A DNA stretch of 64,000 nucleotides from Kitasatospora sp. Root107 (GTDB taxonomy: Bacteria; Actinomycetota; Actinomycetes; Streptomycetales; Streptomycetaceae), in assembly GCF_001424875.1 (NCBI RefSeq), contig NZ_LMCT01000034.1, positions 174,315 through 238,314 on the forward strand, given 5' to 3'. Below are positions 1-64,000 of this stretch, in pieces. Under the pieces are notes generated by a model. The model did not search any database. It worked only from the letters and a program-made list of their open reading frames with translations, and had not been told where the DNA came from. Made by a program: the position numbers and the translations under genes. Each line of letters starts with the position of its first letter. Within the stretch, counting starts at the first letter, position 1.

Positions 1-553
1 CGAGCTGATCGACGGCGTCGAGATGGACCTCAAGGGCGTCGAGTACAAGACCTTCGAGGACCTCAAGATCTACTGCCGCTGCGTGGCCGGATCGATCGGC
101 CGGCTCTCGCTCGGGGTGTACGGCTGCGAGGATCCGAAGCTCGGCGCCGAGTACGCGGACACCCTCGGCCTGGCCCTCCAGCTCACCAACATCCTGCGTG
201 ACCTGCGCGAGGACGCGCTGAACGGCCGGGTCTACCTCCCGACCGAGGACCTGGTGCGATTCGGCTGCGAACAAGGGTTCGCCCTGGACCGGCCACCGGT
301 CGGCGCGGACTTCACCGGCCTGGTCGCCTTCCAGGCCGAGCGGGCCCAGGAGGCCTTCGCGGACGGCCTGCGGCTGCTGCCGCTGCTGGACCGCCGCAGC
401 CGGGCCTGTACGGCCGCGATGGCCGGGATCTACCACCGGCTGCTCGGCCGGATCGCGGCCGACCCGGAGTCGGTGCTGCAGGGCCGGGTCTCGCTGCCGG
501 GCTGGGAGAAGGCGTACGTGGCTCTCTCCGGGCTCGCCGGAGGGCGTTCTTGA
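1..553 (+). CDS. hpnD: Presqualene diphosphate synthase HpnD, C-terminal part (5' end outside window)
   Basis: This is a trans-isoprenyl diphosphate synthase of the squalene/phytoene synthase family. It condenses two farnesyl diphosphates to presqualene diphosphate in hopanoid precursor synthesis. The reading frame is open to the left edge (first full codon at base 2), so the N-terminus is missing; an internal ATG at 23 is not the real start. The visible part holds the second Asp-rich substrate-Mg motif, seen as LQLTNILRDLREDA followed by GRVYLP, which is diagnostic of the family. The gene is followed after 106 bp by hpnE. That order fits the hpnC-hpnD-hpnE organisation of Streptomyces hopanoid operons, so hpnC is expected just upstream of the window. 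Assignment to HpnD rather than HpnC rests on position next to hpnE and the motif; the family is certain, the exact paralogue less so. Confidence 0.9.
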   Translation, partial: ELIDGVEMDLKGVEYKTFEDLKIYCRCVAGSIGRLSLGVYGCEDPKLGAEYADTLGLALQLTNILRDLREDALNGRVYLPTEDLVRFGCEQGFALDRPPVGADFTGLVAFQAERAQEAFADGLRLLPLLDRRSRACTAAMAGIYHRLLGRIAADPESVLQGRVSLPGWEKAYVALSGLAGGRS

Positions 554-659
554 TTCTCTCGGCGTTTATGTCACGCTGTGTCAGCACGGAATCACCTGGA
601 CCCGGTTCGGCGCGGGCCGCCGACGACCGTCGGGACGATCACATCAGGGGGAGGGGCAG

Positions 660-2054
660 ATGACGGTACGGCACGACTCCAAGCGCCCCACCGCGGTGGT
701 GGTCGGCGGCGGTCTGGCCGGGATCACGGCCGCGCTGCGGCTGGCCGAGGCGGACCACCGGGTCACCCTGGTGGAGTCCAGGCCCCGGCTCGGCGGTCTG
801 GCCTTCTCGTTCCGGCGCGGGGAGCTGACGGTCGACAACGGCCAGCACGTCTTCCTGCGCTGCTGCACCGCCTACCGGGGTCTGATCGACCGGCTGGGTG
901 CGGGCCGTCTGGTGGATCTTCAACCCCGCCTCGACGTCCCGGTGCTGGGCGTCTCGGCCGACGGCCGGCGCACCCTGGGCCGGCTGCGCCGGGCCGGGCT
1001 GCCCGTCCCGCTGCACCTGGCCGGCAGCCTGGCCACCTACCCGCACCTGTCCGCCGCCGACCGGCTGCGGGTGGTGCGGGCCGCGCTGGCGCTCAAGCTG
1101 CTCGACCTGGACGACCCGGCGCTGGACGAGATCTCGTTCGGCGACTGGCTGCGCCGCCAGGGCCAGAACGCGGCCACGCTGGCCGCGATGTGGGACCTGG
1201 TCGGGGTGGCCACCCTGAACGCCACCGCCGACCAGACCTCGCTGGCGCTGGCCGCGATGGTCTTCAAGACCGGCCTGCTCTCCGACCCCGGCGCCTCCGA
1301 CATCGGGATGGCCAACGTCCCGCTCGGCGCGATCCACCACGACGCGGCCCGGGCGGAGTTGGAGCGGGCCGGGGTGCGGGTGCTGCTGCGGGCTCGCGCG
1401 GTGGAGCTGAAGAGCGCCGAGCAGCACGCGGTCCGGCTGGACGGCGGCGAGCTGCTCACCGCCGACACCGTGGTGCTGGCGGGGGCTCAGGAGTCCGCCG
1501 CCGCGCTGCTCCCGGCGGGGTCGATCGACCGGCAGGAACGGTTGGCCGAGCTCGGCCACGCGCCGATCCTGAACGTGCACGTGGTCTACGACCGCAAGCT
1601 GCTGCGGCAACCGTTCTTCGCCGCGCTCGGCTCGCCGGTGCAGTGGGTCTTCGACCGGACGCAGCACTCCGGCCTCGCGGTGCCCGGCGCGCAGTACCTG
1701 GCGCTGTCGCAGTCCGCCGTGCAGGACGAGATCGAGCTGCCGGTGGCCGAGCTGAGGGCGCGTTACCTGCCCGAGCTGGAGCGCCTGCTGCCGGCCGCCA
1801 AGGGCGCCGAAGTGCTGGACTTCTTCGTCACCCGGGAGCGGACCGCGACCTTCGCGCCCGCCCCGGGCACCGCCCCGCTCCGTCCGGCCGCCCGGACGAA
1901 CGTGCCCGGCCTGCTGCTGGCCGGTTCGTGGACCGCCACCGGCTGGCCCGCGACCATGGAGAGCGCCGTGCGCAGCGGCCACGCGGCCGCCGACGCGGCC
2001 CTCACCGTCGGCCGCCGCCCGGTGGACCGGGGCGACGGAAGGTGGCCCCGATGA
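660..2054 (+). CDS. hpnE: Hydroxysqualene dehydroxylase / squalene-associated FAD-dependent desaturase HpnE
   Basis: A 464-residue flavoprotein of the phytoene-desaturase/amine-oxidase superfamily. HpnE reduces hydroxysqualene (made by HpnC from presqualene diphosphate) to squalene. The dinucleotide-binding motif VVVGGGLAG lies at residues 13-21, followed by the second strand 'VTLVESRPRLGG' and the family signature 'DNGQHVFLRC'. The C-terminus has the usual FAD-domain ending 'LLLAGSWTATGWPATMESA'. The ATG at 660 has a strong purine-rich Shine-Dalgarno (AGGGGGAGGGG) just upstream. The stop codon overlaps the start of the downstream prenyltransferase by 4 bp (ATGA at 2051-2054), so the two are probably translationally coupled. 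Length matches the family. Confidence 0.93.
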   Translation: MTVRHDSKRPTAVVVGGGLAGITAALRLAEADHRVTLVESRPRLGGLAFSFRRGELTVDNGQHVFLRCCTAYRGLIDRLGAGRLVDLQPRLDVPVLGVSADGRRTLGRLRRAGLPVPLHLAGSLATYPHLSAADRLRVVRAALALKLLDLDDPALDEISFGDWLRRQGQNAATLAAMWDLVGVATLNATADQTSLALAAMVFKTGLLSDPGASDIGMANVPLGAIHHDAARAELERAGVRVLLRARAVELKSAEQHAVRLDGGELLTADTVVLAGAQESAAALLPAGSIDRQERLAELGHAPILNVHVVYDRKLLRQPFFAALGSPVQWVFDRTQHSGLAVPGAQYLALSQSAVQDEIELPVAELRARYLPELERLLPAAKGAEVLDFFVTRERTATFAPAPGTAPLRPAARTNVPGLLLAGSWTATGWPATMESAVRSGHAAADAALTVGRRPVDRGDGRWPR

Positions 2055-3250
2055 CCTCGGCCCCCGCCAGAACCACTGCGCCTACTCGAACCGACGCCGC
2101 ATCAGACGGGCCGCTCGCCGCGGCCTCATCACCCCAGCAGGGAGAGGGAACGCACGTGGAGCCTCGCACCGGAACCGCCGCCTCCGTCCAGGAGGCACCT
2201 GTGCCGGACGCGCTCTCGGTGCCGGAGCTGCTGGCCCGTGGCCGGACGCTCTGCACCCCGCCGTTGCGGTCGGCGGTGGCCAGGCTGGCCGCGCCGATGG
2301 ACACGGTGGCCGCGTACCACTTCGGCTGGATCGACCGGGACGGCACGCCGGTGGCGGGGGACGGCGGCAAGGCCGTCCGTCCGGCGCTGGCGCTGCTGTC
2401 GGCCGAGGCGGTCGGCGCGCCCGCCGCGGTGGGTGTGCCCGGCGGCGTCTCGGTCGAACTGGTGCACAACTTCTCGCTCCTTCATGATGATCTGATGGAC
2501 GGTGACGAGACGCGGCGGCACCGGGCCACGGCCTGGACGGTCTTCGGCCCGGCCCAGGCGATCCTGGTCGGCGACGGCCTGGCCGCCCTGGGCACCGAGG
2601 TCCTGCTCGACGCCGCCGTCACCGGCGGCGCCTCCGCCGCCGACGCGGCCCGAGCCGTCCGGCTGATCACCACCGCGACCCGCAAGCTGATCGACGGTCA
2701 GGCCCAGGACCTCTCGTTCGAGCACCGCGACCTGGTGACGGTCGAGGAGTGCCTGGAGATGGAGGGCGGCAAGACCGGCGCGCTGCTGGCCGCCGCCTCC
2801 GCGATCGGCGCGGTGCTGGCCGGCGCGGACGACCGTACTTCCGACGCGCTCCAGCGCTACGGCCACCACCTCGGCCTGGCCTTCCAGGCGGTGGACGACC
2901 TGCTCGGCATCTGGGGCGCCACCGAGGTGACCGGTAAGCCGCACTGGGGCGACCTGCGCCAGCGCAAGAAGTCGCTGCCGGTGGCCGCCGCGCTGGCCGA
3001 GGGCGGCGCCGCCTCCCGTCGGCTGGCCGCCGAGCTGGCCGACCCGGCCGGCCGGGGCGATGAGAGCGAGCAGCAGCTCGCCGCCCGCGCCGCGCTGATC
3101 GAGCAGGCAGGCGGCCGGTCCTGGACCCAGGACGAGGCCCGCCGCCAGCACAGGACCGCCCTCGCCGCTCTGGACGAGGTGCCGATGGCCGACGAGGTGC
3201 GCCAGCGCTTCGTCGCACTCGCCGAATTCGTGGTGGTACGAGAGAGGTGA
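2051..3250 (+). CDS. Polyprenyl (probably farnesyl) diphosphate synthase of the hopanoid operon
   Basis: Trans-polyprenyl diphosphate synthase, 399 residues from the ATG at 2051. It presumably supplies farnesyl diphosphate to HpnD. The first Asp-rich motif is DDLMD at residues 146-150. The second region reads AVDDLLGIWG, so the last Asp of the classical DDxxD is replaced by Gly. From memory this is common in this actinobacterial subgroup. The first 55 residues are a low-complexity extension. A GTG at 2156 with the strong ribosome site GGGAGAGGGA is a good alternative start and would remove most of that extension. The ATG at 2051 has GGAAGG 8 bp upstream and is coupled to hpnE by ATGA. The chain length of the product cannot be read from sequence with confidence. 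It is followed after 7 bp by shc. Confidence 0.9.
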   Translation: MTSAPARTTAPTRTDAASDGPLAAASSPQQGEGTHVEPRTGTAASVQEAPVPDALSVPELLARGRTLCTPPLRSAVARLAAPMDTVAAYHFGWIDRDGTPVAGDGGKAVRPALALLSAEAVGAPAAVGVPGGVSVELVHNFSLLHDDLMDGDETRRHRATAWTVFGPAQAILVGDGLAALGTEVLLDAAVTGGASAADAARAVRLITTATRKLIDGQAQDLSFEHRDLVTVEECLEMEGGKTGALLAAASAIGAVLAGADDRTSDALQRYGHHLGLAFQAVDDLLGIWGATEVTGKPHWGDLRQRKKSLPVAAALAEGGAASRRLAAELADPAGRGDESEQQLAARAALIEQAGGRSWTQDEARRQHRTALAALDEVPMADEVRQRFVALAEFVVVRER

Positions 3251-3257
3251 CGTTGAG

Positions 3258-5351
3258 GTGACAGCAACCGCGGACGGCCGGCTCGACCCTGAGTACGATC
3301 CCGAGCCGGCCGCGGTGGGCGAACGCCCGCCGGTACCAGAACGGTTGAACGGCCGTCAGGTGACGGTGGCCCAGGCGGCAGCAGCGGTGCCGCTCGGGTC
3401 GAGACGGTGGGAACCCGACGGACCGACGGCGGTAGTACCGTCCGACGATCCCACTGCGGCCGAGGCGCTGGAGCGCGCCACCGCCGAGCTGTTGTCACGC
3501 CAGAGCCCGGACGGCTGGTGGAAGGGCGACCTGGAGACCAACGTCACCATGGACGCCGAGGACCTGTTACTGCGTCAGTTCCTCGGCATCAGGACGGCCG
3601 AGCACACCGAGGCCACCGCCACCTGGATCCGCTCCCAGCAGCGGGAGGACGGCACCTGGTCCACCTTCTACGGCGGCCCCGCCGAGCTCTCCACCACCGT
3701 CGAGGCGTACGTCGCGCTCAAACTCGCGGGCGACGACCCGAACGCGCCGCACATGCAGGCCGCCGCACGGCACGTCCGGGCGGCCGGCGGCATCGCGGCC
3801 AGCCGGGTGTTCACCCGGATCTGGCTGGCGCTGTTCGGCTGGTGGCCCTGGGACCGGCTGCCGGAGATGCCGCCGGAGATCATCTTCCTGCCCCGCTGGG
3901 TACCGCTGAACATCTACGCCTTCGGCTGCTGGGCCCGGCAGACCATCGTCCCGCTCACCGTGGTCTCGGCCCACCGCCCGGTCCGCCCGGCGCCGTTCGA
4001 CCTGGACGAGCTGCACGCCGACCCGGCGGACCCCTACCCGGCCCGGCCGCTCCCGCCGCTGAACGGCTGGGACGGCATCTTCGAGCGGCTCGACCTTGCC
4101 CTGCACGTCTACCATCGGCACGCCGTCAAACCACTCCGCCGGGTGGCGCTCGCGCAGGCCGGCCGGTGGATCGTCGAACGCCAGGAGGCGGACGGCTGCT
4201 GGGGCGGCATCCAGCCCCCCGCGGTCTACTCGCTGATCGCGCTGCACCTGCTCGGCTACGACCTCGAACACCCGGTGATGCGGGCCGGTCTGGCCGCCTT
4301 CGACCGGTTCACCGTGCACACCGAGGACGGCGCCCGCTGGCTGGAGGCCTGTCAGTCCCCGGTCTGGGACACCTGCCTGGCCACCATCGCGCTGCGGGAC
4401 GCGGGCCTGCCCGCCGACCACCCCGCGCTGGTCTCGGCGGTGGACTGGATGCTCGCCGAGGAGATCACCAGGCCCGGCGACTGGGCCGTCCAGCGGCCCC
4501 GGCTGGCGCCCGGCGGCTGGGCGTTCGAGTTCGAGAACGACAACTACCCCGACATCGACGACACCGCCGAGGTGGTGCTCGCCCTCCAACGGGTGGCCCA
4601 TCCCGACCGGGAGAAGCTCGCCGGCGCGGTCAAGCGCGGCGTCGAGTGGAACCTCGGCATGCAGTCCAAGAACGGCGCCTGGGGCGCCTTCGACGTCGAC
4701 AACACCAGCACCCTGCCGAACAAGCTGCCGTTCTGCGACTTCGGCGAGGTGGTCGACCCGCCCTCCGCCGACGTCACCGCGCACGTGGTGGAGATGCTCG
4801 CCGAGACCGGCCGCGCCGACGACCGGGCGACCAGGCGCGGCGTCGACTGGCTGCTGAAGAACCAGGAGGCGGACGGCTCCTGGTTCGGCCGCTGGGGCAC
4901 CAACTACATCTACGGCACCGGATCGGTGCTGCCCGCCCTGGTCGCGGCCGGGCTGCCGACCGGGCATCCGGCGATCCGACGCGCCGTCAGCTGGCTGGAG
5001 GACCGGCAGAACCCGGACGGCGGCTGGGGCGAGGACATGCGGTCGTACGAGGACCCGGAGCACTGGTCAGGACGCGGCGACTCCACCGCCTCGCAGACCG
5101 CCTGGGCCCTGATGGCCCTGCTGTCGGCCGGCGAGGGCCCGGACGGGGCGCGCAGCGAGTCGGTCGAGCGCGGGGTGCAGTGGCTCTGCCACACCCAGCT
5201 GCCCAGCGGCAGCTGGGACGAGCCGCAGTTCACCGGGACAGGCTTCCCGTGGGACTTCTCGATCAACTACCACCTGTACCGGCTGGTCTTCCCGGTCACC
5301 GCCCTCGGCCGCTACCTGCACGGCAGCCCGCTGACGGGAGGCCGCAAGTGA
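3258..5351 (+). CDS. shc: Squalene-hopene cyclase
   Basis: Class II triterpene cyclase of 697 residues that protonates squalene and folds it to hopene/hopanol at the membrane surface. The catalytic DxDD motif is DIDD at residues 432-435. Several QW repeats are visible (QSPDGWW, QEADGCWGG, QSKNGAWGAFD, QEADGSWFGRW, QNPDGGWGED, QLPSGSWDEP). The start is GTG at 3258, after a GAGAG-type ribosome site. The N-terminal 75 residues are a variable extension before the first QW motif. Codon 104 is TTA (bases 3567-3569), a very rare Leu codon in such genomes and a sign of possible bldA dependence. The stop overlaps the next start (GTGA). Identification is secure. Confidence 0.97.
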   Translation: MTATADGRLDPEYDPEPAAVGERPPVPERLNGRQVTVAQAAAAVPLGSRRWEPDGPTAVVPSDDPTAAEALERATAELLSRQSPDGWWKGDLETNVTMDAEDLLLRQFLGIRTAEHTEATATWIRSQQREDGTWSTFYGGPAELSTTVEAYVALKLAGDDPNAPHMQAAARHVRAAGGIAASRVFTRIWLALFGWWPWDRLPEMPPEIIFLPRWVPLNIYAFGCWARQTIVPLTVVSAHRPVRPAPFDLDELHADPADPYPARPLPPLNGWDGIFERLDLALHVYHRHAVKPLRRVALAQAGRWIVERQEADGCWGGIQPPAVYSLIALHLLGYDLEHPVMRAGLAAFDRFTVHTEDGARWLEACQSPVWDTCLATIALRDAGLPADHPALVSAVDWMLAEEITRPGDWAVQRPRLAPGGWAFEFENDNYPDIDDTAEVVLALQRVAHPDREKLAGAVKRGVEWNLGMQSKNGAWGAFDVDNTSTLPNKLPFCDFGEVVDPPSADVTAHVVEMLAETGRADDRATRRGVDWLLKNQEADGSWFGRWGTNYIYGTGSVLPALVAAGLPTGHPAIRRAVSWLEDRQNPDGGWGEDMRSYEDPEHWSGRGDSTASQTAWALMALLSAGEGPDGARSESVERGVQWLCHTQLPSGSWDEPQFTGTGFPWDFSINYHLYRLVFPVTALGRYLHGSPLTGGRK

Positions 5352-6001
5352 GCGCAGCTCCGCTGCTGGTGGTCTGTGCGCTCGGCCCCGAGGTCTGGGC
5401 GCTCCGCGGTGGTGACTGGGGCGAGCCGCCGGTGCTGGTCCGGACCGGGGTCGGGCGGGTCAGAGCCCGGCGCTGCGTCGGGAACCTGCTCTCCCGGGAC
5501 GGCTACGGGGCGTTGGTGGTGGCCGGCTTCGGTGCGGCGGTGGGGCCGGGCGTCGAGCCCGGCGACATCATCGTGGCCGACGCCGTCCGCAACGGCGAGG
5601 GCGAGGAGTGGCAGTTGGAGTCCGCCAAGGCGATGGCCGCCGAACTCACCGCCCGCGGCCTGACCGCCCACATCGGTCCGCATCACACCGCCGACCGCGT
5701 GGTGCGGGGTGCGGAGCGCCGCGCCCTGTACGCCACCGGGGCCCGGGCGGTCGACATGGAGGCGGCCGCCGTCCTGGCGGCCCGGGCCGAGCTGCGGCCC
5801 GCCCTGCCCACCGCCGTACTGCGGGTGGTGGTCGACACCCCCAGCCGCGAACTGCTCCGCCTCGGCACCCTGCCGGCCGGACTGCATGCCTGGCGCACCC
5901 TGCGGATCGCCGTCCCGGCGCTCACCGCCTGGTACCGACAGGCCGTCACCGACCCGATCCATGCTCCACAGTCCTCGACGCTCCCTCAGGAGGCGAGCTA
6001 G
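5348..6001 (+). CDS. hpnG: Adenosylhopane nucleosidase HpnG-like phosphorylase-superfamily protein
   Basis: A 217-residue protein of the nucleoside phosphorylase (PNP/UDP, MTAN-like) fold. HpnG removes adenine from adenosylhopane, giving ribosyl- or phosphoribosylhopane, the second step of side-chain building. Supporting features are the N-terminal beta strand and glycine loop (VVAGFGAAVGPGVEPGD) and the ribose/nucleophile-site motif AVDMEAAAV, with M137 and E138 in the place of the conserved Met-Glu pair of the family. The start is GTG at 5348, overlapping the shc stop (GTGA), so it is coupled to shc. Purine-specific residues are hard to judge by eye; the name follows from fold plus position between shc and hpnH. 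Confidence 0.88.
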   Translation: MSAAPLLVVCALGPEVWALRGGDWGEPPVLVRTGVGRVRARRCVGNLLSRDGYGALVVAGFGAAVGPGVEPGDIIVADAVRNGEGEEWQLESAKAMAAELTARGLTAHIGPHHTADRVVRGAERRALYATGARAVDMEAAAVLAARAELRPALPTAVLRVVVDTPSRELLRLGTLPAGLHAWRTLRIAVPALTAWYRQAVTDPIHAPQSSTLPQEAS

Positions 6002-6003
6002 TC

Positions 6004-7026
6004 ATGGCAATGCCGCTGCGCCAGACCGTGCGGGTCAGCACCTATCTCATGCAGCAGAAGTTGATCAAGCGGCGGGACAAGTTCCCGCTGATCGTGGAGC
6101 TGGAACCGCTGTTCGCCTGCAACCTCGCCTGCGAGGGCTGCGGGAAGATCCAGCACCCGGCCGGGGTGCTCAAGCAGCGGATGCCGGTCGCCCAGGCGGT
6201 CGGCGCGGTCCTGGAGTCAGGCGCCCCGATGGTGTCGATCGCGGGCGGCGAACCGCTGATGCACCCGCAGATCGACGAGATCGTCCGCCAGCTGGTGGCC
6301 CGCCGCAAGTACGTCTTCCTCTGCACCAACGCGCTGTTGCTGCGCAAGAAGCTGGAGAAGTTCACCCCCTCGCCGTACCTCACCTTCACCGTGCACATCG
6401 ACGGCCTGCGTGAGCGGCACGACGCCTCGGTGGCCAAGGAGGGCACCTTCGACGAGGCGGTGGAGGCGATCAAGGAGGCCAAGCGGCAGGGCTTCCGGGT
6501 CACCACCAACTCGACCTTCTTCAACACCGACACCCCGCAGACCATCATCGAGGTGCTCGACTACCTGAACGACGAGCTGCACGTCGACGAGATGATGATC
6601 TCCCCGGCGTTCGCCTACGAGAAGGCCCCCGACCAGGAGCACTTCCTCGGTGTCGAGCAGACCAGGGACCTGTTCCGGAAGACCTTCGCCGGGGGCAACC
6701 GGCGCCGCTGGCGCCTCAACCACAGCCCGCTCTTCCTGGACTTCCTGGAGGGCAAGGTGGACTTCGAGTGCACCGCCTGGGGCATCCCGAACTACTCGCT
6801 GTTCGGCTGGCAGCGCCCCTGCTACCTGATGTCGGACGGCTACGTGCCGACCTACCAGGAGCTGATCGAGAAGACCGACTGGGCCAAGTACGGCCGCGGC
6901 AAGGACCCGCGCTGCGAGAACTGCATGGCGCACTGCGGGTACGAACCAACCGCCGTACTGGCCACCATGGGCTCGCTCAAGGAGTCCATCCGGGCCGTGA
7001 AGGAGACCCTCACCAGCAAGGCCTGA
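6004..7026 (+). CDS. hpnH: Adenosyl-hopene transferase HpnH (radical SAM)
   Basis: Radical SAM enzyme of 340 residues that adds the 5'-deoxyadenosyl radical to diploptene, giving adenosylhopane, the first step of C35 hopanoid side-chain synthesis. The cluster-binding CxxxCxxC is C39, C43 and C46 in FACNLACEGCG. The SAM-binding 'GGE'-type motif (IAGGEPLMHP) follows, and the C-terminal region carries a Cys-rich segment (CENCMAHCGYEP) typical of the subfamily. The ATG at 6004 has an ideal ribosome site (TCAGGAGG) and lies 2 bp after the hpnG stop. A strong hairpin follows the gene, before dxs. Confidence 0.96.
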   Translation: MAMPLRQTVRVSTYLMQQKLIKRRDKFPLIVELEPLFACNLACEGCGKIQHPAGVLKQRMPVAQAVGAVLESGAPMVSIAGGEPLMHPQIDEIVRQLVARRKYVFLCTNALLLRKKLEKFTPSPYLTFTVHIDGLRERHDASVAKEGTFDEAVEAIKEAKRQGFRVTTNSTFFNTDTPQTIIEVLDYLNDELHVDEMMISPAFAYEKAPDQEHFLGVEQTRDLFRKTFAGGNRRRWRLNHSPLFLDFLEGKVDFECTAWGIPNYSLFGWQRPCYLMSDGYVPTYQELIEKTDWAKYGRGKDPRCENCMAHCGYEPTAVLATMGSLKESIRAVKETLTSKA

Positions 7027-7031
7027 GCACC

Positions 7032-7057
7032 GTGGGGCCCGCTCCGGCGGGCCCCAC
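7032..7057 (+). terminator. Hairpin between hpnH and dxs
   Basis: Perfect 11-bp stem (GTGGGGCCCGC / GCGGGCCCCAC) with a TCCG tetraloop, starting 6 bp after the hpnH stop codon. There is no T-run, as is usual in actinomycetes. It may end or attenuate the upstream transcript, so that dxs and the aminotransferase are partly under separate control. Confidence 0.6.
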
Positions 7058-7094
7058 AACAGGCGCGCCACCGGTGATGACCGCAGGCTGAGTA

Positions 7095-7130
7095 CAGACA
7101 GTCATCATCCAGACCGTCATCAGCCAGACC
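7095..7130 (+). repeat. 15-bp tandem direct repeat upstream of dxs
   Basis: Two adjacent copies of a 15-base unit, CAGACAGTCATCATC (7095-7109) and CAGACCGTCATCAGC (7110-7124), followed by a partial third copy (CAGACC). The array ends 20 bp before the dxs start, so it lies in the leader or promoter. Function unknown. Confidence 0.6.
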
Positions 7131-7149
7131 CGAGCCGCGAGGTGAAGCC

Positions 7150-9060
7150 ATGTCACTTCTGTCCACCGTCCAGGGGCCCGCCGATCTCCGTGGACTCTCC
7201 CCGGCCGAGCTCGGGCAGCTGGCCGACGAGATCCGCGACTTCCTGGTGGACGCGGTGACCCGGACCGGTGGCCACCTCGGCCCCAATCTGGGGGTGGTCG
7301 AGCTGACCATCGCGCTGCACCGGGTCTTCGACTCCCCGTACGACCGGATCCTCTGGGACACCGGGCACCAGGCGTACGTGCACAAGCTGCTCACGGGCCG
7401 TCAGGACTTCTCCCGGCTGCGGATGCAGGGCGGCCTGTCCGGCTACCCGTCCCGGGCCGAGTCCGAGCACGACCTGATCGAGAACTCGCACGCCTCCACC
7501 GCCCTCGGCTACGCCGACGGCCTGGCCAAGGCGCACCAGCTGCTCGGCACCCCCGACCGGCGCACCGTCGCCGTGATCGGCGACGGTGCGCTGACCGGCG
7601 GGATGGCCTGGGAGGCGCTGAACAACATCGCCGAGGCGAGCGACCGCCCGCTGGTGATCGTGGTGAACGACAACGAGCGCTCGTACGCGAAGACCATCGG
7701 CGGCCTGGCCCACCACCTGTCCACGCTGCGCACCACCCAGGGCTACGAACGCTTCCTGGCGCTCGGCAAGGAGGCGCTGCAGCGCACCCCGCTGGTCGGC
7801 CAGCCGCTGTTCGGCGCGCTGCACGGGGCGAAGAAGGGCTTCAAGGACGCGTTCACCCCGCAGGGGATGTTCGAGGACCTCGGCCTCAAGTACCTGGGCC
7901 CGATCGACGGCCACGACCTCGGCGCGGTGGAGCAGGCGCTCCGGCAGGCCCGGGGTTACGGCGGCCCGGTGATCGTGCACTGCCTGACCGTCAAGGGCCG
8001 CGGCTACCGCCCGGCCGAGCAGGACGAGGCGGACCGCTTCCACGCGGTCGGCGCGATGGACCCGTACACCTGCCTGCCGGTCTCGCCCTCCGCCGGGGTG
8101 TCCTGGACCTCGGCCTTCGGCAGCGAGCTGCTCGCGCTGGGCGCCGAGCGGCCCGACGTGGTGGCGATCACCGCCGCGATGCTCCAGCCGGTCGGGCTGG
8201 CCAAGTTCGCCGCCGCGTACCCGGAGCGCACCTTCGACGTCGGCATCGCCGAGCAGCACGCGGTGGCCAGCGCGGCGGGTCTGGCGACGGGTGGGCTGCA
8301 CCCGGTGGTCGCGGTCTACGCGACCTTCCTGAACCGGGCCTTCGACCAGGTCCTGATGGACGTCGCACTGCACAGGCTCGGCGTCACCTTCGTGCTCGAC
8401 CGCGCGGGCGTCACGGGCAACGACGGGGCCTCGCACAACGGCATGTGGGACATGTCGCTGCTTCAGGTGGTCCCCGGCCTGCGGCTGGCCGCCCCGCGCG
8501 ACGCAGACCAGCTGCGGGCCCAGCTCCGGGAGGCGGTGGACGTCGCCGACGCGCCGACCGTGGTGCGCTTCCCCAAGGGCGACCTGGGCCCGGCGGTTCC
8601 CGCGCTGGAGCGGATCGGCGGCGTGGACGTCCTGCAACGGACCGGTCCCGCCCCGGAGATCCTGCTGGTGGCCGTCGGTGCGATGGCGCCCGCCTGCCTG
8701 GACGCCGCCGCCCTGCTGCTCGCCGAGGGCTTCACCTGCACCGTGGTCGACCCGCGCTGGGTGAAGCCGGTCGACCCCGCGCTGCCCGAACTGGCGGCCG
8801 CCCACGGCCTGGTGGTCACCGTCGAGGACAACGGCCGGGCCGGCGGGGTCGGTTCGGCGATCGCCCAGGCGATGCGGGACGCCGGGGTGGACGTCCCGCT
8901 GCGCGATCTCGGCATCCCGCAGGAGTTCCTCAACCACGCCGGGCGGGGAGAGCTGATGGAGGAGATCGGCCTCACCGGCACCGGCGTGGCCGCCCAGACC
9001 GCCGTCTTCGCCAAGCACCTGCTACCGAACCGAGGAGCGAACCAGCACCATGCCGGCTGA
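7150..9060 (+). CDS. dxs: 1-deoxy-D-xylulose-5-phosphate synthase
   Basis: Thiamine-diphosphate enzyme of 636 residues that condenses pyruvate and glyceraldehyde 3-phosphate to DXP, the entry step of the MEP isoprenoid pathway. The ThDP-binding motif starts at GDG (about residues 144-146, [10 protein letters not shown]) and ends with the NN pair. The N-terminal signature [12 protein letters not shown] and the second-domain signature [10 protein letters not shown] are clear. Its place in the hopanoid operon suggests a second, pathway-dedicated Dxs that raises isoprenoid precursor supply. The ribosome site is CGAGGTGAAGCC before ATG. It overlaps the next gene by 11 bp. In S. coelicolor, as I recall, an ispG copy lies between hpnH and dxs; here only 123 bp are present. 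Confidence 0.95.
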
Positions 9061-10438
9061 CCGTCTCGACCTCTCCGCACTGCTCGCCGAACGCGGCGCC
9101 GAGCGCTACGAGTTGCAGGCCAAGTACCTCAACCCGCAGCTGGCGCGGATGCTGCACACCATCGGGTTCGACAAGTTCTACGAGCGCGCGGAGGGGGCCT
9201 ACTTCTACGACGCCGAGGGGAACGACTACCTCGACATGCTCGCGGGCTTCGGGATCTTCGCGCTCGGCCGGCACCACCCGGTGGTCCGGGACGCCGTCCG
9301 GCAGGTGATGGACCTCGACCTGCCCGACCTGACCCGGTTCGACTGCGCCCCGCTGCCCGGCCTGCTGGCCGAGCAACTGCTGGCGTACACCCCGGGGTTG
9401 GACCGGGTGTTCTTCGGCAACAGCGGCACCGAGGCGGTCGAGACGGCGCTGAAGTTCGCCCGCTACGCCACCGGTCGGAAGCGGATCCTGTACTGCGACC
9501 ACGCCTTCCACGGCCTGACCACCGGCTCGCTCTCGGTGAACGGCGAGAACGGCTTCCGGAAGGGCTTCGACCCGCTGCTGCCGGACACCGCCGTCCCGCT
9601 CGGCGACCTCGGCGCGCTGGCCAGGGAGCTGCGGAAGGGCGACGTGGCGGCGCTGATCGTGGAGCCGATCCAGGGCAAGGGCGTGCTCGCCCCGCCGCCC
9701 GGCTGGCTGCTGGCCGCACAGCAACTGCTGCACGAGCACAAGGCGTTGCTGATCTGCGACGAGGTGCAGACCGGTATCGGCCGGACCGGCTCGTTCTTCG
9801 CCTACCAGCAGGAGGAGGGCGTGCTGCCTGACCTGGTCTGCGCGGCCAAGGCCCTCTCCGGCGGGTACGTCCCGATCGGGGCGACGCTGGGCAAGGGCTG
9901 GATCTTCGAGAAGGTGTACTCCTCGATGGACCGGGTGCTGGTGCACTCCGCGAGCTTCGGTTCCAACGCCCAGGCGATGGCGGCCGGGCTGGCCACACTG
10001 CACGTGATGCGCGAGGAGAAGGTGGTCGAGAACGCCCACCGGGTGGGGGAGTTGTTCCGCTCCCGGCTGGCCGGGCTGGTGGAGAAGTACGAGCTGCTGG
10101 CCGAGGTGCGCGGACGCGGCCTGATGATCGGCATCGAGTTCGGCCGACCGAAGTCGCTCAAGCTGCGCACCGGCTGGACCGCCCTCCAGGCGGCCCGCAA
10201 GGGCCTGTTCGCCCAGATGGTGGTGGTGCCGCTGCTCCAGCGCCACCGCATCCTGACCCAGGTCTCCGGCGACCACCTGGAGGTGATCAAGCTGATCCCG
10301 CCGCTGATCATCACCGAGCGCGAGGTGGACCGCTTCGTCGACGCCTTCACCGACGTCATGGACGACGCCCACCGGGGCAGCGGCCTGATGTGGGACTTCG
10401 GCCGCACCTTGGTCAAGCAGGCGGTGGTCAAAGCGTAG
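9050..10438 (+). CDS. hpnO: Class III PLP aminotransferase, HpnO-type (aminobacteriohopanetriol formation)
   Basis: Class III (ornithine/acetylornithine-like) aminotransferase of 462 residues. HpnO-type enzymes convert ribosylhopane to 35-aminobacteriohopane-32,33,34-triol. The cofactor Lys is K267 in AAKALSGGY, preceded by the PLP-ring Asp motif CDEVQTG and the glycine-rich GNSGTEAVE. The start ATG lies inside the end of dxs (11-bp overlap), indicating coupled translation. Its stop overlaps, on the opposite strand, the stop of uronate dehydrogenase (bases 10428-10438 are coding on both strands), with no terminator between the two operons. The function assignment comes from operon position; the family is certain. 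Confidence 0.9.
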
Positions 10439-11177
10439 TGAAGAAGCCTCCGAGGAGTTTGGCGTCCGGGCTGTCGGGGTCGAGTTCGCCGACCTCGGCG
10501 GCGTAGGCCTCGGCGTTGTCGTGGGGTTCGTAGCCGAGGGCGCGGGCGGTCGAGAGGTCCCACCAGGCGCGGGTGTTGGCGCTGATGCCGTTGACGATGG
10601 TGTGGCCGACGTCGGGGGTGGTGAGGGCGGCGTGGACGAGGCGGGCGCAGTCGGCGGGGCTGAGCCAGGTGGAGAGCATCCGGGCGGAGCGGGGCTTGGG
10701 GAAGCAGGAGCCGATCCGGATGGAGACGGTCTCGATGCCGTGTTTGTCGGCGTAGAGGGAGGCCAGGCCCTCGCCGAAGACCTTGGAGAGGCCGTAGTAG
10801 GTGTCGGGGCGGGTGGGGGTGTCGGAGCCGATCAGGTCGCCGGTGAGGGGGGTGTAGCCGACGGCGTGGTTGCTGCTGGCGAAGACGACGCGCTTCACGC
10901 CCTCCTGTCGGACCGCCTCGTAGAGCTCGTACGTGCCCTCGATGTTGCTGCCGAGGATGTTGGTGAAGGTGTCCTCCAGCGAGATGCCGCCGAGGTGCAC
11001 GACGGCGTCCACGCCGCGGACGGCGGCCCGGACGGCGTCGGTGTCGCGCAGGTCGAAGGTGAGGCCGCCCTCGACGGGCTTGAGGTCGGCGAGGCGGAGG
11101 GTGTGGCCGAGGGCGGGCAGCAGGTCGCGCAGCAGCGTACCGACGCCGCCTGCCGCACCGGTGAGCAGGACGTGCAT
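10428..11177 (-). CDS. udh: NAD-dependent uronate dehydrogenase
   Basis: Short-chain/extended-SDR enzyme of 249 residues. Uronate dehydrogenase oxidises D-galacturonate or D-glucuronate to the aldaro-lactone with NAD+. The nucleotide motif is GAAGGVG (residues 7-13). The catalytic pair is Y128 and K132 (YGLSK). The segments FASSNHAVGYTP, YYGLSKVFGE and SIRIGSCFP closely resemble characterised bacterial Udh proteins as I remember them. The ATG at 11177 has GAGGAG 7 bp upstream. It is the last gene of a minus-strand operon (permeases, binding protein, enolase-type enzyme, udh), which fixes its role in uronate breakdown. It overlaps the hopanoid aminotransferase tail to tail. Confidence 0.92.
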   Translation of the reverse strand: MHVLLTGAAGGVGTLLRDLLPALGHTLRLADLKPVEGGLTFDLRDTDAVRAAVRGVDAVVHLGGISLEDTFTNILGSNIEGTYELYEAVRQEGVKRVVFASSNHAVGYTPLTGDLIGSDTPTRPDTYYGLSKVFGEGLASLYADKHGIETVSIRIGSCFPKPRSARMLSTWLSPADCARLVHAALTTPDVGHTIVNGISANTRAWWDLSTARALGYEPHDNAEAYAAEVGELDPDSPDAKLLGGFFTTL

Positions 11178-11179
11178 GG

Positions 11180-12340
11180 TCAACTCCTCTGTACGGTGTG
11201 GGCCTTGATGTAGTCGAGGTCGAAGTCGTCGCCGAGCCCCGGGCGGTCGGGGAAGCGGACGACGCCGTTGTGGTCGATCGTGTCCACGATCGAGTGCAGG
11301 TGCGGCGGCACCTCGTCGAAGTCGAAGTGCGGGTGCAGCAGGCCGCGTTCGTACCAGCGGCCGTTGGTGGTGGCGCCGAGCAGGGCGAGGTTGCCGGAGC
11401 CGTTGCCGTGCACCTCGCAGTCCAGGTTGAACGCCTCGGCCAGGTGCAGGGTGCGCACGGCCGGGGTGATGCCGCCGACGTCGGTGGTGCCGGTGCGCAG
11501 GATGTCGCAGGCGCCGGAGGTGATCCATTCGGCCCGGGTGAAGTTCTTGCCCCAGGAGGTCTCGGGGCCGATCACCGGGATGTCCAGCTGGTCGGCGAGC
11601 CAGCGGTAGGAGGAGATGGAGGCCTCCTCCATCGGCTCCTCGAACCAGTAGTAGTCCAACTCCTGGAGCGCCCGGCCGAGTTTGAGCGCTTCGGTGCGGG
11701 AGTACCAGTGGTTGGCGTCCAGCATCAGTTCGACGTGCGGGCCGACGGCGTCCCGGACGGCGGTGCAGGCGGCGATGTCCAGTTCCACCGAGGGGGCGCC
11801 CGCGACCGGCGGCATCCAGGTGTGCAGCTTGATCGCCCGATAGCCCTGGTCGACCAACTGCACGGCGAACGCGGCGAAGTCGGCCGGAGTGGCGAGGCCG
11901 CCGGGGGTCTGGTCGCCGCACATGGTGGAGGCGTACGCGGGGATCTCCCGGCGGGCGCCGCCGAGCAGCTTCCAGACCGGCAGGCCGAGCCGCTGCCCGG
12001 CCAGGTCCCAGAGCGCCAGGTCGACGAAGCCGAGCGCGCGGTCGGTCAGGCCGCCGTGCGCGCCGCGCTGCTTGCGGGCGAGCGAGGTCCAGAGCCGTTC
12101 GCGCTCCAGCGGGTCCTGACCGAGCAGCGCGGGGCGGACGTACTTGTCCAGGACGTGCGGCCGCAGGTGGTCGGGCTGGACAAGTACCCGGCCTGACGCC
12201 CCGTCGGTGTCGGTCACGGTGAGCATTGCCTCCCGGACCTCGTGCGCGGCGGCGGGGTGGCGGTGTCCGTGCGAGTCGACGGCGGTCCTGGCGACGGTGG
12301 TGAAGACCGATACCTCGACGCGTTCGATGACGGCGGTCAT
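11180..12340 (-). CDS. Enolase-superfamily enzyme, probable aldarolactone cycloisomerase / aldarate dehydratase
   Basis: A 386-residue mandelate racemase/muconate lactonising-type protein. Metal ligands are visible as D208 (LMLDANH), E234 (WFEEP) and E260 (GPETSW). The general base region is K171-L-H173 (AIKLHTW), a Lys-x-His variant instead of the common Lys-x-Lys. H311 (EVHGNG) is a candidate second acid/base. In the pathway, the product of uronate dehydrogenase is a galactaro- or glucarolactone, which must be converted to 2-keto-3-deoxy (5-dehydro-4-deoxy) glucarate before KdgD. This gene is the only candidate for that step in the island. The exact substrate (lactone, galactarate or glucarate) is inference. 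It overlaps the solute-binding-protein gene by 4 bp. Confidence 0.85.
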   Translation of the reverse strand: MTAVIERVEVSVFTTVARTAVDSHGHRHPAAAHEVREAMLTVTDTDGASGRVLVQPDHLRPHVLDKYVRPALLGQDPLERERLWTSLARKQRGAHGGLTDRALGFVDLALWDLAGQRLGLPVWKLLGGARREIPAYASTMCGDQTPGGLATPADFAAFAVQLVDQGYRAIKLHTWMPPVAGAPSVELDIAACTAVRDAVGPHVELMLDANHWYSRTEALKLGRALQELDYYWFEEPMEEASISSYRWLADQLDIPVIGPETSWGKNFTRAEWITSGACDILRTGTTDVGGITPAVRTLHLAEAFNLDCEVHGNGSGNLALLGATTNGRWYERGLLHPHFDFDEVPPHLHSIVDTIDHNGVVRFPDRPGLGDDFDLDYIKAHTVQRS

Positions 12341-13638
12341 TTGTTCTTCGCCTGGTAGTCGGCCTGGGCCTTGGTGAAGGCGTCGGCGACGGACTTGGCG
12401 AAGTCGGCGGCGGAGGTCTTGCCGAGCAGGACCTTCTGGAAGTTGGGCTCGGCGTCGGTCTTGGTGATCTTCGAGTACTGCGGCAGGTACACCGGGGGCT
12501 GGACCAGCTTGGTGGTGGGGGAGTTGAGCGAGTCGCCGGCCTGCTTGGTGATGCCCGAGGTGGTGTACCACTCGTCGGCGTACGCCTCGGTGTTGGCGGG
12601 GATCTGGCCGACGTTCTGGTTCCAGTAGCTGTTCGCCTCGTGGGAGTCGAGGAACTCGACGAACTTCCAGGCGGCGTCCTTGTGCTTGCTGTTCTTGAAC
12701 AAGGAGAAGCCGTCCACTGGGTTGGCCAGCACCGAGGTGCCGTCCGGCCCGGCCGGGAGCAGGAAGCCGGCCACCTTGTCGCCCAGCGCGGTCTTCACGT
12801 CCCGGGTCGAGCCCAGGTTGTGATGGACCATCATCACCTGGTTGGCCTGGAACTGGGCCAGCATCTGCGGGTAGGCGTTGGAGACGTCCGCCTCGGGGGT
12901 GGTGGCCTTGTACTGGGCGGCGATCTTCTCGATCAGTGCGACGTTCTTCGGGTCGTCGACGGTGGACTTGCCGGCCGCGTCGAACATGGTGGTCAGCCCG
13001 GAGTAGGCGTACGCCTCGGAGAGCACCTGGAAGCCGGATCCGGCGCCGCCACGGATGGTGAAGCCGTACTGGTTCTTGCCCTTGTCGGTCAACTTGGCTG
13101 CTGCCGCGAAGAGTTCGTCCCAGGTCTTGGGCGCGCTGAGGCCCGCCTCCTTGAACTTGTCCGCGCGGTACCAGATCACGTCCTGGTTGCCGGAGGACGG
13201 CAGCTGGAACAGTCCCTTGCCGCCACTGGCGCTCTTGGATATCTCAAGGAAGTTGGCTGCGATCTTCCCGTTCAGCGCGCTCTTCGCGTACCGCTCGTCC
13301 AGCGGGTCGAGCGCCTTCTGGGCGGTGAGCGAGGCGAGCAGCGCGGTGGTCACGCCGCCGACGTCCGGGGTGGAGTTGGAGGCGATTGCGGTGTTGTACT
13401 TCTCCGCCACCTCGGCGCTGGTGACACCGACGTACTTGACCGTGATGGTCGGGTTGGCCTTCTCGAAGTCGGCGATCAGCTTCTGGTAGAGCGGGGTTCT
13501 CGCCGGTCCGGCGTTGTTGTCCCAGAAGGTGATGGTGGTCTTCCCGCCCGAATCGGAGGAGCTGCCGGAGGAGCCGCAGGCGGTGAGCAGGCCGAGTGCG
13601 GCGAGCGCAGCGGCGGTGGTGCGCAGTGTGCGGGACAT
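12337..13638 (-). CDS. Extracellular sugar-binding lipoprotein of an ABC importer
   Basis: Family 1-type solute-binding protein of 433 residues. The N-terminus is a lipoprotein signal peptide with lipobox LTAC and acceptor C21, followed by a Ser/Gly-rich linker. The mature part starts with the typical ITFWDNN strand. It sits directly downstream of two permease genes and upstream of the uronate catabolic genes, so its ligand is probably galacturonate, an oligogalacturonide or another pectin fragment. No ATPase gene is nearby; Streptomyces sugar importers of this class often use the shared ATPase MsiK, so this is expected rather than a defect. The stop overlaps the start of the enolase-type gene by 4 bp. 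Confidence 0.93.
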   Translation of the reverse strand: MSRTLRTTAAALAALGLLTACGSSGSSSDSGGKTTITFWDNNAGPARTPLYQKLIADFEKANPTITVKYVGVTSAEVAEKYNTAIASNSTPDVGGVTTALLASLTAQKALDPLDERYAKSALNGKIAANFLEISKSASGGKGLFQLPSSGNQDVIWYRADKFKEAGLSAPKTWDELFAAAAKLTDKGKNQYGFTIRGGAGSGFQVLSEAYAYSGLTTMFDAAGKSTVDDPKNVALIEKIAAQYKATTPEADVSNAYPQMLAQFQANQVMMVHHNLGSTRDVKTALGDKVAGFLLPAGPDGTSVLANPVDGFSLFKNSKHKDAAWKFVEFLDSHEANSYWNQNVGQIPANTEAYADEWYTTSGITKQAGDSLNSPTTKLVQPPVYLPQYSKITKTDAEPNFQKVLLGKTSAADFAKSVADAFTKAQADYQAKNK

Positions 13639-13675
13639 GGGTGGGGTCCTGTTCTCGTGTGAGGGGAGGGGCAGT

Positions 13676-14503
13676 TCAGCCCTTGACGGCGCCGGTGCTC
13701 ATGCCTTGGACCAGGTACTTCTGGACGAAGGCGAAGACCAGCACGACGGGCACGGCGGCGACCACGCCACCGGCGGCCAGCGCGCCGAAGTCGACGGTGT
13801 TCTCGCCGATGGTGGTCTGCAGGCCGACCGGGACGGTCTGCAGCTCGGGGTCGTTGAGGAACATCAGCGCGAACAGGAAGTTGTTCCAGCTGCCGATGAA
13901 GGCGAACGAGCCGACGGCCACGATGCCGGGCCGCAGCAGCGGGAGCACGACGGCGAGGAAGGCGCGGATCCGCCCGCAACCATCCATCATCGCGGACTCC
14001 TCCAGCTCGACGGGGACGTTCCGTACGAAGCCGCTCATCAGGATCATCGCGAGCGGGAGTTGGAAGGTGGTCTCGGCGATGATCAGGCTCCAGCGGGAGT
14101 TGATCAGGTCGAAGGTCTGGAAGATGTTGAAGAGCGGGATCAGCATCATCGCGCCCGGCACGAACTGGGTGCAGAGCAGCGCGAGCAGGAAGGCCCGCTG
14201 CCCACGGAACTTGAACCGGGCCAGGGCGTAACCGCCCATCAGGGCGAAGAAGGTGACGAACACCAGGGTGAGCAGTGCTATCCAGACGCTGTTCTGGAAG
14301 TAGACCCGGAAGCCCATGCCGTTCCAGACCGTGTCGAAGTGCTCGAAGGTCAGCGGCCAGGGCAGCAGCGAGGTGGAGCCGGCCGGGCGGAGCGCGAAGA
14401 GCAGCATCCAGTAGAACGGCACCACGGTGAAGACCAGGTACAGCGCGAGTGGCAGGAAGAGCCGGAGCACCCGGCCGGTGGCACGCGGGGCGGCGGCGGT
14501 CAC
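13676..14503 (-). CDS. ABC sugar importer permease (MalG/LacG type)
   Basis: Integral membrane subunit of 275 residues with about six predicted transmembrane segments, beginning with LFLPLALYLVFTVVPFYWML. The coupling (EAA) loop is visible as ELEESAMMDGCGRIRAFLAV, and the C-terminus QGMSTGAVKG is characteristic of the MalG-like partner. The start overlaps the stop of the MalF-like gene by 4 bp; the lipoprotein gene follows after 37 bp. It is part of the pectin/uronate transport operon on the minus strand. Confidence 0.94.
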   Translation of the reverse strand: MTAAAPRATGRVLRLFLPLALYLVFTVVPFYWMLLFALRPAGSTSLLPWPLTFEHFDTVWNGMGFRVYFQNSVWIALLTLVFVTFFALMGGYALARFKFRGQRAFLLALLCTQFVPGAMMLIPLFNIFQTFDLINSRWSLIIAETTFQLPLAMILMSGFVRNVPVELEESAMMDGCGRIRAFLAVVLPLLRPGIVAVGSFAFIGSWNNFLFALMFLNDPELQTVPVGLQTTIGENTVDFGALAAGGVVAAVPVVLVFAFVQKYLVQGMSTGAVKG

Positions 14504-15408
14504 TTCTCACGTCCGAACTTGCTGAGCCGCAGGTAGAGGACCGAACAGAACAGCAGGATCACGAAGGCCGCCGTGGTGAGCGCCGAACCGTAGCCGAAGT
14601 CGTAGGACTTGCGGGCGAGTTGGGCCACGTAGAGCGGCAGGCTGGTGGTGGCGCCGGCCGGGCCGCCGTTGGTCAGCGTGTACAGCAGGTCGACGTTGTT
14701 GAACTCCCAGACCGAGCGCAGCAGGGTGGCCAGCACGATCGCGTCCCGCAGGTGCGGCAGGGTGACGTGGAGGAAGGTGCGGACCCGTCCGGCGCCGTCC
14801 ATCGAGGCCGCCTCGTACAGCTCCTTGGGCACCGACTGCAGGTCGGCCAGGATGAGGATGGCGAAGAACGGTACGCCGCGCCAGAGTTCGGCGACCACGG
14901 CGGCGCTGAACACGGTGTCGGGGTTGCCGAGCACCGAGGTGCCCGCGTTGCCGACGCCGAGTTCGGCGAGGTAGTGGAAGACGCCGGTGGCCGGGTTGTA
15001 GAGCAGCATCCAGATGCTGGTGGTCAGCACGCCCGAGACGGCCCAGGGGGAGAAGACCAGCGCGCGGGCGACCGCCCGGCCGACGAAGGTCTCGTTCACG
15101 ATCAACGCGAGGGCCAGGCCGAGCAGGAGTTGGAGCATCACCTCGGCGAAGACCCACTTGGCGGAGAAGGCCAGGCTGCTCCAGAACTGCTCGTCGCCGA
15201 ACATCTGCCGGAAGTTGGCCAGGCCCACGAAGGCATCGTCGTAGGGCTCGTTCACCACGTGGTGCTGGAGTGCGTAGTAGAGGACGCTGCCGACCGGGAA
15301 GAGCAGGAAGGTTGCCAGCAGGAGCAGCGTCGGGGAGATCAGCGCGTACGGCGCCAGCGCCCGGCGCAGCCCGTGGCCGCGGGCAGGGGGTGGGGCGGCG
15401 AGAGCCAT
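14500..15408 (-). CDS. ABC sugar importer permease (MalF type)
   Basis: First gene of the minus-strand uronate operon; 302 residues, about six transmembrane segments beginning at APYALISPTLLLLATFLLF. The EAA loop ELYEAASMDGAGRVRTFLH is clear. It pairs with the downstream MalG-like permease. Its promoter region (15409-15623) is shared with the divergent kdgD gene and contains two copies of the GTTCA-N6-TGGAC palindrome, so both directions are probably controlled together. Confidence 0.94.
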   Translation of the reverse strand: MALAAPPPARGHGLRRALAPYALISPTLLLLATFLLFPVGSVLYYALQHHVVNEPYDDAFVGLANFRQMFGDEQFWSSLAFSAKWVFAEVMLQLLLGLALALIVNETFVGRAVARALVFSPWAVSGVLTTSIWMLLYNPATGVFHYLAELGVGNAGTSVLGNPDTVFSAAVVAELWRGVPFFAILILADLQSVPKELYEAASMDGAGRVRTFLHVTLPHLRDAIVLATLLRSVWEFNNVDLLYTLTNGGPAGATTSLPLYVAQLARKSYDFGYGSALTTAAFVILLFCSVLYLRLSKFGREK

Positions 15409-15478
15409 CGGTGAGCTCGCCTCCTCTCGGAAACGTGGGGGAGCGATGGCGACTCACGGCGACACGCACATGGACGCT

Positions 15479-15494
15479 GTTCACATTCGTGGAC
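15479..15494. promoter_or_regulatory. Candidate IclR operator, copy 1 (transporter/kdgD intergenic region)
   Basis: GTTCACATTCGTGGAC: imperfect palindrome of form GTTCA-N6-TGGAC. It shares its form with the sites at 15545, 21097 and 22094. It lies about 70 bp upstream of the permease start. Confidence 0.6.
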
Positions 15495-15544
15495 ACCCTA
15501 AGGAGACGTTGACGGGTCGTCAACCCTCCTCGTCGCCCTATCGC

Positions 15545-15560
15545 GTTCACAGATGTGGAC
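15545..15560. promoter_or_regulatory. Candidate IclR operator, copy 2 (transporter/kdgD intergenic region)
   Basis: GTTCACAGATGTGGAC: the same palindrome with identical spacing, 66 bp from copy 1 and 63 bp upstream of the kdgD start. One site per divergent promoter is the natural reading. Confidence 0.6.
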
Positions 15561-15623
15561 TGCGATCAGAATGCTGTATAACGCTGAGACATCCAGCCCG
15601 CGCCTCGCTAGGAGCGATCCGCC

Positions 15624-16541
15624 ATGCCTGCTCTCGTCGACCGCCTCGACGGTCTGCTGTTCTTCCCCGTCACCGCCTTCGCCCCCGACGGTTCTCTGGA
15701 CCTGACCACCTTCCGGGCGCACGTCAGGGCCCGGATCGACGACGGTGCCGCCGCCGTCTTCGCCGCCTGCGGCACCGGCGAGTACCACGCGCTCGGCCTC
15801 GACGAGTACGAGGCCGTCATCGCCGCCGCCGTCGAGGAGACCGCCGGAGCCGTGCCCGTGGTGGCCGGTATCGGCCACGGCACCGCGCTGGCCCTGGAGT
15901 TCGTCCGGCAGGCCGAACGGGCCGGCGCGGACGGCCTGCTCGTGCTGCCGCCGTACCTGGTCAAGCCCTCGCAGGCGGGACTGCTGCGGCACTACACCGA
16001 ACTGGCCGAGGCGACCCGGCTGGAGATCATCGTCTATGCCCGGGACAACGCCGTGCTCGACCCGGAGACCGTGGTCCGGCTCGCCGAACTCCCCAACGTG
16101 GTGGGCTACAAGGACGGCATCGGCGACCTGGACCGGATGCAACGGATCGTCAGCGCCGTCCGCACCGCGCACCCGGACCTGCCGTTCCGCTACTTCAACG
16201 GCCTGCCCACCGCCGAGCTCACCGGCCTCGCCTACCGGGGCATCGGCGTCACCCTGTACTCCTCCGCCGTGTTCTGCTTCGCGCCCGACCTCGCGCTCGC
16301 CTTCCACACCGCGCTGAACAGCGGCGACGACGAGGCCGCCAACCGCCTGCTGGACGGCTTCTTCCGTCCGCTGGTCGAGCTCCGCAACCTGGGCGCCGGC
16401 TACGCGGTCTCGCTGGTCAAGGCCGGGGTCCGGCTGGACGGCCTGGACGTCGGCCAGGTCCGCTCGCCGCTCACCGAGCCCGCCGCCGAGCACGTCGCCC
16501 AGCTGGCCGACCTGATCAAGTACGGCCGCTCGCTGCTCTGA
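15624..16541 (+). CDS. kdgD: 5-dehydro-4-deoxyglucarate dehydratase (DapA/NAL family)
   Basis: TIM-barrel class I aldolase-type enzyme of 305 residues. It dehydrates and decarboxylates 5-dehydro-4-deoxy-D-glucarate to 2-oxoglutarate semialdehyde, CO2 and water. The Schiff-base lysine is K163 in VVGYKDGIGDL, a context characteristic of KdgD rather than DapA. The N-terminal LLFFPVTAF and the ACGTGEYHAL segment, in place of the DapA TTGE, also fit KdgD. It is transcribed divergently from the transporter/udh operon and links that operon's product to the semialdehyde dehydrogenase at 22191. The gene at 16602 follows in the same direction. Confidence 0.93.
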   Translation: MPALVDRLDGLLFFPVTAFAPDGSLDLTTFRAHVRARIDDGAAAVFAACGTGEYHALGLDEYEAVIAAAVEETAGAVPVVAGIGHGTALALEFVRQAERAGADGLLVLPPYLVKPSQAGLLRHYTELAEATRLEIIVYARDNAVLDPETVVRLAELPNVVGYKDGIGDLDRMQRIVSAVRTAHPDLPFRYFNGLPTAELTGLAYRGIGVTLYSSAVFCFAPDLALAFHTALNSGDDEAANRLLDGFFRPLVELRNLGAGYAVSLVKAGVRLDGLDVGQVRSPLTEPAAEHVAQLADLIKYGRSLL

Positions 16542-16601
16542 CCGACTCCCCGTCGGCGCCCGGCCCGCCCGCCGGGCGCCCCCTCACCCTGGAGCACTGC
16601 C

Positions 16602-17681
16602 GTGCGGACCTCCGCCTTCCTCTACCCCTGGGACGTCGTCGGCGACCCGGACGCTGCGCCCCGGCTGGCCGATCTGGGCCTGGACCAGATCACGCTGGCC
16701 TCCGCGTACCACTCCACCCGCGCCCTGACCCCGCGTCACCCCACCCGGCGGATCGTCACCGCCCGGCACTCCGCCGTCTACTACCCGCCCGGCCGGTGGC
16801 ACGGCCTCGGTCCCTACCAGCAGACCTGGGTCGACTCGCCGGATCCGTTCGGCGAGGCCTGCACCGCGCTGCTCGCCGCCGGCCTGGAGGTGCACTCGTG
16901 GGTGGTGCTGGCCCACAACTCCCGGCTGGGCGAGGAGAATCCGCGCTGTACCGTGCTCAACGCCTACGGCGAGCGCTACCCCTGGGCGCTCTGTATCGCG
17001 CAGCCCGAGGTGCTCGAGTACGGCGCGCTACTGGCCGCCGAGGCGGCCGTCCGGCCCGGGGCGACCGGCGTCGAGCTGGAGTCCTGCGGCTGGTACGGGC
17101 TGGCGCACCTGCACGCGCACGACAAGATCGGCGGCGTACCGCTGGGCCCGGTCGGGCAGTTGCTGATGTCGCTCTGCTTCTGCCCGTCCTGCTCGGCGGG
17201 GTTCGCCGACGCCGGGGCGCTGCGGGCCGCCGTCCTGGCCGCCCTGGCCCCGCTCTGGCGCGCCGCCGCCGACCCGGCCGACCTTGCCGACGCGGTGGGC
17301 CCCGCGCTCGCGACCGATGTGCTGGCCCACCGAGCCGATGCCGCCCGGCAGTTCCAGCTCGCGGCGGTCTCGGCGGTCCGGGCGGCAGCGGCTCCTGGTT
17401 TCCGGATTCTCCTGCACGCCGACCCCACCCCGCACCACTACGGAGCCAACCCCGGGGTCGAGTTGGCCTGGCTGCTCGGGCAGGTCGACGGCCTGGTGAT
17501 CCCCGCTGCGCTGCTGCCCGCCGATCCGCCGCAGTGCCGTCCGGGCACCGTGCTGGCGGCCAACCTCGGGATCATCGGCGGCCTCGGCCCGGTCCCCGAG
17601 GCCGACGAACTGCGGTTCTACCACGCTGGATTGGCCTCCGACGCGGACCTGGCCGCCGTGCGGCAGCTGCTGAAGCACTGA
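16602..17681 (+). CDS. Conserved protein of unknown function in the uronate island, possible TIM-barrel fold
   Basis: A 359-residue soluble protein, GTG start, 60 bp downstream of kdgD and therefore probably co-transcribed. I do not recognise a named family with certainty. The N-terminus (TSAFLYPWDVVGDP, GLDQITLASAYHSTRAL) and alternating strand/helix pattern suggest a TIM barrel. A short Cys cluster is conspicuous (SLCFCPSCSAGF, near residue 195). There are His-rich segments (LAHLHAHDK; LHADPTPHHYGAN) that could bind metal or sugar. No signal peptide is seen, so it would be cytoplasmic. Context suggests a step in handling pectin-derived sugars, but no reaction can be assigned. It ends at a strong bidirectional terminator. 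Confidence 0.75.
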   Translation: MRTSAFLYPWDVVGDPDAAPRLADLGLDQITLASAYHSTRALTPRHPTRRIVTARHSAVYYPPGRWHGLGPYQQTWVDSPDPFGEACTALLAAGLEVHSWVVLAHNSRLGEENPRCTVLNAYGERYPWALCIAQPEVLEYGALLAAEAAVRPGATGVELESCGWYGLAHLHAHDKIGGVPLGPVGQLLMSLCFCPSCSAGFADAGALRAAVLAALAPLWRAAADPADLADAVGPALATDVLAHRADAARQFQLAAVSAVRAAAAPGFRILLHADPTPHHYGANPGVELAWLLGQVDGLVIPAALLPADPPQCRPGTVLAANLGIIGGLGPVPEADELRFYHAGLASDADLAAVRQLLKH

Positions 17682-17683
17682 CG

Positions 17684-17727
17684 GCAACGAGGCTCCGCCC
17701 CCGGTTCGGCGGGCGGAGCCTCGTTGC
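17684..17727. terminator. Bidirectional terminator between convergent genes
   Basis: Perfect 17-bp inverted repeat (arms 17684-17700 and 17711-17727, starting GCAACGAGGCTCC) with a 10-base loop. It lies between the stops of the plus-strand gene ending at 17681 and the minus-strand esterase ending at 17737. Confidence 0.85.
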
Positions 17728-17736
17728 GGTCAGCGC

Positions 17737-18540
17737 TCAGGCGGCCGGCCAGCTGAGGCGGTCGTCGGGGACCGGCTGGTCCAGGCGGCGCAGACTGCCC
17801 GGCGGGAGCAGCCGTTGGCGGTGGAGTTCGGTGGCGATCAGGCGGGCCACCTCGATGGCGCCGTGCGCCTGGAAGTGGGTGTTGTCGCTGACCCCGGCCG
17901 GGTAGTTGGGGTGGGCGCCGGCCGGGAGCCAGAGGAAGTACTGCTTGCTGGCCTCGGCGCCGAGCTGCTCCCAGAGCGCCAGGCTGAGGGCGTTCAGGTC
18001 GATCACCGGTACGCCCTCCCGGGCGGCCAACTCCCGCATCGCCTGGGGGTACTGGCCGAGCGAGGCGTACGCGTGGCCGTCGGTGTCGAAGCGCCGCCGT
18101 TCGACCGACGTGACCAGGATCGGCAGCGCCCCGCATTGGCGGGCGCCGTCCAGGTAGCGTCGCAGGTACTCCTGGTAGGTGGTGAACGGGTCCGTGCCGC
18201 GGGCCGGGTCGGTGATCTTCTGGTCGTTGTGACCGAAGGAGACCAGCAGCCGGTCACCGGGCCGAAGGTCCGTCAGGATGCCGTCCAGCAGCCCGAGATC
18301 GGCGAAGCTCTTCGAGCTGGCCCCGGACAGCGCCCGGTCGTCCACCCGGAGCCGGGAATTGGCGAAGACCGGCAGGGCCTGGCCCCAACCGGCTCGGGGC
18401 GCCTCGGTGGCGCGGTACACCGAGGCGGTGGAGTCCCCGGCCACGTAGAGCGTGGTGCGGGTGGCGGCGGAGGCCGAGGGTGCGCCGAGGGCGGCCAGCA
18501 GGGGAGCGGCCAGGGCCGCGCGGCGGGTGAGTCGAGGCAT
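17737..18540 (-). CDS. Secreted rhamnogalacturonan acetylesterase (SGNH/GDSL, CE12-like)
   Basis: SGNH hydrolase of 267 residues that should remove acetyl groups from rhamnogalacturonan in pectin. The N-terminus MPRLTRRAALAAPLLAALG is a twin-arginine-like export signal. The blocks are GDSTAS (nucleophile Ser), GHND (Gly/Asn blocks) and DNTHFQ (catalytic Asp/His), the standard SGNH layout with the CE12 spelling. The ATG at 18540 lies 2 bp after the stop of the pectinesterase gene, so these are one operon. Exact start could be a few codons upstream (GTG), but the signal peptide favours 18540. Confidence 0.9.
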   Translation of the reverse strand: MPRLTRRAALAAPLLAALGAPSASAATRTTLYVAGDSTASVYRATEAPRAGWGQALPVFANSRLRVDDRALSGASSKSFADLGLLDGILTDLRPGDRLLVSFGHNDQKITDPARGTDPFTTYQEYLRRYLDGARQCGALPILVTSVERRRFDTDGHAYASLGQYPQAMRELAAREGVPVIDLNALSLALWEQLGAEASKQYFLWLPAGAHPNYPAGVSDNTHFQAHGAIEVARLIATELHRQRLLPPGSLRRLDQPVPDDRLSWPAA

Positions 18541-18542
18541 GG

Positions 18543-19655
18543 TCACTTCCAGGGCTGCCAGGCGTCGGAGCCGGTCAGGTACGTCTCGCGGGTGTGCGCG
18601 GCGGCCTGGGCGGCGGTCAGCTGCGGGCGGTTGGCGGGGACGGTGACGACCGCGCCCGGGCCGGTGTTGAGGTACTCGGCGAAGCGCTGGCTCTGCCACG
18701 GGTAGGAGGCGGACATGTTGGCGTACGGGGCAGCGGCGTTGATGCCCGCGCCGATCGCGCTCTGGCGGATCGTCAGCATCGGCCGGGCGGTGGTGTCACT
18801 GCTCGGCACCCACGGACGGGCCAGGCAGTAGGCGGCCGCGGGGGCGGTGCTGGTGAAGGTGCACCCGGTGGCCAGGAAGCCGCGCGGGTTGGCGACGGCG
18901 GTGCTGGGGGCGAACACGAAGCCCTGCGGCGTGAAGGTCACGGACCGTGCCAGCGTGCGCAGTTCGCAGCCCTCCAGCACGGCGGTGGCCCGGCCGAAGA
19001 CGAAGTCGACGTCACCCTCGACATAGCACTGCCGGTAGTACTGCCGGGCGAAGACCCCAAGACCGGTGGAGTCCGCGTACAGGGTGTCCTGGTGGCCGAG
19101 GAAGCGGCAGCGGTGGAACGCCGACCGGTCGCCGACCGCCTTGACCGCGACGGCCTGGGTGCCGGTGAACTCCGGGTGGTCGGCGCGCAGCCAGTCGTTG
19201 GCGAAGGTGACGTCCCGGGCGGTGAAGCCGTCCGCGAGCAGGGTGACGGTGGCACTGCCGGAGGTTCCGTAGGTGCCGCCGCCGGGCTTGGCGGTGCCGG
19301 CGGCGTTGTTGTAGACGATCACCACGTCGGTGGCCCTGGCGGTGCCGCCGAGCAGGGTGAGGTACCGGCGGTCGGCGGTGACCAGCACGGGCTCCCGGTA
19401 CGTCCCGGCGGCCAGCACGACGGTCCAGCCGGTGGTCGAGGTGGTGCCGGTGGGCGTGGCGGAGACGGCGGCCTGGACGGTCCTGTGGTCACCCGTACCG
19501 GCCGGATCGACGTACAGGGTACGGGAGTTGAGTCGCGCGGTGGGGCTGCCGTAGCTACCCCATTTCCCGGCGGCGTAGGCGGCGGCGGGGTCTGTGCCGG
19601 TGCTGCCGAGCAGCGCGGCGGCGGTGGCGAGCAGGACGGTACGGCGGGTGGGCAT
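18543..19655 (-). CDS. Secreted pectinesterase (pectin methylesterase, CE8)
   Basis: Right-handed parallel beta-helix enzyme of 370 residues that de-esterifies homogalacturonan outside the cell, exposing it to pectate lyase. The signal peptide MPTRRTVLLATAAALLG is Tat-like (TRRTVLL). Family motifs are GHQDTLYA (catalytic Asp), GDVDFVFG (second Asp) and CLARPWVP (Arg/Trp). The start ATG at 19655 gives a clean signal peptide; the upstream reading frame runs antisense into pectate lyase sequence and is not coding. It lies 65 bp after pectate lyase and 2 bp before the acetylesterase, in one operon. Confidence 0.93.
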   Translation of the reverse strand: MPTRRTVLLATAAALLGSTGTDPAAAYAAGKWGSYGSPTARLNSRTLYVDPAGTGDHRTVQAAVSATPTGTTSTTGWTVVLAAGTYREPVLVTADRRYLTLLGGTARATDVVIVYNNAAGTAKPGGGTYGTSGSATVTLLADGFTARDVTFANDWLRADHPEFTGTQAVAVKAVGDRSAFHRCRFLGHQDTLYADSTGLGVFARQYYRQCYVEGDVDFVFGRATAVLEGCELRTLARSVTFTPQGFVFAPSTAVANPRGFLATGCTFTSTAPAAAYCLARPWVPSSDTTARPMLTIRQSAIGAGINAAAPYANMSASYPWQSQRFAEYLNTGPGAVVTVPANRPQLTAAQAAAHTRETYLTGSDAWQPWK

Positions 19656-19720
19656 GGCGGCTCTCCAGGATGGGGAGCCCCGACGCGGTGGGGGCGCGCC
19701 GGGGCTGTCGGGAGGGAGGG

Positions 19721-21031
19721 TCAGATCTTGCCGACGCCGGCGGCGGCGGTCACGGCGGCGGGAACGGCCGAGGCGGAGTGCACGGTGAGCCGCAGCGAGG
19801 GCGTCCAGCCCGCCGAGGTGCCCAGGGTGCTGCTGGAGTGCGCGGTGTTGTACGCGGCGATCAGGTCGGTGGTGGTGCCGTTCACCGAGTTGTTGTTCGC
19901 CGTCAGTGCGGTGCCGCTGAGCTTGCTCAGCACCGAGGAGGCCGCGACGCCGGAGGGCAGCTTGAAGTAGTTGTACTGGGCCACGATGGCCGAGCTCTTG
20001 CCGACCCCGAGGCTGTACCCGTAGTTGCCCGCAGTGGGCACGAAGTAGTTGTTGTAGACGTCGACCTGGCCGAACCGGACCCGGGGCGCGCGCTCCACGG
20101 TGTTCTGCCAGAGGTTGTGGTGGAAGGTGACCCGAAGCTTCCCGGTGTCCACCGTGGAGCTGTCGCTGTTGCCGACCAGGATGGTCTTGTCGTGGTCCTT
20201 GAAGATGTTCCAGGAGGCGGTGACGTAGTCGGCGCCCTTCACCACGTCGAGCTGGCCGTCGTGCACCTGGTAGGGCCGGCCGAAGTACTTCGGCTGGTTG
20301 GCGTCGACGTTGGCACCGTCGGTGAAGGTGTTGTGGTCGACCCAGACATGGGTGGCGTTGTAGGCGACCAGGCTGTCGTACATCGAGTTCCAGTTGCCGG
20401 TGGAGCCGTCGGTCGGGTCCCACTGCGGGAAGCAGTCGGCCGCGTCCTCGAAGGTGACGTTCCGGATGATCACGTTGTCCACGTTCTTGACCACGAGACC
20501 ACCGCCGAGCAGCCTGCCGCCGTTGATCCCGACGATGGTGGTGTTGGCACCGACGTTGATCTGCACCCTGGAGGCCTGGGCCTTCTGCGAGGCGACCCGG
20601 GCGTCCTCCACGGTGCCGGACGGCACCTTGGTCCGGCCCCAGACCGCCGGGTCGTACGCGGCCAGGTACTTGGCCAGGGTGTAGCCGCCGGTCTGGTAGG
20701 CGGAGCAGGCCAGGTGGGAGTTGGAGTCGTTCACGTTCAGGTCGATGGTGCCGGAGATCTGGATGATCTTCGCGGTGGCGTTGGAGCCGTTGCTCGAGTT
20801 GCTGCCGCCGAGCGCGGCGACCAGCTGGGCCCGGGTGGTGACCGTGACGGTGTGGGCGGCGTCGGCCTTGCTGCCGCCGGTGGTCCCGGTGGTGGCCGAG
20901 CCCCAACCGTCCTTCGCGGTCAGGACGGTGTGCGCGACATCGGCTGCAGCGGCCGGAGTGACGGTGGCACAGGTGGCGCCGAGCAGGGCGGCGGTGCAGG
21001 CGAGCAGGGCGGTGCGGCGGGGAACGCGCAT
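19721..21031 (-). CDS. Secreted pectate lyase (PL1 family)
   Basis: A 436-residue exported parallel beta-helix lyase that cleaves de-esterified homogalacturonan by beta-elimination. The signal peptide is MRVPRRTALLACTAALLG, with cleavage near TPAAAA. PL1 signatures are HVWVDHNTFTDG (Ca-binding Asp), VTFHHNLW and RAPRVRFGQVDVYNNYF (catalytic Arg region). The ATG at 21031 is preceded by GAGGAG at 7 bp; a longer in-frame ORF to 21127 would run through the putative operator and is rejected. It is the first gene of a pectinolytic operon, with a perfect GTTCA-N6-TGAAC palindrome 66 bp upstream. Its unsaturated products are not obvious substrates of the oxidative uronate route encoded nearby. Confidence 0.93.
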   Translation of the reverse strand: MRVPRRTALLACTAALLGATCATVTPAAAADVAHTVLTAKDGWGSATTGTTGGSKADAAHTVTVTTRAQLVAALGGSNSSNGSNATAKIIQISGTIDLNVNDSNSHLACSAYQTGGYTLAKYLAAYDPAVWGRTKVPSGTVEDARVASQKAQASRVQINVGANTTIVGINGGRLLGGGLVVKNVDNVIIRNVTFEDAADCFPQWDPTDGSTGNWNSMYDSLVAYNATHVWVDHNTFTDGANVDANQPKYFGRPYQVHDGQLDVVKGADYVTASWNIFKDHDKTILVGNSDSSTVDTGKLRVTFHHNLWQNTVERAPRVRFGQVDVYNNYFVPTAGNYGYSLGVGKSSAIVAQYNYFKLPSGVAASSVLSKLSGTALTANNNSVNGTTTDLIAAYNTAHSSSTLGTSAGWTPSLRLTVHSASAVPAAVTAAAGVGKI

Positions 21032-21096
21032 GGCGAGACTCCTCGGACGTGACGTCGGGTGGGGAGGAGAATGCGAGGGCGATACGCTCCGACTGG

Positions 21097-21112
21097 GTTC
21101 AAGGACATGAAC
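21097..21112. promoter_or_regulatory. Candidate IclR operator upstream of the pectate lyase operon
   Basis: GTTCAAGGACATGAAC: perfect 5-bp arms GTTCA/TGAAC with N6, extended by one further G/C pair (21096, 21113). It matches the sites at the iclR and transporter/kdgD promoters. Confidence 0.65.
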
Positions 21113-21192
21113 CACGGTCGCATCCATGGCCGGGACGATAGGCAGCCCGGCCGTCCGCGGTCAAGAGGCCGGGCGGGGCCGGAAACGGCAGA

Positions 21193-21214
21193 GCCCCGCA
21201 CCGAAGTGCGGGGC
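21193..21214. terminator. Terminator downstream of the iclR gene
   Basis: GCCCCGCA-ccgaag-TGCGGGGC, a perfect 8-bp stem with a 6-base loop, just past the stop of the minus-strand IclR gene. Confidence 0.6.
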
Positions 21215-21236
21215 CCGGAAGGAAACTGACGAGGAG

Positions 21237-22031
21237 TCAGAGGTGCCGGGTGGCCAGCGTCAGCCGGTCCCGGGCGTCGAACAGGGCCTCCCGGATCTGC
21301 TCCTCCCGGCCCGGCGTCAGCCGCGCCACCGGCACCGACACGCTCACCGCGTCCCGGGCCGGGGTCCGGTACGGCACCGCGACGCCGAAGCAGCGCAGCC
21401 CGAGGGTGTTCTCCTCGCGGTCCACCGCGTAGCCGCGCTCGCGGATCTCCTGCAGCTCGGCGATCAGCTGCTCCCGGTCGGTGTGGGTGTGCTCGGTGAC
21501 CGGCTCCAGCTCGGCGGGCAGCAGCTGCCTGATCCGCTCGTCCGGATGGGTGGCCAGCAGCGCCTTGCCGTGCGAGGTGCAGTAGGCGGGCAGCCGTCGC
21601 CCGATCCGGGTGAACGGCCGCAGACTGTGCTGGGACTGACGGGTCGCCAGGTAGACCACGCTGGCGCCGTCCAGGCGGGCCAGGTGGATGGTCTCCCCGG
21701 TGTCCTCGGCCAGCCGGTCCAGGGCCGGCCTGGCCAGCGCCACCACCTCGTCGCCGTCGATGTAGGAGCTGCCCACCAGCAGGGCCCGCACCCCGATCCC
21801 GTACCGGGTGCCGGTGCCGTCGGTCTCCACCCAGCCGAGCTCGACCAGGGTCCGCAGCAGCATGTACAGGCTGCTCTTCGGGTAGCCGGTCTGCTCCTGC
21901 ACCTCGGCCAGGCTGTGCATGCCGGGGCGACCGGCGAAGTACTCCAGCAGTTCGACGGTACGGACCGCCGACTTGACCTGTGCGCCGCCGCCGGGACCGG
22001 AGTTGGGGCCCGAGTTGGCCGTCGAATCCAT
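21237..22031 (-). CDS. IclR-family transcriptional regulator of the pectin/uronate island
   Basis: A 264-residue IclR protein. A winged HTH occupies about residues 19-75 (SAVRTVELLEYFAG ... LAEVQEQTGYPKSSLYMLLRTL). The C-terminal effector domain has the family segment YCTSHGKALLA and the 'VDREENTLGLRCFGVAVP' core, typical of IclR proteins that sense small acids such as KDG or uronate derivatives. It is divergent from the semialdehyde dehydrogenase gene, and an 18-bp perfect-arm palindrome lies between them. I infer that it represses the island and is released by a pathway intermediate; an activator role cannot be excluded. Confidence 0.92.
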   Translation of the reverse strand: MDSTANSGPNSGPGGGAQVKSAVRTVELLEYFAGRPGMHSLAEVQEQTGYPKSSLYMLLRTLVELGWVETDGTGTRYGIGVRALLVGSSYIDGDEVVALARPALDRLAEDTGETIHLARLDGASVVYLATRQSQHSLRPFTRIGRRLPAYCTSHGKALLATHPDERIRQLLPAELEPVTEHTHTDREQLIAELQEIRERGYAVDREENTLGLRCFGVAVPYRTPARDAVSVSVPVARLTPGREEQIREALFDARDRLTLATRHL

Positions 22032-22092
22032 GCGTGCTTGACCCCTTCTGTCGCGCGGCGTAGCGTTCCGCGAGGTTCAACCATTCGTACGG

Positions 22093-22110
22093 TGTTCAGC
22101 ATACTGAACA
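22093..22110. promoter_or_regulatory. Candidate IclR auto-operator between iclR and the semialdehyde dehydrogenase gene
   Basis: TGTTCAGCATACTGAACA: perfect 7-bp arms with a 4-base centre, equal to GTTCA-N6-TGAAC plus flanks. It lies 62 bp upstream of iclR and 81 bp upstream of the divergent gene. Confidence 0.7.
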
Positions 22111-22190
22111 GATCCGGGCTGTGGGAGGCCGGGCGCCGCAGTTCCGGCGGACGCCGCCCGACCGGTGGCCCGGCCGAGGAGGCCCGCGCA

Positions 22191-23690
22191 GTGCTGTCAG
22201 ATACCCGTCGCCCCGTCCACACCTCCGACCCCAGGACCGGCGAGCCCGGAGCGGCGGTGGCCGTCGAGTCGGGCCCCGAGCAGGTCGACCAGGCGGTACG
22301 CGCCGCCGCGGCCGCCGCCCCCGCGCTGGCCGACCGGGCCGTCCGGGCCGCCCTTTTGCGCGCGGCGGCCGACCGGCTGGCGGGCGCAGCCGCCGAGGTG
22401 ATCGCGGCCGCCGACGCCGAGACCGCGCTCGGGGTGCCCCGGCTGACCGGCGAACTCGCCCGCACCACCTACCAGTTGCGCAGCTTCGCGGACCAGGTCG
22501 AGCAGGGCGGCTTCCTGGACGTGGCGATCGACCACGCCGATCCGGCGCTCGGCCGCCCCGACCTGCGCCGGATGAAGGTCCCGCTGGGGGTCGTCGCGGT
22601 GTTCGCCGCGAGCAACTTCCCGCTCGCCTTCTCCGTCCCCGGCGGGGACACCGCGAGCGCGCTCGCGGCGGGCTGCCCGGTGGTGGTCAAGGCCCATCCG
22701 GACCACCCGGCCACCAGCGAGCTCTGCGCCCGGCTGATCCGCGAGGCGGCGGCGGATCTCGGCCTGCCCGCCGAACTGCTGGGCCTGCTGCACGGGTTCG
22801 AGGCCGGGCCCGAGCTGGTCCGGCACCCGCTGGTCTCGGCAGTCGGCTTCACCGGCTCGGTGCGCGGCGGGCGGGCGCTGCACGATGTGGCGGCCGCCCG
22901 GCCCCGGCCGATCCCGTTCCACGGGGAACTCGGCTCGCTCAACCCGGTGGTGGTGACCGAGCGGGCCGCCGCCACCCGGGCCGCCGAGATCGGCGCCGGC
23001 CTGGCGGCCTCGTTCACGCTGGGCACGGGGCAGTTCTGCGTGAAGCCGGGCCTGGTGCTGATCCCGGCCGGGGCGGCGGAGCTGGAACAGGAGCTGGTGG
23101 CGGCCGCGGCCAAGACGGACGGCGGGCCGCTGCTCGACCCCCGGATGCGGGAGGCGTTCCTGGCGGGTGTTCGGCACCGGGCGGCCCAGCCGGGCGTACA
23201 GACCCTGCTGGCCGCGGGCCCGGCCGAGGCGGCACCGCTCGCGGTCGCCCCCGGCGTGCTGGCGGTCGCGGCGGCGGAGCTGACCGAGGAGCTGCTGGAG
23301 GAGTGCTTCGGCCCGGTTACGGTGCTGGTCCGCTATGCCGATGCGGCCGAACTCGAGGCGGTACTGGGCCGGTTGAGCGGGAACCTGACGGCGACCGTGC
23401 AGCTGGCGGCGGACGAACGCGGCCCCGAGGCGGCCGCCCTGCTCGACCGGCTGCGCCCGCTGGCCGGCCGCCTGGTGGTGGACAACTGGCCGACCGGGGT
23501 CGCGGTCGCCCCCGCCATGCACCACGGCGGCCCGTACCCGGCCAGCACCAGCACCTCGACCTCGGTCGGCGCCACCGCGATCGAACGCTGGCTCCGCCCG
23601 GTCAGCTACCAGAACACCCCGCAGGAACTGCTGCCGCCGGAGCTGCACGACGCCAACCCGCTGGGCATCCCGCAGCGGGTCAACGGCTGA
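22191..23690 (+). CDS. 2-oxoglutarate semialdehyde dehydrogenase (KGSADH)
   Basis: Aldehyde dehydrogenase of 499 residues that oxidises 2,5-dioxopentanoate to 2-oxoglutarate, the last step of oxidative uronate breakdown. Catalytic Cys is C283 (GQFCVKPG) and general-base Glu is E246 (FHGELGS); both surroundings are characteristic of the KGSADH branch rather than ordinary ALDH. The nucleotide-binding region starts at FAASNFPLAFSVPGGDT. The GTG at 22191 has a perfect GAGGAGG 8 bp upstream. It is divergent from iclR and shares the palindromic operator. Confidence 0.92.
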   Translation: MLSDTRRPVHTSDPRTGEPGAAVAVESGPEQVDQAVRAAAAAAPALADRAVRAALLRAAADRLAGAAAEVIAAADAETALGVPRLTGELARTTYQLRSFADQVEQGGFLDVAIDHADPALGRPDLRRMKVPLGVVAVFAASNFPLAFSVPGGDTASALAAGCPVVVKAHPDHPATSELCARLIREAAADLGLPAELLGLLHGFEAGPELVRHPLVSAVGFTGSVRGGRALHDVAAARPRPIPFHGELGSLNPVVVTERAAATRAAEIGAGLAASFTLGTGQFCVKPGLVLIPAGAAELEQELVAAAAKTDGGPLLDPRMREAFLAGVRHRAAQPGVQTLLAAGPAEAAPLAVAPGVLAVAAAELTEELLEECFGPVTVLVRYADAAELEAVLGRLSGNLTATVQLAADERGPEAAALLDRLRPLAGRLVVDNWPTGVAVAPAMHHGGPYPASTSTSTSVGATAIERWLRPVSYQNTPQELLPPELHDANPLGIPQRVNG

Positions 23691-23720
23691 GACCGCCGCC
23701 CCCCAATCGCCGGGCGGTCT
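23690..23720. terminator. Weak hairpin between convergent genes
   Basis: AGACCGCC / GGCGGTCT, 8-bp stem with a 15-base loop, between the dehydrogenase stop and the stop of the minus-strand membrane protein. Confidence 0.4.
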
Positions 23721-23723
23721 GAG

Positions 23724-23999
23724 TCAGAGCTCCGTCCGGCGGCGGCGCAGCACCACCAGCAGGTCCACCAGGGCGAACAGTGTCAGCAGGCCGCAGGCCA
23801 CGGCGAAGGCGGTCAGGGTGCCCGGGCTCGGCGAAGCGCCGGGGTCGGCCACCGCGGCCCAGATCGCGAAGCCGGCCGTGGTGAGGGCGAACAGCGGGGT
23901 GAAGATCACCGAGAGCAGGAAGCGGAGCTTCAGGTCACTGCGCGCCGTCATCGGCTCGGTGCCGCTGTGCCAGGTACGAGGAGTCTTCGTCGGACGCAT
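23724..23999 (-). CDS. Small conserved membrane protein (DUF6343-like)
   Basis: A 91-residue protein with two transmembrane helices (LLSVIFTPLFALTTAGFAIW and LTAFAVACGLLTLFALVDLLVV) and a basic C-terminus RRRR. The N-terminal TEPMTARSDLKLR motif is typical of a small actinobacterial family that I recall as DUF6343. ATG at 23999 is chosen because GGGAGGTGA lies upstream; a further upstream ATG adds 9 residues without a better ribosome site. It is divergent from the inhibitor-like gene at 24063. Function unknown. Confidence 0.78.
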   Translation of the reverse strand: MRPTKTPRTWHSGTEPMTARSDLKLRFLLSVIFTPLFALTTAGFAIWAAVADPGASPSPGTLTAFAVACGLLTLFALVDLLVVLRRRRTEL

Positions 24000-24062
24000 C
24001 ACCAGGTCACCTCCCGGACCTACCATCCACCGTATGCCCGTGCGACGGAGGGAGTAACGGAG

Positions 24063-24242
24063 ATGGACGAGCAGGAGTACGTCGGCCTGGCCGCGGACGA
24101 GGCCGAGCGGCTGGCAGCCGAGCGGGGCTGGCGCGTGGTGCGGGTGCTCGAGCCCGACGCGATGATCACGATGGAGTACCGCGAGGACCGGCTGAACCTC
24201 ACCGTCCGGAACGGACGCGTGGAGCGCTGCTGGCAGGGCTGA
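24063..24242 (+). CDS. Small I78-family peptidase-inhibitor-like protein
   Basis: A 59-residue acidic protein, MDEQEYVGLAADEAERL at the start. The pattern RVVRVLEPDAMITMEYREDRLN followed by V-x-NGRV resembles the I78/potato-inhibitor-I-like family common in actinomycetes, where an exposed loop blocks a protease. It lacks a signal peptide. The ribosome site is GGAGGGAGTAACGGAG. It ends before a strong hairpin. Family call is from pattern only. Confidence 0.7.
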   Translation: MDEQEYVGLAADEAERLAAERGWRVVRVLEPDAMITMEYREDRLNLTVRNGRVERCWQG

Positions 24243-24262
24243 CCGGCAGCGGGGACAGCAGG

Positions 24263-24304
24263 ACGGCCGCTTCCGCAGGGTGGGGGTCCTGCGGAAACGG
24301 CCGT
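24263..24304. terminator. Bidirectional terminator
   Basis: 17-bp stem with one mismatch (ACGGCCGCTTCCGCAGG at 24263-24279 against 24288-24304), 8-base loop, between the inhibitor-like gene and the convergent GH31 gene. Confidence 0.8.
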
Positions 24305-24346
24305 TCGGACTGCGTCTGACGAGGTGTCAGTGAACCTGTTCAGACA

Positions 24347-27073
24347 TCAGCTGCAGAGGAACTTAGCAGCCCCCCAGTCGCCGTGGTCACCGGTTTTTGT
24401 GCCGACCGTGGTCACCTTCAGGTGTACCCGGGCGGCGCTGCCGAGCGGCACCGTGACCGGCAGCGGTGCCGAGGTGCTGGTCAGCGTGGGTGAGGTCCAG
24501 AGCGTCACGCCGTCCGCGACCACCGAGAAGGTCACGTCGCCGTAGCCGCTGATCTCGTCGTCGATTCCGACCGTGGCGCTGAACGAGGAGCACTTTCCTC
24601 CGGTCACGAACTCCAGGTCCGAGTCGGCGTGCACCCCAATGCCCTTGGTGAAGGTGGTCCCGTTGAGGGTCAGGGTGCGACCGTCCGCCGCGCCCTGCTC
24701 GCCGTTGCTGCGGTCCCGCTCGGCGGGGCCCCAGCCGTTGGTCTGCGAGGCGAAGGGCAGGTCGCTGGCCCAGGCCCAGCTCGGACCGGTGGCGGTGGCA
24801 CCGAGCGCGGTGATCCCGTCCAGCGTGAGCTGGAAGGCGGTGGCGGTGCTCAGCGAGGCGGTCTTGACCTGCGCCACCCCGCCCCGGTCGGCGGTGTCGA
24901 AGAACCAGCCCTCGGCCGCCGCGTCGAACGCGGCCCTGTCGGTGAAGCGGGCCAGGGCCCGCCCGCCGAGCGCGACCGCCGTCGGGGCGCTCACGCTGTG
25001 CACGCTGAACCGGTACGGCCGGGTGGTCTGCTTGCCGGCGAAGTCACCGACGCTCGCGGAGACGTCCACGGTGGCCCGGCCGACCCCGGTCGCGGGCGCG
25101 GTCACCGTGGCGCTCTGGGTCGCCGACCGGCCCTGCCGGTGCTCCTTGGTCACCCCGTCGTCCTCGTACAGCGAGAAGGAGTTGACCCCCTGCGGGTAGA
25201 TGTCCCAGGCCAGCGGAGAGGAGGCGGTTCGGTCCTGGTAGGAGCTGACGCCGGGCCACATCGGCACCACGGCACCGGCCCTGACGAACAGCGGCAGGGT
25301 GTCCAACGGTGCGCTGTACCCGTTCACCGTGGTCGGACCCTGGTAGGTCTTCCCGGTCCAGTAGTCCACCCAGGTCCCCTGCGGCAGGTAGATGCCGTCC
25401 CGCACCGAGGTGTCCGAGTAGACCGGCGCGACCAGGAAGTCCCGGCCGCTGAGGAACTCGTACTTGGCGGCGTCGGTCGCGGCCACCGCGTCCTGCGGGT
25501 ACTCCAGCGCCAGCGGGCGCACCGCGCCGACCCCGGTCCGGGTCGCCTCGGCCGCGTAGCTGTACATGTAGGGGAGCAGGGACTCCTTGAGCTTGAGGTA
25601 CTTGCGGTTGATCGAGGTGTACGGCTCCCCGTACCGGTAGGGCTGCTTGTCGCTCGGCGCCCAGCCGTCCATCGACATGATCGCGGGCAGGAAGGACTTC
25701 CACTGCAGGTCCCGGACGTAGGTCTGGGCACTGCCGCCGAAGATCCCGTCCACGTCACCTGAGGTGTACGCGAGACCGGACATGGTGGCGCCCGCGTAGG
25801 TCGGGATCTGCCACCTGATGTAGTCCCAGCTGCCGGACTGGTCACCGCTCCACTGCACACCGCAGCGCTGCGCGCCGGACCAGCTCTCCGGTGCCCAGGT
25901 GAAGCCGCGGGCGGTGCTGTTGTCCTCGATGCCCTGGTAGGCGGCCTTGCAGCCGTCGAGGGCGAACTTGTAGCCGGAGCCGACCCAGGCCACGTCCAGC
26001 TTGGCCACCCGCTGGCCTGCCTTCACCTGGTCGGCCAGCTTGGTCAGGCCGTCCTCGGTCCACAGGCCGAGCTGCATCTTGCGCTGCTGGAGGCCCTGGG
26101 CGGTCTGCGCCAGGTTCTCGTAGCCGCAGCCGTAGCCGTCGTTGACCAGCATCCAGCCGTTCGGGATGTCGTTGGCGAGGTAGTCGTCGGCGATCTTCAA
26201 CGCGTCCAGGGTGTGCCGCTCGCCCCGGTTGGCGTTGTGCAGGTAGCAGTCCGAGTCGCCCATCTCCAGGCCGTAGATCGGCGGCAGGAAGGGCTTGCCG
26301 GTCAGCGTGGTGTACTGGCCGATCACGTCCTTGCTGCTCGGCCCGGCGAAGTAGTAGGCGTCGAACCGCGTCTCCTGCTCGGTGGTGGTCACCGGGTCGT
26401 TGAAGGCGTACGTGCCGGGGGCGTAGGTGTTGCGGTACACGCCGTAGCCGGCCGAGGAGAGGTAGAAGGGGACCGAGTTCGGGTGGCCGCCCTCGTTCCA
26501 GTTGTAGTCGACGCCTATCTCGACGGTCTTGCCGCGGTGGGAGAACGAGCCGTTCTGCTCGCCCGCGCCGAAGTACTGCTCGGTGGCACCCCGGCCGAGC
26601 GTCTGGGTGGTGGCCTTGTCGGTCCAGGAGAGCGGCTTGGTCTCCTCCCAGACCTTGCTGCCGTCGGCCCGGTAGAGGCCGAAGCGCAGTGCCGACTTGT
26701 ACGCCCGCAGGGTGACGGCGGCGGTGGACAGTTCGTACCGGTCGCCCGCGTCCCGCCAGCTGGTGGCCGGCGGGGTGCCCTGCGGCAGCACGATGTCGCT
26801 GCCGGTCGGGTTGGCGAAGTTGCCGGTGGGCGTCAGTTCGATCCGGAACACCTGGTCGCTGACGAAACTGACCCGGGCCTTGGCGGCACCCGCCGAGATG
26901 GCGTAGCTGCCGGCCGCGCCGGGGGTGAAGGCGGTGATCGCCCCGGCCGAGCCGTTGGCGGCGACCGCCGGCTGGGCCAGCCCTGGAGCGATCGTCACCC
27001 CGCCCAGCGAGAGCGCCGCGGCCAGTCCGAGCGAGGCCGACCGGCCTCGCCAGTGTTGCAAAGTTCTGCGCAT
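24347..27073 (-). CDS. Secreted GH31 glycoside hydrolase with C-terminal NPCBM domain
   Basis: A 908-residue exported enzyme. The signal peptide covers about the first 40 residues (ending AQPAVAA). It continues with a GH31 N-terminal beta domain, the (beta/alpha)8 catalytic domain and two beta-sandwich C-terminal domains. The nucleophile region reads KLDVAWVGSGY and the acid/base region YTSGDVDGIFGG. About the last 150 residues form an NPCBM-type carbohydrate-binding module (FTKGIGVHADSDLEF ... GDHGDWGAAKFLC). The nucleophile motif lacks the usual GxWxDxxE, so it belongs to an atypical GH31 subgroup. Alpha-galactosidase or alpha-glucosidase activity are both possible. ATG at 27073 has GGAGGGG upstream. 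It may act on pectin side chains, but that is inference. Confidence 0.9.
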   Translation of the reverse strand: MRRTLQHWRGRSASLGLAAALSLGGVTIAPGLAQPAVAANGSAGAITAFTPGAAGSYAISAGAAKARVSFVSDQVFRIELTPTGNFANPTGSDIVLPQGTPPATSWRDAGDRYELSTAAVTLRAYKSALRFGLYRADGSKVWEETKPLSWTDKATTQTLGRGATEQYFGAGEQNGSFSHRGKTVEIGVDYNWNEGGHPNSVPFYLSSAGYGVYRNTYAPGTYAFNDPVTTTEQETRFDAYYFAGPSSKDVIGQYTTLTGKPFLPPIYGLEMGDSDCYLHNANRGERHTLDALKIADDYLANDIPNGWMLVNDGYGCGYENLAQTAQGLQQRKMQLGLWTEDGLTKLADQVKAGQRVAKLDVAWVGSGYKFALDGCKAAYQGIEDNSTARGFTWAPESWSGAQRCGVQWSGDQSGSWDYIRWQIPTYAGATMSGLAYTSGDVDGIFGGSAQTYVRDLQWKSFLPAIMSMDGWAPSDKQPYRYGEPYTSINRKYLKLKESLLPYMYSYAAEATRTGVGAVRPLALEYPQDAVAATDAAKYEFLSGRDFLVAPVYSDTSVRDGIYLPQGTWVDYWTGKTYQGPTTVNGYSAPLDTLPLFVRAGAVVPMWPGVSSYQDRTASSPLAWDIYPQGVNSFSLYEDDGVTKEHRQGRSATQSATVTAPATGVGRATVDVSASVGDFAGKQTTRPYRFSVHSVSAPTAVALGGRALARFTDRAAFDAAAEGWFFDTADRGGVAQVKTASLSTATAFQLTLDGITALGATATGPSWAWASDLPFASQTNGWGPAERDRSNGEQGAADGRTLTLNGTTFTKGIGVHADSDLEFVTGGKCSSFSATVGIDDEISGYGDVTFSVVADGVTLWTSPTLTSTSAPLPVTVPLGSAARVHLKVTTVGTKTGDHGDWGAAKFLCS

Positions 27074-27126
27074 AAGAACCCCTCCGCATGCAAGAATGAG
27101 CACTGCTGAGCAGGTATAGCGCACTA

Positions 27127-27141
27127 TGGTCCGCTTGACCA
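27127..27141. promoter_or_regulatory. Palindrome upstream of the GH31 gene
   Basis: TGGTC-cgctt-GACCA, perfect 5-bp arms, 54 bp upstream of the start. The half-sites equal those of DasR (dre) boxes, but the spacer is 5 instead of 2 bases, so a different GntR- or LacI-type protein is more likely. Confidence 0.45.
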
Positions 27142-27166
27142 CACCCTCTGTCGTGATCCGGACAGC

Positions 27167-27199
27167 AGTCAGGCCCCGTACGCCGTACGGGGCCTGACT
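27167..27199. terminator. Bidirectional hairpin
   Basis: Perfect 14-bp stem AGTCAGGCCCCGTA / TACGGGGCCTGACT with a 5-base loop, downstream of the small minus-strand coding remnant at 27222. Confidence 0.7.
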
Positions 27200-27221
27200 C
27201 GTCGGTACTTCGCTGCGAAAC

Positions 27222-27366
27222 TCAGGGGAGCAGTCGCTCCACCGCCGCCGGGCCTTCGACTTCGAGCTGTCTGCGCGCCTTGTCGAGCAACTTCGGGGTG
27301 GGGGTCCGCCCCGAGGCCATCACCAGGTCCTCGGGGTCCAGAGTCCGGGTCGTCCGCTTGGGTCAT
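27222..27366 (-). pseudogene. Small conserved-looking ORF with an apparent +1 frameshift after codon 2
   Basis: The minus strand has a well-spaced ribosome site (GGGAGG, 6 bp) before ATG-ACC-C. Continuing in the start frame gives a low-complexity peptide with poor third-position GC. If one C of the ACCC run is skipped, the frame gives a 47-residue protein with high GC3: MTKRTTRTLDPEDLVMASGR, continuing through TPTPKLLDKARRQLEVEG and ending AAVERLLP. This strongly suggests the second frame is the coding one. Either one base is surplus in the sequence or the gene is broken. I cannot name the family. Gene lies between the SDR gene and the terminator at 27167. Confidence 0.5.
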
Positions 27367-27474
27367 CTCATGCCTCCCGTGTCCTCGGGTGCGCACCGGG
27401 CACCCGCACCCCGAGTCTGCGCCTGCCTGCCGGAGCCCGCGAGCGGACTGCCACCCCCCAACCGCCGGTCGGTC

Positions 27475-28242
27475 TTAGTCCAGCGGCCCGCCGGCCACGT
27501 AGATGACCTGGCCGGAGACGAAGCCGGCGCCCTCGCCCGCGAGGAAGGAGATGGTGTTGGCGATGTCCTCCGGGGTGCCCACCCGGTTGACCGGGATCTG
27601 GGTGGCGGCGGCGGCCTTGAAAGCTTCGAACTCCATCCCGATCCGGGCCGCGGTGGCGGCGGTCATCTCGGTGGCGATGAAGCCGGGGGCGACCGCGTTG
27701 GCGGTGATGCCGAACTTGCCGAGCTCGATCGCCAGGGTCTTGGTGAAGCCCTGCAGACCGGCCTTGGCGGCCGAGTAGTTGGCCTGGCCGCGGTTGCCCT
27801 GGGCCGAGGAGGAGGAGAGGTTGACGATCCGGCCGAACCCGGCGTCCACCATGTGCTTCTGGCAGGCCTTGGACATCAGGAAAGCGCCCTTGAGGTGCAC
27901 GTTCATCACGGTGTCCCAGTCCGACTCGGACATCTTGAAGAGCAGGTTGTCGCGCAGCACCCCGGCGTTGTTGACCAGCACCACCGGGGCGCCCAGCTCG
28001 GCGGCGATCCGGTCCACCGCGGCCTGCACCTGCCCGGCGTCCGAGACGTCCGCGCCGACCGCCAGGGCCCGGCCGCCGGCCGCGGCGATCCGCTCGACGG
28101 TCTCCTTGCCGGCCTCCTCGTTCAGGTCCACCACCGCGACCGCGTAACCGTCGGCGGCCAGCCGGAGCGCGGTGGCCGCGCCGATCCCTCGAGCCGCGCC
28201 GGTGACCACCGCGACGCGCGGGGAGCTGCTCTGCTCGGTCAT
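27475..28242 (-). CDS. SDR-family 3-oxoacyl-[ACP]/acetoacetyl-CoA reductase-like protein (FabG type)
   Basis: Classical short-chain dehydrogenase of 255 residues. The cofactor motif is TGAARGIG (14-21) with D38-region VVDLNEE, the NNAG motif is present (LVNNAG), and the catalytic Ser-Tyr-Lys is in NLSSSSAQ and YSAAK. The C-terminus GQVIYVAGGPLD is the usual oligomer tail. ATG at 28242 fits the family start; an upstream ATG would add 21 non-conserved residues. It stands alone, divergent from the MarR gene, so its substrate cannot be told; FabG4-like acetoacetyl-CoA reductases share this look. Confidence 0.88.
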   Translation of the reverse strand: MTEQSSSPRVAVVTGAARGIGAATALRLAADGYAVAVVDLNEEAGKETVERIAAAGGRALAVGADVSDAGQVQAAVDRIAAELGAPVVLVNNAGVLRDNLLFKMSESDWDTVMNVHLKGAFLMSKACQKHMVDAGFGRIVNLSSSSAQGNRGQANYSAAKAGLQGFTKTLAIELGKFGITANAVAPGFIATEMTAATAARIGMEFEAFKAAAATQIPVNRVGTPEDIANTISFLAGEGAGFVSGQVIYVAGGPLD

Positions 28243-28637
28243 GTTCGTACTCGTCTCTCTCGGAGGGGTGACAGCAAATCGTGACCTTGACCGCGACCGG
28301 CCCAAGGGGACGTTGCGGCGGCCAGATTACCGACCGGTAGGAATGCTGACCAGAGGACAGAGCCGCAGGTGACAGAGGGTGAGGTCGGCCGCGAGCGGGA
28401 GTTGTGCCGATCAAGTGGACGTGAGCGCGACATACGGCGGAAATATGCCAACTTCGCCGAACAAACATCTACTATTGGCCCCCGCCTGCCGGTACGGGCC
28501 GACCGTTTGTATAGTGTGCGCCAGCAGCCACCGGCTGCACGGCTGGCGCGGCTACCCTCACAGCGGGACGCTCACTCGCCGTTACTGCCCCGCCCGGGTG
28601 TCCCACACACACCGGGTGTGACATCGGGACGGATTTC
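28243..28637. other. 395-bp intergenic region between divergent SDR and MarR genes
   Basis: No convincing coding frame. The middle (about 28440-28515) is clearly poorer in GC than its surroundings and includes TATAGT at 28510-28515, a possible -10 box for the plus strand. CACACC-G-GGTGTG (28608-28620) lies 17 bp before the MarR start and may be its operator. Confidence 0.4.
28608..28620. promoter_or_regulatory. Candidate autoregulatory operator of the MarR gene
   Basis: CACACC-G-GGTGTG, 6-bp arms with a single central base, immediately upstream of the start codon where a MarR dimer would block translation initiation or transcription. Confidence 0.35.
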
Positions 28638-29534
28638 ATGGTGCTGGGGGAGATCCCGACGACCCGCGTGACCGGTCGGCTGCAGCAGTCGCCCGGCCAC
28701 CTCATCCGCGTGGCCCAGCAGGTGCACACCCGCCTCTGGTCCGAGCATGTCGGCAACGAGTTGACGGCGCCTCAGTTCGCCGTACTTCTCGCGCTGGCGC
28801 TCGAACCAGGAGCGGATCAGCGCACCGTCGGTGAACGGGCCTCGCTCGACAAGGCCACGATGGCCGAAATGGTTGCCAGGCTGGTCCGGCGCGGCCTGGT
28901 GCTACGCCGCCGCGACCCCGCTGACGGTCGCCGCAAACTGCTCGCCCTGTCGCAGAACGGAGCCCAGGCGGTCCGCGAGGCGACCGGCGGAGTGGTCAGG
29001 GTGCAGCGGACGCTCTTCGAGCCGCTGAGCCCGGACGAGCAGCTCGAACTGGTCCGGGTGATGGCCAAGATCGCCCGGCTGGAGCCCGCGGCGGTCGCCG
29101 CGCTGACCGATGCCCGGCCGCTGCTGGATGCCCAGCGCGCGGTCGGCTATCTGATCCGGGTCAGCCAGCAGGTGCACACCAAGCTCTGGTCCGACCAGGT
29201 CGGTTCCGACCTGACGGCGCCGCAGTTCGCGGTGCTGGACGCGTTGGAGGCCGAGCCGGGCGCAGACCAGCGCACGGTCGGTGAGCTGGCCTCGCTGGAC
29301 AAGGCCACGATGGCGGAGATGGTCAGCCGGCTGGTCCGGCGCGGCCTGGTGCTCCGTCGCCGGGACCCGCTGGACGGGCGGCGCAACCTGCTCTCGCTCT
29401 CGCCCGCCGGGCAGGAACTGCTGCACCGGTCCTCCGCCGGAGTACGCGCGGTGCAGGAACTGCTGCTGGCTCCGCTGGAGCCGCACGAGCACGCCGCCGC
29501 GATGGCGCTGCTCGCCAAGGCGGCCCGGCTGTAA
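28638..29534 (+). CDS. Tandem (two-in-one) MarR-family transcriptional regulator
   Basis: A 298-residue protein made of two complete MarR units in one chain. Residues 21-105 and 171-255 align without gaps, with about 70 of 85 positions identical by eye. Both copies keep the winged-HTH core TAPQFAVL ... ADQRTVGE ... SLDKATMAEMV and the wing LVRRGLVLRRRDP-x-DGRR. Each unit is followed by its own helix (LFEPLSPDEQLELV; LLAPLEPHEHAAAM) of the sort used for dimerisation. MarR proteins normally act as dimers of 140-160-residue subunits, so this looks like a covalent pseudo-dimer. Start ATG at 28638 has only a weak ribosome site. Ligand unknown. Confidence 0.9.
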   Translation: MVLGEIPTTRVTGRLQQSPGHLIRVAQQVHTRLWSEHVGNELTAPQFAVLLALALEPGADQRTVGERASLDKATMAEMVARLVRRGLVLRRRDPADGRRKLLALSQNGAQAVREATGGVVRVQRTLFEPLSPDEQLELVRVMAKIARLEPAAVAALTDARPLLDAQRAVGYLIRVSQQVHTKLWSDQVGSDLTAPQFAVLDALEAEPGADQRTVGELASLDKATMAEMVSRLVRRGLVLRRRDPLDGRRNLLSLSPAGQELLHRSSAGVRAVQELLLAPLEPHEHAAAMALLAKAARL

Positions 29535-29598
29535 CGATTCACCAGATGCCACGGACCTGGCAGGAACGATTTGCCAGCGCCGGAAGCATGAGCGCAGC

Positions 29599-29640
29599 CC
29601 GACGGCCGCCACCCCATCCGCAGGGGGTGGCGGCCGTCGG
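29599..29640. terminator. Bidirectional terminator between MarR and aldo/keto reductase genes
   Basis: Perfect 17-bp stem (arms 29599-29615 and 29624-29640, CCGACGGCCGCCACCCC) with an 8-base loop between two convergent stops. Confidence 0.85.
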
Positions 29641-29652
29641 CGTGAGACCCGG

Positions 29653-30507
29653 TCAGTTCCAATCGAAGGACTGCGGGTCCGGGCCGAGGCGCTTGCCGGT
29701 CTCGAGCGCCGCGATCGCGGTCAGGTCGTCCGCGTCCAGCTCGAAGCCGGTCACGTCCAGGTTCTCCACGATCCGGGAGGGGGTGACCGACTTCGGGATG
29801 GCGATGATGCCGCTCTGCAGGTGCCAGCGCAGCACCACCTGGGCCACCGTGCGGCCGTGCTTCTCGGCGATCTTCACCAGCGCGGGCTCGGTGAGCAGGT
29901 CCTTGCCCTGACCCAGCGGGCTCCAGGCCTCCGTCGCGATGCCGTGCTCCGCGTGGTAGGCGCGCAGCTCGTGCTGCGGGAAGTGCGGGTGCAGCTCGAC
30001 CTGGTTGAGCACCGGGACGATGCCGCTCTGCTCGGCGAGCGCGTCCAGCTGGACCGGGCCGAAGTTGGAGACGCCGACCGACTTGGCGCGGCCGTCGGCG
30101 GCCAGCTTCTCGAACGCCTTCCAGACGTTGCCGAAGCTGCCGTGCATCGGGCGCGGCCAGTGGATCAGGTAGAGGTCGACGTACTCCAGGCCGAGCTTGC
30201 CGAGCGAGTCGTCGAAGGCGCGCAGCACCGCGTCCTGGCCCTGCTGACCGGACCAGTCGACGGTGCCCGAGTTCCACAGCTTGGTGGTGATGTACAGCTC
30301 CTCGCGGGGCACCCCGGCCGCCGCGATCGCCTTGCCGGTGCCGGCCTCGTTCTCGTAGATCGCGGCGGTGTCGATGCTGCGGTAGCCGGCCTTGATCGCC
30401 GTCTCGACCGCCGTCGCCGCCTCGTCGTCCGCGACCTGCCAGACGCCGAAGCCGAGCTGCGGGATGGTGAGGCCGTTGTTCAGGGTGATGCTCGGGATGG
30501 TGCTCAC
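29653..30507 (-). CDS. Aldo/keto reductase (2,5-diketo-D-gluconate reductase-like)
   Basis: NADPH-dependent (beta/alpha)8 reductase of 284 residues, of the AKR5-like group. The catalytic set is visible as Asp and Tyr in SIDTAAIYENE, Lys in YITTKLW and His in LYLIHWPRP. The cofactor loop IPKSVTPSRIVEN is standard. The GTG at 30507 gives the family-typical start VSTIPSITLNNG; an upstream ATG at 30573 adds an atypical stretch. A dre-like box (30559-30574) lies about 52 bp upstream. Physiological substrate unknown. Confidence 0.9.
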   Translation of the reverse strand: MSTIPSITLNNGLTIPQLGFGVWQVADDEAATAVETAIKAGYRSIDTAAIYENEAGTGKAIAAAGVPREELYITTKLWNSGTVDWSGQQGQDAVLRAFDDSLGKLGLEYVDLYLIHWPRPMHGSFGNVWKAFEKLAADGRAKSVGVSNFGPVQLDALAEQSGIVPVLNQVELHPHFPQHELRAYHAEHGIATEAWSPLGQGKDLLTEPALVKIAEKHGRTVAQVVLRWHLQSGIIAIPKSVTPSRIVENLDVTGFELDADDLTAIAALETGKRLGPDPQSFDWN

Positions 30508-30558
30508 GGGGAAGGGGTGCCCTCCGGGTCGTCCAATGCTGCCGACAATGAACCAACT

Positions 30559-30574
30559 GGTGGTCTCGACCACG
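30559..30574. promoter_or_regulatory. DasR-like (dre) box upstream of the aldo/keto reductase
   Basis: GGTGGTCTCGACCACG: palindrome GTGGTC-TC-GACCAC. It matches most positions of the dre consensus ASTGGTCTAGACCAST. It lies in the divergent region between the reductase and the ABC exporter genes. Confidence 0.5.
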
Positions 30575-30585
30575 TGTTCCCGATT

Positions 30586-30599
30586 GGTGAAAATTCACC
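30586..30599. promoter_or_regulatory. Palindrome GGTGAA-AA-TTCACC in an AT-richer promoter segment
   Basis: Perfect 6-bp arms; it sits within an unusually AT-rich patch (30576-30616) of the divergent AKR/ABC region. Possible operator for the exporter genes; regulator unknown. Confidence 0.4.
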
Positions 30600-30803
30600 G
30601 GAATTGATTACTCCGTGACCGCTCCGCCCGCTGTGACGTGGCCGAACCCGGAAAACCTGTTGCGATCGCGGTGTGACCCACGGCACGCTCGATGCCCATG
30701 ACGTCGTGACCGATAGTCCCCATCCGACTCCCCTCCGCCGCCCCGCCCGCGATTCGAGCTGGGCCGTGCACCCCTGCCCGAACCACCCCCGCATCGGAGC
30801 GTC

Positions 30804-32582
30804 ATGCCGCTCACCACTCTGCCGATGGCCGACCCCGGCCGTCCGGATCTCGACTCCCCACTTGCCTTCCTGCGCTGGCTCCAGCGCAGCCAGCGCCGAG
30901 GCCAGTGGCTGGCCACCCTCTGGGGGACGGTGGAGATGGGCGCGATGGCCGCCCTCCCGGTCGCCCTCGGCCTCGGTATCCAGGCCGCCGTCGACCACGA
31001 CACCGGCGGCGTCTGGCGGGCCGGTGCGCTGGCCGTGCTGCTCACCGTCGTCAAGGGCACCGGCAGCGTCCTGCTGCACCGTCAGGCGGTGTGGAACTGG
31101 ATCACCGCCGCCGCGCAGACCCGCCAGCTGGTGGCCCGGCAGGCCAGCGCTCTCGGGGCCGGCCTGTCCCGCCGGATCGCCACCGGCGAGATCGTCGCAG
31201 TCAGCAGCGGCGACGTGGAGAAGATCGGCTGGTACGTCGAGCTGGTCGCCCGGGTCCGGGCCGCCGTGCTGGTCTGGCTGGCCGTCAGCCTGGTCGTGCT
31301 GGTCCAGCAGCCGCTGCTGGGCGCCGCCGTCCTGCTCGGCGTCCCGGTGCTCGCGGTCTCCGTGCTGCCGCTGCTCGGCCCGTTCGAGCGCCGGTACAGC
31401 GAGCAGCGCGCGCTCGGCGGCAAGGCCACCGAGCTGGCCGCCGACACCGTCGCCGGGCTGCGCGTGCTGCGCGGCATCGGCGGTGAAGAGCTCTTCCTGG
31501 AGCGCTACCGGCAGGCCTCGCAGCAGGTCCGCGGAGCTGCCGTCCGGACGGCCAGGGTCTGGTCGCTGATGCAGGCTCAGCAGGTGCTGCTGCCCGGCCT
31601 GTTCGTGGTCGGCGTCACCTGGTACGGCGTGGAACTGGCCGCCGACGGCGCGATCGGCGTCGGCGAACTGGTCGCCGTGTACGGGGCGACGGCCTTCCTG
31701 GCCGCCCCGCTGCGCATCCTCGGCGAGGCCGCGCACGCCTGGAGCGTCGCCCGGGTCTCCGCCGGGCGGGCCACCCGGGTGCTCTTGCTGCGGCGCACCG
31801 CCGACGCGGCCGGGCTGACCGGCACACTGTCCGCCCCCGGGCGGTCCGACCTGCACGACCCGGTCACCGGGCTGACCGTCCGGGCCGGCCGGCTGACCGC
31901 TGTGGTCTGCGCCGACCCCGAGGTGGCGGACCGGCTGGCGGACCGGCGCCACGGCCACGTTCCGCTGGCCGAGGACGAACTCCCGGACCCCTCCGCCCGG
32001 TTGGGGGGCATCGAGCTGGACTCCGTACCGCTGGCCGAGGCCCGGGCGGCCGTGCTGGTGCACGACAAGGAGCCGGTGCTGCTCTCCGGCACGCTGGCCG
32101 AGCTGTTCGAGATCCCGTCCTCCGGTCGGGTAGGCCCGGCCGAGGCGATCGCCGCCGCCCAGGCCGAGGACGTCCTGGACGCCCTGGTCGACGGCTCACC
32201 GGAGGCGGACGGCGACCCGATGCGCGCGCTGATCACCGAGCGCGGCCGCTCGCTCTCCGGTGGCCAGCGGCAGCGGCTGGCGCTGGCCCGGGTGCTGGCA
32301 GCCGACCCGCCGGTGCTGGTGCTGGACGAGCCGACCAGCGCGGTCGACGCACACACCGAGTCCCGGATCGCGGCCGGTCTGCGCGGCATCCGGGCGGAGC
32401 GGACCACGGTGGTGATCGCCACCAGCCCGCTGCTGCTAGACCAGGCCGACACCGTGGTGCTGATCGACGGCGGCCGGGTCACCGCCACCGGCACCCACCG
32501 CGAACTCCTGCACACCGCCCCGCACTACCGGGCCGTGGTCACCCGTGAGGACGACCAGGTCGCCATCGAGGAGAGGGTATGA
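30804..32582 (+). CDS. ABC exporter half-transporter, subunit 1 (degenerate Walker A, intact signature)
   Basis: Type IV (ABCB-like) half-transporter of 592 residues: a six-helix membrane domain (about 40-320), then an unusual nucleotide-binding domain. The signature LSGGQ is intact (484-488), as is Walker B with catalytic Glu (VLVLDEP; D508, E509). But the P-loop position reads AGRLTAVVCADPEVAD (near residues 360-375), with no GxxGxGKS/T, and the switch region reads VVIATSP without His. This NBD therefore cannot form a normal ATP site itself but can supply the signature for its partner. It overlaps the second subunit gene by 4 bp, so both are made together. Substrate unknown; exporters of this layout often carry drugs, lipids or peptides. 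Confidence 0.9.
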   Translation: MPLTTLPMADPGRPDLDSPLAFLRWLQRSQRRGQWLATLWGTVEMGAMAALPVALGLGIQAAVDHDTGGVWRAGALAVLLTVVKGTGSVLLHRQAVWNWITAAAQTRQLVARQASALGAGLSRRIATGEIVAVSSGDVEKIGWYVELVARVRAAVLVWLAVSLVVLVQQPLLGAAVLLGVPVLAVSVLPLLGPFERRYSEQRALGGKATELAADTVAGLRVLRGIGGEELFLERYRQASQQVRGAAVRTARVWSLMQAQQVLLPGLFVVGVTWYGVELAADGAIGVGELVAVYGATAFLAAPLRILGEAAHAWSVARVSAGRATRVLLLRRTADAAGLTGTLSAPGRSDLHDPVTGLTVRAGRLTAVVCADPEVADRLADRRHGHVPLAEDELPDPSARLGGIELDSVPLAEARAAVLVHDKEPVLLSGTLAELFEIPSSGRVGPAEAIAAAQAEDVLDALVDGSPEADGDPMRALITERGRSLSGGQRQRLALARVLAADPPVLVLDEPTSAVDAHTESRIAAGLRGIRAERTTVVIATSPLLLDQADTVVLIDGGRVTATGTHRELLHTAPHYRAVVTREDDQVAIEERV

Positions 32583-34351
32583 AGCCACCCACAATTCAGG
32601 AGCGCGGCCCCGCGACCATGCTGCCGGTCGGCTCGCCGGCCACCGTGCGGGCGTACGTCCGGCTGCTGGCGCGCCGTCACTTCCGGGGCTTCGGCACGGT
32701 GGTGGGGCTGCACACGGTGGCCACGCTGGCCGGGCTGGTCGGTCCGTGGGTGCTCGGCTCGCTGGTCGAGGACCTGAGCGCGGGCACCGCGCAGGGCAAG
32801 GTGCTGTCGGCGGTCGGCTGGTACCTGGGCGCGCTGGTGGTGCAGGCGGCGTTCACGGGCTGGTCCCGGCTGCGCGGCGGGATGCTCGGCGAGGAGGTGC
32901 TGGCCGACCTGCGGGAGGACTTCCTGGTCCGCTCGGTGGCGCTGCCGCCGGGCGTACTGGAGCGGGCCGGTACCGGGGACCTGGTCTCGCGCGGCACCAC
33001 CGACATCGACCGGCTGTCCAAGTCGATCCGGGAGGCGGTGCCCGAACTCGCGGTCGCGCTGGTCTCGCTGGTGCTGGTGACCGGCGCGCTGGTGGTGACC
33101 TCGCCGCTGCTGGCGATCACCGTGGTGGTCGCCCTGCCGCTGCTGCTGACCACCTCGCGCTGGTACTTCCGCCGGGCCCCGCAGTCCTACCGGGCCGAGT
33201 CGGCCGGGTACGCGGCGGTCAACACCGTGCTGGCCGAGACGGTGGACGCCGGCCGGACGGTCGAGTCGCTCCGGCTCGGCACCGACCGGGTGGAGCTGAC
33301 GGACCGCAAGATCGGCGAGTGGCAGGCCTGGGAGCGGTACACGCTCTGGCTGCGGTCGGTCTGGTTCCCGACGGTGGAGGCGGCGTACGCGATCGTCGTC
33401 ATCGGCACGCTGGTGCTGGGCGGGCTGTTCACAGTGCAGGGCCGGCTGACGGTGGGTGAGCTGACGGCCGGTGTGCTGTACGCGCAGGCGCTCACCCACC
33501 CGGTCGACATGATCCTGCGCTGGTACGACGAGCTCCAGGTCGGCCAGGCCTCGCTGGCCCGGCTGGTCGGTGTCCAGGAGATCGAGGACCCGGAGACGGA
33601 CGAGCTCGCCGTGCCGGACGGCCGCCGGGTCGAGGCGACCGACGTGCGGTTCGGCTACCGCGAGGGCGCCGACGTGCTGCACGGCATCAGCCTGGACGTG
33701 GCACCCGGCAGCCGGGTCGCGCTGGTCGGTCCCTCGGGTGCGGGCAAGTCCACCCTCGGGCGGCTGCTGGCCGGGATCTACGCTCCCGGCCGGGGCAGCG
33801 TCACGCTGGGCGGCACCGCACTGGCCCGGATGCCCGCCGAGCGGGTCAGGACCGAGGTGGCGCTGGTCAACCAGGAGCACCACGTCTTCGTCGGCACCCT
33901 GCGGGACAACCTGCGGCTGGCCCGGCCCGAGGCGGACGACACCGAGCTGCGGGCCGCGCTCGACGCGGTGGACGCGGGGGAGTGGGCCGAGGCGCTGGCC
34001 GACGGCCTGGACACCGAGGTCGGCTCCGGCGGGGTGGCGCTGACACCCCCTCAGGCGCAGCAGCTCGCCCTGGCCCGGCTGGTCCTGGCGGATCCGCACA
34101 CGCTGGTGCTGGACGAGGCGACCTCGCTGCTCGACCCGCGCGCGGCCCGGCACCTGGAACGCTCGCTGTCCCGGGTGCTGGCCGGCCGTACGGTGATCGC
34201 GATCGCGCACCGGCTGCACACCGCCCACGACGCCGACGTGATCGCGGTGGTCGAACGCGGCCGGATCAGCGAGTACGGCGCCCACCACGAACTGGTCGCG
34301 GCGGGCGGGCCGTACGCGGCGCTCTGGCGCAGCTGGCGGGACGAGCACTGA
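32579..34351 (+). CDS. ABC exporter half-transporter, subunit 2 (intact Walker A and H-loop, degenerate signature)
   Basis: Second half-transporter, 590 residues, six-helix membrane domain plus NBD. Walker A is canonical (GPSGAGKST, K390), Walker B is LVLDEATS (D512, E513) and the switch His is H544 (IAIAHRL). The signature that should be LSGGQ reads LTPPQ (488-492). Together with the degenerate P-loop of subunit 1, exactly one composite ATP site remains: Walker A/B/H from this subunit with LSGGQ from its partner. This complementarity shows the two form an obligate heterodimer. Start ATG is embedded in the stop of subunit 1 (ATGA). Confidence 0.92.
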   Translation: MKPPTIQERGPATMLPVGSPATVRAYVRLLARRHFRGFGTVVGLHTVATLAGLVGPWVLGSLVEDLSAGTAQGKVLSAVGWYLGALVVQAAFTGWSRLRGGMLGEEVLADLREDFLVRSVALPPGVLERAGTGDLVSRGTTDIDRLSKSIREAVPELAVALVSLVLVTGALVVTSPLLAITVVVALPLLLTTSRWYFRRAPQSYRAESAGYAAVNTVLAETVDAGRTVESLRLGTDRVELTDRKIGEWQAWERYTLWLRSVWFPTVEAAYAIVVIGTLVLGGLFTVQGRLTVGELTAGVLYAQALTHPVDMILRWYDELQVGQASLARLVGVQEIEDPETDELAVPDGRRVEATDVRFGYREGADVLHGISLDVAPGSRVALVGPSGAGKSTLGRLLAGIYAPGRGSVTLGGTALARMPAERVRTEVALVNQEHHVFVGTLRDNLRLARPEADDTELRAALDAVDAGEWAEALADGLDTEVGSGGVALTPPQAQQLALARLVLADPHTLVLDEATSLLDPRAARHLERSLSRVLAGRTVIAIAHRLHTAHDADVIAVVERGRISEYGAHHELVAAGGPYAALWRSWRDEH

Positions 34352-34378
34352 CGGTCCTTCACCGGCTCCGCCCGGCGT

Positions 34379-36664
34379 TCACCCGCCGAGCGGGGCCAGT
34401 GACGGCGCGACGGCCTGCAACCGGGCCTCGGCCTGCTCCCGGCGTGCGGTCTCCAGATCCAGCTGGACATGGGCGGCGGCGAGCAGTTCCCGGGTGGTCT
34501 CGAGTTCCTGGATGAGGCGGGCGTTCTGGGCCGGGAGATCGGCTGCGCCCAGCGTGGGAGTGCGCTTGCTGCGTGCGTGCTTGGCCGGTCCGCGCGTCAA
34601 GGGCCGGGCGGGGGTCGGCGTCGGGACAGTCAGGGGAGCGGGAGCCGGGGCGGTCCGGCGGGCGACGCCGACCCTGGCCTCCTCCGCCTCGACGGCCTGC
34701 CGGAGTTCGGTCACGGCGATCGGCCCCCGGCCCTTTTCGGCGGTCAGCAGCAGGGCGTCCGCCAGACTCGCCTGCCCGTGCGTCCGCAGGTCGACCACCA
34801 ACCTGACGACCGACGTGGTGGGCCGGTCGGCTGCGCCGGCGAGCACGGCCGGGGCGGCTTCGGGAAGGTCGGGCAGCGCGGTGAGGACGGCGTGGGCGTC
34901 CGTGCTCGAGCGGCTCCGGACCGCATCGGCCAGGAGTGCGATGCCCAGGCTGTGCAGGCCGCTCCGGTGGAGCTGGCGGGCGATCAGGATGTGCTCCGGC
35001 ACCGGTCGGCTCCGGGCCGCTCGGGAGAGCAGAGCCGGCAGGTCCTCGCTCAGGGCGGAGGCGAGCTCCGGCAGCTCCGCAGGGCTGCGGTGCAGGACGA
35101 AACGCGCGGCCAGGTCGGCGGCGTGCACCTCCAGCTGCGTGCTGTCGAACCGCCGTACCAGATCGGCCACTTCGGCCACCGGCCGAGCGGAGACGGCGTG
35201 CCGCAGAGCCTGCTCGATCCGGGCGCCGCTGCGCTCGCGGTCCAGTGCGGTGAGCACATCGACCAGGCGGGCGGGTGCTCCCTGGTGGACCAGCTCGTCG
35301 AAGGTCTCGTTCGCCAGCCGGCCGTACCAGCCACGCTGCAACCCCGACAGTACGTCGCCGGCGTGCGCGGCCGATCGCAGCCGCAGCACCTGAGCGGTCA
35401 ACCGCCGGGCGTCGGCGTACCGGCCGAGCTCGGCGAGGCGTTCGGTGAGTGCGAGCAGGTCGGGGACGGCACGCTCCCGGGCCACGGTCTCCAGGCAGTG
35501 GTCCGCGGTCAGGGGGAGCTCGTGCACCGTCGCCAGTTCGACCAGCAGCGCGGCAACCTCCTGGGGCGGCCGGTACACCGCCGCTGCGGCGGCGACCGTG
35601 TCCCCGGTCGTGGGCGTCAGGCCGCGGGTGTGCAGATCCGCCACCAGCTCGGCGATGTCCGGCCAGGCGTGGTGCTCCACCACGGTGCGCACCACCGTGG
35701 CCGTGTACCCGTCGAGGCCGCGCTCGGTGAACGCGCTGACCAGATCGGACACTTCGGGAACGGTCCGGCCGAGCACGGCGGCGGGCAGGGCCGCCTCGGC
35801 CTGCTGGGGTTTTCCGGCCTCGTGCAGGGCGACGAACAGGGCCACGGCGTCGGAGACCGGCCGGTCACGTCCCACCGAGCGGAGCAACTCCGTGAGCACG
35901 GGCAGGTGCCGGTCGTCGACCTGGGCGGCGAACCCGACCAGCTCGCCGATGGGGGCGCGGTCCATGCTGGACATCAGGGTGCCGAACGAGCCCTCCCGAG
36001 GTCCCTGGCCGGCAGTCAGGCGCAGCTGCCAGAGCAGCAGGCGGCACTGCTCCTCGACGCGCAGGGCCCAGGCCCGCTCCCGGAGCAGGTCCTCCCGCAG
36101 TTCCTCGACCTGCTCCCGCAGCTGGTCCCGGTCCCGCTCCACCCGCAGGTACTCGGTCATCCGGGCGGCCAACTGCTCGGCGTGGGTGTGCGCGTCCTGG
36201 TCGCGGTCGGACCGGAGGGCACGCAGCCGTTGCTCGACCAGTCCCAGGGCGTCCTCGCGCTCTCCCAACTGCTCGGCCAGTCTCGCCTGGTCGAGCCGGC
36301 AGTCGGCCAGCTCCAGCTGGGTCTCCTCCAACTGGGCCTGGAGCACCTGCACCGCGCCGCCACCGCGCAGCGCCTGCTCACGTAGCCGGAGCAGGTCCGC
36401 CTGGTCGGCCTCGTCCACCGGGCGACCGGCGTCGGCCAGGTCCTGGAGAAGGTCGACCAGGAAGCGCGCTTCCGGGATGCGTTCCCCGTTGAGGTAGCGG
36501 GAGATCACGGAGGCGGTGTAGTGGCGCTCTTTCCCGTACACCCGGTAGCTGACGCCGAGCTCCTGGAAGAGCGGTCGCAGCCGGGAGGCGAAGGTCTCCC
36601 GTTCGCTCACCGGTGCCTTGGCCCGCAAGGCCGGCAGGTTCTCGGGACGCTCTTCGTGGGACAC
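34379..36664 (-). CDS. Large XRE-type HTH protein with coiled coils and a helical repeat region
   Basis: A 761-residue soluble protein. Residues about 22-85 look like a Cro/C1-type HTH (FASRLRPLFQELGVSYRVYG ... YTASVISRYLNGERIP). Residues about 95-215 form a long Glu/Arg/Gln/Leu coiled coil. Residues about 230-650 consist of repeated helical units of roughly 30-45 residues (for example RPVSDAVALFVALHEAGKP, TVPEVSDLVSAFTERGL, RPVAEVADLVRRFDS), an alpha-solenoid-like array. A Pro/Thr-rich linker and a second coiled coil (about 695-755) end the chain. Such HTH-plus-repeat proteins are frequent in Streptomyces and of unknown role. I see no enzyme motif. It converges on the ABC gene pair with a 27-bp gap. 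Confidence 0.8.
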   Translation of the reverse strand: MSHEERPENLPALRAKAPVSERETFASRLRPLFQELGVSYRVYGKERHYTASVISRYLNGERIPEARFLVDLLQDLADAGRPVDEADQADLLRLREQALRGGGAVQVLQAQLEETQLELADCRLDQARLAEQLGEREDALGLVEQRLRALRSDRDQDAHTHAEQLAARMTEYLRVERDRDQLREQVEELREDLLRERAWALRVEEQCRLLLWQLRLTAGQGPREGSFGTLMSSMDRAPIGELVGFAAQVDDRHLPVLTELLRSVGRDRPVSDAVALFVALHEAGKPQQAEAALPAAVLGRTVPEVSDLVSAFTERGLDGYTATVVRTVVEHHAWPDIAELVADLHTRGLTPTTGDTVAAAAAVYRPPQEVAALLVELATVHELPLTADHCLETVARERAVPDLLALTERLAELGRYADARRLTAQVLRLRSAAHAGDVLSGLQRGWYGRLANETFDELVHQGAPARLVDVLTALDRERSGARIEQALRHAVSARPVAEVADLVRRFDSTQLEVHAADLAARFVLHRSPAELPELASALSEDLPALLSRAARSRPVPEHILIARQLHRSGLHSLGIALLADAVRSRSSTDAHAVLTALPDLPEAAPAVLAGAADRPTTSVVRLVVDLRTHGQASLADALLLTAEKGRGPIAVTELRQAVEAEEARVGVARRTAPAPAPLTVPTPTPARPLTRGPAKHARSKRTPTLGAADLPAQNARLIQELETTRELLAAAHVQLDLETARREQAEARLQAVAPSLAPLGG

Positions 36665-36775
36665 CGCACCGTCCTTGCTGGGGAAACTGACGACTGATCA
36701 GCTCTGCGCGGTGGGCAGACGGCCCCGTCCGCGCGGCGTTCCTCGATTCTCCTCCCGGTGACCCGGGCGAAAGGT

Positions 36776-36849
36776 CTGTTGCCAGCGATCGTCAACACCC
36801 AGGTGTGTTGCCACGGCGGATCGGCAACGCGTTCCCGCTGCCGCAACAC
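36776..36849. promoter_or_regulatory. Cluster of GTTG(CC)/GGCAAC inverted elements upstream of the XRE gene
   Basis: Includes CAACAC-ccaggt-GTGTTG (36793-36810), GTTGCC-N10-GGCAAC (36807-36828) and further GTTGCC (36778) and GCAACAC (36842) half-sites within 75 bp. Possible binding region of the XRE protein or promoter of the divergent small membrane gene. Confidence 0.4.
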
Positions 36850-36918
36850 CCGGAGGCCGGGTGAGGGTGGCGGGAGCGGGTCGGCACGGTGCCGGCCCGG
36901 GATCCTGCGGAGGACACC

Positions 36919-37122
36919 GTGAACCGTACGGCCGTCGTGTTGCTGGCCACCGCCGTGGTGGTGCTGTTCGCCCTGCTGGTCGCCGTCGGGGCAGGGGCGC
37001 TGGCCCGGCTGGACGGTGCGGGCTACCCGGCAGCGGTCGTGCTGGCCGGGGCGGCGTTCGCCGGGACGCTGACGCTGGCGGCGGTGCTGACGGCCTGTCT
37101 GGTCACGCTGCTCCGGAACTGA
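36919..37122 (+). CDS. Small membrane protein, two predicted helices
   Basis: A 67-residue hydrophobic protein starting at GTG 36919 with the ribosome site CGGAGGA. Two transmembrane helices: TAVVLLATAVVVLFALLVAV and the segment from AAVVLAGAAFAGTL to TACLVTLL. No family recognised. The coding frame has high third-position GC and a good ribosome site, so it is probably real. It stands between the XRE gene (divergent) and a LapA-like gene 90 bp downstream. Confidence 0.65.
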   Translation: MNRTAVVLLATAVVVLFALLVAVGAGALARLDGAGYPAAVVLAGAAFAGTLTLAAVLTACLVTLLRN

Positions 37123-37212
37123 GCGGTGGCTCCCGGGAGGCCGCTCGGCTGTACGGGTGGCCTCCGGCGTGGCCAGCGGGGATGGGGTGGCACAGGAGGG
37201 CAGACTCCTGGG

Positions 37213-37470
37213 GTGACCAAGACTTCTGGCGGTACGTCAACCCCCTCCGGGGGCGGCAAGCGGAGCGAGATCGCGGGCATCCCGACCCGGGCCATCGCGA
37301 TCGGCGTGATCGTGGTGCTTGCGGTCTGGTTCCTGCTGGCCAACCTGAACAAGGTGAAGATCCAGTTCTGGGTGTTCACGGTGGAGGCACCGCTGTGGAT
37401 CGCCCTGCTGGCGACCCTGCTGGCGGGTGCCGCGCTGGGGTGGCTGCTGAAGGGCCGCCAGAGCAGGTAA
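37213..37470 (+). CDS. LapA/DUF1049-like membrane protein
   Basis: An 85-residue protein: a hydrophilic Ser/Gly-rich N-terminus of about 30 residues, a first helix (AIAIGVIVVLAVWFLLAN), the typical LapA connector 'NKVKIQFWVFTVEAPLWI', a second helix (ALLATLLAGAALGWLL) and a basic tail (KGRQSR). The GTG at 37213 follows CCTGGG and gives a length usual for actinobacterial LapA-domain proteins; a longer ATG start at 37126 would add a non-conserved Gly/Arg stretch. Role in Gram-positives unknown. Confidence 0.78.
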   Translation: MTKTSGGTSTPSGGGKRSEIAGIPTRAIAIGVIVVLAVWFLLANLNKVKIQFWVFTVEAPLWIALLATLLAGAALGWLLKGRQSR

Positions 37471-37479
37471 CTGGCTTCA

Positions 37480-37503
37480 CCCCGCTGATCGAACTCAGCG
37501 GGG
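37480..37503. terminator. Terminator after the LapA-like gene
   Basis: CCCCGCTGA-tcgaac-TCAGCGGGG: 9-bp perfect stem, 6-base loop, 10 bp past the stop codon. Confidence 0.7.
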
Positions 37504-37583
37504 GCTGCCGCCCGAAGCGCAGTGATCCATTCCGTTCGGCGAACTCCCGGACCTGGACCCCAAGTTCTGCTTATCATTCAGGG

Positions 37584-38489
37584 GTGTTCGACTCCCGGCA
37601 CATCAGGACCTTCCACGAGGTGGTCAGCACCGGTTCGTACTCGGCGGCGGCCCGGTCGCTGGGTTACACCCAGCCCGCGATCACCCAGCAGATGAAGGCA
37701 CTCGAACGGACCGTCGGCGTACCGCTGTTCACCCGGGCGGGCCGTGGGCTGCGGCTGACCGAGGCGGGCGAGGCGCTGGCCCGGCACGCCGAGGTGATCC
37801 TCGGCGACCTGCGGGCCGCGCAGCAGCAGCTCGGCGCGCTGGCCCGGCTGCGGGCCGGGCGGGTCCGGGTCTGTGCCTTCCCGAGCGCCAACGCGACGCT
37901 GATCCCGGCGGCGATGGCCCGGCTGCTGGCCGAGCACCCCGGCGTCCGGGTGGAGCTGCTGGAGGCCGAACCGCCCGAGTCGGTCCAGCGGTTGCTGCGC
38001 GGCGAGTGCGACATCGCGCTGGCCTTCCACTACCCGGGCGCACCGGCCGAGGTGCCGCCCGAGCTGGTCGAGACGCCGCTGATGGAGGATCAGCTGACCG
38101 TGCTGCTGCCGGTCGGCCACCCGCTGGCCCGGCGGCACGCCGTCCGGCTGACCGACCTCGCCGAGGAACGCTGGATCGCCGGCTGCCCGCGCTGCCGGGC
38201 CAACCTGCTCCAGGTCTGCGCCGCCCAGGGCTTCGCCCCCGACGTGGTGTTCACCACCGACGACAACCTGGCCGTGCAGAGCCTGGTGGCCGCCGGGGTC
38301 GGGATCGCCCTGATGCCCGCGCTGGTGCTCTCCTTCATGTGCCACCGCAAGGTCACCGGACGGCTGGCCGAACCGCACGTGCGCCGCAAGGTCTCCGCGT
38401 ACGTGCTCCGCGAGCACCTGCGGATACCGGCCACCACGCTGGTGCTGAACGAGCTCAGGGCGGCCGCCGCCGCGCGGGTGGGCTGCTGA
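37584..38489 (+). CDS. LysR-family regulator, likely of sulfur/cysteine metabolism
   Basis: A 301-residue LysR protein. The winged HTH is in residues 1-65 (RHIRTFHEVVSTGSYSAAAR, YTQPAITQQMKALE), followed by the two-lobe effector domain. Three cysteines near the effector pocket (C201, C204, C212; WIAGCPRCRANLLQVC) are uncommon and could bind metal or react with thiols. It is followed by cysteine dioxygenase and a YeiH-type exporter in the same direction, so control by cysteine or a sulfur oxyanion is plausible. The GTG at 37584 gives the family-typical start. Confidence 0.9.
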   Translation: MFDSRHIRTFHEVVSTGSYSAAARSLGYTQPAITQQMKALERTVGVPLFTRAGRGLRLTEAGEALARHAEVILGDLRAAQQQLGALARLRAGRVRVCAFPSANATLIPAAMARLLAEHPGVRVELLEAEPPESVQRLLRGECDIALAFHYPGAPAEVPPELVETPLMEDQLTVLLPVGHPLARRHAVRLTDLAEERWIAGCPRCRANLLQVCAAQGFAPDVVFTTDDNLAVQSLVAAGVGIALMPALVLSFMCHRKVTGRLAEPHVRRKVSAYVLREHLRIPATTLVLNELRAAAAARVGC

Positions 38490-38578
38490 CCGGCTCCCGC
38501 GATCCATAAGCGGGAACCGACGGAACGCCAAGGAACTGTCGTTGGACGGTTCGTCGGAGGCGGCCGGACCATCCTGGC

Positions 38579-39139
38579 ATGACAACCTCCGCCGCGTTAC
38601 CCAGGGTTGACCGCACCGACCGGGCGGACGAGCTGGTCGCCGAGCTGCGTCGGGCCGTCGGCCGGGGACTGCCGCCGGACCTGACCGCCCACCTGGCCGC
38701 CGAGTGCCTGCTGCCGCACCTCGGGGCGCCCGATCTGCTCACCGGCGCGCAGCAGACCGGTGACCCGGCGAGCTACCGCCAGCACCTGCTGCACGCCGAG
38801 CCGGACGGCAGCTTCTCGCTGGTCGCGCTGGTCTGGCTGCCCGGCCAGCGCACCAGCGTGCACGACCACCTGTCCTGGTGTGCCACCGGCGTCCACCTGG
38901 GCGAGGAGACCGAACGCCGCTACCGGCTGGTCCCGGACGGCCCGACCGCCCGGCTGGTGGCCACCGGCGACGTGGTCAACCCGAGCGGTACGGTCTGCGG
39001 CTTCGCCCCGCCCGGCGACATCCACCGGGTCCGCAACAGCGGCACCGGCACCGCCGTCTCGCTGCACGTGTACGGTGCGGACCTGGCCAGGCTCGGCAGC
39101 AGCATCCGCCGGGTCTACCAACTGCCCACCGAGGGCTGA
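38579..39139 (+). CDS. Cysteine dioxygenase (cupin, CDO type I)
   Basis: A 186-residue cupin that oxidises L-cysteine to cysteine sulfinate with non-haem iron. The three iron ligands are visible: H95 and H97 in VHDHLSW and H149 in GDIHRV. The segment 'HLLHAEPDGSFSLVALVWLPGQRT' is typical of bacterial CDO. ATG at 38579 fits family length. It is followed 3 bp later by a putative sulfite/sulfate exporter, and both are next to a LysR gene, consistent with a unit that degrades excess cysteine and disposes of the resulting sulfur oxyanion. Confidence 0.9.
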   Translation: MTTSAALPRVDRTDRADELVAELRRAVGRGLPPDLTAHLAAECLLPHLGAPDLLTGAQQTGDPASYRQHLLHAEPDGSFSLVALVWLPGQRTSVHDHLSWCATGVHLGEETERRYRLVPDGPTARLVATGDVVNPSGTVCGFAPPGDIHRVRNSGTGTAVSLHVYGADLARLGSSIRRVYQLPTEG

Positions 39140-39142
39140 CCG

Positions 39143-40177
39143 GTGGCGATCCCGCTGCGGGCCGTGCCGCACCCGGTCACGCCGCCCGGGCTGCGCCGGA
39201 ACGGTCCTGGCCTTGCTCTCGCGGCGACCGGCGTGGCCGCCGCCTGGTGCCTGCACCGGGTGCTGCCGGCCGTGCCGCTGCTGACGGCCGCCGTGCTGCT
39301 CGGGGTGACGGCCGGTCAGCTGCCCCGCCTGCGGGCCGTGGTCGTCGGCCCGGCGAAGGCCGGACTGGCGCTGGCCGCCCGGCGGTTGATGCGGGCCGGG
39401 ATCGTGCTGCTCGGGCTCAGGCTCGGCCTGCGGGACGTGCTCGGGCTCGGCTGGGCGACCGTGCTGATGGTGCTGGCGGTGGTGGCCGCCACCTTCTTCG
39501 GTACCTGCTGGCTGGGTCGAAAGCTCGGACTGCCGGGGGACCAGCCGCTGTTGATCGCCACCGGGTACTCGATCTGCGGCGCCTCGGCGATCGGTGCGGT
39601 CGGTCAGGCCACCGGCAGTGACGAGGAGGACATCGCCACCTCGTGCGCGCTGGTGACCCTCTGCGGCACTCTGGCGATCGCCGTACTCCCTCTGTTGCAG
39701 GGCCCGTTGGGTCTGGACGCGGGCGAGTTCGGCCGCTGGGTGGGCGCCGGGGTGCACGACGTCGGGCAGGTGGTGGCCACCGCGCAGACCGCAGGGCCGG
39801 TGGCGCTGCGGGAGGCGGTGCTGGTCAAGCTGATCCGGGTGGCCATGCTCGCCCCGTTGGTGGCCGGGGTCGCGGTGGCGGTGGCCCGGCGCCCCGGGCG
39901 CGCCGCCGGGGTGGCCCGGCCGCCGCTGCTGCCGCTGTTCGTGGTCGGCTTCCTGGCGATGGTGGCGCTGAACAGCACCGGAGCAGTCCCGGTGGTCGCG
40001 CTGGAGTTGGCCGGGCATGCGCAGGAACTCCTGTTGGCGGCTGCCCTGTTCGCGCTCGGCAGTGCGGTCAGGCTCGGCGCGCTGGCCCGGACCGGCGGGC
40101 GGGTGGCGCTGCTCGGGCTTGCCTCCTGGGTGCTGGTGGCCGGGGCGGCGTACGGGGGAGTGCTGCTGACCGGCTGA
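39143..40177 (+). CDS. YeiH/UPF0324-family putative sulfate/sulfite exporter
   Basis: A polytopic membrane protein of 344 residues with about ten helices. Family motifs are 'AGIVLLGLRLGLRDVL', 'CSICGASAIG'-like GYSICGASAIGAVGQ and the second inverted-half motif 'GVHDVGQVVATAQTAGPVALR'. These are characteristic of the UPF0324 (YeiH) family, some members of which are annotated as sulfate/sulfite exporters. The start is GTG at 39143, 3 bp after the dioxygenase stop, so the two are one operon. Confidence 0.88.
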   Translation: MAIPLRAVPHPVTPPGLRRNGPGLALAATGVAAAWCLHRVLPAVPLLTAAVLLGVTAGQLPRLRAVVVGPAKAGLALAARRLMRAGIVLLGLRLGLRDVLGLGWATVLMVLAVVAATFFGTCWLGRKLGLPGDQPLLIATGYSICGASAIGAVGQATGSDEEDIATSCALVTLCGTLAIAVLPLLQGPLGLDAGEFGRWVGAGVHDVGQVVATAQTAGPVALREAVLVKLIRVAMLAPLVAGVAVAVARRPGRAAGVARPPLLPLFVVGFLAMVALNSTGAVPVVALELAGHAQELLLAAALFALGSAVRLGALARTGGRVALLGLASWVLVAGAAYGGVLLTG

Positions 40178-40270
40178 CCCGGGCGGGTCCGGGTTGGGTA
40201 ACACTCCGGCCATTGCGAGCAGTTGACCCCTGGCGGCGGGCATCGTCGGTGCTGACGGCGGGGGACGGGG

Positions 40271-41177
40271 ATGGAGTTCAGCAAGCGGGGGCGGCTCTAC
40301 CGGAGAGTGGCCAAGCTGGTCGTGGTCCTGTTGGCGGGAGGTGCGGGGCTCGGGTACTGGCTGTACCGGAGCGGCCCGACCGAGGGCGGGCAAATCGCCC
40401 TGGCCCTGCCACTGCTCGCCGGCCTGGTCTGGGCGGTGGCCGAAATCCGGGAAGCCGGACGGCCGTTCCGGCTGCGGATCGACGAACTGGGCCTCACGCT
40501 GCACGACCGGGTGCTGCGCTGGGAGCAGATCGACGCGATCGGTCTGGAGTACCCGGGTCCGCTACGCGGGCGGCAGGTTCATCACCGCGCCGGGCTCGGT
40601 CGGGGCTGTCGTGCCGCAGGACCGGGCGACCGGGCCCGAGCACTGGTACGAGTACCTGGCCCCTGACGACTCGCTGCGGCGGCTGCTGGGCGCGCTGCTG
40701 ATCACCGTCGGCTGCGGAGTGGTCGGTACGGTGGCCGGCCTCGGGCTGGCCGGGGTGGATCCGTACCACGAGCTGTTGCGAGACGTCCCGACGGTCCTGG
40801 TGGCAGCGGCCTTTCCGGCTCCGTACGTGGCGCTGATCGCGCTCGGCCGGGTCCGCAGGTACCTCCGGTACGTGCGCCGTCCGCTCCGGGTCCGGGTCGG
40901 CACCCCGGGGCTGAGCTGCCGACTGCGGGGCGGGCGGGAGCAGCGGGTGGACTGGGCCGAGCTGTCGGTGGTCCGGGTCCGGCCCCGGCCCGGCGCGGTC
41001 ACCGACATTCCGTGGCTGATCATCTGGGCCGTCCCGGGCACCCGGCTGGGCAGCTCCGGCGACTTCCGTGAGGACGGGCTCTGGGGCCGAGCGTTGGTCC
41101 CGGTGGCCCGACTGCAGGAGGGGCCGGTGCCGCTGGCGGAGGCCTTGCGGCAGTACAGCGGCGGGCGCTTCCGCTGA
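40271..41177 (+). CDS. Hypothetical membrane protein with PH-like segments; frame shifts near 40552-40557
   Basis: The N-terminal part reads from ATG 40271 (MEFSKRGRLYRRVAKLVV..., helices near residues 14-32 and 40-58) to about base 40555. The C-terminal part continues in the +1 frame (...VRYAGGRFITAPG, two more helices, then a second soluble segment RVGTPGLSCRLRGG to the stop at 41177). Third-position GC switches frame exactly at the run CCCGGG (40552-40557). Removing one base there gives one continuous 301-residue protein with two repeated membrane-plus-PH-like units (RLRIDELGLTLHDRVLRWEQI; RVRVGTPGLSCRL...VDWAELSVV). So either one base is surplus in this sequence or the gene is broken. Function unknown. 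Confidence 0.65.
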
Positions 41178-41338
41178 ACCGATGCGCTCAGCCGGGCGCT
41201 ACGGCGAAAGTGCCTGACCATTTACGGACGGATCACCTTTCCGAGGTCGGCGTCGCGGTTCCCCGAGCCCCTGGTGGTGCGTGGCCGAGCGCGTACTAGA
41301 GTCGGGTCGCGTACGACCACCTAGCGAAGGACCCAGCG

Positions 41339-42025
41339 ATGACCGTGCTCCCCGATCGGGACGGATTCGACGCCCCCGTCACACTCGACCGGCGCGAGGG
41401 CCCGTACGGCGAGGTGGCGCTGCGGCGGCGCGGTGGGCACTACGAGATCATCGCGAACGGCTGCTTCCTGATGGACACCGCCGACGGCCGGTCCGAACGG
41501 CTGCTGATCCAGGCCGCGTTGGACGAGCTGACGGCCGAGCGGCCGGCGGTGCTGATCGGCGGCCTCGGAGTCGGCTTCTCGCTCGCCTACGCGGCGGCCG
41601 AGCCGCGCTGGGCGCGGATCGCGGTGGCCGAGCGGGAGGACGCGATCATCGACTGGCACCGCACCGGACCGCTGGCCGCGTTCTCCGAACACGCTCTGGA
41701 CGACCCCCGGGTGGCGGTGCTGCACGGCGACCTGGTGGCCTACCTGGCCGCTGACGGCGAGCGCTTCGACGCGCTCTGCCTCGACATCGACAACGGCCCG
41801 GACTGGACGGTCACCGAGGAGAACTCCGGCCTGTACGGCCCGGCCGGGCTGGCCGCCGCGCAGCGTCGGCTCAACCCCGGTGGGGTGCTGGCGGTGTGGA
41901 GCGCGCAGCCGTCCGCAGGCTTCGAGGAAGCACTGCGGACGGCCGGGTTCACGGACGTGCGGACCGAGGAGATCCCGGTCCTGCGCGGCGTACCCGATGT
42001 GGTGCACCTGGCACGCCGCGCCTGA
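41339..42025 (+). CDS. Spermidine-synthase-like methyltransferase-fold protein
   Basis: A 228-residue Rossmann-fold protein resembling the polyamine synthase/SpeE-like family. The glycine motif VLIGGLGVGFSLA is followed by the acidic strand 'IAVAEREDAIIDW' and the segment 'DALCLDIDNGPDW', with the DxD-like acidic pair of the active site. It lacks an N-terminal beta-hairpin domain of full SpeE. Members are widespread single genes in actinomycetes and their substrate is not known. ATG at 41339. It converges on the chitinase gene with a 7-bp gap. Confidence 0.8.
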   Translation: MTVLPDRDGFDAPVTLDRREGPYGEVALRRRGGHYEIIANGCFLMDTADGRSERLLIQAALDELTAERPAVLIGGLGVGFSLAYAAAEPRWARIAVAEREDAIIDWHRTGPLAAFSEHALDDPRVAVLHGDLVAYLAADGERFDALCLDIDNGPDWTVTEENSGLYGPAGLAAAQRRLNPGGVLAVWSAQPSAGFEEALRTAGFTDVRTEEIPVLRGVPDVVHLARRA

Positions 42026-42032
42026 CGGGTGG

Positions 42033-44282
42033 TTACCTGAGACCGCTGTCCACGGCGCTCATCAGCTCGCCGTTGGCGGTGTCGCCGTCGAAGGACCAGA
42101 GCATCGCGCCCGCCAGGCCCTGGGCCTTGATCCAGGCGGTCTTGCGGAGGATCTCGGTCGGGTCGTCGTAGGTGTAGAGGACCGTGCCGTTGTAGATGTA
42201 GGCGTGGCCCGCCACCGGGTCGCGGTAGATGGTGTAACCACCGCTCGCGGCCATGGTCTTGAGCTTGTGGTAGTCCTCGTACCCGTTCTCGTAGGTGCCC
42301 GGGGCCGGGCCGGTCGAGGTCTGGTAGAGACCGTTGGTGGTGCCGCGCGGCACGCCGGTCCAGCCTCGGCCGTAGAACGGGATGCCGAGGGTCAGCTTGC
42401 TCTTCGGCGCGCCCTTGGTCAGGTAGGCGTTGATCGCGATCTCGGAGCTGAACTGCCGGTTCGGGGCACTCGGGTCGGCGGCGGCCAGCTTGATCGAGGA
42501 CTGCTGGTTGGTCTGGGTCTCCCAGGCGCCGTGGTAGTCGTAGCCCTGGATGGTGGCGAAGTCGAAGGCGCCGAACAGGCCGGGCACGTCGATGCCGAGG
42601 TCGATCTTGGCCGGGTCGGCCGGCAGGAAGGCGCTCAGGGTGTACTTCTTGCCGGTGGTGGCGGTCAGCGCGTCCAGCTGGCGGCGGAACTCCTGGGCCA
42701 GCAGGGTGTAGTTGGCCTTGTCCTGGGGCCGGATGACGTTACCGAGGTGACCCTCGGAGTTCGGCCACTCCCAGTCCAGGTCGATGCCCTCGAAGATGCC
42801 CGCCGCCGAGCCCGCGCCGCCGCGGCCGTCGATCACCGGCAGGTTGCCCTTGATGTACATGTCGATGCAGGAGCTGACCAGCGCCTTGCGCGAGGCGTCG
42901 GTGAGCGAGGCGTCCGAGAACCACTTGCTGTAGGACCAACCGCCCAGCGAGATCTGCATCTTGAGGTTCGGGTACTTGGTCTTGAGCTGCTTCAGCTGGT
43001 TGAAGTTGCCGGCCAGCTTCTGGTCCCAGGTGTCGGTGGTACCGGCCACCGAATTGCCCGCGTCCCAGCCCTTGCCGAAGTCCGCCCAGGCGTCACCGGC
43101 GCCGTCACCGGCGTTCGGGTCCGAGTCGTTCCCGGCCGCCTTGTTGGTGATGAAGCACTGCTTGCTGCTCGGGTTGATGTTGGCGAAGGCGTAGTTGAGG
43201 TGGGTCAGCTTCGCCGCCGTGCCCGAGGTGTCCAGCTGCTTCACGCTGTACCCACGGGCGTAGATGCTCCACTGGGTGAAGTAGCCGATCTTCAGCGCGT
43301 TCGGGTTGACCACCTCCTTGGTGGTCCGGGTGCTCACCGGGCTGGAGGCAACCGAGCTGTTGCCCGCCGCGTCGCGCGCCTTCACGGTGAAGGTGTAGTC
43401 GGTCTCCGGGGTCAGGCCCGTGACCGCCGCGCTGGTGCCGGTGGTCACCGAGGTGGCCAGCGTGGCGCCGTTGTAGACGTCGTACGCGGTCACCCCGACG
43501 TTGTCGGTGCTTGCGGCCCAACTGAGCGCCACCGAACGGGAGTCGGGGGTGGCGGTCGGGGTGCCGGGCTTGGTCGGGGCCTGGGTGTCAGGCTGCGGCG
43601 GGGGCACCACGACCTGGACCGGTCCGGCCGGCGCCGAGCGGTTGCCCGCGGCGTCGAACGCGACCACGGTGATGTTGTACGTACCCGCCGCCAGACCCGA
43701 GATGGTGCTGCCGGTGCCGGACACGGTGGCCAGCTTGGTACTGCCGTTGAAGACGTCGTAGCCGGTGACCCCGACGTTGTCCGTGCTGGCGGTCCAGGAA
43801 GCGGTGATCGAGCCGGTGCCCGGCGTGGCCTGCAGGTTGCCCGGCGCGCTCGGGGCGCTCTGGTCGCCGCCACCCGCACACGGGCTGCCGTTCAACTTGC
43901 AGTTGAGCAGCGGGGCGTAGGCACCTGAGTAGGCGATGTTGAAGCCGAGGTTGTACGAGGCGCCCGGCGCCAGTGAGCCCGACCAGCTCGGGTTCTTCAC
44001 CGTCACGTGCGAGGCGGCGGTGGTGTAGGTGGCGTTCCAGAGCGAGGCCACCGTGTTGTTGGCGGGCAGGTCGAACTCGAGTGTCCAGCCGTTCATCGCG
44101 GTGGTCTCGTTGTTCTTGATGGTGTAGCTGCCCTCGTAACCGGTGCCCCAGTCACTGCCCTTGGCGAAGGTGGCGGTGGAGGCGGCGGCCTGGGCGATAC
44201 CGCCCGGCAGGGCGACCGCGATCAGCGGGGCGATCAACGCTCCCGCTGCGAGCAGGGGCAGGCTGAACCGACGTCTGCGCAT
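42033..44282 (-). CDS. Secreted GH18 chitinase with CBM2 and two fibronectin type III domains
   Basis: A 749-residue exported enzyme. Signal peptide MRRRRFSLPLLAAGALIAPL..., then a family 2 cellulose/chitin-binding module (about 33-135; Trp residues and the C...C pair ending LLNCKLNGSPC), two FN3 domains (about 145-230 and 240-335, each with the STDNVGV-x-Y/DVY/F motif) and a GH18 barrel (about 345-749). The catalytic DxDxE is in EGIDLDWEWP. The substrate-binding MxY-like and GYDYHG segments are present. ATG at 44282 has AGGAG upstream. A dre-like site lies about 200 bp upstream, in line with DasR control of chitinases by GlcNAc. Confidence 0.96.
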   Translation of the reverse strand: MRRRRFSLPLLAAGALIAPLIAVALPGGIAQAAASTATFAKGSDWGTGYEGSYTIKNNETTAMNGWTLEFDLPANNTVASLWNATYTTAASHVTVKNPSWSGSLAPGASYNLGFNIAYSGAYAPLLNCKLNGSPCAGGGDQSAPSAPGNLQATPGTGSITASWTASTDNVGVTGYDVFNGSTKLATVSGTGSTISGLAAGTYNITVVAFDAAGNRSAPAGPVQVVVPPPQPDTQAPTKPGTPTATPDSRSVALSWAASTDNVGVTAYDVYNGATLATSVTTGTSAAVTGLTPETDYTFTVKARDAAGNSSVASSPVSTRTTKEVVNPNALKIGYFTQWSIYARGYSVKQLDTSGTAAKLTHLNYAFANINPSSKQCFITNKAAGNDSDPNAGDGAGDAWADFGKGWDAGNSVAGTTDTWDQKLAGNFNQLKQLKTKYPNLKMQISLGGWSYSKWFSDASLTDASRKALVSSCIDMYIKGNLPVIDGRGGAGSAAGIFEGIDLDWEWPNSEGHLGNVIRPQDKANYTLLAQEFRRQLDALTATTGKKYTLSAFLPADPAKIDLGIDVPGLFGAFDFATIQGYDYHGAWETQTNQQSSIKLAAADPSAPNRQFSSEIAINAYLTKGAPKSKLTLGIPFYGRGWTGVPRGTTNGLYQTSTGPAPGTYENGYEDYHKLKTMAASGGYTIYRDPVAGHAYIYNGTVLYTYDDPTEILRKTAWIKAQGLAGAMLWSFDGDTANGELMSAVDSGLR

Positions 44283-44482
44283 GGATGAGCTCCTGTCCAG
44301 GGAGCGTGCGGCCGTCCGGCCGACGTGCTCCCTACCTGTGGGGAGGTGGCGGTGCCAGGTGCAAAAGTGCTGCGCGCTCCGGCTGTTGACGTGCTGGGGC
44401 AGCGCGGAGCGGGGCCGCCGGGCCGTCGGGTTGCCGCGGAGATCCTGTGACAGGAGCGTAGGGACGTCGCTGGGTGCTGGCA

Positions 44483-44498
44483 ATAGGTCTGGACCAGC
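44483..44498. promoter_or_regulatory. DasR-like (dre) box upstream of the chitinase
   Basis: On the minus strand GCTGGTCCAGACCTAT, which matches 12 of 16 positions of the dre consensus, including TGGTC-N2-GACC. It lies upstream of a chitinase gene, the classical type of DasR target. Confidence 0.6.
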
Positions 44499-44499
44499 A

Positions 44500-44539
44500 G
44501 GGCCGTGGACCTGACAGTAATGCGTCAGATCCACGGCCC
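44500..44539. terminator. Terminator downstream of the NPF-repeat protein gene
   Basis: 16-bp stem with one mismatch (44500-44515 and 44524-44539, GGGCCGTGGACCTGAC) and an 8-base loop, 32 bp beyond the stop of the minus-strand gene at 44572 and next to the dre-like box of the chitinase. Confidence 0.75.
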
Positions 44540-44571
44540 GTGGTTTGCCGATGAGTTGGGCTGACCTGCCG

Positions 44572-46476
44572 TCAGCCGAACGGATTGTTCGCAGGCGGCT
44601 CGGGTGCGGCCGCCGGCGCCGGGGCGAAGACGGGTGCCGGGGCAGGTGCGGCGAACGGGTTGAAGTCCGGCGGTGGCACGTTGACCTTCACGCCCTTGCC
44701 GGGGGCGGGGGCATCGGCCTCAGGGGCGGCGGTGGCCGCCGGGGCCGGGGCAGCGAAGGGGTTGAAGTCGGCCGGCGGCACGTTGACCCGGACGCCCTTG
44801 CCGGGCGCCGGAGCGGCTGCCGCAGGCGCTGCGGCCGGGGGCGGCGTCGGCGCGGCGACCCGGGCCGGGGCGACGGGCTGAGCGGACGTCACGGTGCCGA
44901 ACGGGTCGCTCACCTGCTGGGTGGTCACGGTGCCGAACGGGTCGGCGGCAGCCGGGGCAGCGGCCTGGGCGACCGGCTGCGGAGCCGGTGCCGCGGCGAG
45001 GACGGGCGCCGGGGCGGGTGCGGCGAATGGGTTGAAGTCGGCCGGCGGGACGTTGACCTTCACGCCCTTGCCGGGGGCGGGGGCGGGGGCGTCGGCAGCG
45101 GGTGCGGCGGCTGCCGGGGCCGGGGCCGGGGCCGGGGGAGCGAAGGGGTTGAAGTCGGCCGGCGGCACGTTGACCCGGACGCCCTTGGGGCGCTCCTGCG
45201 CCGCCGGGGCGGCGACGGCCGGAGCCGGGGCGGGCACGGTCGGCGGCATGGCCGGGGCCGGGGGGACGACGGCGGGCGGCAGCGGCGCCTGGGGGGCCGG
45301 TGCCTGCGGGGCCAGGGCCTGGGTGACCGGCTGCTGGGTGACCGGCTGCGCCACCGGGGCCTGGGCGACCGGCTGCTGGGCCGGGAACTGCGGGAGGGCG
45401 GCCCTGGTGCCGTCCCAGCCGAGCTGGATGCTCGCCAGGATCTCGGCGAAGGTCGCCGCGTACAGCTCCCAGTCGTCCGGCTGGGCGGTGCCGAGCTGGA
45501 CGGTCAGCACCGAGACGCCGTCCGGCAGCGGCAGGAAGGCCTGCAGCACCGAGACGAGGGTGTTGTCCGCGACGTCGGGCTCGTTGTCGGGCTGGCCGAC
45601 CGGCAGCAGCAGCGGCGGCACCGGGGCGATCCGGCGCTCCACCAGCACGGCGGTCGGACCGGCCGGGATCAGCACCGTCCAGACCTCGGCCTGCGGGCGG
45701 GAGTCGGCCAACTCGGCGGACAGCTCGGAGATCTGACGCGGGTGCGAGGCCAGTGAGACCACCAGCGAGGCCCGGCTGCGCCGGCCGTCCAGCTGGAGGG
45801 CGGCGACCCCGGCGAAGACCACCCCGGCAGCGGCCGACGGCTGCGCCAGCAGACCGGTCAGCACCGACCAGTCCTGTCGGCGCGGCGCCCGGGCGCCCGA
45901 GTACAACTCCTCGGCCACCTCGGCGAGATGACCCGCCCGGGCCTGCCGGTCGCCCCGGACGGTCAGCGGGTGGAAGACCGAAGGCACCACCAGGCGGACC
46001 TCCACGCCCGCCCCGGTGGCCAGCTCCTCCGGCACCGCGACCGGCCGCTCGGCAGCGAACCGGGCCACGGCGGCCGGGAACTCCGGCCGCATCCAGGCCT
46101 CGGCCGACTCCGGCCGGACGGGTACGGCGACCTGCTCCGCCGAGACGGCCTCGAGCGGCAGCCCGTAGACGTCCTTGGCCCCGTAGCGGGCGAACAGCTC
46201 CGCCGTCGGAGCCTCGGCGGCGGCAGCAGCGTCGGCAGCGGACCGCGTGGTGCCGGCCTCGACCACCGTGCCGAGCCCACGGACCGTCAGCAGGCCGGGC
46301 CCGCCGGGGCTCAGCCGGAGCCCGAACAGGGCGTCGGCGGAGGGGTGTGCGGCGCGGTCGAAGGCCGTCAGCGAGGCGGCCGGATAGTGCGTGGCGTCGG
46401 CCCCCAACAGGGTGTCAGCCAGTACGTCGATCGTGGCGCCGATCCGTTCCGCGCCCGCGAAGCCGTCCTGTGTCAT
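44572..46476 (-). CDS. Hypothetical protein with a Pro/Ala-rich C-terminal half carrying four VNVPPADFNPFA repeats
   Basis: A 634-residue protein without signal peptide or membrane helix. Residues 1 to about 365 are a folded alpha/beta region (AERIGATIDVLADTLL at the start, VWTVLIPAGPTAVLVE, ELYAATFAEILASIQLGW near its end) that I cannot assign. The rest is a low-complexity Pro/Ala/Gln tail with four near-identical motifs KGV(K/R)VNVPP(A/P)DFNPFA and two DPFGTVT motifs, ending in NPFG. The repeats may be linear docking motifs. ATG 46476 follows a GAGGGGGC ribosome site. A 24-bp inverted repeat lies in its leader. Role unknown. Confidence 0.8.
   Translation of the reverse strand: MTQDGFAGAERIGATIDVLADTLLGADATHYPAASLTAFDRAAHPSADALFGLRLSPGGPGLLTVRGLGTVVEAGTTRSAADAAAAAEAPTAELFARYGAKDVYGLPLEAVSAEQVAVPVRPESAEAWMRPEFPAAVARFAAERPVAVPEELATGAGVEVRLVVPSVFHPLTVRGDRQARAGHLAEVAEELYSGARAPRRQDWSVLTGLLAQPSAAAGVVFAGVAALQLDGRRSRASLVVSLASHPRQISELSAELADSRPQAEVWTVLIPAGPTAVLVERRIAPVPPLLLPVGQPDNEPDVADNTLVSVLQAFLPLPDGVSVLTVQLGTAQPDDWELYAATFAEILASIQLGWDGTRAALPQFPAQQPVAQAPVAQPVTQQPVTQALAPQAPAPQAPLPPAVVPPAPAMPPTVPAPAPAVAAPAAQERPKGVRVNVPPADFNPFAPPAPAPAPAAAAPAADAPAPAPGKGVKVNVPPADFNPFAAPAPAPVLAAAPAPQPVAQAAAPAAADPFGTVTTQQVSDPFGTVTSAQPVAPARVAAPTPPPAAAPAAAAPAPGKGVRVNVPPADFNPFAAPAPAATAAPEADAPAPGKGVKVNVPPPDFNPFAAPAPAPVFAPAPAAAPEPPANNPFG
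44645..45195 (-). repeat. Four DNA copies encoding the VNVPPADFNPFA motif
   Basis: Near-identical stretches of about 55 bp at roughly 44648-44705, 44751-44811, 45021-45080 and 45139-45193, each encoding KGVxVNVPPxDFNPFA. They arose by internal duplication and are a possible site of length variation. Confidence 0.75.
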
Positions 46477-46499
46477 GCTGCTGAGCCCCCTCGCTCTCG

Positions 46500-46658
46500 G
46501 ACTCTCCGTCGATCGGGGGGCGGCGTCGCGGCGCCGGGGCACGCACCTCGCCGGCTTCTCGTCGGTCGCCGATGCTCCGCATGGACTCCCTCCTCGGCAC
46601 CGCCGAGCCACGCACCCCGCCGCCGCTCCTTCATCCGCCCCCCGATCGACGGAGAGTC
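46500..46658. repeat. 24-bp perfect inverted repeat in the leader of the NPF-repeat protein gene
   Basis: Arms at 46500-46523 and 46635-46658 (start GACTCTCCGTCGATCGG on the plus strand of the left arm) are separated by 111 bp. On the minus-strand transcript the 3' arm ends just before the ribosome site of the gene starting at 46476. Confidence 0.75.
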
Positions 46659-46715
46659 TCAGGTGATAATTCCGTCCACTTTCTATCAGAACCCGGTGTC
46701 AGGATCCCGCCGAGG

Positions 46716-47480
46716 TCACCCCTCGGCCAGCGCCGCCACCGCGTCGGCCAGGCCCGGAACGCCCAGCAGGCCCGCGAGTTGGCGGATCAGCAGACCCGTC
46801 GGGCCGTCGGCGCTCTCGTCCGCCAGGAAACCGGCCAGCTCGAGGGCCAGCGCGGGCTCGCGGGCCGCGCACACGGTGAGTGCCGCGACGAACTCCTGCA
46901 CCAGCTGGATCTGGAGCTCCTCCAGCGGGACTTCGGGCGTGGCCAGCCAGTCCAGCGAGGTGATCTCGGCGTTGGCGATCCAGGCGCGGACCGTCCGGCG
47001 CAGTCCCGGGCTGGGCTCGGCCACCGCCAGGTGCCGGAGGATCTGCACGGCGGCGGCCCGCCGGACCTCGTCGATCACCGCGTTGCCGGCCGGTCCGGCC
47101 GTCACCGATCCGCCTCGGAGCAGCGCCGCGAAGCCGGGGCCGTGACTGCGGACGAAGTCCAGGTAACGCCCCATCACCCGCAGCAGCCGCTCGGAGAGCG
47201 GACCCTCGTGCGGCTCCTCGAACCGTCCCGCCAGCTCCTGCCCGGCCCGCCGCAGCGCCTCTTCGTAGATGGCCTGCTTGCCGGGGAAGTAGTGGTAGAC
47301 GAGCGGCCGCGAGGCACCGGCGGCAGCCGCGATGTCGTCGATCGACACGTCCTCCGGCGCAGCCCGGCTGAACAGGTCGAGCGCCACCGCGATCAGCTGC
47401 TCCCGGCGCTCGTCCACGCTGAGCCTGCGCCGCGGCGCTCGCTCGGGCCGGTCCGCCACCGGCGGCGTACGGGAAACCAT
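46716..47480 (-). CDS. TetR-family transcriptional regulator
   Basis: A 254-residue TetR protein. The N-terminal HTH is at about residues 20-70 (RREQLIAVALDLFSRAAPEDVSIDDI, AAGASRPLVYHYFPGKQAIYEEAL), with the family-typical YHYFPGK recognition helix end. The C-terminal ligand domain is helical with no recognisable ligand signature. ATG 47480 is preferred because AGGGTGG lies 6 bp upstream; a GTG at 47489 is possible. Neighbours (NPF-repeat protein, Nudix) give no clear target. Confidence 0.9.
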   Translation of the reverse strand: MVSRTPPVADRPERAPRRRLSVDERREQLIAVALDLFSRAAPEDVSIDDIAAAAGASRPLVYHYFPGKQAIYEEALRRAGQELAGRFEEPHEGPLSERLLRVMGRYLDFVRSHGPGFAALLRGGSVTAGPAGNAVIDEVRRAAAVQILRHLAVAEPSPGLRRTVRAWIANAEITSLDWLATPEVPLEELQIQLVQEFVAALTVCAAREPALALELAGFLADESADGPTGLLIRQLAGLLGVPGLADAVAALAEG

Positions 47481-47548
47481 GAGCGCCACCCTAAGTGCTC
47501 CCGGCCGGCCGGGGGGAGCCAGGGCGGCAACTGCTGCCGATCACCGGG

Positions 47549-48064
47549 TCAGCCGGTCGTCCTCCGGTGCTCCAGGTAGTGCCGGTAGGCGGCCAGGCCG
47601 TCGGGCACGAACTCCCACTCCGTCAGCCGCCGGGTCAGCTCGTCCTCGGTGAGCCAGTCGTGCCAGTCGACCTCCTCGACCTGGGGGCTGACCGGGCCGT
47701 CCCAGCGGGCCTCGTAGGTGTCGCACCACCAGGACAGTCCGTCCTCCTCGAAGAGGAACTTGAACAGCCGGACCGGCACGATCCCGCTGACCCCCATCTC
47801 CTCCTCGGCCTCGCGGACCGCCGCCTCCGCGTACGTCTCCCCGGCCCCGACCACGCCGCCGACGAAGCAGTCGTAGGTGCCGGGCGCGTAGAGCTTGTCG
47901 GCCGCCCGGCGGTGGGTGAAGATCCGGCCCTCGGCGTCGCGGACCAGGATGAAGACGCACCGGTGGGTCAGCCCCAGCCGGTAGACCTCGCCGCGCGGGG
48001 CGGTGCCGATCACCCGGTCCTGCCCGTCGACCACGTCCAGCACTTCGTCAGCAGGGTTCGTCAT
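47549..48064 (-). CDS. Nudix hydrolase
   Basis: A 171-residue protein with a complete Nudix box, G-x5-E-x7-REUXEE-x-G, seen as GAGETYAEAAVREAEEEMG. The flanking regions (VIGTAPRGEVYRLGLTHRCVF, RRAADKLYAPGTYD) place it in the YfcD/IDI-like subgroup of Nudix enzymes. Substrate unknown; isopentenyl diphosphate isomerase itself is unlikely because its active-site Cys context is absent. Divergent from the beta-lactamase-fold gene. Confidence 0.9.
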   Translation of the reverse strand: MTNPADEVLDVVDGQDRVIGTAPRGEVYRLGLTHRCVFILVRDAEGRIFTHRRAADKLYAPGTYDCFVGGVVGAGETYAEAAVREAEEEMGVSGIVPVRLFKFLFEEDGLSWWCDTYEARWDGPVSPQVEEVDWHDWLTEDELTRRLTEWEFVPDGLAAYRHYLEHRRTTG

Positions 48065-48150
48065 GGAACCACGCTACCGAGTCGGCGCCCGCCGGATGAG
48101 CGGACTATCTTTCAGAAGCGAGGAGCGGACGAGCAGAAGGCGGCACGCGG

Positions 48151-49371
48151 GTGGAGATCTGGGGCGAGGCGGCGGAGGGTTTCGAGCCCGTACGGGAGGC
48201 ATTCGCGCGCAACTTCCGCGACCACGGCGAGCTCGGTGGAGCGTTCGCGCTCTACCTGGACGGCCGCAAGGTGGTCGACATCTGGGGCGGCGACGCCCGG
48301 CCCGAGGTGGGCGGCCGCCCCGACCCGGCGGTCCCCTGGACGGCCGACACCGCGCAGGTGCTCCGCTCGGTCACCAAGGGTCTGACCGCCGCCGCCGCGC
48401 TGCACCTGGCCGGGCAGGGACGGCTCGACCTGGACGCACCGGTCGCCTCGTACTGGCCGGAGTTCAAGGCGGCGGGCAAGGAGCGGATCCCGGTCCGCTG
48501 GCTGCTCTCGCACCAGGCCGGGGTGCCCGCGCTGGACGTGCCGCTGCGGGTCGAGGACGTGATCTCCTGGGAGCCCGCCGTCGCGGCGGTGGCCGCGCAG
48601 GCGCCGTTCTGGGAGCCGGGCCGGGCGCACGGCTACCACCCGTACACCTTCGGCTGGCTGGTCGGCGAGGTGGTCCGGCGGGCTGCCGGACGCAGCGTCG
48701 GGCGGTACTTCGCCGAGGAGATCGCCCAGCCGCTCGGACTCGACCTGTGGATCGGCCTGCCCTCGGGCGCCGCTCCCAGGGTCGGCCGGCTGGTCGACCT
48801 GCCCGCGCCCGAGGCGGCCCTGAACGGTCCGAACGGCCTACGGCTGCGGCCCCGCAAGTCGGTGGTGGACGCCTACCAGGACCCCACATCGCTGACGGCC
48901 CGTTCGTTCGGCGCGGTCCGGCCGAAGGTCGACCTGAACGACCCGGCGGTGCAGGCCGCCGAGATCCCCGGCGCGGGCGGGATCGGCACCGCGCGTTCGG
49001 TGGCCCGCTTCTACGCGGCCCTGATCGGCGCGGCCGACCGCCACGGCGGGGCCCCCGGCGAACTGCTCCCGGCGGTCTTCGGCTCCGGCCTGCTCGCGGA
49101 GGCGATGGGCCCGGCGGTCAGCGGCCCGGACCGGGTGCTGATCATCAACACCGCCTTCGGCCTCGGCTTCTTCCGCCACGGCCCCAGCTCCCCGATGGCC
49201 TCCCCGGCCTCCTTCGGCCACCCCGGCCGAGGGGGCTCCCTCGGCTTCGCCGACCCCGAACTCGGCATCGGCTTCGGCTACGTCACCAACGGCATGCAGC
49301 CCGGCGTCACCGGCGACATCCGCTCCCGGACGCTGATCGCCGCCGTCCGTAAGTGCCTGGGGGCCGGCTGA
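48151..49371 (+). CDS. Beta-lactamase-fold serine hydrolase / esterase (class C-like, EstB type)
   Basis: A 406-residue cytoplasmic serine hydrolase of the class C beta-lactamase/DD-peptidase fold. The nucleophile motif SxxK is S73-V-T-K76 (LRSVTKGLTA). The tyrosine motif region reads YHPYTFGWLVGEVV, and HPGRGGSLGFADP is the equivalent of the third box (HxG type of esterases). It has no signal peptide, which argues against true beta-lactamase function and for an intracellular esterase. The start is GTG 48151. Stands alone. Confidence 0.9.
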   Translation: MEIWGEAAEGFEPVREAFARNFRDHGELGGAFALYLDGRKVVDIWGGDARPEVGGRPDPAVPWTADTAQVLRSVTKGLTAAAALHLAGQGRLDLDAPVASYWPEFKAAGKERIPVRWLLSHQAGVPALDVPLRVEDVISWEPAVAAVAAQAPFWEPGRAHGYHPYTFGWLVGEVVRRAAGRSVGRYFAEEIAQPLGLDLWIGLPSGAAPRVGRLVDLPAPEAALNGPNGLRLRPRKSVVDAYQDPTSLTARSFGAVRPKVDLNDPAVQAAEIPGAGGIGTARSVARFYAALIGAADRHGGAPGELLPAVFGSGLLAEAMGPAVSGPDRVLIINTAFGLGFFRHGPSSPMASPASFGHPGRGGSLGFADPELGIGFGYVTNGMQPGVTGDIRSRTLIAAVRKCLGAG

Positions 49372-49401
49372 CCGCAATCTTTCGGCTGCGGCCGCTGCCG
49401 C

Positions 49402-49677
49402 TCAGATCAGACCGCGCCGGGCGGCCCAGACCGCCGCCTGGAGCGGGGTGCGGACGCCGATCCGGTCGCAGAGCACCCGGATCCGGCGGCGCAGGGTCCG
49501 GCTGGAGGTGTCCAGTCGGCGGGCTATCGAGTCCAGCGGCAGGCCCTCCGCGAGCAGCAGCAGCAACTGGTGCTCGGACGGGGTCAGCAGCCCGGCCGGG
49601 TGCCGGTGCGGCCCGGGTTGGGCGGGCTGGGCGGTGACGCGGGGAGCGGTCAGGGCAGGGTGCATGGCGGACTTCAC
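49402..49677 (-). CDS. Small LuxR-type helix-turn-helix protein
   Basis: A 91-residue protein whose C-terminal two-thirds is a LuxR/GerE-like HTH (LLTPSEHQLLLLLAEGLP, DSIARRLDTSSRTLRRRIRV, RIGVRTPLQAAVWAARRG). There is no sensor domain. The GTG at 49677 has AGGAG 5 bp upstream; an ATG at 49665 is an alternative. Such orphan DNA-binding modules are common in Streptomyces; target unknown. Confidence 0.75.
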   Translation of the reverse strand: MKSAMHPALTAPRVTAQPAQPGPHRHPAGLLTPSEHQLLLLLAEGLPLDSIARRLDTSSRTLRRRIRVLCDRIGVRTPLQAAVWAARRGLI

Positions 49678-49745
49678 GGCGGCTCCTGGGTGCGCGTGGG
49701 CATGGCAGGGCGGGGCGCTCGGCGATGCGCGCGAACGGGGGAGGA

Positions 49746-50765
49746 TCAGCGGGGGCCGGGACCGCTGCTCTCCCGGATCGTCAGGGCCGGGGTGAGCAGG
49801 GTGAGTTCCTCGGCCGGGCGGCCGGCCGCGAGGGCCATCACCAGCTCGACCGCGCGTCGGCCCATCTCCTTGGCGGGGACCGAGACGGAGGTCAGCCGGG
49901 GGGCGGAGTGCAGGGCGACGTCGTCGGGGCAGATCGCCACCACCGAGACGTCCTCGGGCACGGCCCGGCCCGACTGCCGGAGCTGGCCGAGCAGATGGGG
50001 CAGGGCGGACTCGTTCTGCACCACCAGGCCGGTGATGCCGGGGCGCTCCTCGAAGATCCGGGAGAGCGTGCCGCTGGCCGCCTCGTGCCCGTCCCCGCAG
50101 GGGCGGTGCAGGAAGCGCAGCCCGCGTACCCCGGCCTGCTGCCGGAACCCGGTGAGTGTTCGCTCGGCGAAGCCGGTGTGCCGTCGGTAGACCGACTCGG
50201 CCGGGCCGATCAGTGCCACCTCGCGGTGCCCGAGGTCGGCCAGGTGGTCGGCGGCGAGCCGCCCGGTGGCCTCGAAGTCCAGGTCCACGCAGGTGAGTCC
50301 GGCCGGGTCGGCGGGCAGGCCGATCAGCGCGGCGGCGGTGCCGGTCTGCCGGAGCAGCGGGATGCGCTCGTCCTCCAGCTCGACGTCCATCAGGATCATC
50401 GCGTCGGCCAGCCCGCTGTTGGTGATCCGCTTGATCGCCGAGGGCCCCTCCTCGCTGGTCAGCAGCAGCACGTCGTGCGCGTACCGGCGGGCGGTGGTGG
50501 TGACCGCGATCGCGATCTCCATCACCACGGGGACGAACATGTCGGTGCGCAGCGGGACCACCAGGGCGATCACGTGCGAACGGTTGCTGGCCAGCGCCCG
50601 GGCCCCGGCGTGCGGGTGGTAGCCGAGCTCGGCGATGCTGCGCTCCACCCGCAGCCGGGTGTCCTGGGAGATCGAGCGCTTGCCGCTGATCACGTAACTG
50701 ACCGTGCTCGGCGACACCCCGGCGTGCTGGGCGACCTGGGCGAGCGTGACCATGCGGTGCTCCAT
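49746..50765 (-). CDS. LacI-family transcriptional regulator
   Basis: A 339-residue LacI/GalR protein: an N-terminal HTH and hinge (TLAQVAQHAGVSPSTVSYV, AGARALASNRSHVIALVVP) and a periplasmic-binding-protein-like effector domain with the 'GHREVALIGP' segment. Either ATG 50765 or ATG 50753 (better ribosome site GGAG at 6 bp) can be the start. Two inverted copies of a GAAGCGCTTC-centred operator lie just upstream, so autoregulation is likely. No sugar-uptake genes are adjacent, so the inducer is unknown. Confidence 0.92.
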   Translation of the reverse strand: MEHRMVTLAQVAQHAGVSPSTVSYVISGKRSISQDTRLRVERSIAELGYHPHAGARALASNRSHVIALVVPLRTDMFVPVVMEIAIAVTTTARRYAHDVLLLTSEEGPSAIKRITNSGLADAMILMDVELEDERIPLLRQTGTAAALIGLPADPAGLTCVDLDFEATGRLAADHLADLGHREVALIGPAESVYRRHTGFAERTLTGFRQQAGVRGLRFLHRPCGDGHEAASGTLSRIFEERPGITGLVVQNESALPHLLGQLRQSGRAVPEDVSVVAICPDDVALHSAPRLTSVSVPAKEMGRRAVELVMALAAGRPAEELTLLTPALTIRESSGPGPR

Positions 50766-50789
50766 CTCGCGACGCTGTCGGGCGCCGAA

Positions 50790-50809
50790 TGGTGAAGCGC
50801 TTCGACAGT
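50790..50809. promoter_or_regulatory. LacI-type operator, proximal copy
   Basis: TGGTGAAGCGCTTCGACAGT with palindromic core GAAGCGCTTC (50794-50803), 25 bp upstream of the LacI start. It is repeated in inverse orientation at 50879-50898. Confidence 0.75.
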
Positions 50810-50878
50810 GTCGACTGTCCGTCTCGATGCTGTCCTGCCGGGAGAGCTTAGAGAGGCACTTGGCGCGTGTCCAGACCT

Positions 50879-50898
50879 ACTGTCGAAGCGCTTCACCA
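50879..50898. promoter_or_regulatory. LacI-type operator, distal copy (inverted)
   Basis: ACTGTCGAAGCGCTTCACCA, the exact reverse complement of the proximal 20-mer; core GAAGCGCTTC at 50885-50894. Centre-to-centre distance 91 bp, suitable for DNA looping. Confidence 0.75.
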
Positions 50899-50912
50899 AT
50901 CCTGTCGATCCG

Positions 50913-51236
50913 TCAGGCCTGGCCGGTCTCGAAGCGGCTGACCCGGCCGTCCTTGACGTCGAACCGCCAGGCGGTGCGCATCACGCCCCAGGTGTCGTTG
51001 CGGTAGTCGGCGATCACCTTGCGGCCGTTGTCCTTCTCGGTCTGCACCTCGATGCGACCGTGCGAGGAGAAGATCTCCCGGTCGGTCCACTCGGCGAGGT
51101 CCCGGTCCGTGCCGTCGTCGGACATGGTGGCGTCCGGGGTGAGCGCGGCCTGGAAGGCGGCCTGATCATTGGCGTTGAGGGCGGCCAGCAGGGTGCGCAC
51201 GGCCGGGTCGGAGAGCTTGTCGAGCGGGATGGTCAT
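50913..51236 (-). CDS. SnoaL/NTF2-like small protein
   Basis: A 107-residue protein with the cone-shaped NTF2-like pattern: N-terminal helices (DPAVRTLLAALNANDQAAFQAAL), TPDATMSDDG strand, then strands IEVQTEKDNGRKVIADYRN and WRFDVKDGRVSRFETGQA. SnoaL-like proteins bind small molecules or act as cyclases/isomerases; nothing here defines a substrate. ATG 51236 with an AGGAGAA ribosome site. Downstream lies the LacI promoter region. Confidence 0.8.
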   Translation of the reverse strand: MTIPLDKLSDPAVRTLLAALNANDQAAFQAALTPDATMSDDGTDRDLAEWTDREIFSSHGRIEVQTEKDNGRKVIADYRNDTWGVMRTAWRFDVKDGRVSRFETGQA

Positions 51237-51416
51237 CGGTTCTTCTCCTGGGGAGGGGCGGCTGCTGAACTCAGCTGTCGGATCCAGCGAACACTCCGCC
51301 CGGGGCGGTCCCGATGACCTTGGGCCGTCCGTGGCGTGCCGTCACCTGCGGCATGGCTATCGGTTGGTGTGCTTTGATCCGGATATGGGGGATTCGCTCA
51401 CCGAAGGGAGCCCTGG

Positions 51417-51845
51417 ATGGGGCCGGCCGAACTGCTCGTCCTGACGTTCCCGCACGAGACCATCACCGTCGAGGCGGTCAAGGCCCTGGCCCGGCTGCGG
51501 ATCGAGGGCCACGTCCGGGTGATCGACTCACTGGTCGTCACCCGGCACGCCGACGGCGAGGCCACCTACGGCGAACTCGCCGACTTCGAGCACCTCCAGG
51601 GCGTGGTGCCGGACGGCCTCGACGAGCTGGCGCTGATCGGCCCCGAGGACGCCCAGGAGGCCGCCGAACTCCTGGAGCCCGGCAACGTGGCACTGCTGGT
51701 GCTGATCGAGCACCTCTGGGCCGAGGCCACCGCCGAAGCCCTGCGCGCGGTCGGCGGCCGGATCGCCACCGGCGTGCGGATCCCGCCGGAGCACATCGAA
51801 GAGGCCGTGCGAGCCGCCGAGGCCCGCGTCGCGGCCGGAAAGTAG
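51417..51845 (+). CDS. DUF6325-like protein
   Basis: A 142-residue soluble acidic protein: 'ELLVLTFP' start, 'RLRIEGHVRVIDSLVV', then a helix-strand-helix pattern with ALLVLIEHLWAEATAEAL. This matches an actinobacterial family of unknown function that I recall as DUF6325, which is usually followed by a small SHOCT protein, as here. ATG 51417 follows GGGAGCC. The frame stays high in GC3 to the stop. Confidence 0.8.
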   Translation: MGPAELLVLTFPHETITVEAVKALARLRIEGHVRVIDSLVVTRHADGEATYGELADFEHLQGVVPDGLDELALIGPEDAQEAAELLEPGNVALLVLIEHLWAEATAEALRAVGGRIATGVRIPPEHIEEAVRAAEARVAAGK

Positions 51846-51856
51846 AGGAGGACGTC

Positions 51857-52171
51857 GTGTTCCGACCCATGCGCCCGATCAGGCCGATCCGCGCCGTGCG
51901 CCCGACGGGAGCCCCGCTGATCCGGGGACTGGTGGTCGGCGGTGCCGCGTACGCGGCGGGCAGGAGCGTCGCCCGCTCGTCCCGCAACGAGCAGGACCAG
52001 AACGCCGCCATCGCCGACCTGCAGGCCCAGCAGGCCGCTCCGCCGCCCGCGTACCAGCTGCCCGCGCTGCCCGATCTGGCCTCCAAACTCACCGAGTTGG
52101 GGCAGATGGTCCAGCAGGGGCTGCTCACAGCGGAGGAGTTCGCCATCGCCAAGGCCCGGCTGCTCGCCTAA
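51857..52171 (+). CDS. Small SHOCT-domain membrane-associated protein
   Basis: A 104-residue protein, GTG start at 51857 after GAGGAGG, 11 bp after the DUF6325-like gene. The N-terminus is basic with repeated MRPIRPIR motifs, followed by a short Gly/Ala-rich hydrophobic stretch (LIRGLVVGGAAYAAG). The C-terminus is a SHOCT domain (LTELGQMVQQGLLTAEEFAIAKARLL). The two genes form an operon; SHOCT proteins are thought to mediate oligomerisation or membrane association. Confidence 0.8.
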   Translation: MFRPMRPIRPIRAVRPTGAPLIRGLVVGGAAYAAGRSVARSSRNEQDQNAAIADLQAQQAAPPPAYQLPALPDLASKLTELGQMVQQGLLTAEEFAIAKARLLA

Positions 52172-52192
52172 GACCCGGCCAGCCGTCGGGGC

Positions 52193-54958
52193 TCAGCCGA
52201 GGCCGCCGAGCTTGAGGGCGAGCTGGTCCGCGGCGGTGGTGTCGCCGAGCTCGGCGAAGATGTCGCGGGCCTCCCGCCAGGCCTCCCCGGCGGCGGCGGG
52301 GTCGCCCGCGGCGTGTGCGGTGTCGCCGAGGTGGGTGAGCAGCGAGGCCTCGTTGAACCGGTCGCCGAACTCGCGGTAGATGTCGCGGGCCTGTTCGTAG
52401 CAGCGGATGGCCTCCGGGTGCCGGCCGACGTTGTGGTGCACGAAACCCAGGGTGTCCAGGGTGGCGCTCTCGCCGCTGCGGTCGCCGATCTCCCGCTGCC
52501 GGGCGAGGGCGCGCTCGCAGCAGCCGACCGCCGCCTCGTACCCGCCGAGCTGGGTGTGGCACCAGCCCATGTTGTTGAGCGCCCTGGCCTCGCCGACCCG
52601 GTTGTCCGCGGCCTGGTACTTCGTCAGCGCCAGGGTCGCCTGCTCCAGTGCCCGGTGGAAGTCCTGCCGCCGTTCGAACACCAGGGTCAGGGTGTTGTGG
52701 CAGTGGGCCTGACCGAGCGGGTCGCCGAGCTCCTCGAGCAGCACGACCGCCCGGTGCAGCTGACGTTCGGCCTCCGCGTAGCGGCCCATCCTGGCGTTGG
52801 CCCGGCCCAGTTCACGGTGCGCCGCCGCGCGGCCGGACCGGTCGCCCAGCCGGCCCGCCGCGTCCAGCGCGGCGCGCTGGGTGGTCGCCCAGTCCTGCCA
52901 GTGGCCGCGCTGTTCGAGGTAGGTCGACATGCTCCGGGCCAGCAGCCCCACGTAGGCGTCGTCGGCCGCGTCGACCGCGGTCAGCAGGGTCTGGTGCTCG
53001 GAGGCGAACCACGCCAGCGCGCCCTCGCGGTCGGCGAAGCCCGCGGGTGGCACCAGGGAGGTGGGCGCGGGGAGCTCGATCGGGTCGCGATGGTCCAGCA
53101 TCGCGCCGGCGGCGTGCGCGGTGTGCAGGTAGTAGTCGACCAGCCGCTGCCGGGCGTGGACCTGCTCCACGGGCGGGACGTCGTCGTGGGCGAGCTCGGT
53201 GGCGTACGCCCGGAGCAGGTCGTGCATGCCGTACCGGTCGGGGCCGATCGGGTGCACCAGGTGGGCGCGGGTGAGCATGGTCAGGGCCGCGCGGGTGTCC
53301 GCCGGGCTGCGCCCGGCGAGGGCGGCGGAGGCGCTCAGCGAGATGTGCGGACCGAGCTGAAGGCCCAGTAAGCGAAAGACCCGCGCCGCCGTCGCGGGCA
53401 GGTGCTGGTACGACCAGGAGAAGACCGCGCTGATCGGATGGCCGACCGAGTCCAGCATGCTCAACCGCCTTCGCCGGTCGGCCAGTTCGGACACCAGGTA
53501 CGGCAGCGGGGTGGTGCGCAGGGTGGCGGCGAGTTCGGCGGCCACCCGGAGTGCCAGGGGTAAGCCGACGCACTGGGCGGCCAGCGATTCGCTGACCGCC
53601 GGTTCGCAGTCGACGCGCTCGCCGATCAGCCTGCGCAGCAGGTCCAGCGAGTCGCTCATCGGGAGCAGGTCCAGGCCGAGCCGTCGGGCACCGTGCCGGG
53701 CGACCAGCTCGCCCAGACTGTCGCGGCTGGTCACCACGACCGCGCAGGACGCGGTGCCGGGCAGTAACGGCCTGACCTGGTCCACCGATGATGCGTTGTC
53801 GAGCAGGATGAGGATCCGGCGCCCGCTGACCTCGGTCCGGTACCGGGTCACCCGGTCGGCGGGCTCGACCGGGATCTCCTGGGCGGGCAGGCCGAGTGCC
53901 GACAGCAGCCTGGACAGTGCGTCCTCGCCGGAGAGCGGCTGCTGCGGGTCGTAGCCCCGTAGGTCGACATAGAGCTGCCCGTCCGGGAACCGGGCCCGGG
54001 CCAGGTGCGACCAGTGCAGTGCGAGCGCCGTCTTGCCGACCCCGGCCGTCCCCGACACCACCGCGATCGGCACCGCGTTGCCGCCCGCCTCGACCAACAC
54101 CTGGTCCAGGTCGGCGAGTTCGCGCTGCCGGCCGACGAAGTCGGTCACATCGCCGGGCAGGGCCGCGGGCACCAGCCGGCGCGGTGCGCCCGGGGCGTGG
54201 CGGCGGGTGTCCTCGGCCAGCAGTGAGTGGTAGACGGAGACCAGCTCCGGGCCCGGGCTGATGCCCAGTTCGTCGCTGAGCCGTCGCCGGACCTCGTGGT
54301 AGGTGCTGACGGCCGCCGCCCGTCGGCCTGCGGCCCGGTAGCCCCGGAGCAGCCGGGCCAGCGCCGCCTCGTCCAACGGGCGTGCGTGCGCCGCCTGTTC
54401 GAAGAGCACGACCGCCTCGTCGGCCGCTCCGGCGGCCAACAGGGTCTCCCCCTTGGCGGCCAGCGCCGCGTACCGCTCCTCGATCAGTGCGAGGGCCGCC
54501 GGATGGGCCGCCAGCGCCGGGACGTCGGACAGCGGCGCGGCCGCCCGCCACAGGGCCAGCGCGGCGTCGAACAGGGCGAGCGCCGTTGCGTGGTCGCCCG
54601 ACTGCCGTGCCGCCGCGGCCTGGTCGACCCTCGTGCGGAACGAGCGGACGTCGATGTCGCAGCCCTGGGCGCGGAGGCGGTAGCCGTCGCCGGCCGAGGG
54701 CAGCAGCTGGCTCGGGGTACGGGGCGGCCGTTCGGGTTCGAGCAGCTTCCGCAGGTGCTTGACGTGGGTCTGGATGACGTTGACGGCGCTGTGCGGCGGG
54801 TCGTGCTGCCAGAGCGCGTCGATCAGCTCCGCTCTGGACACCGGCCGGCCCGAGGCCAGCGCGAGCAGACCGAGCACGGCCCGCCTGCCCGCGGTCGGGA
54901 TGTCGATCGGGGCCCCGTCCCGTAACACCCGCACCGGGCCGAGCAGCTGGATCTGCAC
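52193..54958 (-). CDS. AfsR/SARP-family cluster-situated regulator with four TTA codons
   Basis: A 921-residue regulator: an OmpR-like winged HTH (1-95; MQIQLLGPVRVL at the start), a bacterial transcriptional activation domain (about 95-245), an NB-ARC ATPase (about 265-570; P-loop SGTAGVGKTAL, 'GLPLAL' box) and C-terminal TPRs (about 640-900). SARPs activate secondary-metabolite genes. Leucine codons 12, 398, 466 and 530 are TTA, whose translation in Streptomyces depends on the bldA tRNA. GTG 54958 has AAAGGAG 6 bp upstream. It is divergent from a six-gene operon whose promoter has SARP-like heptad repeats, so it is most likely its activator. Confidence 0.93.
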   Translation of the reverse strand: MQIQLLGPVRVLRDGAPIDIPTAGRRAVLGLLALASGRPVSRAELIDALWQHDPPHSAVNVIQTHVKHLRKLLEPERPPRTPSQLLPSAGDGYRLRAQGCDIDVRSFRTRVDQAAAARQSGDHATALALFDAALALWRAAAPLSDVPALAAHPAALALIEERYAALAAKGETLLAAGAADEAVVLFEQAAHARPLDEAALARLLRGYRAAGRRAAAVSTYHEVRRRLSDELGISPGPELVSVYHSLLAEDTRRHAPGAPRRLVPAALPGDVTDFVGRQRELADLDQVLVEAGGNAVPIAVVSGTAGVGKTALALHWSHLARARFPDGQLYVDLRGYDPQQPLSGEDALSRLLSALGLPAQEIPVEPADRVTRYRTEVSGRRILILLDNASSVDQVRPLLPGTASCAVVVTSRDSLGELVARHGARRLGLDLLPMSDSLDLLRRLIGERVDCEPAVSESLAAQCVGLPLALRVAAELAATLRTTPLPYLVSELADRRRRLSMLDSVGHPISAVFSWSYQHLPATAARVFRLLGLQLGPHISLSASAALAGRSPADTRAALTMLTRAHLVHPIGPDRYGMHDLLRAYATELAHDDVPPVEQVHARQRLVDYYLHTAHAAGAMLDHRDPIELPAPTSLVPPAGFADREGALAWFASEHQTLLTAVDAADDAYVGLLARSMSTYLEQRGHWQDWATTQRAALDAAGRLGDRSGRAAAHRELGRANARMGRYAEAERQLHRAVVLLEELGDPLGQAHCHNTLTLVFERRQDFHRALEQATLALTKYQAADNRVGEARALNNMGWCHTQLGGYEAAVGCCERALARQREIGDRSGESATLDTLGFVHHNVGRHPEAIRCYEQARDIYREFGDRFNEASLLTHLGDTAHAAGDPAAAGEAWREARDIFAELGDTTAADQLALKLGGLG

Positions 54959-54996
54959 GCGTGGCTCCTTTGCCGTTTCGCGCCGAATTTCGCCCG

Positions 54997-55084
54997 ACTG
55001 GACGGCTGCTGATGTTCCGTCCAGTCGCCGTCCAGTGACTGTTCGTAGGTTATCGAAGGTCCAATCGAAGGGGGAACGTTATAT
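54997..55084 (+). promoter_or_regulatory. SARP-binding-like heptad repeats and promoter of the biosynthetic operon
   Basis: GTCCAGT (55019-55025), GTCCAGT (55030-55036) and GTTCGTA (55041-55047) follow an exact 11-bp period (7+4), the SARP box geometry. An inverted partner ACTGGACGG (54997-55005) mirrors CCGTCCAGT (55017-55025). ATCGAAG repeats at 55052 and 55064. TTATAT (55079-55084) is a possible -10 box about 9 bp beyond the last repeat. Confidence 0.6.
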
Positions 55085-55099
55085 GGGCGGCGTTGACGC

Positions 55100-56152
55100 A
55101 TGTCCGGAGCCGAGAGACCGGATGCGGCTGGTGGGCGCCTCGTGACGCTGCGGCTGCATGCCAACGAACACCCGCAGGGCCCCTCGGCGGCCGTCGCCGA
55201 GGCCCTGCACGCGCTGGTGCCCGAGCTGCACCGGTATCCGGTGCCGTCGAGCGCGGTGGAGACCGCGATCGCGGAGCTGTACGACGTCCCGCTGAACCGG
55301 GTGCTGGTCGGCGCGGGCAGTGCCGAGATCATCGGCCTGGCCTGGCGGGCCTTCACCTCGCCTACCCGGGCCGCGTTCTTCCACGAGCCCGAGTTCGAGC
55401 TCTATCCGCTGCTCGGCACCCAGTGCGGCACGCCGACGCTCAGCCGGCCGTGGCCGCCGGACGGCGACGTGACAGGGCAGTTGGCAGAGCAGTTGGCGGA
55501 GGCGTCCGTCGGTCTGGTGGCGCTGTCCAACCCGCACAATCCGACGGGTGCCTACCGGCCCCGGCAGACCGTCGCGGACCTGGCGGGCAGCCTGCCGGAG
55601 ACCACCGTGGTGCTCAATGACGAGGCGTACCACGACTATGCCGAGCCGGCCGAGGACGAGCTCTCGCTCTCCGCGCTGTCCGAACTGCCCAACGTGCTGA
55701 CCACCAGGACGTTCTCGAAGATCCACGGGCTGGCCGGCCTGCGGATCGGCTACGGCATCGGCAGTGCCCGGCTGATCGGTGCGCTCCGGTCGCTGCAGAT
55801 GCCGTTCAGCGTGAGCGCCGCCGCCGCGGCCGCCGCACTGGCCGCGCTGGCCGACCCGGCGGTGCCGGGGGAGCGGCGCGAGCGCAACCGGCTGAACCGG
55901 GCGGCTCTGGCGGGCGCGCTGGCCCGGCGGGGCTTCGAGGTGACACCGAGTCAGGCCAACTTCCTGTTCGTCCGGCCGCCGCACGACCGGTCCTGCTGGG
56001 CCACCGATCTGCTCGACCGCGGTGTCCGGGTCCAACCGGCCGGTACCGGCCTGCGGGTGACCGTGGGCTCCGAGACCGATATCGCCGCTCTCATCACGGC
56101 AGTTGACGACGTCCTGGCCGTCGGCCGGACGCGAAACCTGGGGGAACAATGA
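55100..56152 (+). CDS. HisC-like class I/II PLP aminotransferase of the putative biosynthetic operon
   Basis: A 350-residue fold-type I aminotransferase closest in pattern to histidinol-phosphate aminotransferases: N-terminal substrate motif LHANEHPQGPS, NPHNPTG (N147), DEAYHDY (D174, Y177) and cofactor lysine K207 in TRTFSKIHGLAGLRIGYGI. HisC-like enzymes also serve aromatic and specialised 2-oxo acids. Beside an MppJ-like methyltransferase, it may interconvert an amino acid and its 2-oxo acid before and after methylation. ATG 55100 lies only about 10-16 bp after the putative -10 box, so the message may be nearly leaderless; GTG 55142 is an alternative. It overlaps the next gene by 4 bp. Confidence 0.88.
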   Translation: MSGAERPDAAGGRLVTLRLHANEHPQGPSAAVAEALHALVPELHRYPVPSSAVETAIAELYDVPLNRVLVGAGSAEIIGLAWRAFTSPTRAAFFHEPEFELYPLLGTQCGTPTLSRPWPPDGDVTGQLAEQLAEASVGLVALSNPHNPTGAYRPRQTVADLAGSLPETTVVLNDEAYHDYAEPAEDELSLSALSELPNVLTTRTFSKIHGLAGLRIGYGIGSARLIGALRSLQMPFSVSAAAAAAALAALADPAVPGERRERNRLNRAALAGALARRGFEVTPSQANFLFVRPPHDRSCWATDLLDRGVRVQPAGTGLRVTVGSETDIAALITAVDDVLAVGRTRNLGEQ

Positions 56153-57150
56153 CCAGCCTTGTGATCGACGACGTCTACAACAACACGCTGACGGCGTACG
56201 CGATATCGGCCGCCTGGGAGCTCGGCCTGCTGGAGCGGCTGGACAGCTCGGAGCAGCCGGTGGACCTGGCCGGCTTCGCCCGGGAGCAGGACCTGCACGC
56301 ACCCTCGGTGGAGGCGATCGCCCGTGGGCTGGCGATCGCCGGGATCGTGGTGCTCAGCTCCGAGCACCGATTCGCCACGCCGGGACCGCTGTTCGCCGAC
56401 ACCTGGGCGAAGAAGGGCTTCTTCTACTGGCTGACCAGGGGCTGCGGCGAGCTGTTCCGGAGCATGCCGGAGCTGGTCAGGAACCCCAGCCGGACCGGGG
56501 ACTTCGTGGTGCGCGACTACAAGGCGATCGGTCTGGCCGCGCGGGACGCGGGCTTCTCCTACGTGGACCCGACCTTCTACAAGATCATCTCCGACCGCGG
56601 TCTCAGGTACGGCGCCGACCTCGGCTGCGGCAGTGGCGAGCGACTGATCAAACTCGCCGGGCGCGACCCGGAGTTCCGTGGGATCGGGGTGGACTTCGCG
56701 CCGGGCGCGGTGGCGCTGGCCACCGATTCGGTCGCGAAGGCCGGCCTCGAGCAGCGCATTTCGGTGGTGCGCGGTGACGCGACCAGGATGGCGTACCAGC
56801 CGGAGTTCGGCGAGGTCGACTTCGTGTGCTGCTTCATGATGGGACACGACCTCTGGCCGCGCGAGGAGTGCCTGGCCAGCCTGAAGCTGATCGGTGAGGC
56901 GTTCCCGGCGGCGACCGACCTGATCATCTGCGACACCTACCGCTCCGATCTGCCGACCACCGAGCAACACCCGGTCTTCACCCTGGGCTTCGAGACCGCC
57001 CACGCCGTGATGGGCCAGATGATCCCCTCGCTGGACGAGTGGAACGGGGTGCTGGCGGAGGCGGGCTGGCAGCGGGCGGACGTCGTCGACTTCGACCTGC
57101 CGCCGTACACCGCGCTGATGCACCTCACCCGTGAGCGGCCGGGCGCATGA
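56149..57150 (+). CDS. MppJ-like 2-oxo-acid beta-C-methyltransferase (SAM dependent)
   Basis: A 333-residue methyltransferase: N-terminal helical domain with NTLTAYAISAAWELGLLE, GELFRSMPEL and VRDYKAIG, then a class I Rossmann domain with SAM motif DLGCGSGER (157-165). The pattern follows MppJ, the phenylpyruvate beta-methyltransferase of mannopeptimycin synthesis, as I remember it. Two histidines in conserved contexts, H233 (MMGHDLWPRE) and H285 (TAHAVMG), correspond to the iron-binding pair of MppJ. It should methylate the beta carbon of a 2-oxo acid; the substrate side chain is open. It overlaps both neighbours by 4 bp (ATGA). Confidence 0.88.
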   Translation: MTSLVIDDVYNNTLTAYAISAAWELGLLERLDSSEQPVDLAGFAREQDLHAPSVEAIARGLAIAGIVVLSSEHRFATPGPLFADTWAKKGFFYWLTRGCGELFRSMPELVRNPSRTGDFVVRDYKAIGLAARDAGFSYVDPTFYKIISDRGLRYGADLGCGSGERLIKLAGRDPEFRGIGVDFAPGAVALATDSVAKAGLEQRISVVRGDATRMAYQPEFGEVDFVCCFMMGHDLWPREECLASLKLIGEAFPAATDLIICDTYRSDLPTTEQHPVFTLGFETAHAVMGQMIPSLDEWNGVLAEAGWQRADVVDFDLPPYTALMHLTRERPGA

Positions 57151-58383
57151 CCGACCGGACCACTCAGGGCAGGCACATCCTCGTACTCAACCGCTTCAAC
57201 GCGGAGGTGGGCTGCCACTACACCGACTACGTCGACCACACCGCCGACCGGGTCGCCTACCTCACCTCGGCGGTCGGGCGCAGCGGCGTCGACGCCGAAC
57301 TGGCCGAGACCGTGGCCGTGGTGGACGACCTGGCGGACTGGGCGGCGGTGTCGGAGCTGGCCCTCGGCATCGTCCGGCAGTACGGCCCGCTGGACCACGT
57401 CGTCGCGCTGTTCGAGCGTGACCTGGAGGTCGCGGCCGCCCTGCGCGAGCTGTTGGGGGTGGCGGGCCCGGGGCCGGCCGAGGTCGAGCGGGTCCGCGAC
57501 AAGGTGACGATGAAACAGCTCGTCGCCGCCGCGGGCCTGCGGGTGCCACGGTTCGTCGTCGCCGACGCACCCGAGGAGGTCCGCCGGTTCACCGGGGAAT
57601 CCGGGTTCCCGGTGGTGCTCAAACCCCGGGACGGCTCGGGCAGTCAGGGCATCTACCTGGTCAACTCTCTTGCCTCGCTGGAGGTGACGCTCGCTTCGCC
57701 GCTGGAGAACTACGTCTGCGAGGAGTTCGTCAGCGGGACGATGTACCAGGTCGACGGCGTCGTGCAGGACGGCACCGTGCGGGTGCTGCGGGCCTTCCGC
57801 CTGCTGAACACCTGTCTGGACTACGCCCTGGGCGACCCGTTCGGCTCGGTGGCCGGGGACGACCCGGTGCTGGAGCAGCGGCTGGTCGGCTACGCGGAGC
57901 GGGTGCTGGCCGCCCTCGGGGTGCGCAGCAGCGTGTTCCACCTGGAGGTGTTCGCGGTCGACCCGGCCGGTCCCGGCGAGTATGAGGGGCTGGTGTTCCT
58001 CGAGGTGGCCGCGCGGGCGGGCGGGGCGGAACTGCCGCACCTCTGGCGCGAGGTGTACGGGCTCGACCTGCTCGAGGTCGCCACCCGGCTGTCGCTGGGG
58101 GAGTCCCCGGTGCTGCCCGAGCTCGATCCCACCGGCCCGGCCGGTGGCTACCTGCTGATGCCGGAGCCGCCGGTCAGGCCGTGCCGGGTGCTGTCGACGC
58201 CCCCCCGGCGGGGCCAAGGAGACCGGCGGGCGCTACCGGTTCCGGGCGTCCAGCGGGGCCGAGATCGAACGCGCGATCAGGCAGGTGCTGGAGGAGTACG
58301 AGCTGACCTGGGAGCCGGTCGCCGAGCCCGCCGCGGCGGTCTTCCGGGTGAAGGGACGCGCACAGTCCCTGGCCCGTCCGTGA
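57147..58383 (+). CDS. ATP-grasp ligase (L-amino-acid ligase/BacD-like), frameshifted at a C7 run in this sequence
   Basis: ATP-grasp carboxylate-amine ligase. Residues about 115-130 (RDKVTMKQLVAAAGLRVPRF) start the ATP-binding part, the ATP loop is VVLKPRDGSGSQGIYLV (about 157-172), and the metal-binding acidic pair lies in 'FHLEVF' and 'GLVFLEVAARAGG'. The frame from ATG 57147 is good to the run of seven C at 58200-58206. After it the original frame gives a low-quality Arg/Gly peptide, while the +1 frame continues as GAKETGGRYRFRASSGAEIE, IRQVLEEYELTWEP... and stops at 58383, just where the MFS gene starts (GTGA). With six C the protein is 411 residues, normal for the family. The ligase would join the (methylated) amino acid to a second substrate. 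Confidence 0.8.
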
Positions 58384-59672
58384 GCGTGCCGCCCGCGGCG
58401 CCGCGCTTCGGCGAGGTCTTCGCCATCGGCGAGTTCCGGATGCTGTGGCTGGCGCAGCTCACCGCGGTCGGCGGCAACCAGCTGGCCAGGGTGGCGCTGG
58501 CGCTGCTGGTGTTCGCCCGGAGCGCGTCGGCGGGTCTGGCGGCGCTGACCTACGCCCTGACCCTGCTGCCCGAGCTGGTGGGCGGTCCGCTGCTGTCCTG
58601 GCTGGCGGACCGCTACCCACGGCGCGGGCTGATGGTGGTCTGCGACCTGGCCCGGGCCGGCCTGGTCGCCGCGATGGCCGTGCCCGGCACCTCACTGTGG
58701 CTGCTGTGCGGGTTGCTGATCCTCGTTCAGCTGGTGCAGTCGCCGCACCTGGCGGCCCGCTCGGCGCTGCTGCCGACCGTGGTGCCCGGCGAGCGTTACC
58801 TGGCCGCCGCCGCGGTGGTCAACGTGACGGCCCAGCTCGGCCAGCTGGCCGGGTTCGCGGCGGGCGGCGTCGCGGTCGCGGCGCTCGGCACCTCGCAGGC
58901 GCTGCTGATCAACGCGGGCACCTTCGTGCTGTCGGCGCTGCTCACCTGGTCCGGCCTCGCGCGGCGGCCGAGGCCGAGCGGGCCCGCGCCGGGCAGCAGC
59001 AGACGGAGCGCGATCACCGGCGGGGCCGCCCTGGTCCGGGCCGACCCCAGGCTGGGCCTGCTGGTGGCCTTCGGGTGCCTCTCGGGTTTCTACGCGTGCA
59101 AGGAGGGCCTGGCGGCGCCGTACGCCGAAGCCCTCGGGCACGGCCCGACCGGGGTCGGTCTGCTGCTCGCGGCGAGCCCGGCCGGTGCCGTGATCGGCGT
59201 GTTCGTCCTCACCCGCCTGGTGAGCCCGGAGCGCGGTCTGCGGCTGCTCGGCCCGTTGGCGGTGGCCGCCAGCGGGGTGCTGGTGTTCACCGCGCTGTCC
59301 CCGGGGATTGCCGTCACCTGTGTGCTGTGGGGGGTGTCCGGGCTCTTCTCGGCCTTCCAGGTCCCCGCGAACGCCGCCTACAGCAGCTCGGTGCCGGACG
59401 CCCTGCGCGGCCAGGCGTTCGGGCTGGCCTCCACCGCCGTCCGGGTGGCCCAGGGGGTCGGCATCTCGCTGGCCGGGTTCGCCGCCGACCTGGTCCCGGC
59501 GCCGGTCGTGATCGCGGCGTTCGGGGTCACGGGCGCGGCGGTCTCCACCGTGGTCGCGCTCCGGTGGTCCAGGCTCCCGCAGCGCGCCTTGGAGGCACCG
59601 AAGGAGCTGGTGCCCACCGGCAAGTCACTCACCGTCAGAACCCAGGAAGCCGAATCCGAGGAAGTCGAATGA
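58380..59672 (+). CDS. MFS efflux transporter
   Basis: Major facilitator of 430 residues with twelve predicted helices. The loop 2-3 motif reads LADRYPRRGLMVV, and the start APRFGEVFAIGEFRMLWLAQ is typical of DHA-type antibiotic efflux proteins. The GTG at 58380 overlaps the ligase stop (GTGA). The continuous open frame from the ligase start only looks like a fusion because of the single-base shift upstream. As part of the operon it is the likely exporter or self-resistance protein for the product. Confidence 0.88.
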   Translation: MSVPPAAPRFGEVFAIGEFRMLWLAQLTAVGGNQLARVALALLVFARSASAGLAALTYALTLLPELVGGPLLSWLADRYPRRGLMVVCDLARAGLVAAMAVPGTSLWLLCGLLILVQLVQSPHLAARSALLPTVVPGERYLAAAAVVNVTAQLGQLAGFAAGGVAVAALGTSQALLINAGTFVLSALLTWSGLARRPRPSGPAPGSSRRSAITGGAALVRADPRLGLLVAFGCLSGFYACKEGLAAPYAEALGHGPTGVGLLLAASPAGAVIGVFVLTRLVSPERGLRLLGPLAVAASGVLVFTALSPGIAVTCVLWGVSGLFSAFQVPANAAYSSSVPDALRGQAFGLASTAVRVAQGVGISLAGFAADLVPAPVVIAAFGVTGAAVSTVVALRWSRLPQRALEAPKELVPTGKSLTVRTQEAESEEVE

Positions 59673-61021
59673 CCACCACGCCCGTTCTGACCCCCGTCGA
59701 GCCACCGGGACAGCAGCTGCACGGCACCCTGCGCCCACGTCACCTCACCATGCTGGCCATGGGCGGGGTGATCGGGTCCGGTCTGTTCGTCGGCTCCGGC
59801 GCGGGCATCGCGCTGGCCGGGCCCGGCATCGTGCTGTCGTTCGTGGCCGCCGGCGTGCTCACCATGCTGGTGATGCGGATGATGGCCGAGATGGCCGCCG
59901 CGTTCCCGTCCAGCGGTTCGTTCTCCGAGCACGCGGAGCTGGCCTTCGGCCCGTGGGCCGGCTTCACCATCGGCTGGCTGTACTGGGTGACCATCGTGGT
60001 GGTGCTCGCCGTCGAGTCCACGGCGGCCGCCGTGATCGTGCACGGCTGGCTGCCCGGGGTCCCGCAGTGGCTGCTGATGCTGCTCTTCATGACGGTCTTC
60101 ACCGGCGTCAACCTCACCGCGGTCGGCAACTTCGGCGAGTTCGAGTTCTGGTTCGCCCTGATCAAGGTCGCGGCGATCGTCGGCTTCCTGGTGCTGGGCC
60201 TGCTGGCGATCCTCGGCGTGCTGCCTGGGAAGAACGCCGGGGCGCTGACCGGCGATCTGCTGCCGCACGGCTGGGGCGGCGTGGTTGCGGGCTTCGTGGC
60301 GGCCGTGCCCGCGTTCGGTGGTCTGGAGGTGGTGACCATCGCTGCCGCCGAGTCCGACAACCCGGTCCAGGCCGCGGGCCGGGCGGTCCGGAGCGCGGTG
60401 TGGCGGATCTCGGTCTTCTACATCGGGTCGATGATCGTCCTGGTGAGCCTGCTGCCGTGGCACGACTCACGCCTCGGCGCCAGCCCGTTCGTGGCGGTCC
60501 TCGAGGAGATCGGGGTGCCGGGCGCGGCGCAGATCATGAACGTGGTGGTGGTGCTCGCGCTGCTCTCGGCCCTGAACGCCGGTACCTATGCCGCTGCCCG
60601 GATGGCCTTCTCGCTGGCCCGGCGCGGCCAGGCCCCGGCGGCCCTGACCAGAATCAGCCGAACCGGCGTCCCCTACCCGGCAGTTCTCGCCTCCACCGCG
60701 TTCGGCTTCGGGGGAGTGGTGCTGAACCTGCTCTGGCCGCAGACGATCTTCCTGCACCTGCTGAACGCGGTCGGCACGGTGCTCCTGCTGGTCTGGCTGC
60801 TGGTGGCCTGCTCACAACTCCGGCTCCGCAGCCGCCTGCCGGAGGGGACGCCGGTCAGGATGTGGGGGCATCCCTACCTGAGCTGGCTCACCCTGGCCGT
60901 CATCGTCGCGCTGCTGGGGCGGATGTCCGTCGACCACGGCACCCGGGTCCAGCTGGTCAGCTCGGCGGTGCTCGCACTGGTGGTGCTGACCGCCGCCCTG
61001 ATCCGCCACCGCCGAGCCTGA
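59669..61021 (+). CDS. APC-superfamily amino-acid permease
   Basis: Twelve-helix amino-acid transporter of 450 residues, of the AAT (GabP/AnsP-like) family. The first helix motif MLAMGGVIGSGLFVGSG contains the unwound GxG substrate site, and helix 3 to 6 regions (MMAEMAAAFPSSGSFSEHAE; VPAFGGLEVVTIAAAESDNP) are characteristic. ATG 59669 overlaps the MFS stop. It could import the precursor amino acid, recapture a shunt product or exchange amino acid for product. Confidence 0.9.
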   Translation: MTTTPVLTPVEPPGQQLHGTLRPRHLTMLAMGGVIGSGLFVGSGAGIALAGPGIVLSFVAAGVLTMLVMRMMAEMAAAFPSSGSFSEHAELAFGPWAGFTIGWLYWVTIVVVLAVESTAAAVIVHGWLPGVPQWLLMLLFMTVFTGVNLTAVGNFGEFEFWFALIKVAAIVGFLVLGLLAILGVLPGKNAGALTGDLLPHGWGGVVAGFVAAVPAFGGLEVVTIAAAESDNPVQAAGRAVRSAVWRISVFYIGSMIVLVSLLPWHDSRLGASPFVAVLEEIGVPGAAQIMNVVVVLALLSALNAGTYAAARMAFSLARRGQAPAALTRISRTGVPYPAVLASTAFGFGGVVLNLLWPQTIFLHLLNAVGTVLLLVWLLVACSQLRLRSRLPEGTPVRMWGHPYLSWLTLAVIVALLGRMSVDHGTRVQLVSSAVLALVVLTAALIRHRRA

Positions 61022-61033
61022 GGAGAGAGCACG

Positions 61034-62395
61034 ATGGATCGCATGTCGTTGACCCGGGAGTACCTGGCCCGGGTGGCCGAAAGTGGCGCCAAGGCAGCGG
61101 AGTTGACGGGTGATCAGCAGGGCTCCGTACTGCTCGACACCTTCTACCGGGGCAGGTACCTGTCGCGTCCGCTCTTTCTCGGCGAAGCCGAGCGGGTCCG
61201 GCTGCATGCCGACCTGGAGAACCTGCGGACGGCGCTGGCCGGCCTGCCCGACCAGCTGTTCGGCGGCGACTTCGCGGCGTTCGCCCGCGCGGTGGGGCTG
61301 ACCGAGGTGCAGGTCTCCGCCGTCCTGCGGGGCCGGGGCCCCTCGGTCTCCCGGCAGACCCGGGCCGACCTGTACGTGGACGAGAGCGGGTTCAAGCTGC
61401 TGGAGCTCAACATCGGCAGCGCGGTCGGCGGCATGGACAACGCCGACATGTGCCGCGAGCTGCTCCGGCACCCGGTGCTCGCCGAGTTCGCCGGGAGCCA
61501 CGGCCTCGGCTTCGTGGACTCGCTGCGCGAGCAGGTGGACAACGTCCTCGCGGAGGGCGGTTTCCGGCCGGGCGACCGCCCGGTGGTCGCGTTGACGGAC
61601 TCGCCGGACGGCTACCGGAAGATGCTGCCGTACATGGAGGAACTCTGCGCGCGCTGGCGGGAGTTGGGCCTGGACGCGCACCCCTGCCACCTCGGGCAGC
61701 TGTCGGCGCGGGACGGCCGGGTGTGGCTGGGCGAGCGGCCGGTGGACGTGATCTTCCGGGTGTTCCTGATCGGGGACCTGGTGAAGTTCCCGGAGGTGCC
61801 GGCGTTGATGGATCCGGTCCTGGACGCCGCAGAGCGCGGCGAGGTCAGGATCTTCACGCCCTTGGACTCCGCCGCGTACGCCAGCAAGGGCGCGCTCGCG
61901 CTGCTCTCGGACGAGCGCAACCGTGGTCTGTTCGGCGCCGAGGTGCTGGCCAGCCTGGACCGGATCCTGCCGTGGACCCGGATGGTCCGCCCGGGGCCGG
62001 TCACGCTGGAGAGCGGGGAACGCGTCGACCTGGTCGACCACGCCCTGGCGCACCAGCGGCAGTTGGTGCTCAAGCCGACCTCGCTGGCCGGTGGCGACGG
62101 GGTGCTGCTCGGCTGGGCGGACGGCCTCGGGGCGGAGCAGTGGCGCGAGCAGATCCTGGCCGCGCTGGACGGCCCGTTCATCCTCCAGCGCCGGGTCAGC
62201 CCGATCCCGGAGCTGTATCCCGACGAGAACGGCGAGCTGCAGCCGTGGACGGCCCTGTGGGGAGTGTTCACCGGAGCCGCCGGCCACGGCGGCGCCTACA
62301 TCCGGGCCACCCCGGCCGTCGGGGGCGAGGGCGTGGTGAACGTGGCGACCGGGGCACACGCCGGGGCCGTGCTGCAGGAGCGGGCCGGTCACTGA
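61034..62395 (+). CDS. Second ligase of the operon, probable (circularly permuted) ATP-grasp enzyme
   Basis: A 453-residue protein, ATG 61034 after GGAGAGAG, 12 bp behind the permease gene. The C-terminal third has ATP-grasp-like elements: QLVLKPTSLAGGDGVLLGW (about 343-361) as the nucleotide loop and 'GPFILQRRVSPIPELYPD' after it. The middle has LYVDESGFKLLELNIGSAVG and GMDNADMC, recalling the acidic metal-binding segments of glutathionylspermidine-synthase-like, circularly permuted ATP-grasp enzymes. No closer function is recognised. With the first ligase it suggests two amide-bond-forming steps without NRPS modules. A strong terminator follows. Confidence 0.75.
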   Translation: MDRMSLTREYLARVAESGAKAAELTGDQQGSVLLDTFYRGRYLSRPLFLGEAERVRLHADLENLRTALAGLPDQLFGGDFAAFARAVGLTEVQVSAVLRGRGPSVSRQTRADLYVDESGFKLLELNIGSAVGGMDNADMCRELLRHPVLAEFAGSHGLGFVDSLREQVDNVLAEGGFRPGDRPVVALTDSPDGYRKMLPYMEELCARWRELGLDAHPCHLGQLSARDGRVWLGERPVDVIFRVFLIGDLVKFPEVPALMDPVLDAAERGEVRIFTPLDSAAYASKGALALLSDERNRGLFGAEVLASLDRILPWTRMVRPGPVTLESGERVDLVDHALAHQRQLVLKPTSLAGGDGVLLGWADGLGAEQWREQILAALDGPFILQRRVSPIPELYPDENGELQPWTALWGVFTGAAGHGGAYIRATPAVGGEGVVNVATGAHAGAVLQERAGH

Positions 62396-62400
62396 GGACT

Positions 62401-62431
62401 GGGGCCGGGGTGCCTGCCACACCCCGGCCCC
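62401..62431. terminator. Bidirectional terminator at the end of the biosynthetic operon
   Basis: Perfect 12-bp stem GGGGCCGGGGTG / CACCCCGGCCCC with a 7-base loop, 6 bp after the ligase stop and just before the convergent aldehyde dehydrogenase stop. It marks the right border of the operon. Confidence 0.85.
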
Positions 62432-62437
62432 CGGTTC

Positions 62438-63961
62438 CTAGAAGAAGCCGAGCGCCTGCGGGGAGTAGCTGACCAGCAGGTTCTTGGTCTGCTGGTAGTG
62501 CTCCAGCAGCATCTTGTGGGTCTCCCGCCCGATGCCGGAGTTCTTGTAGCCGCCGAAGGCGGCATGGGCCGGGTACAGGTGGAAGCAGTTGGTCCAGACC
62601 CGCCCCGCCTGGATCTCCCGTCCGGCCCGGTAGGCGGTGGAGCCGTCCCGGCTCCAGACGCCCGCGCCGAGCCCGTACGCGGTGTCGTTGGCGATCGCGA
62701 TCCCGTCGGCGAAGTCCTCGAAGCGGGTGACGGCGAGGACCGGGCCGAAGATCTCCTCCTGGAAGATCCGCATCCGGTTGTCGCCCTCGAAGACGGTCGG
62801 CGTGACGTAGTAGCCGTCCGTCAGGTCTCCGCCCAGGTCGGCCCGTTCGCCGCCGGTGAGCAGCTTGGCGCCCTCGGCCTGGCCGATGTCGAGGTAGGAG
62901 AGGATCTTGGTGAGCTGGTCGGCGCTGGCCTGGGCGCCGATCTGGGTCTCGGTGTCGAGCGGGTTGCCCTGCCGCATCGCCGCGACCCGGGCCAGGCCGT
63001 CACCGAGGAACCGGTCGTAGATGCTCGACTGGATCAGCGCGCGGCTCGGGCAGGTGCAGACCTCGCCCTGGTTCAGCGCGAACAGCGCGAAGCCCTCCAG
63101 CGCCTTGTCGTAGAAGGCGTCCTGATCGGCCGCCACATCGGCGAAGAACAGGTTCGGGCTCTTGCCGCCGAGCTCCAGCGAGACCGGGATCAGGTTGGCG
63201 GAGGCGTACTGCATGATCAGGCGTCCGGTCGAGGTCTCGCCGGTGAAGGCGATCTTGCGGACCCGGGCCGAGGAGGCCAGCGGCTTGCCCGCCTCCTCAC
63301 CGAAACCGGTGACCACGTTGACCACCCCGGCGGGCAGCAGGTCGGCTATCAGCTCCATCAGCAGCAGCACCGAGACCGGCGTCTGCTCGGCGGGCTTGAG
63401 CACCACCGCGTTGCCCGCGGCCAGTGCGGGTGCCAGCTTCCAGACCGCCATCAGCAGTGGGAAGTTCCACGGGATGATCTGGCCGACCACGCCGAGCGGC
63501 TCGTGGAAGTGGTAGGCGACGGTGTCCTCGTCGAGCTGCGAGAGCCCGCCCTCCTGGGCGCGCAACGCCCCGGCGAAGTACCGGAGATGGTCGACCGCGA
63601 GCGGCAGGTCGGCGGCCAGTGTCTCGCGGACCGGCTTTCCGTTGTCCCAACTCTCGGCCACCGCCAGGGATTCGAGGTTGGCCTCGATCCGGTCGGCGAC
63701 CCGGAGCAGGACCAGTGCTCGGTCGGCGGGTGAGGTGCGGCCCCAGGCCGGGGCGGCGGCGTGGGCGGCGTCCAGTGCCGCCTCGATGTCCTCGGCGGTG
63801 CCCCGGGCGACCTCGCAGAAGCTCCGGCCGGTGACGGGGGTGGGGTTGTCGAAGTACTCACCCCGGAGCGGGGGCGCCCACTGCCCGCCGATCCAGTGCT
63901 CGAAGCGGGAGCGGATGTCGACGATGCTGCCGGGCTGGCCGGGAGGCTGGTAGACCGTCAT
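62438..63961 (-). CDS. NAD-dependent (acet)aldehyde dehydrogenase, AldB/ExaC type
   Basis: A 507-residue aldehyde dehydrogenase. The catalytic cysteine is C302 in [13 protein letters not shown], a context specific for the AldB/ExaC acetaldehyde dehydrogenase branch. The general-base Glu lies in [10 protein letters not shown], and the cofactor fold in [20 protein letters not shown]-terminus [28 protein letters not shown] is standard. It is convergent with the biosynthetic operon and separated by a terminator, so it is probably a housekeeping ethanol/acetaldehyde enzyme. The upstream 39 bp to the window edge carry its ribosome site (GAGGAGTACC). Confidence 0.94.
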
Positions 63962-64000
63962 GAACGGTGGTACTCCTCGCTGTTGGAAGGCGTACCCCGG

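Follow-up and report, generated by a model that had tools for sequence, protein, structure and literature searches.

Bacilysin formation combines the ligase BacD, the exporter BacE and the aminotransferase BacF. The locus described here, located in a 64-kb stretch of DNA (the window) that probably comes from Kitasatospora, follows the same logic with an L-amino acid ligase, an MFS exporter and an aminotransferase. Unlike in the bacilysin system, genes leading from prephenate to anticapsin were not seen at the locus, which additionally encodes a methyltransferase as well as another ligase, of a different type. The mannopeptimycin enzyme MppJ and the jomthonic acid enzyme JomM share with the locus a C-methylation of a 2-oxo acid followed by transamination, according to the sections of the sources consulted (PMC6117699, PMC11496134). 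Their product, beta-methylphenylalanine, is passed to an NRPS or PKS-NRPS, whereas the window copy lacks an NRPS, its methyltransferase falls into a separate clade, and the operon itself also encodes an aminotransferase and two ligases. The phosphonoalamide pathway of Streptomyces yields an NRPS-free tripeptide with an aminotransferase (PnaA) and the ATP-grasp ligases PnaB and PnaC, which are likened here to ligases 1 and 2 by their description. It differs in a phosphonoalanine headgroup, and the consulted part of the source names no methyltransferase (PMC11867202). Two successive stand-alone amide-forming enzymes, one of them an ATP-grasp protein, also occur in the cystargolide (CysC, CysD) and belactosin (BelV, BelU) pathways. 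There, the other ligase is adenylate-forming, the product carries a beta-lactone warhead, and an MppJ-like methyltransferase is not named in the available portion of the text; one producer is a Kitasatospora (PMC11427300). Among the papers listed by searches of the open-licence PMC literature, several of them aimed at single enzymes, none showed a characterised cluster with the whole gene set, and within that scope the proposed novelty holds. The kinds of enzyme are known; the gene combination and the ligase 2 family were not found described.

The unit comprises seven genes, a SARP gene and, divergent from it, the genes for the aminotransferase (AT), the methyltransferase (MT), ligase 1, an MFS protein, an APC permease and ligase 2, ending at position 62395. 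The analysis established by computation which genes belong to the unit, how it is conserved and bounded, the class of each enzyme, which catalytic residues are kept, and the operator-like repeats. Coordinates, strands and gene order agree with the original prediction. The claimed tight packing is reflected in 4-bp ATGA or GTGA overlaps at the AT/MT, MT/ligase 1, ligase 1/MFS and MFS/APC junctions, and in a spacing of 12 bp between the APC and ligase 2 genes. Streptomyces sp. TSRI0281 and a close relative carry the whole block with unchanged gene order (68-80% identity), and both preserve the 4-bp overlaps. Identities to the TSRI0281 proteins are 75% (SARP), 69% (AT), 80% (MT), 72% (MFS), 78% (APC) and 75% (ligase 2); ligase 1 shares 79% over the 350 residues preceding a frame break. 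Because the set is found again, identically ordered, in two further genomes, the block is beyond chance, and because the Streptomyces flanks differ from those in the window, its borders are fixed. The conserved co-occurrence set beforehand as a check was thus found, in two genomes. An ortholog of the MT was found in three genomes only, two of them the near-identical Streptomyces. The operon probably represents a portable, SARP-controlled biosynthetic unit whose product would be a small peptide or pseudopeptide assembled without an NRPS.

The SARP gene (52193..54958, minus strand) encodes a large AfsR-like regulator of 921 amino acids with Trans_reg_C, BTAD, NB-ARC and TPR domains. The earlier family calls are borne out by these domains, by PF00155 for the AT, by MFS_1 for the exporter and by AA_permease for the APC protein. 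The nearest NCBIfam models each score below their own cut-offs: AfsR for the SARP (489.7 bits, cut-off 1430), HisC for the AT, and the GABA permease TIGR01773 for the APC protein (480.7 bits, cut-off 678.1). The predicted MFS exporter (58380..59672, plus strand) matches MFS_1 and 2A0121. The APC amino-acid permease (59669..61021, plus strand) matches PF00324 with E 5.5e-110. In the SARP-AT divergent region, two copies of CGTCCAGT with an 11-bp period (55018..55036, plus strand) precede the operon. SARP sites are direct repeats with a spacing of 11 or 22 bp, according to the consulted part of the source (PMC10936776), and the CGTCCAGT repeats are a probable, predicted SARP operator. Both Streptomyces orthologs keep them, together with a third, less exact copy. 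With at most one mismatch, the repeat pattern has a single match in the 8.17-Mb genome; a reversed-pattern control also has one, at another place. With at most two mismatches, one match occurs in the window against 0.06 expected, and the pattern is present in 6 of 100 shuffles. The regulator is a probable pathway-specific activator. At the other end, the feature previously called a perfect terminator does form a perfect 12-bp stem (62401-62412 and 62420-62431, loop of 7) in a hairpin at 62401..62431 of the plus strand. It is a possible terminator, but it has no T tract, the terminator scan did not report it, and neither Streptomyces copy folds a like hairpin in the 60 nt examined after ligase 2.

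The AT (55142..56152, plus strand) belongs to class I/II (PF00155) and to the HisC/ArAT subfamily; translation may start at 55142 (GTG) or 55100 (ATG). Numbered from 55100, its pocket consists of A75, F99, L101 and F236, with K207 as the PLP lysine. The protein is 32% identical (99/308) to the ArAT of Mycobacterium tuberculosis, of which Arg322 is replaced by Gln312. In the consulted part of the source, the pocket of mArAT is hydrophobic (Val86, Phe110, Leu112, Phe246), that of mHspAT polar (Asn103, Tyr127, Met129, Tyr261) (PMC4703992). The AT has the pocket of an aromatic aminotransferase (ArAT/Pat); in the Streptomyces copies, position 101 is Phe. Hence the designation as a HisC-like aminotransferase stands for the subfamily, not for the pocket, which is that of an aromatic transaminase. 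A true HisC was considered and rejected, as the polar HspAT pocket is absent and TIGR01141 scores 230.7 bits, below the cut-off of 276.55. A HisC in a his operon (read by eye) and another HisC/ArAT-type paralogue are encoded elsewhere in the genome.

The MT (56149..57150, plus strand, 333 amino acids) is a predicted MppJ-like 2-oxo-acid C-methyltransferase, assigned by phmmer. Its best match is MppJ (4kib, E 1.4e-77). The best entry named as an O-methyltransferase, a D-glucose O-methyltransferase, reaches E 1.1e-4, and PF00891 scores 21.3 bits, below the cut-off of 22.3. The comparison asked for in the original prediction thus comes out for an MppJ-type C-methyltransferase and not an O-methyltransferase. 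Residues W94, R122, H233, D234 and H285 are invariant in 45 of 45 sequences. The metal-binding histidines of MppJ are presumably H243 and H295, with a Trp, an Arg and an Asp at the substrate site, which fits the MppJ-MT alignment; the MT carries this histidine pair and all three substrate-site residues. SgvM, which we take to be the entry 8ftr, uses 4-methyl-2-oxovalerate as substrate, and MrsA methylates 2-ketoarginine. The metal ligands of SgvM are H244 and H296 in the consulted part of the source (PMC10502145). In a tree with an arbitrary root, the MT is one of three rows that make up a clade of their own, with support 100/100 and a stem of 1.07. The rows labelled mannopeptimycin-like and jomthonic-like by a reading of their gene contexts lie elsewhere, and the MT does not group with known phenylpyruvate methyltransferases. 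Stretches around the pocket and in the C-terminal loop are unlike those of MppJ-like sequences. Owing to the long separate stem and these differing stretches, homology does not give the substrate. They would suit methylation of a non-aromatic 2-oxo acid, derived from Leu, Arg or another residue as with SgvM and MrsA. We regard such a substrate as unlikely, though worth keeping in view: the MT is far closer to MppJ than to 8ftr (E 4.8e-17) or the 2-ketoarginine methyltransferase (E 2.4e-6), and the AT carries the ArAT pocket. An aromatic substrate is preferred.

Ligase 1 (57147..58383, plus strand) is an ATP-grasp protein of the L-amino acid ligase type, assigned by sequence matches to the L-amino acid ligases 4wd3 (E 1.3e-17) and 3vot (E 2.2e-7); BacD structures match weakly (E 1.9e-5 to 1.1e-4). 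The gene had been taken as intact, but its frame is broken near 58200 relative to two orthologs. The open reading frame from 57147 reads through into the MFS gene as a single frame of 841 amino acids, while the true C-terminus lies in another frame, whose stop overlaps the MFS start. The break arises since 75 nt common to both Streptomyces orthologs are replaced by a run of seven C (58200..58206, plus strand), a net change of -68 nt; in TSRI0281 and its close relative the gene is open over 434 amino acids. The 68-nt loss is either genuine or due to faulty assembly, so that in the sequenced strain either the pathway is blocked at ligase 1 or ligase 1 is mis-assembled. A decaying cluster that no longer makes its product would account for the confirmed break, yet it has only a minor share of our expectation: the six other genes remain open frames, and the break coincides exactly with the sole C or G run of at least seven in the 64 kb, which suggests a fault in this 73-contig draft assembly.

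Ligase 2 (61034..62395, plus strand, 453 amino acids) is a predicted ATP-grasp enzyme of the glutathione/glutathionylspermidine-synthetase type, assigned by fold match. The window protein matched no Pfam or NCBIfam family, and a PDB search with this protein alone retrieved Pizza6 designed proteins (E 7.7e-5 and 0.006) and nothing else. Its structure model (pLDDT 70, pTM 0.71) gave 28 Foldseek matches at E <=0.001, with 8fbz at E 6.8e-12. In structure comparison, the first 26 entries have Z 14.9-17.9, followed by 7.4, with 17.9 for YgiC and 16.7 for Cp1B. The model has the overall fold of glutathione and glutathionylspermidine synthetases. Cp1B, 2hgs, 2io7 and YgiC share this fold but differ in substrate, and identity is low (10-16% in alignments with Z >14). 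Among 22 sequences of the family, R110, D112 and E124 are invariant and N126 nearly so, in a region (residues 105-132) modelled with pLDDT <50. They may correspond to the R-x-D and E-x-N catalytic and Mg2+ motif, spaced as in E. coli GspS. The CP_ATPgrasp_2 family is reached by 6 of the 22 members at E <=1 (best 2.8e-5), and the family profile reaches Cp1B weakly (E 1.4e-4). The earlier term, a second ATP-grasp-like ligase, thus stands for an amide-type ligase, and the model sharpens it to a putative glutathione-synthetase type in an uncatalogued family. Relatives occur in stretches rich in ATP-grasp genes, both within the genus of the window and in further actinobacteria. Of the 23 ligase 2 stretches examined (16-21 kb), 17 contain a further ATP-grasp gene, against 1 of 19 somewhat shorter stretches around MT genes. 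Tentatively, and with the balance slightly against it, the family may consist of natural-product amide ligases paired with L-amino acid ligases across numerous actinobacterial clusters that encode several ligases; in the present operon, ligases 1 and 2 would then build a new class of NRPS-free tripeptides around a beta-methyl aromatic residue.

In the consulted part of one source, Cp1B is the E-64 pseudodipeptide ligase, joining epoxysuccinate to an amino acid, and YgiC is titled a peptide-spermidine ligase in its reference list (PMC12568646). This structural neighbourhood would agree with an amide or pseudopeptide of a beta-methyl amino acid, resembling E-64 or dapdiamide instead of a true peptide, in which ligase 2 joins an amine or a non-amino-acid carboxylate. 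Such a product is rather improbable, as the block appears to encode no enzyme for forming an amine or a dicarboxylate, and ligase 1 is nearest to L-amino acid ligases. No NRPS relative is present among the 53 genes called in the window, in line with the claimed NRPS independence. That the block is not independent but provides an adjacent NRPS pathway with the beta-methyl residue is highly unlikely: both Streptomyces copies are followed directly downstream by an NRPS cluster that includes a mutase-like gene pair, and NRPS relatives lie within four genes at 12 of the 19 MppJ-like MT loci examined (13 with a weak hit), but no relative of the Streptomyces NRPS occurs among the 53 genes or in the 19 kb past ligase 2, the seven-gene block is complete in the window without it, and an exporter and two ligases would be unnecessary for feeding an NRPS.

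The operon is thus best read, with fair probability, as a path that needs no NRPS and leads to a small peptide or amide built with a beta-methyl amino acid that is probably aromatic. For the reaction and substrate at every step, the sequence of steps, the second building block and the product, we infer the following. The metal-dependent MT would methylate C3 of a 2-oxo acid with an aromatic (or another hydrophobic) side chain, supplied either by the shikimate pathway or by transamination. Initial deamination of an amino acid, previously proposed as the first step, is not a necessity, since the 2-oxo acid could come directly from the shikimate pathway. The dedicated AT would convert the methylated 2-oxo acid into a beta-methyl L-amino acid. 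Ligase 1 would form one amide bond and ligase 2 the second; the expected two ligations without an NRPS accord with two amide-type ligases, one recognised by its matches, the other by its fold. The MFS protein would export the product, and the APC permease may import or recycle an amino acid.

Genome mining with Pfam or NCBIfam models may miss the ligase 2 family, because no model covers the window member. The named strain TSRI0281 has an intact copy, so that the idea can be put to a direct test. Aromatic amino acids with a beta-methyl group are difficult to obtain by chemical synthesis, and the characterised cases found feed an NRPS or PKS-NRPS. If the proposed route is true, a compact gene set comprising a transaminase of its own and two free-standing ligases would provide a short, portable path to beta-methyl aromatic peptides.

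The block runs from an AfsR-like SARP regulator of 921 aa (52193-54958, minus strand) to a second ATP-grasp ligase. Six plus-strand genes lie opposite the regulator: an aminotransferase (AT, ending at 56152), an MppJ-like methyltransferase (MT, 56149-57150), an ATP-grasp ligase (LIG1, 57147-58383), an MFS gene (58380-59672), an APC permease (59669-61021) and LIG2 (61034-62395). The first AT start, 55100, is uncertain; the ortholog of Streptomyces sp. TSRI0281 starts at about the position equivalent to 55142. Coordinates, strands and gene order bear out the predicted SARP with six plus-strand genes, and the tight packing predicted is found: genes overlap by 4 bp at four junctions and are separated by 12 bp at the fifth.

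A LIG2 pattern scan of a genome collection, recovering close relatives only, gave five loci. The locus of TSRI0281 (L009), a strain of another genus in the same family, carries all seven genes in the order and orientation of the window. Identities to the window are 75% for SARP, 69% for AT, 80% for MT, 79% over 350 aa for LIG1, 72% for MFS, 78% for APC and 75% for LIG2. MT is absent from the examined stretch of the remaining four loci. A search with MT in 392 genomes of the genus of TSRI0281 gave matches in 28 at E 1e-40; among these, G450, a close relative of TSRI0281, holds an 80% ortholog, and the others show 39-47% identity to the window MT. At E 1e-95, two of the 392 genomes matched, G450 and the TSRI0281 genome itself (G695). 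The order sample (391 genomes) yielded 23 matches at E 1e-40, all at or below 47% identity except the own genome, which alone matched among 346 phylum genomes at E 1e-60. The genus and order samples overlap, and their totals are not additive. From these outcomes the seven-gene unit is rare. The block is also complete in G450 (96-98% identity to TSRI0281), so that the expected co-occurrence is conserved, in the same order, in both Streptomyces genomes.

Genes of other genomes were called by a codon-based procedure trained on window genes, those of the block included, and were named by similarity or by eye. On such names, a two-component system lies to the left of the Streptomyces copies and MbtH-, mutase- and NRPS-like genes lie to their right, unlike the flanks in the window. 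Because the flanks differ, the unit appears to be bounded by SARP and LIG2. No relative of the Streptomyces-flank NRPS was found among the 53 genes called in the window or in 19 kb past LIG2 (L131, a stretch of the surrounding sequence). Downstream of the TSRI0281 block (L009:12304-21357) and in the matching part of L109, from the other Streptomyces genome, the NRPS cluster includes two mutase-like genes that by eye resemble glutamate mutase. The predicted terminator after LIG2 was rejected as a conserved feature, as no similar hairpin occurs in the 60 nt examined 3' of the orthologs.

The SARP-AT gap contains two 8-mers with an 11-bp period at 55018-55036 (CGTCCAGTCGCCGTCCAGT). This pattern has no other match in the whole genome at up to one mismatch; a reversed-pattern control likewise gave one match, and rarity alone is thus no proof. 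At up to two mismatches, 0.06 matches are expected in the window. In an otherwise poorly conserved gap, both Streptomyces copies retain the two repeats and have a third, less perfect one; this retention is better evidence than rarity for putative operator-like repeats. In the literature, SARP sites take the form of direct repeats with a spacing of 11 or 22 bp (PMC10936776). A 10-bp inverted repeat, GACTGGACGG / CCGTCCAGTC, was seen by eye at 54996-55026, overlapping the first operator-like box. It was not seen in the Streptomyces copies, and its 10-mer recurs at 41801.

LIG1, predicted as an intact gene, proved to be frame-broken near 58200. One 841-aa frame from 57147 spans LIG1 into the MFS gene, and the true C-terminus of LIG1 sits in a different frame. 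When the 434-aa ortholog served as query, the own genome returned two pieces, residues 6-353 and 369-434, on overlapping stretches. Relative to both Streptomyces orthologs, a C7 run at 58200-58206 replaces 75 nt, a net loss of 68 nt, which excludes a simple +1 homopolymer slip with one extra base. The loss may be a real deletion. A local assembly fault is possible as well: the break coincides exactly with the sole C or G run of at least seven in the 64 kb, and the genome (8.17 Mb, 73 contigs) is a draft.

Among solved structures, MT is nearest to MppJ (E 1.4e-77), followed by 8ftr, which we take to be the 4-methyl-2-oxovalerate methyltransferase SgvM (E 4.8e-17), and by a 2-ketoarginine methyltransferase (E 2.4e-6). 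An O-methyltransferase identity was rejected on this comparison, and the reading as a C-methyltransferase stands. Trp94, Arg122, His233, Asp234 and His285, equivalent to W99, R127, H243, D244 and H295 of MppJ, are identical in all 45 family sequences. The metal ligands of SgvM are given as H244 and H296 (PMC10502145). A tree of 45 sequences was built from the window MT, both of its orthologs and the 44 non-orthologous matches of the genus and order searches; 42 of these entered the tree, the other two having no usable gene call or locus. The window MT and its orthologs form their own clade (support 100/100, stem 1.07), apart from sequences near mannopeptimycin-like and jomthonic-like genes, contexts named by reading. 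Owing to this separation, the substrate is not transferable from MppJ. Control loci of 12-16 kb were taken around 19 of the 44 non-orthologous matches. NRPS relatives lie at most four genes away in 12 of the 19, with a weak match in one more; an AT relative adjoins MT in two, and the stretch of one contains an ATP-grasp gene. At L127:7501-15999, a locus of genome G693, an MppJ-like MT adjoins an ATP-grasp gene, and PEP mutase- and phosphonopyruvate decarboxylase-like genes were seen nearby by eye. The product of this locus may be a phosphonopeptide that bears a C-methylated residue.

In PDB, AT matches HisC (E 1.9e-29) and the aromatic aminotransferase ArAT of Mtb (E 2e-29) equally well. Residues distinguishing ArAT (V86, F110, L112, F246) from HspAT (N103, Y127, M129, Y261) have been described (PMC4703992). 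AT carries A75, F99, L101 and F236 at these positions, a hydrophobic set of the aromatic type; the Streptomyces copies carry Phe instead of L101. The predicted HisC-like character holds for overall similarity but not for the pocket. A housekeeping HisC role was rejected, since the genome has HisC in an apparent his operon (contig C11, genes read by eye) and a further HisC/ArAT-type paralogue on contig C3. Together, the MT matches, the AT pocket and the separate HisC favour a beta-methyl aromatic amino acid as the probable building block.

Of the solved structures, the L-amino acid ligase 4wd3 is closest to LIG1 (E 1.3e-17), and 3vot comes next. The window LIG2 had no match in Pfam or NCBIfam. 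A single-sequence phmmer search against PDB hit nothing but a pair of Pizza6 designed proteins (E 7.7e-5 and 0.006); both matches consist of single stretches below 8 bits and were taken as spurious. Of 61 genomes searched, 23 have LIG2 relatives, a count that includes the own genome; the weakest of these matches are partial. In the pattern scan, Kitasatospora phosalacinea is among the two closest named relatives (75% identity). A profile of 22 members, 30-75% identical to the window LIG2, matched Cp1B weakly (9cjn, E 1.4e-4), with four others at E 0.23 or worse. Individual members reached CP_ATPgrasp_2 (6/22), CP_ATPgrasp_1 (3/22) and GSP_synth (2/22). A model computed with AlphaFold from six sequences (pLDDT 70, pTM 0.71) resembled human glutathione synthetase (Foldseek E 6.8e-12), YgiC (Z 17.9; 337 residues aligned at rmsd 4.0) and Cp1B (Z 16.7; 386 residues aligned at rmsd 4.1); among the folds compared, Z drops from 14.9 to 7.4 for other ATP-grasp folds. 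By predicted fold, LIG2 is a putative ligase of the glutathione-synthetase type, and its family is uncatalogued. Cp1B has been verified as a pseudodipeptide ligase; it couples epoxysuccinate to an amino acid in the NRPS-independent E-64 pathway (PMC12568646).

LIG2 neighbourhoods comprised 23 stretches of 16-21 kb, five from the pattern scan and 18 regions covering 19 of the 29 non-own matches of the 61-genome search (the strongest, with G040:C99, a contig of another genome, omitted). A second ATP-grasp gene like LIG1 is present in 17 of the 23, compared with one of the 19 MT stretches (12-16 kb), and a strong LIG1 relative (>120 bits) in seven compared with none. Five pairs among the 23 represent the same cluster in related genomes; collapsed by hand, the count with an ATP-grasp gene is 14 of 18. 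By these counts, LIG2 appears to be a regular companion of other ATP-grasp ligases. AT and MT are both present in L009 alone among the 23, and LIG2 was seen with the MT-AT pair in this operon only.

Other ligase arrangements were observed. In two related genomes (L052:2678-17322, L053:3335-17598), LIG2 relatives of about 870 aa are fused to an N-terminal part, ATP-grasp-like by eye. Their neighbours in this odd peptide cluster are a LIG1 relative and, by eye, HypF/HypE-like genes and a mutase-like gene pair. At four loci (L011, L046, L048, L049), LIG2 relatives lie next to other ATP-grasp genes and to a gene resembling, by eye, class I aminoacyl-tRNA synthetases. The own genome holds six ATP-grasp matches at C10:4214-39500 (L062, L063), one 41% identical to TSRI0281 LIG1, along with a SARP gene and, by eye, sulfate-activation-like and carbamoyltransferase-like genes, possibly another multi-ligase peptide cluster.

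In the proposed pathway, a 2-oxo acid would be methylated at C3 by MT and transaminated by AT. The amino acid would be ligated by LIG1, the product ligated again by LIG2, and the final product exported. Phosphonoalamide biosynthesis includes an aminotransferase and two ATP-grasp ligases able to build a tripeptide (PMC11867202). Its ligases PnaB and PnaC, like CysD and BelU of cystargolide and belactosin assembly, are set beside LIG1 and LIG2 by description. In jomthonic acid biosynthesis, JomM (55% to MppJ) serves a PKS-NRPS (PMC6117699). Openly licensed PMC literature, covered mostly by titles and abstract openings, yielded no paper on TSRI0281 and, among the papers listed, none describing the seven-gene set, in agreement with the original prediction of a candidate undescribed pathway. 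A paper on peptidyl-aminonucleoside synthetase names ATP-grasp once, among its references. Every enzyme class in the block is already known. The block is a real, conserved and compact biosynthetic unit, and the chemistry proposed from its genes is plausible.
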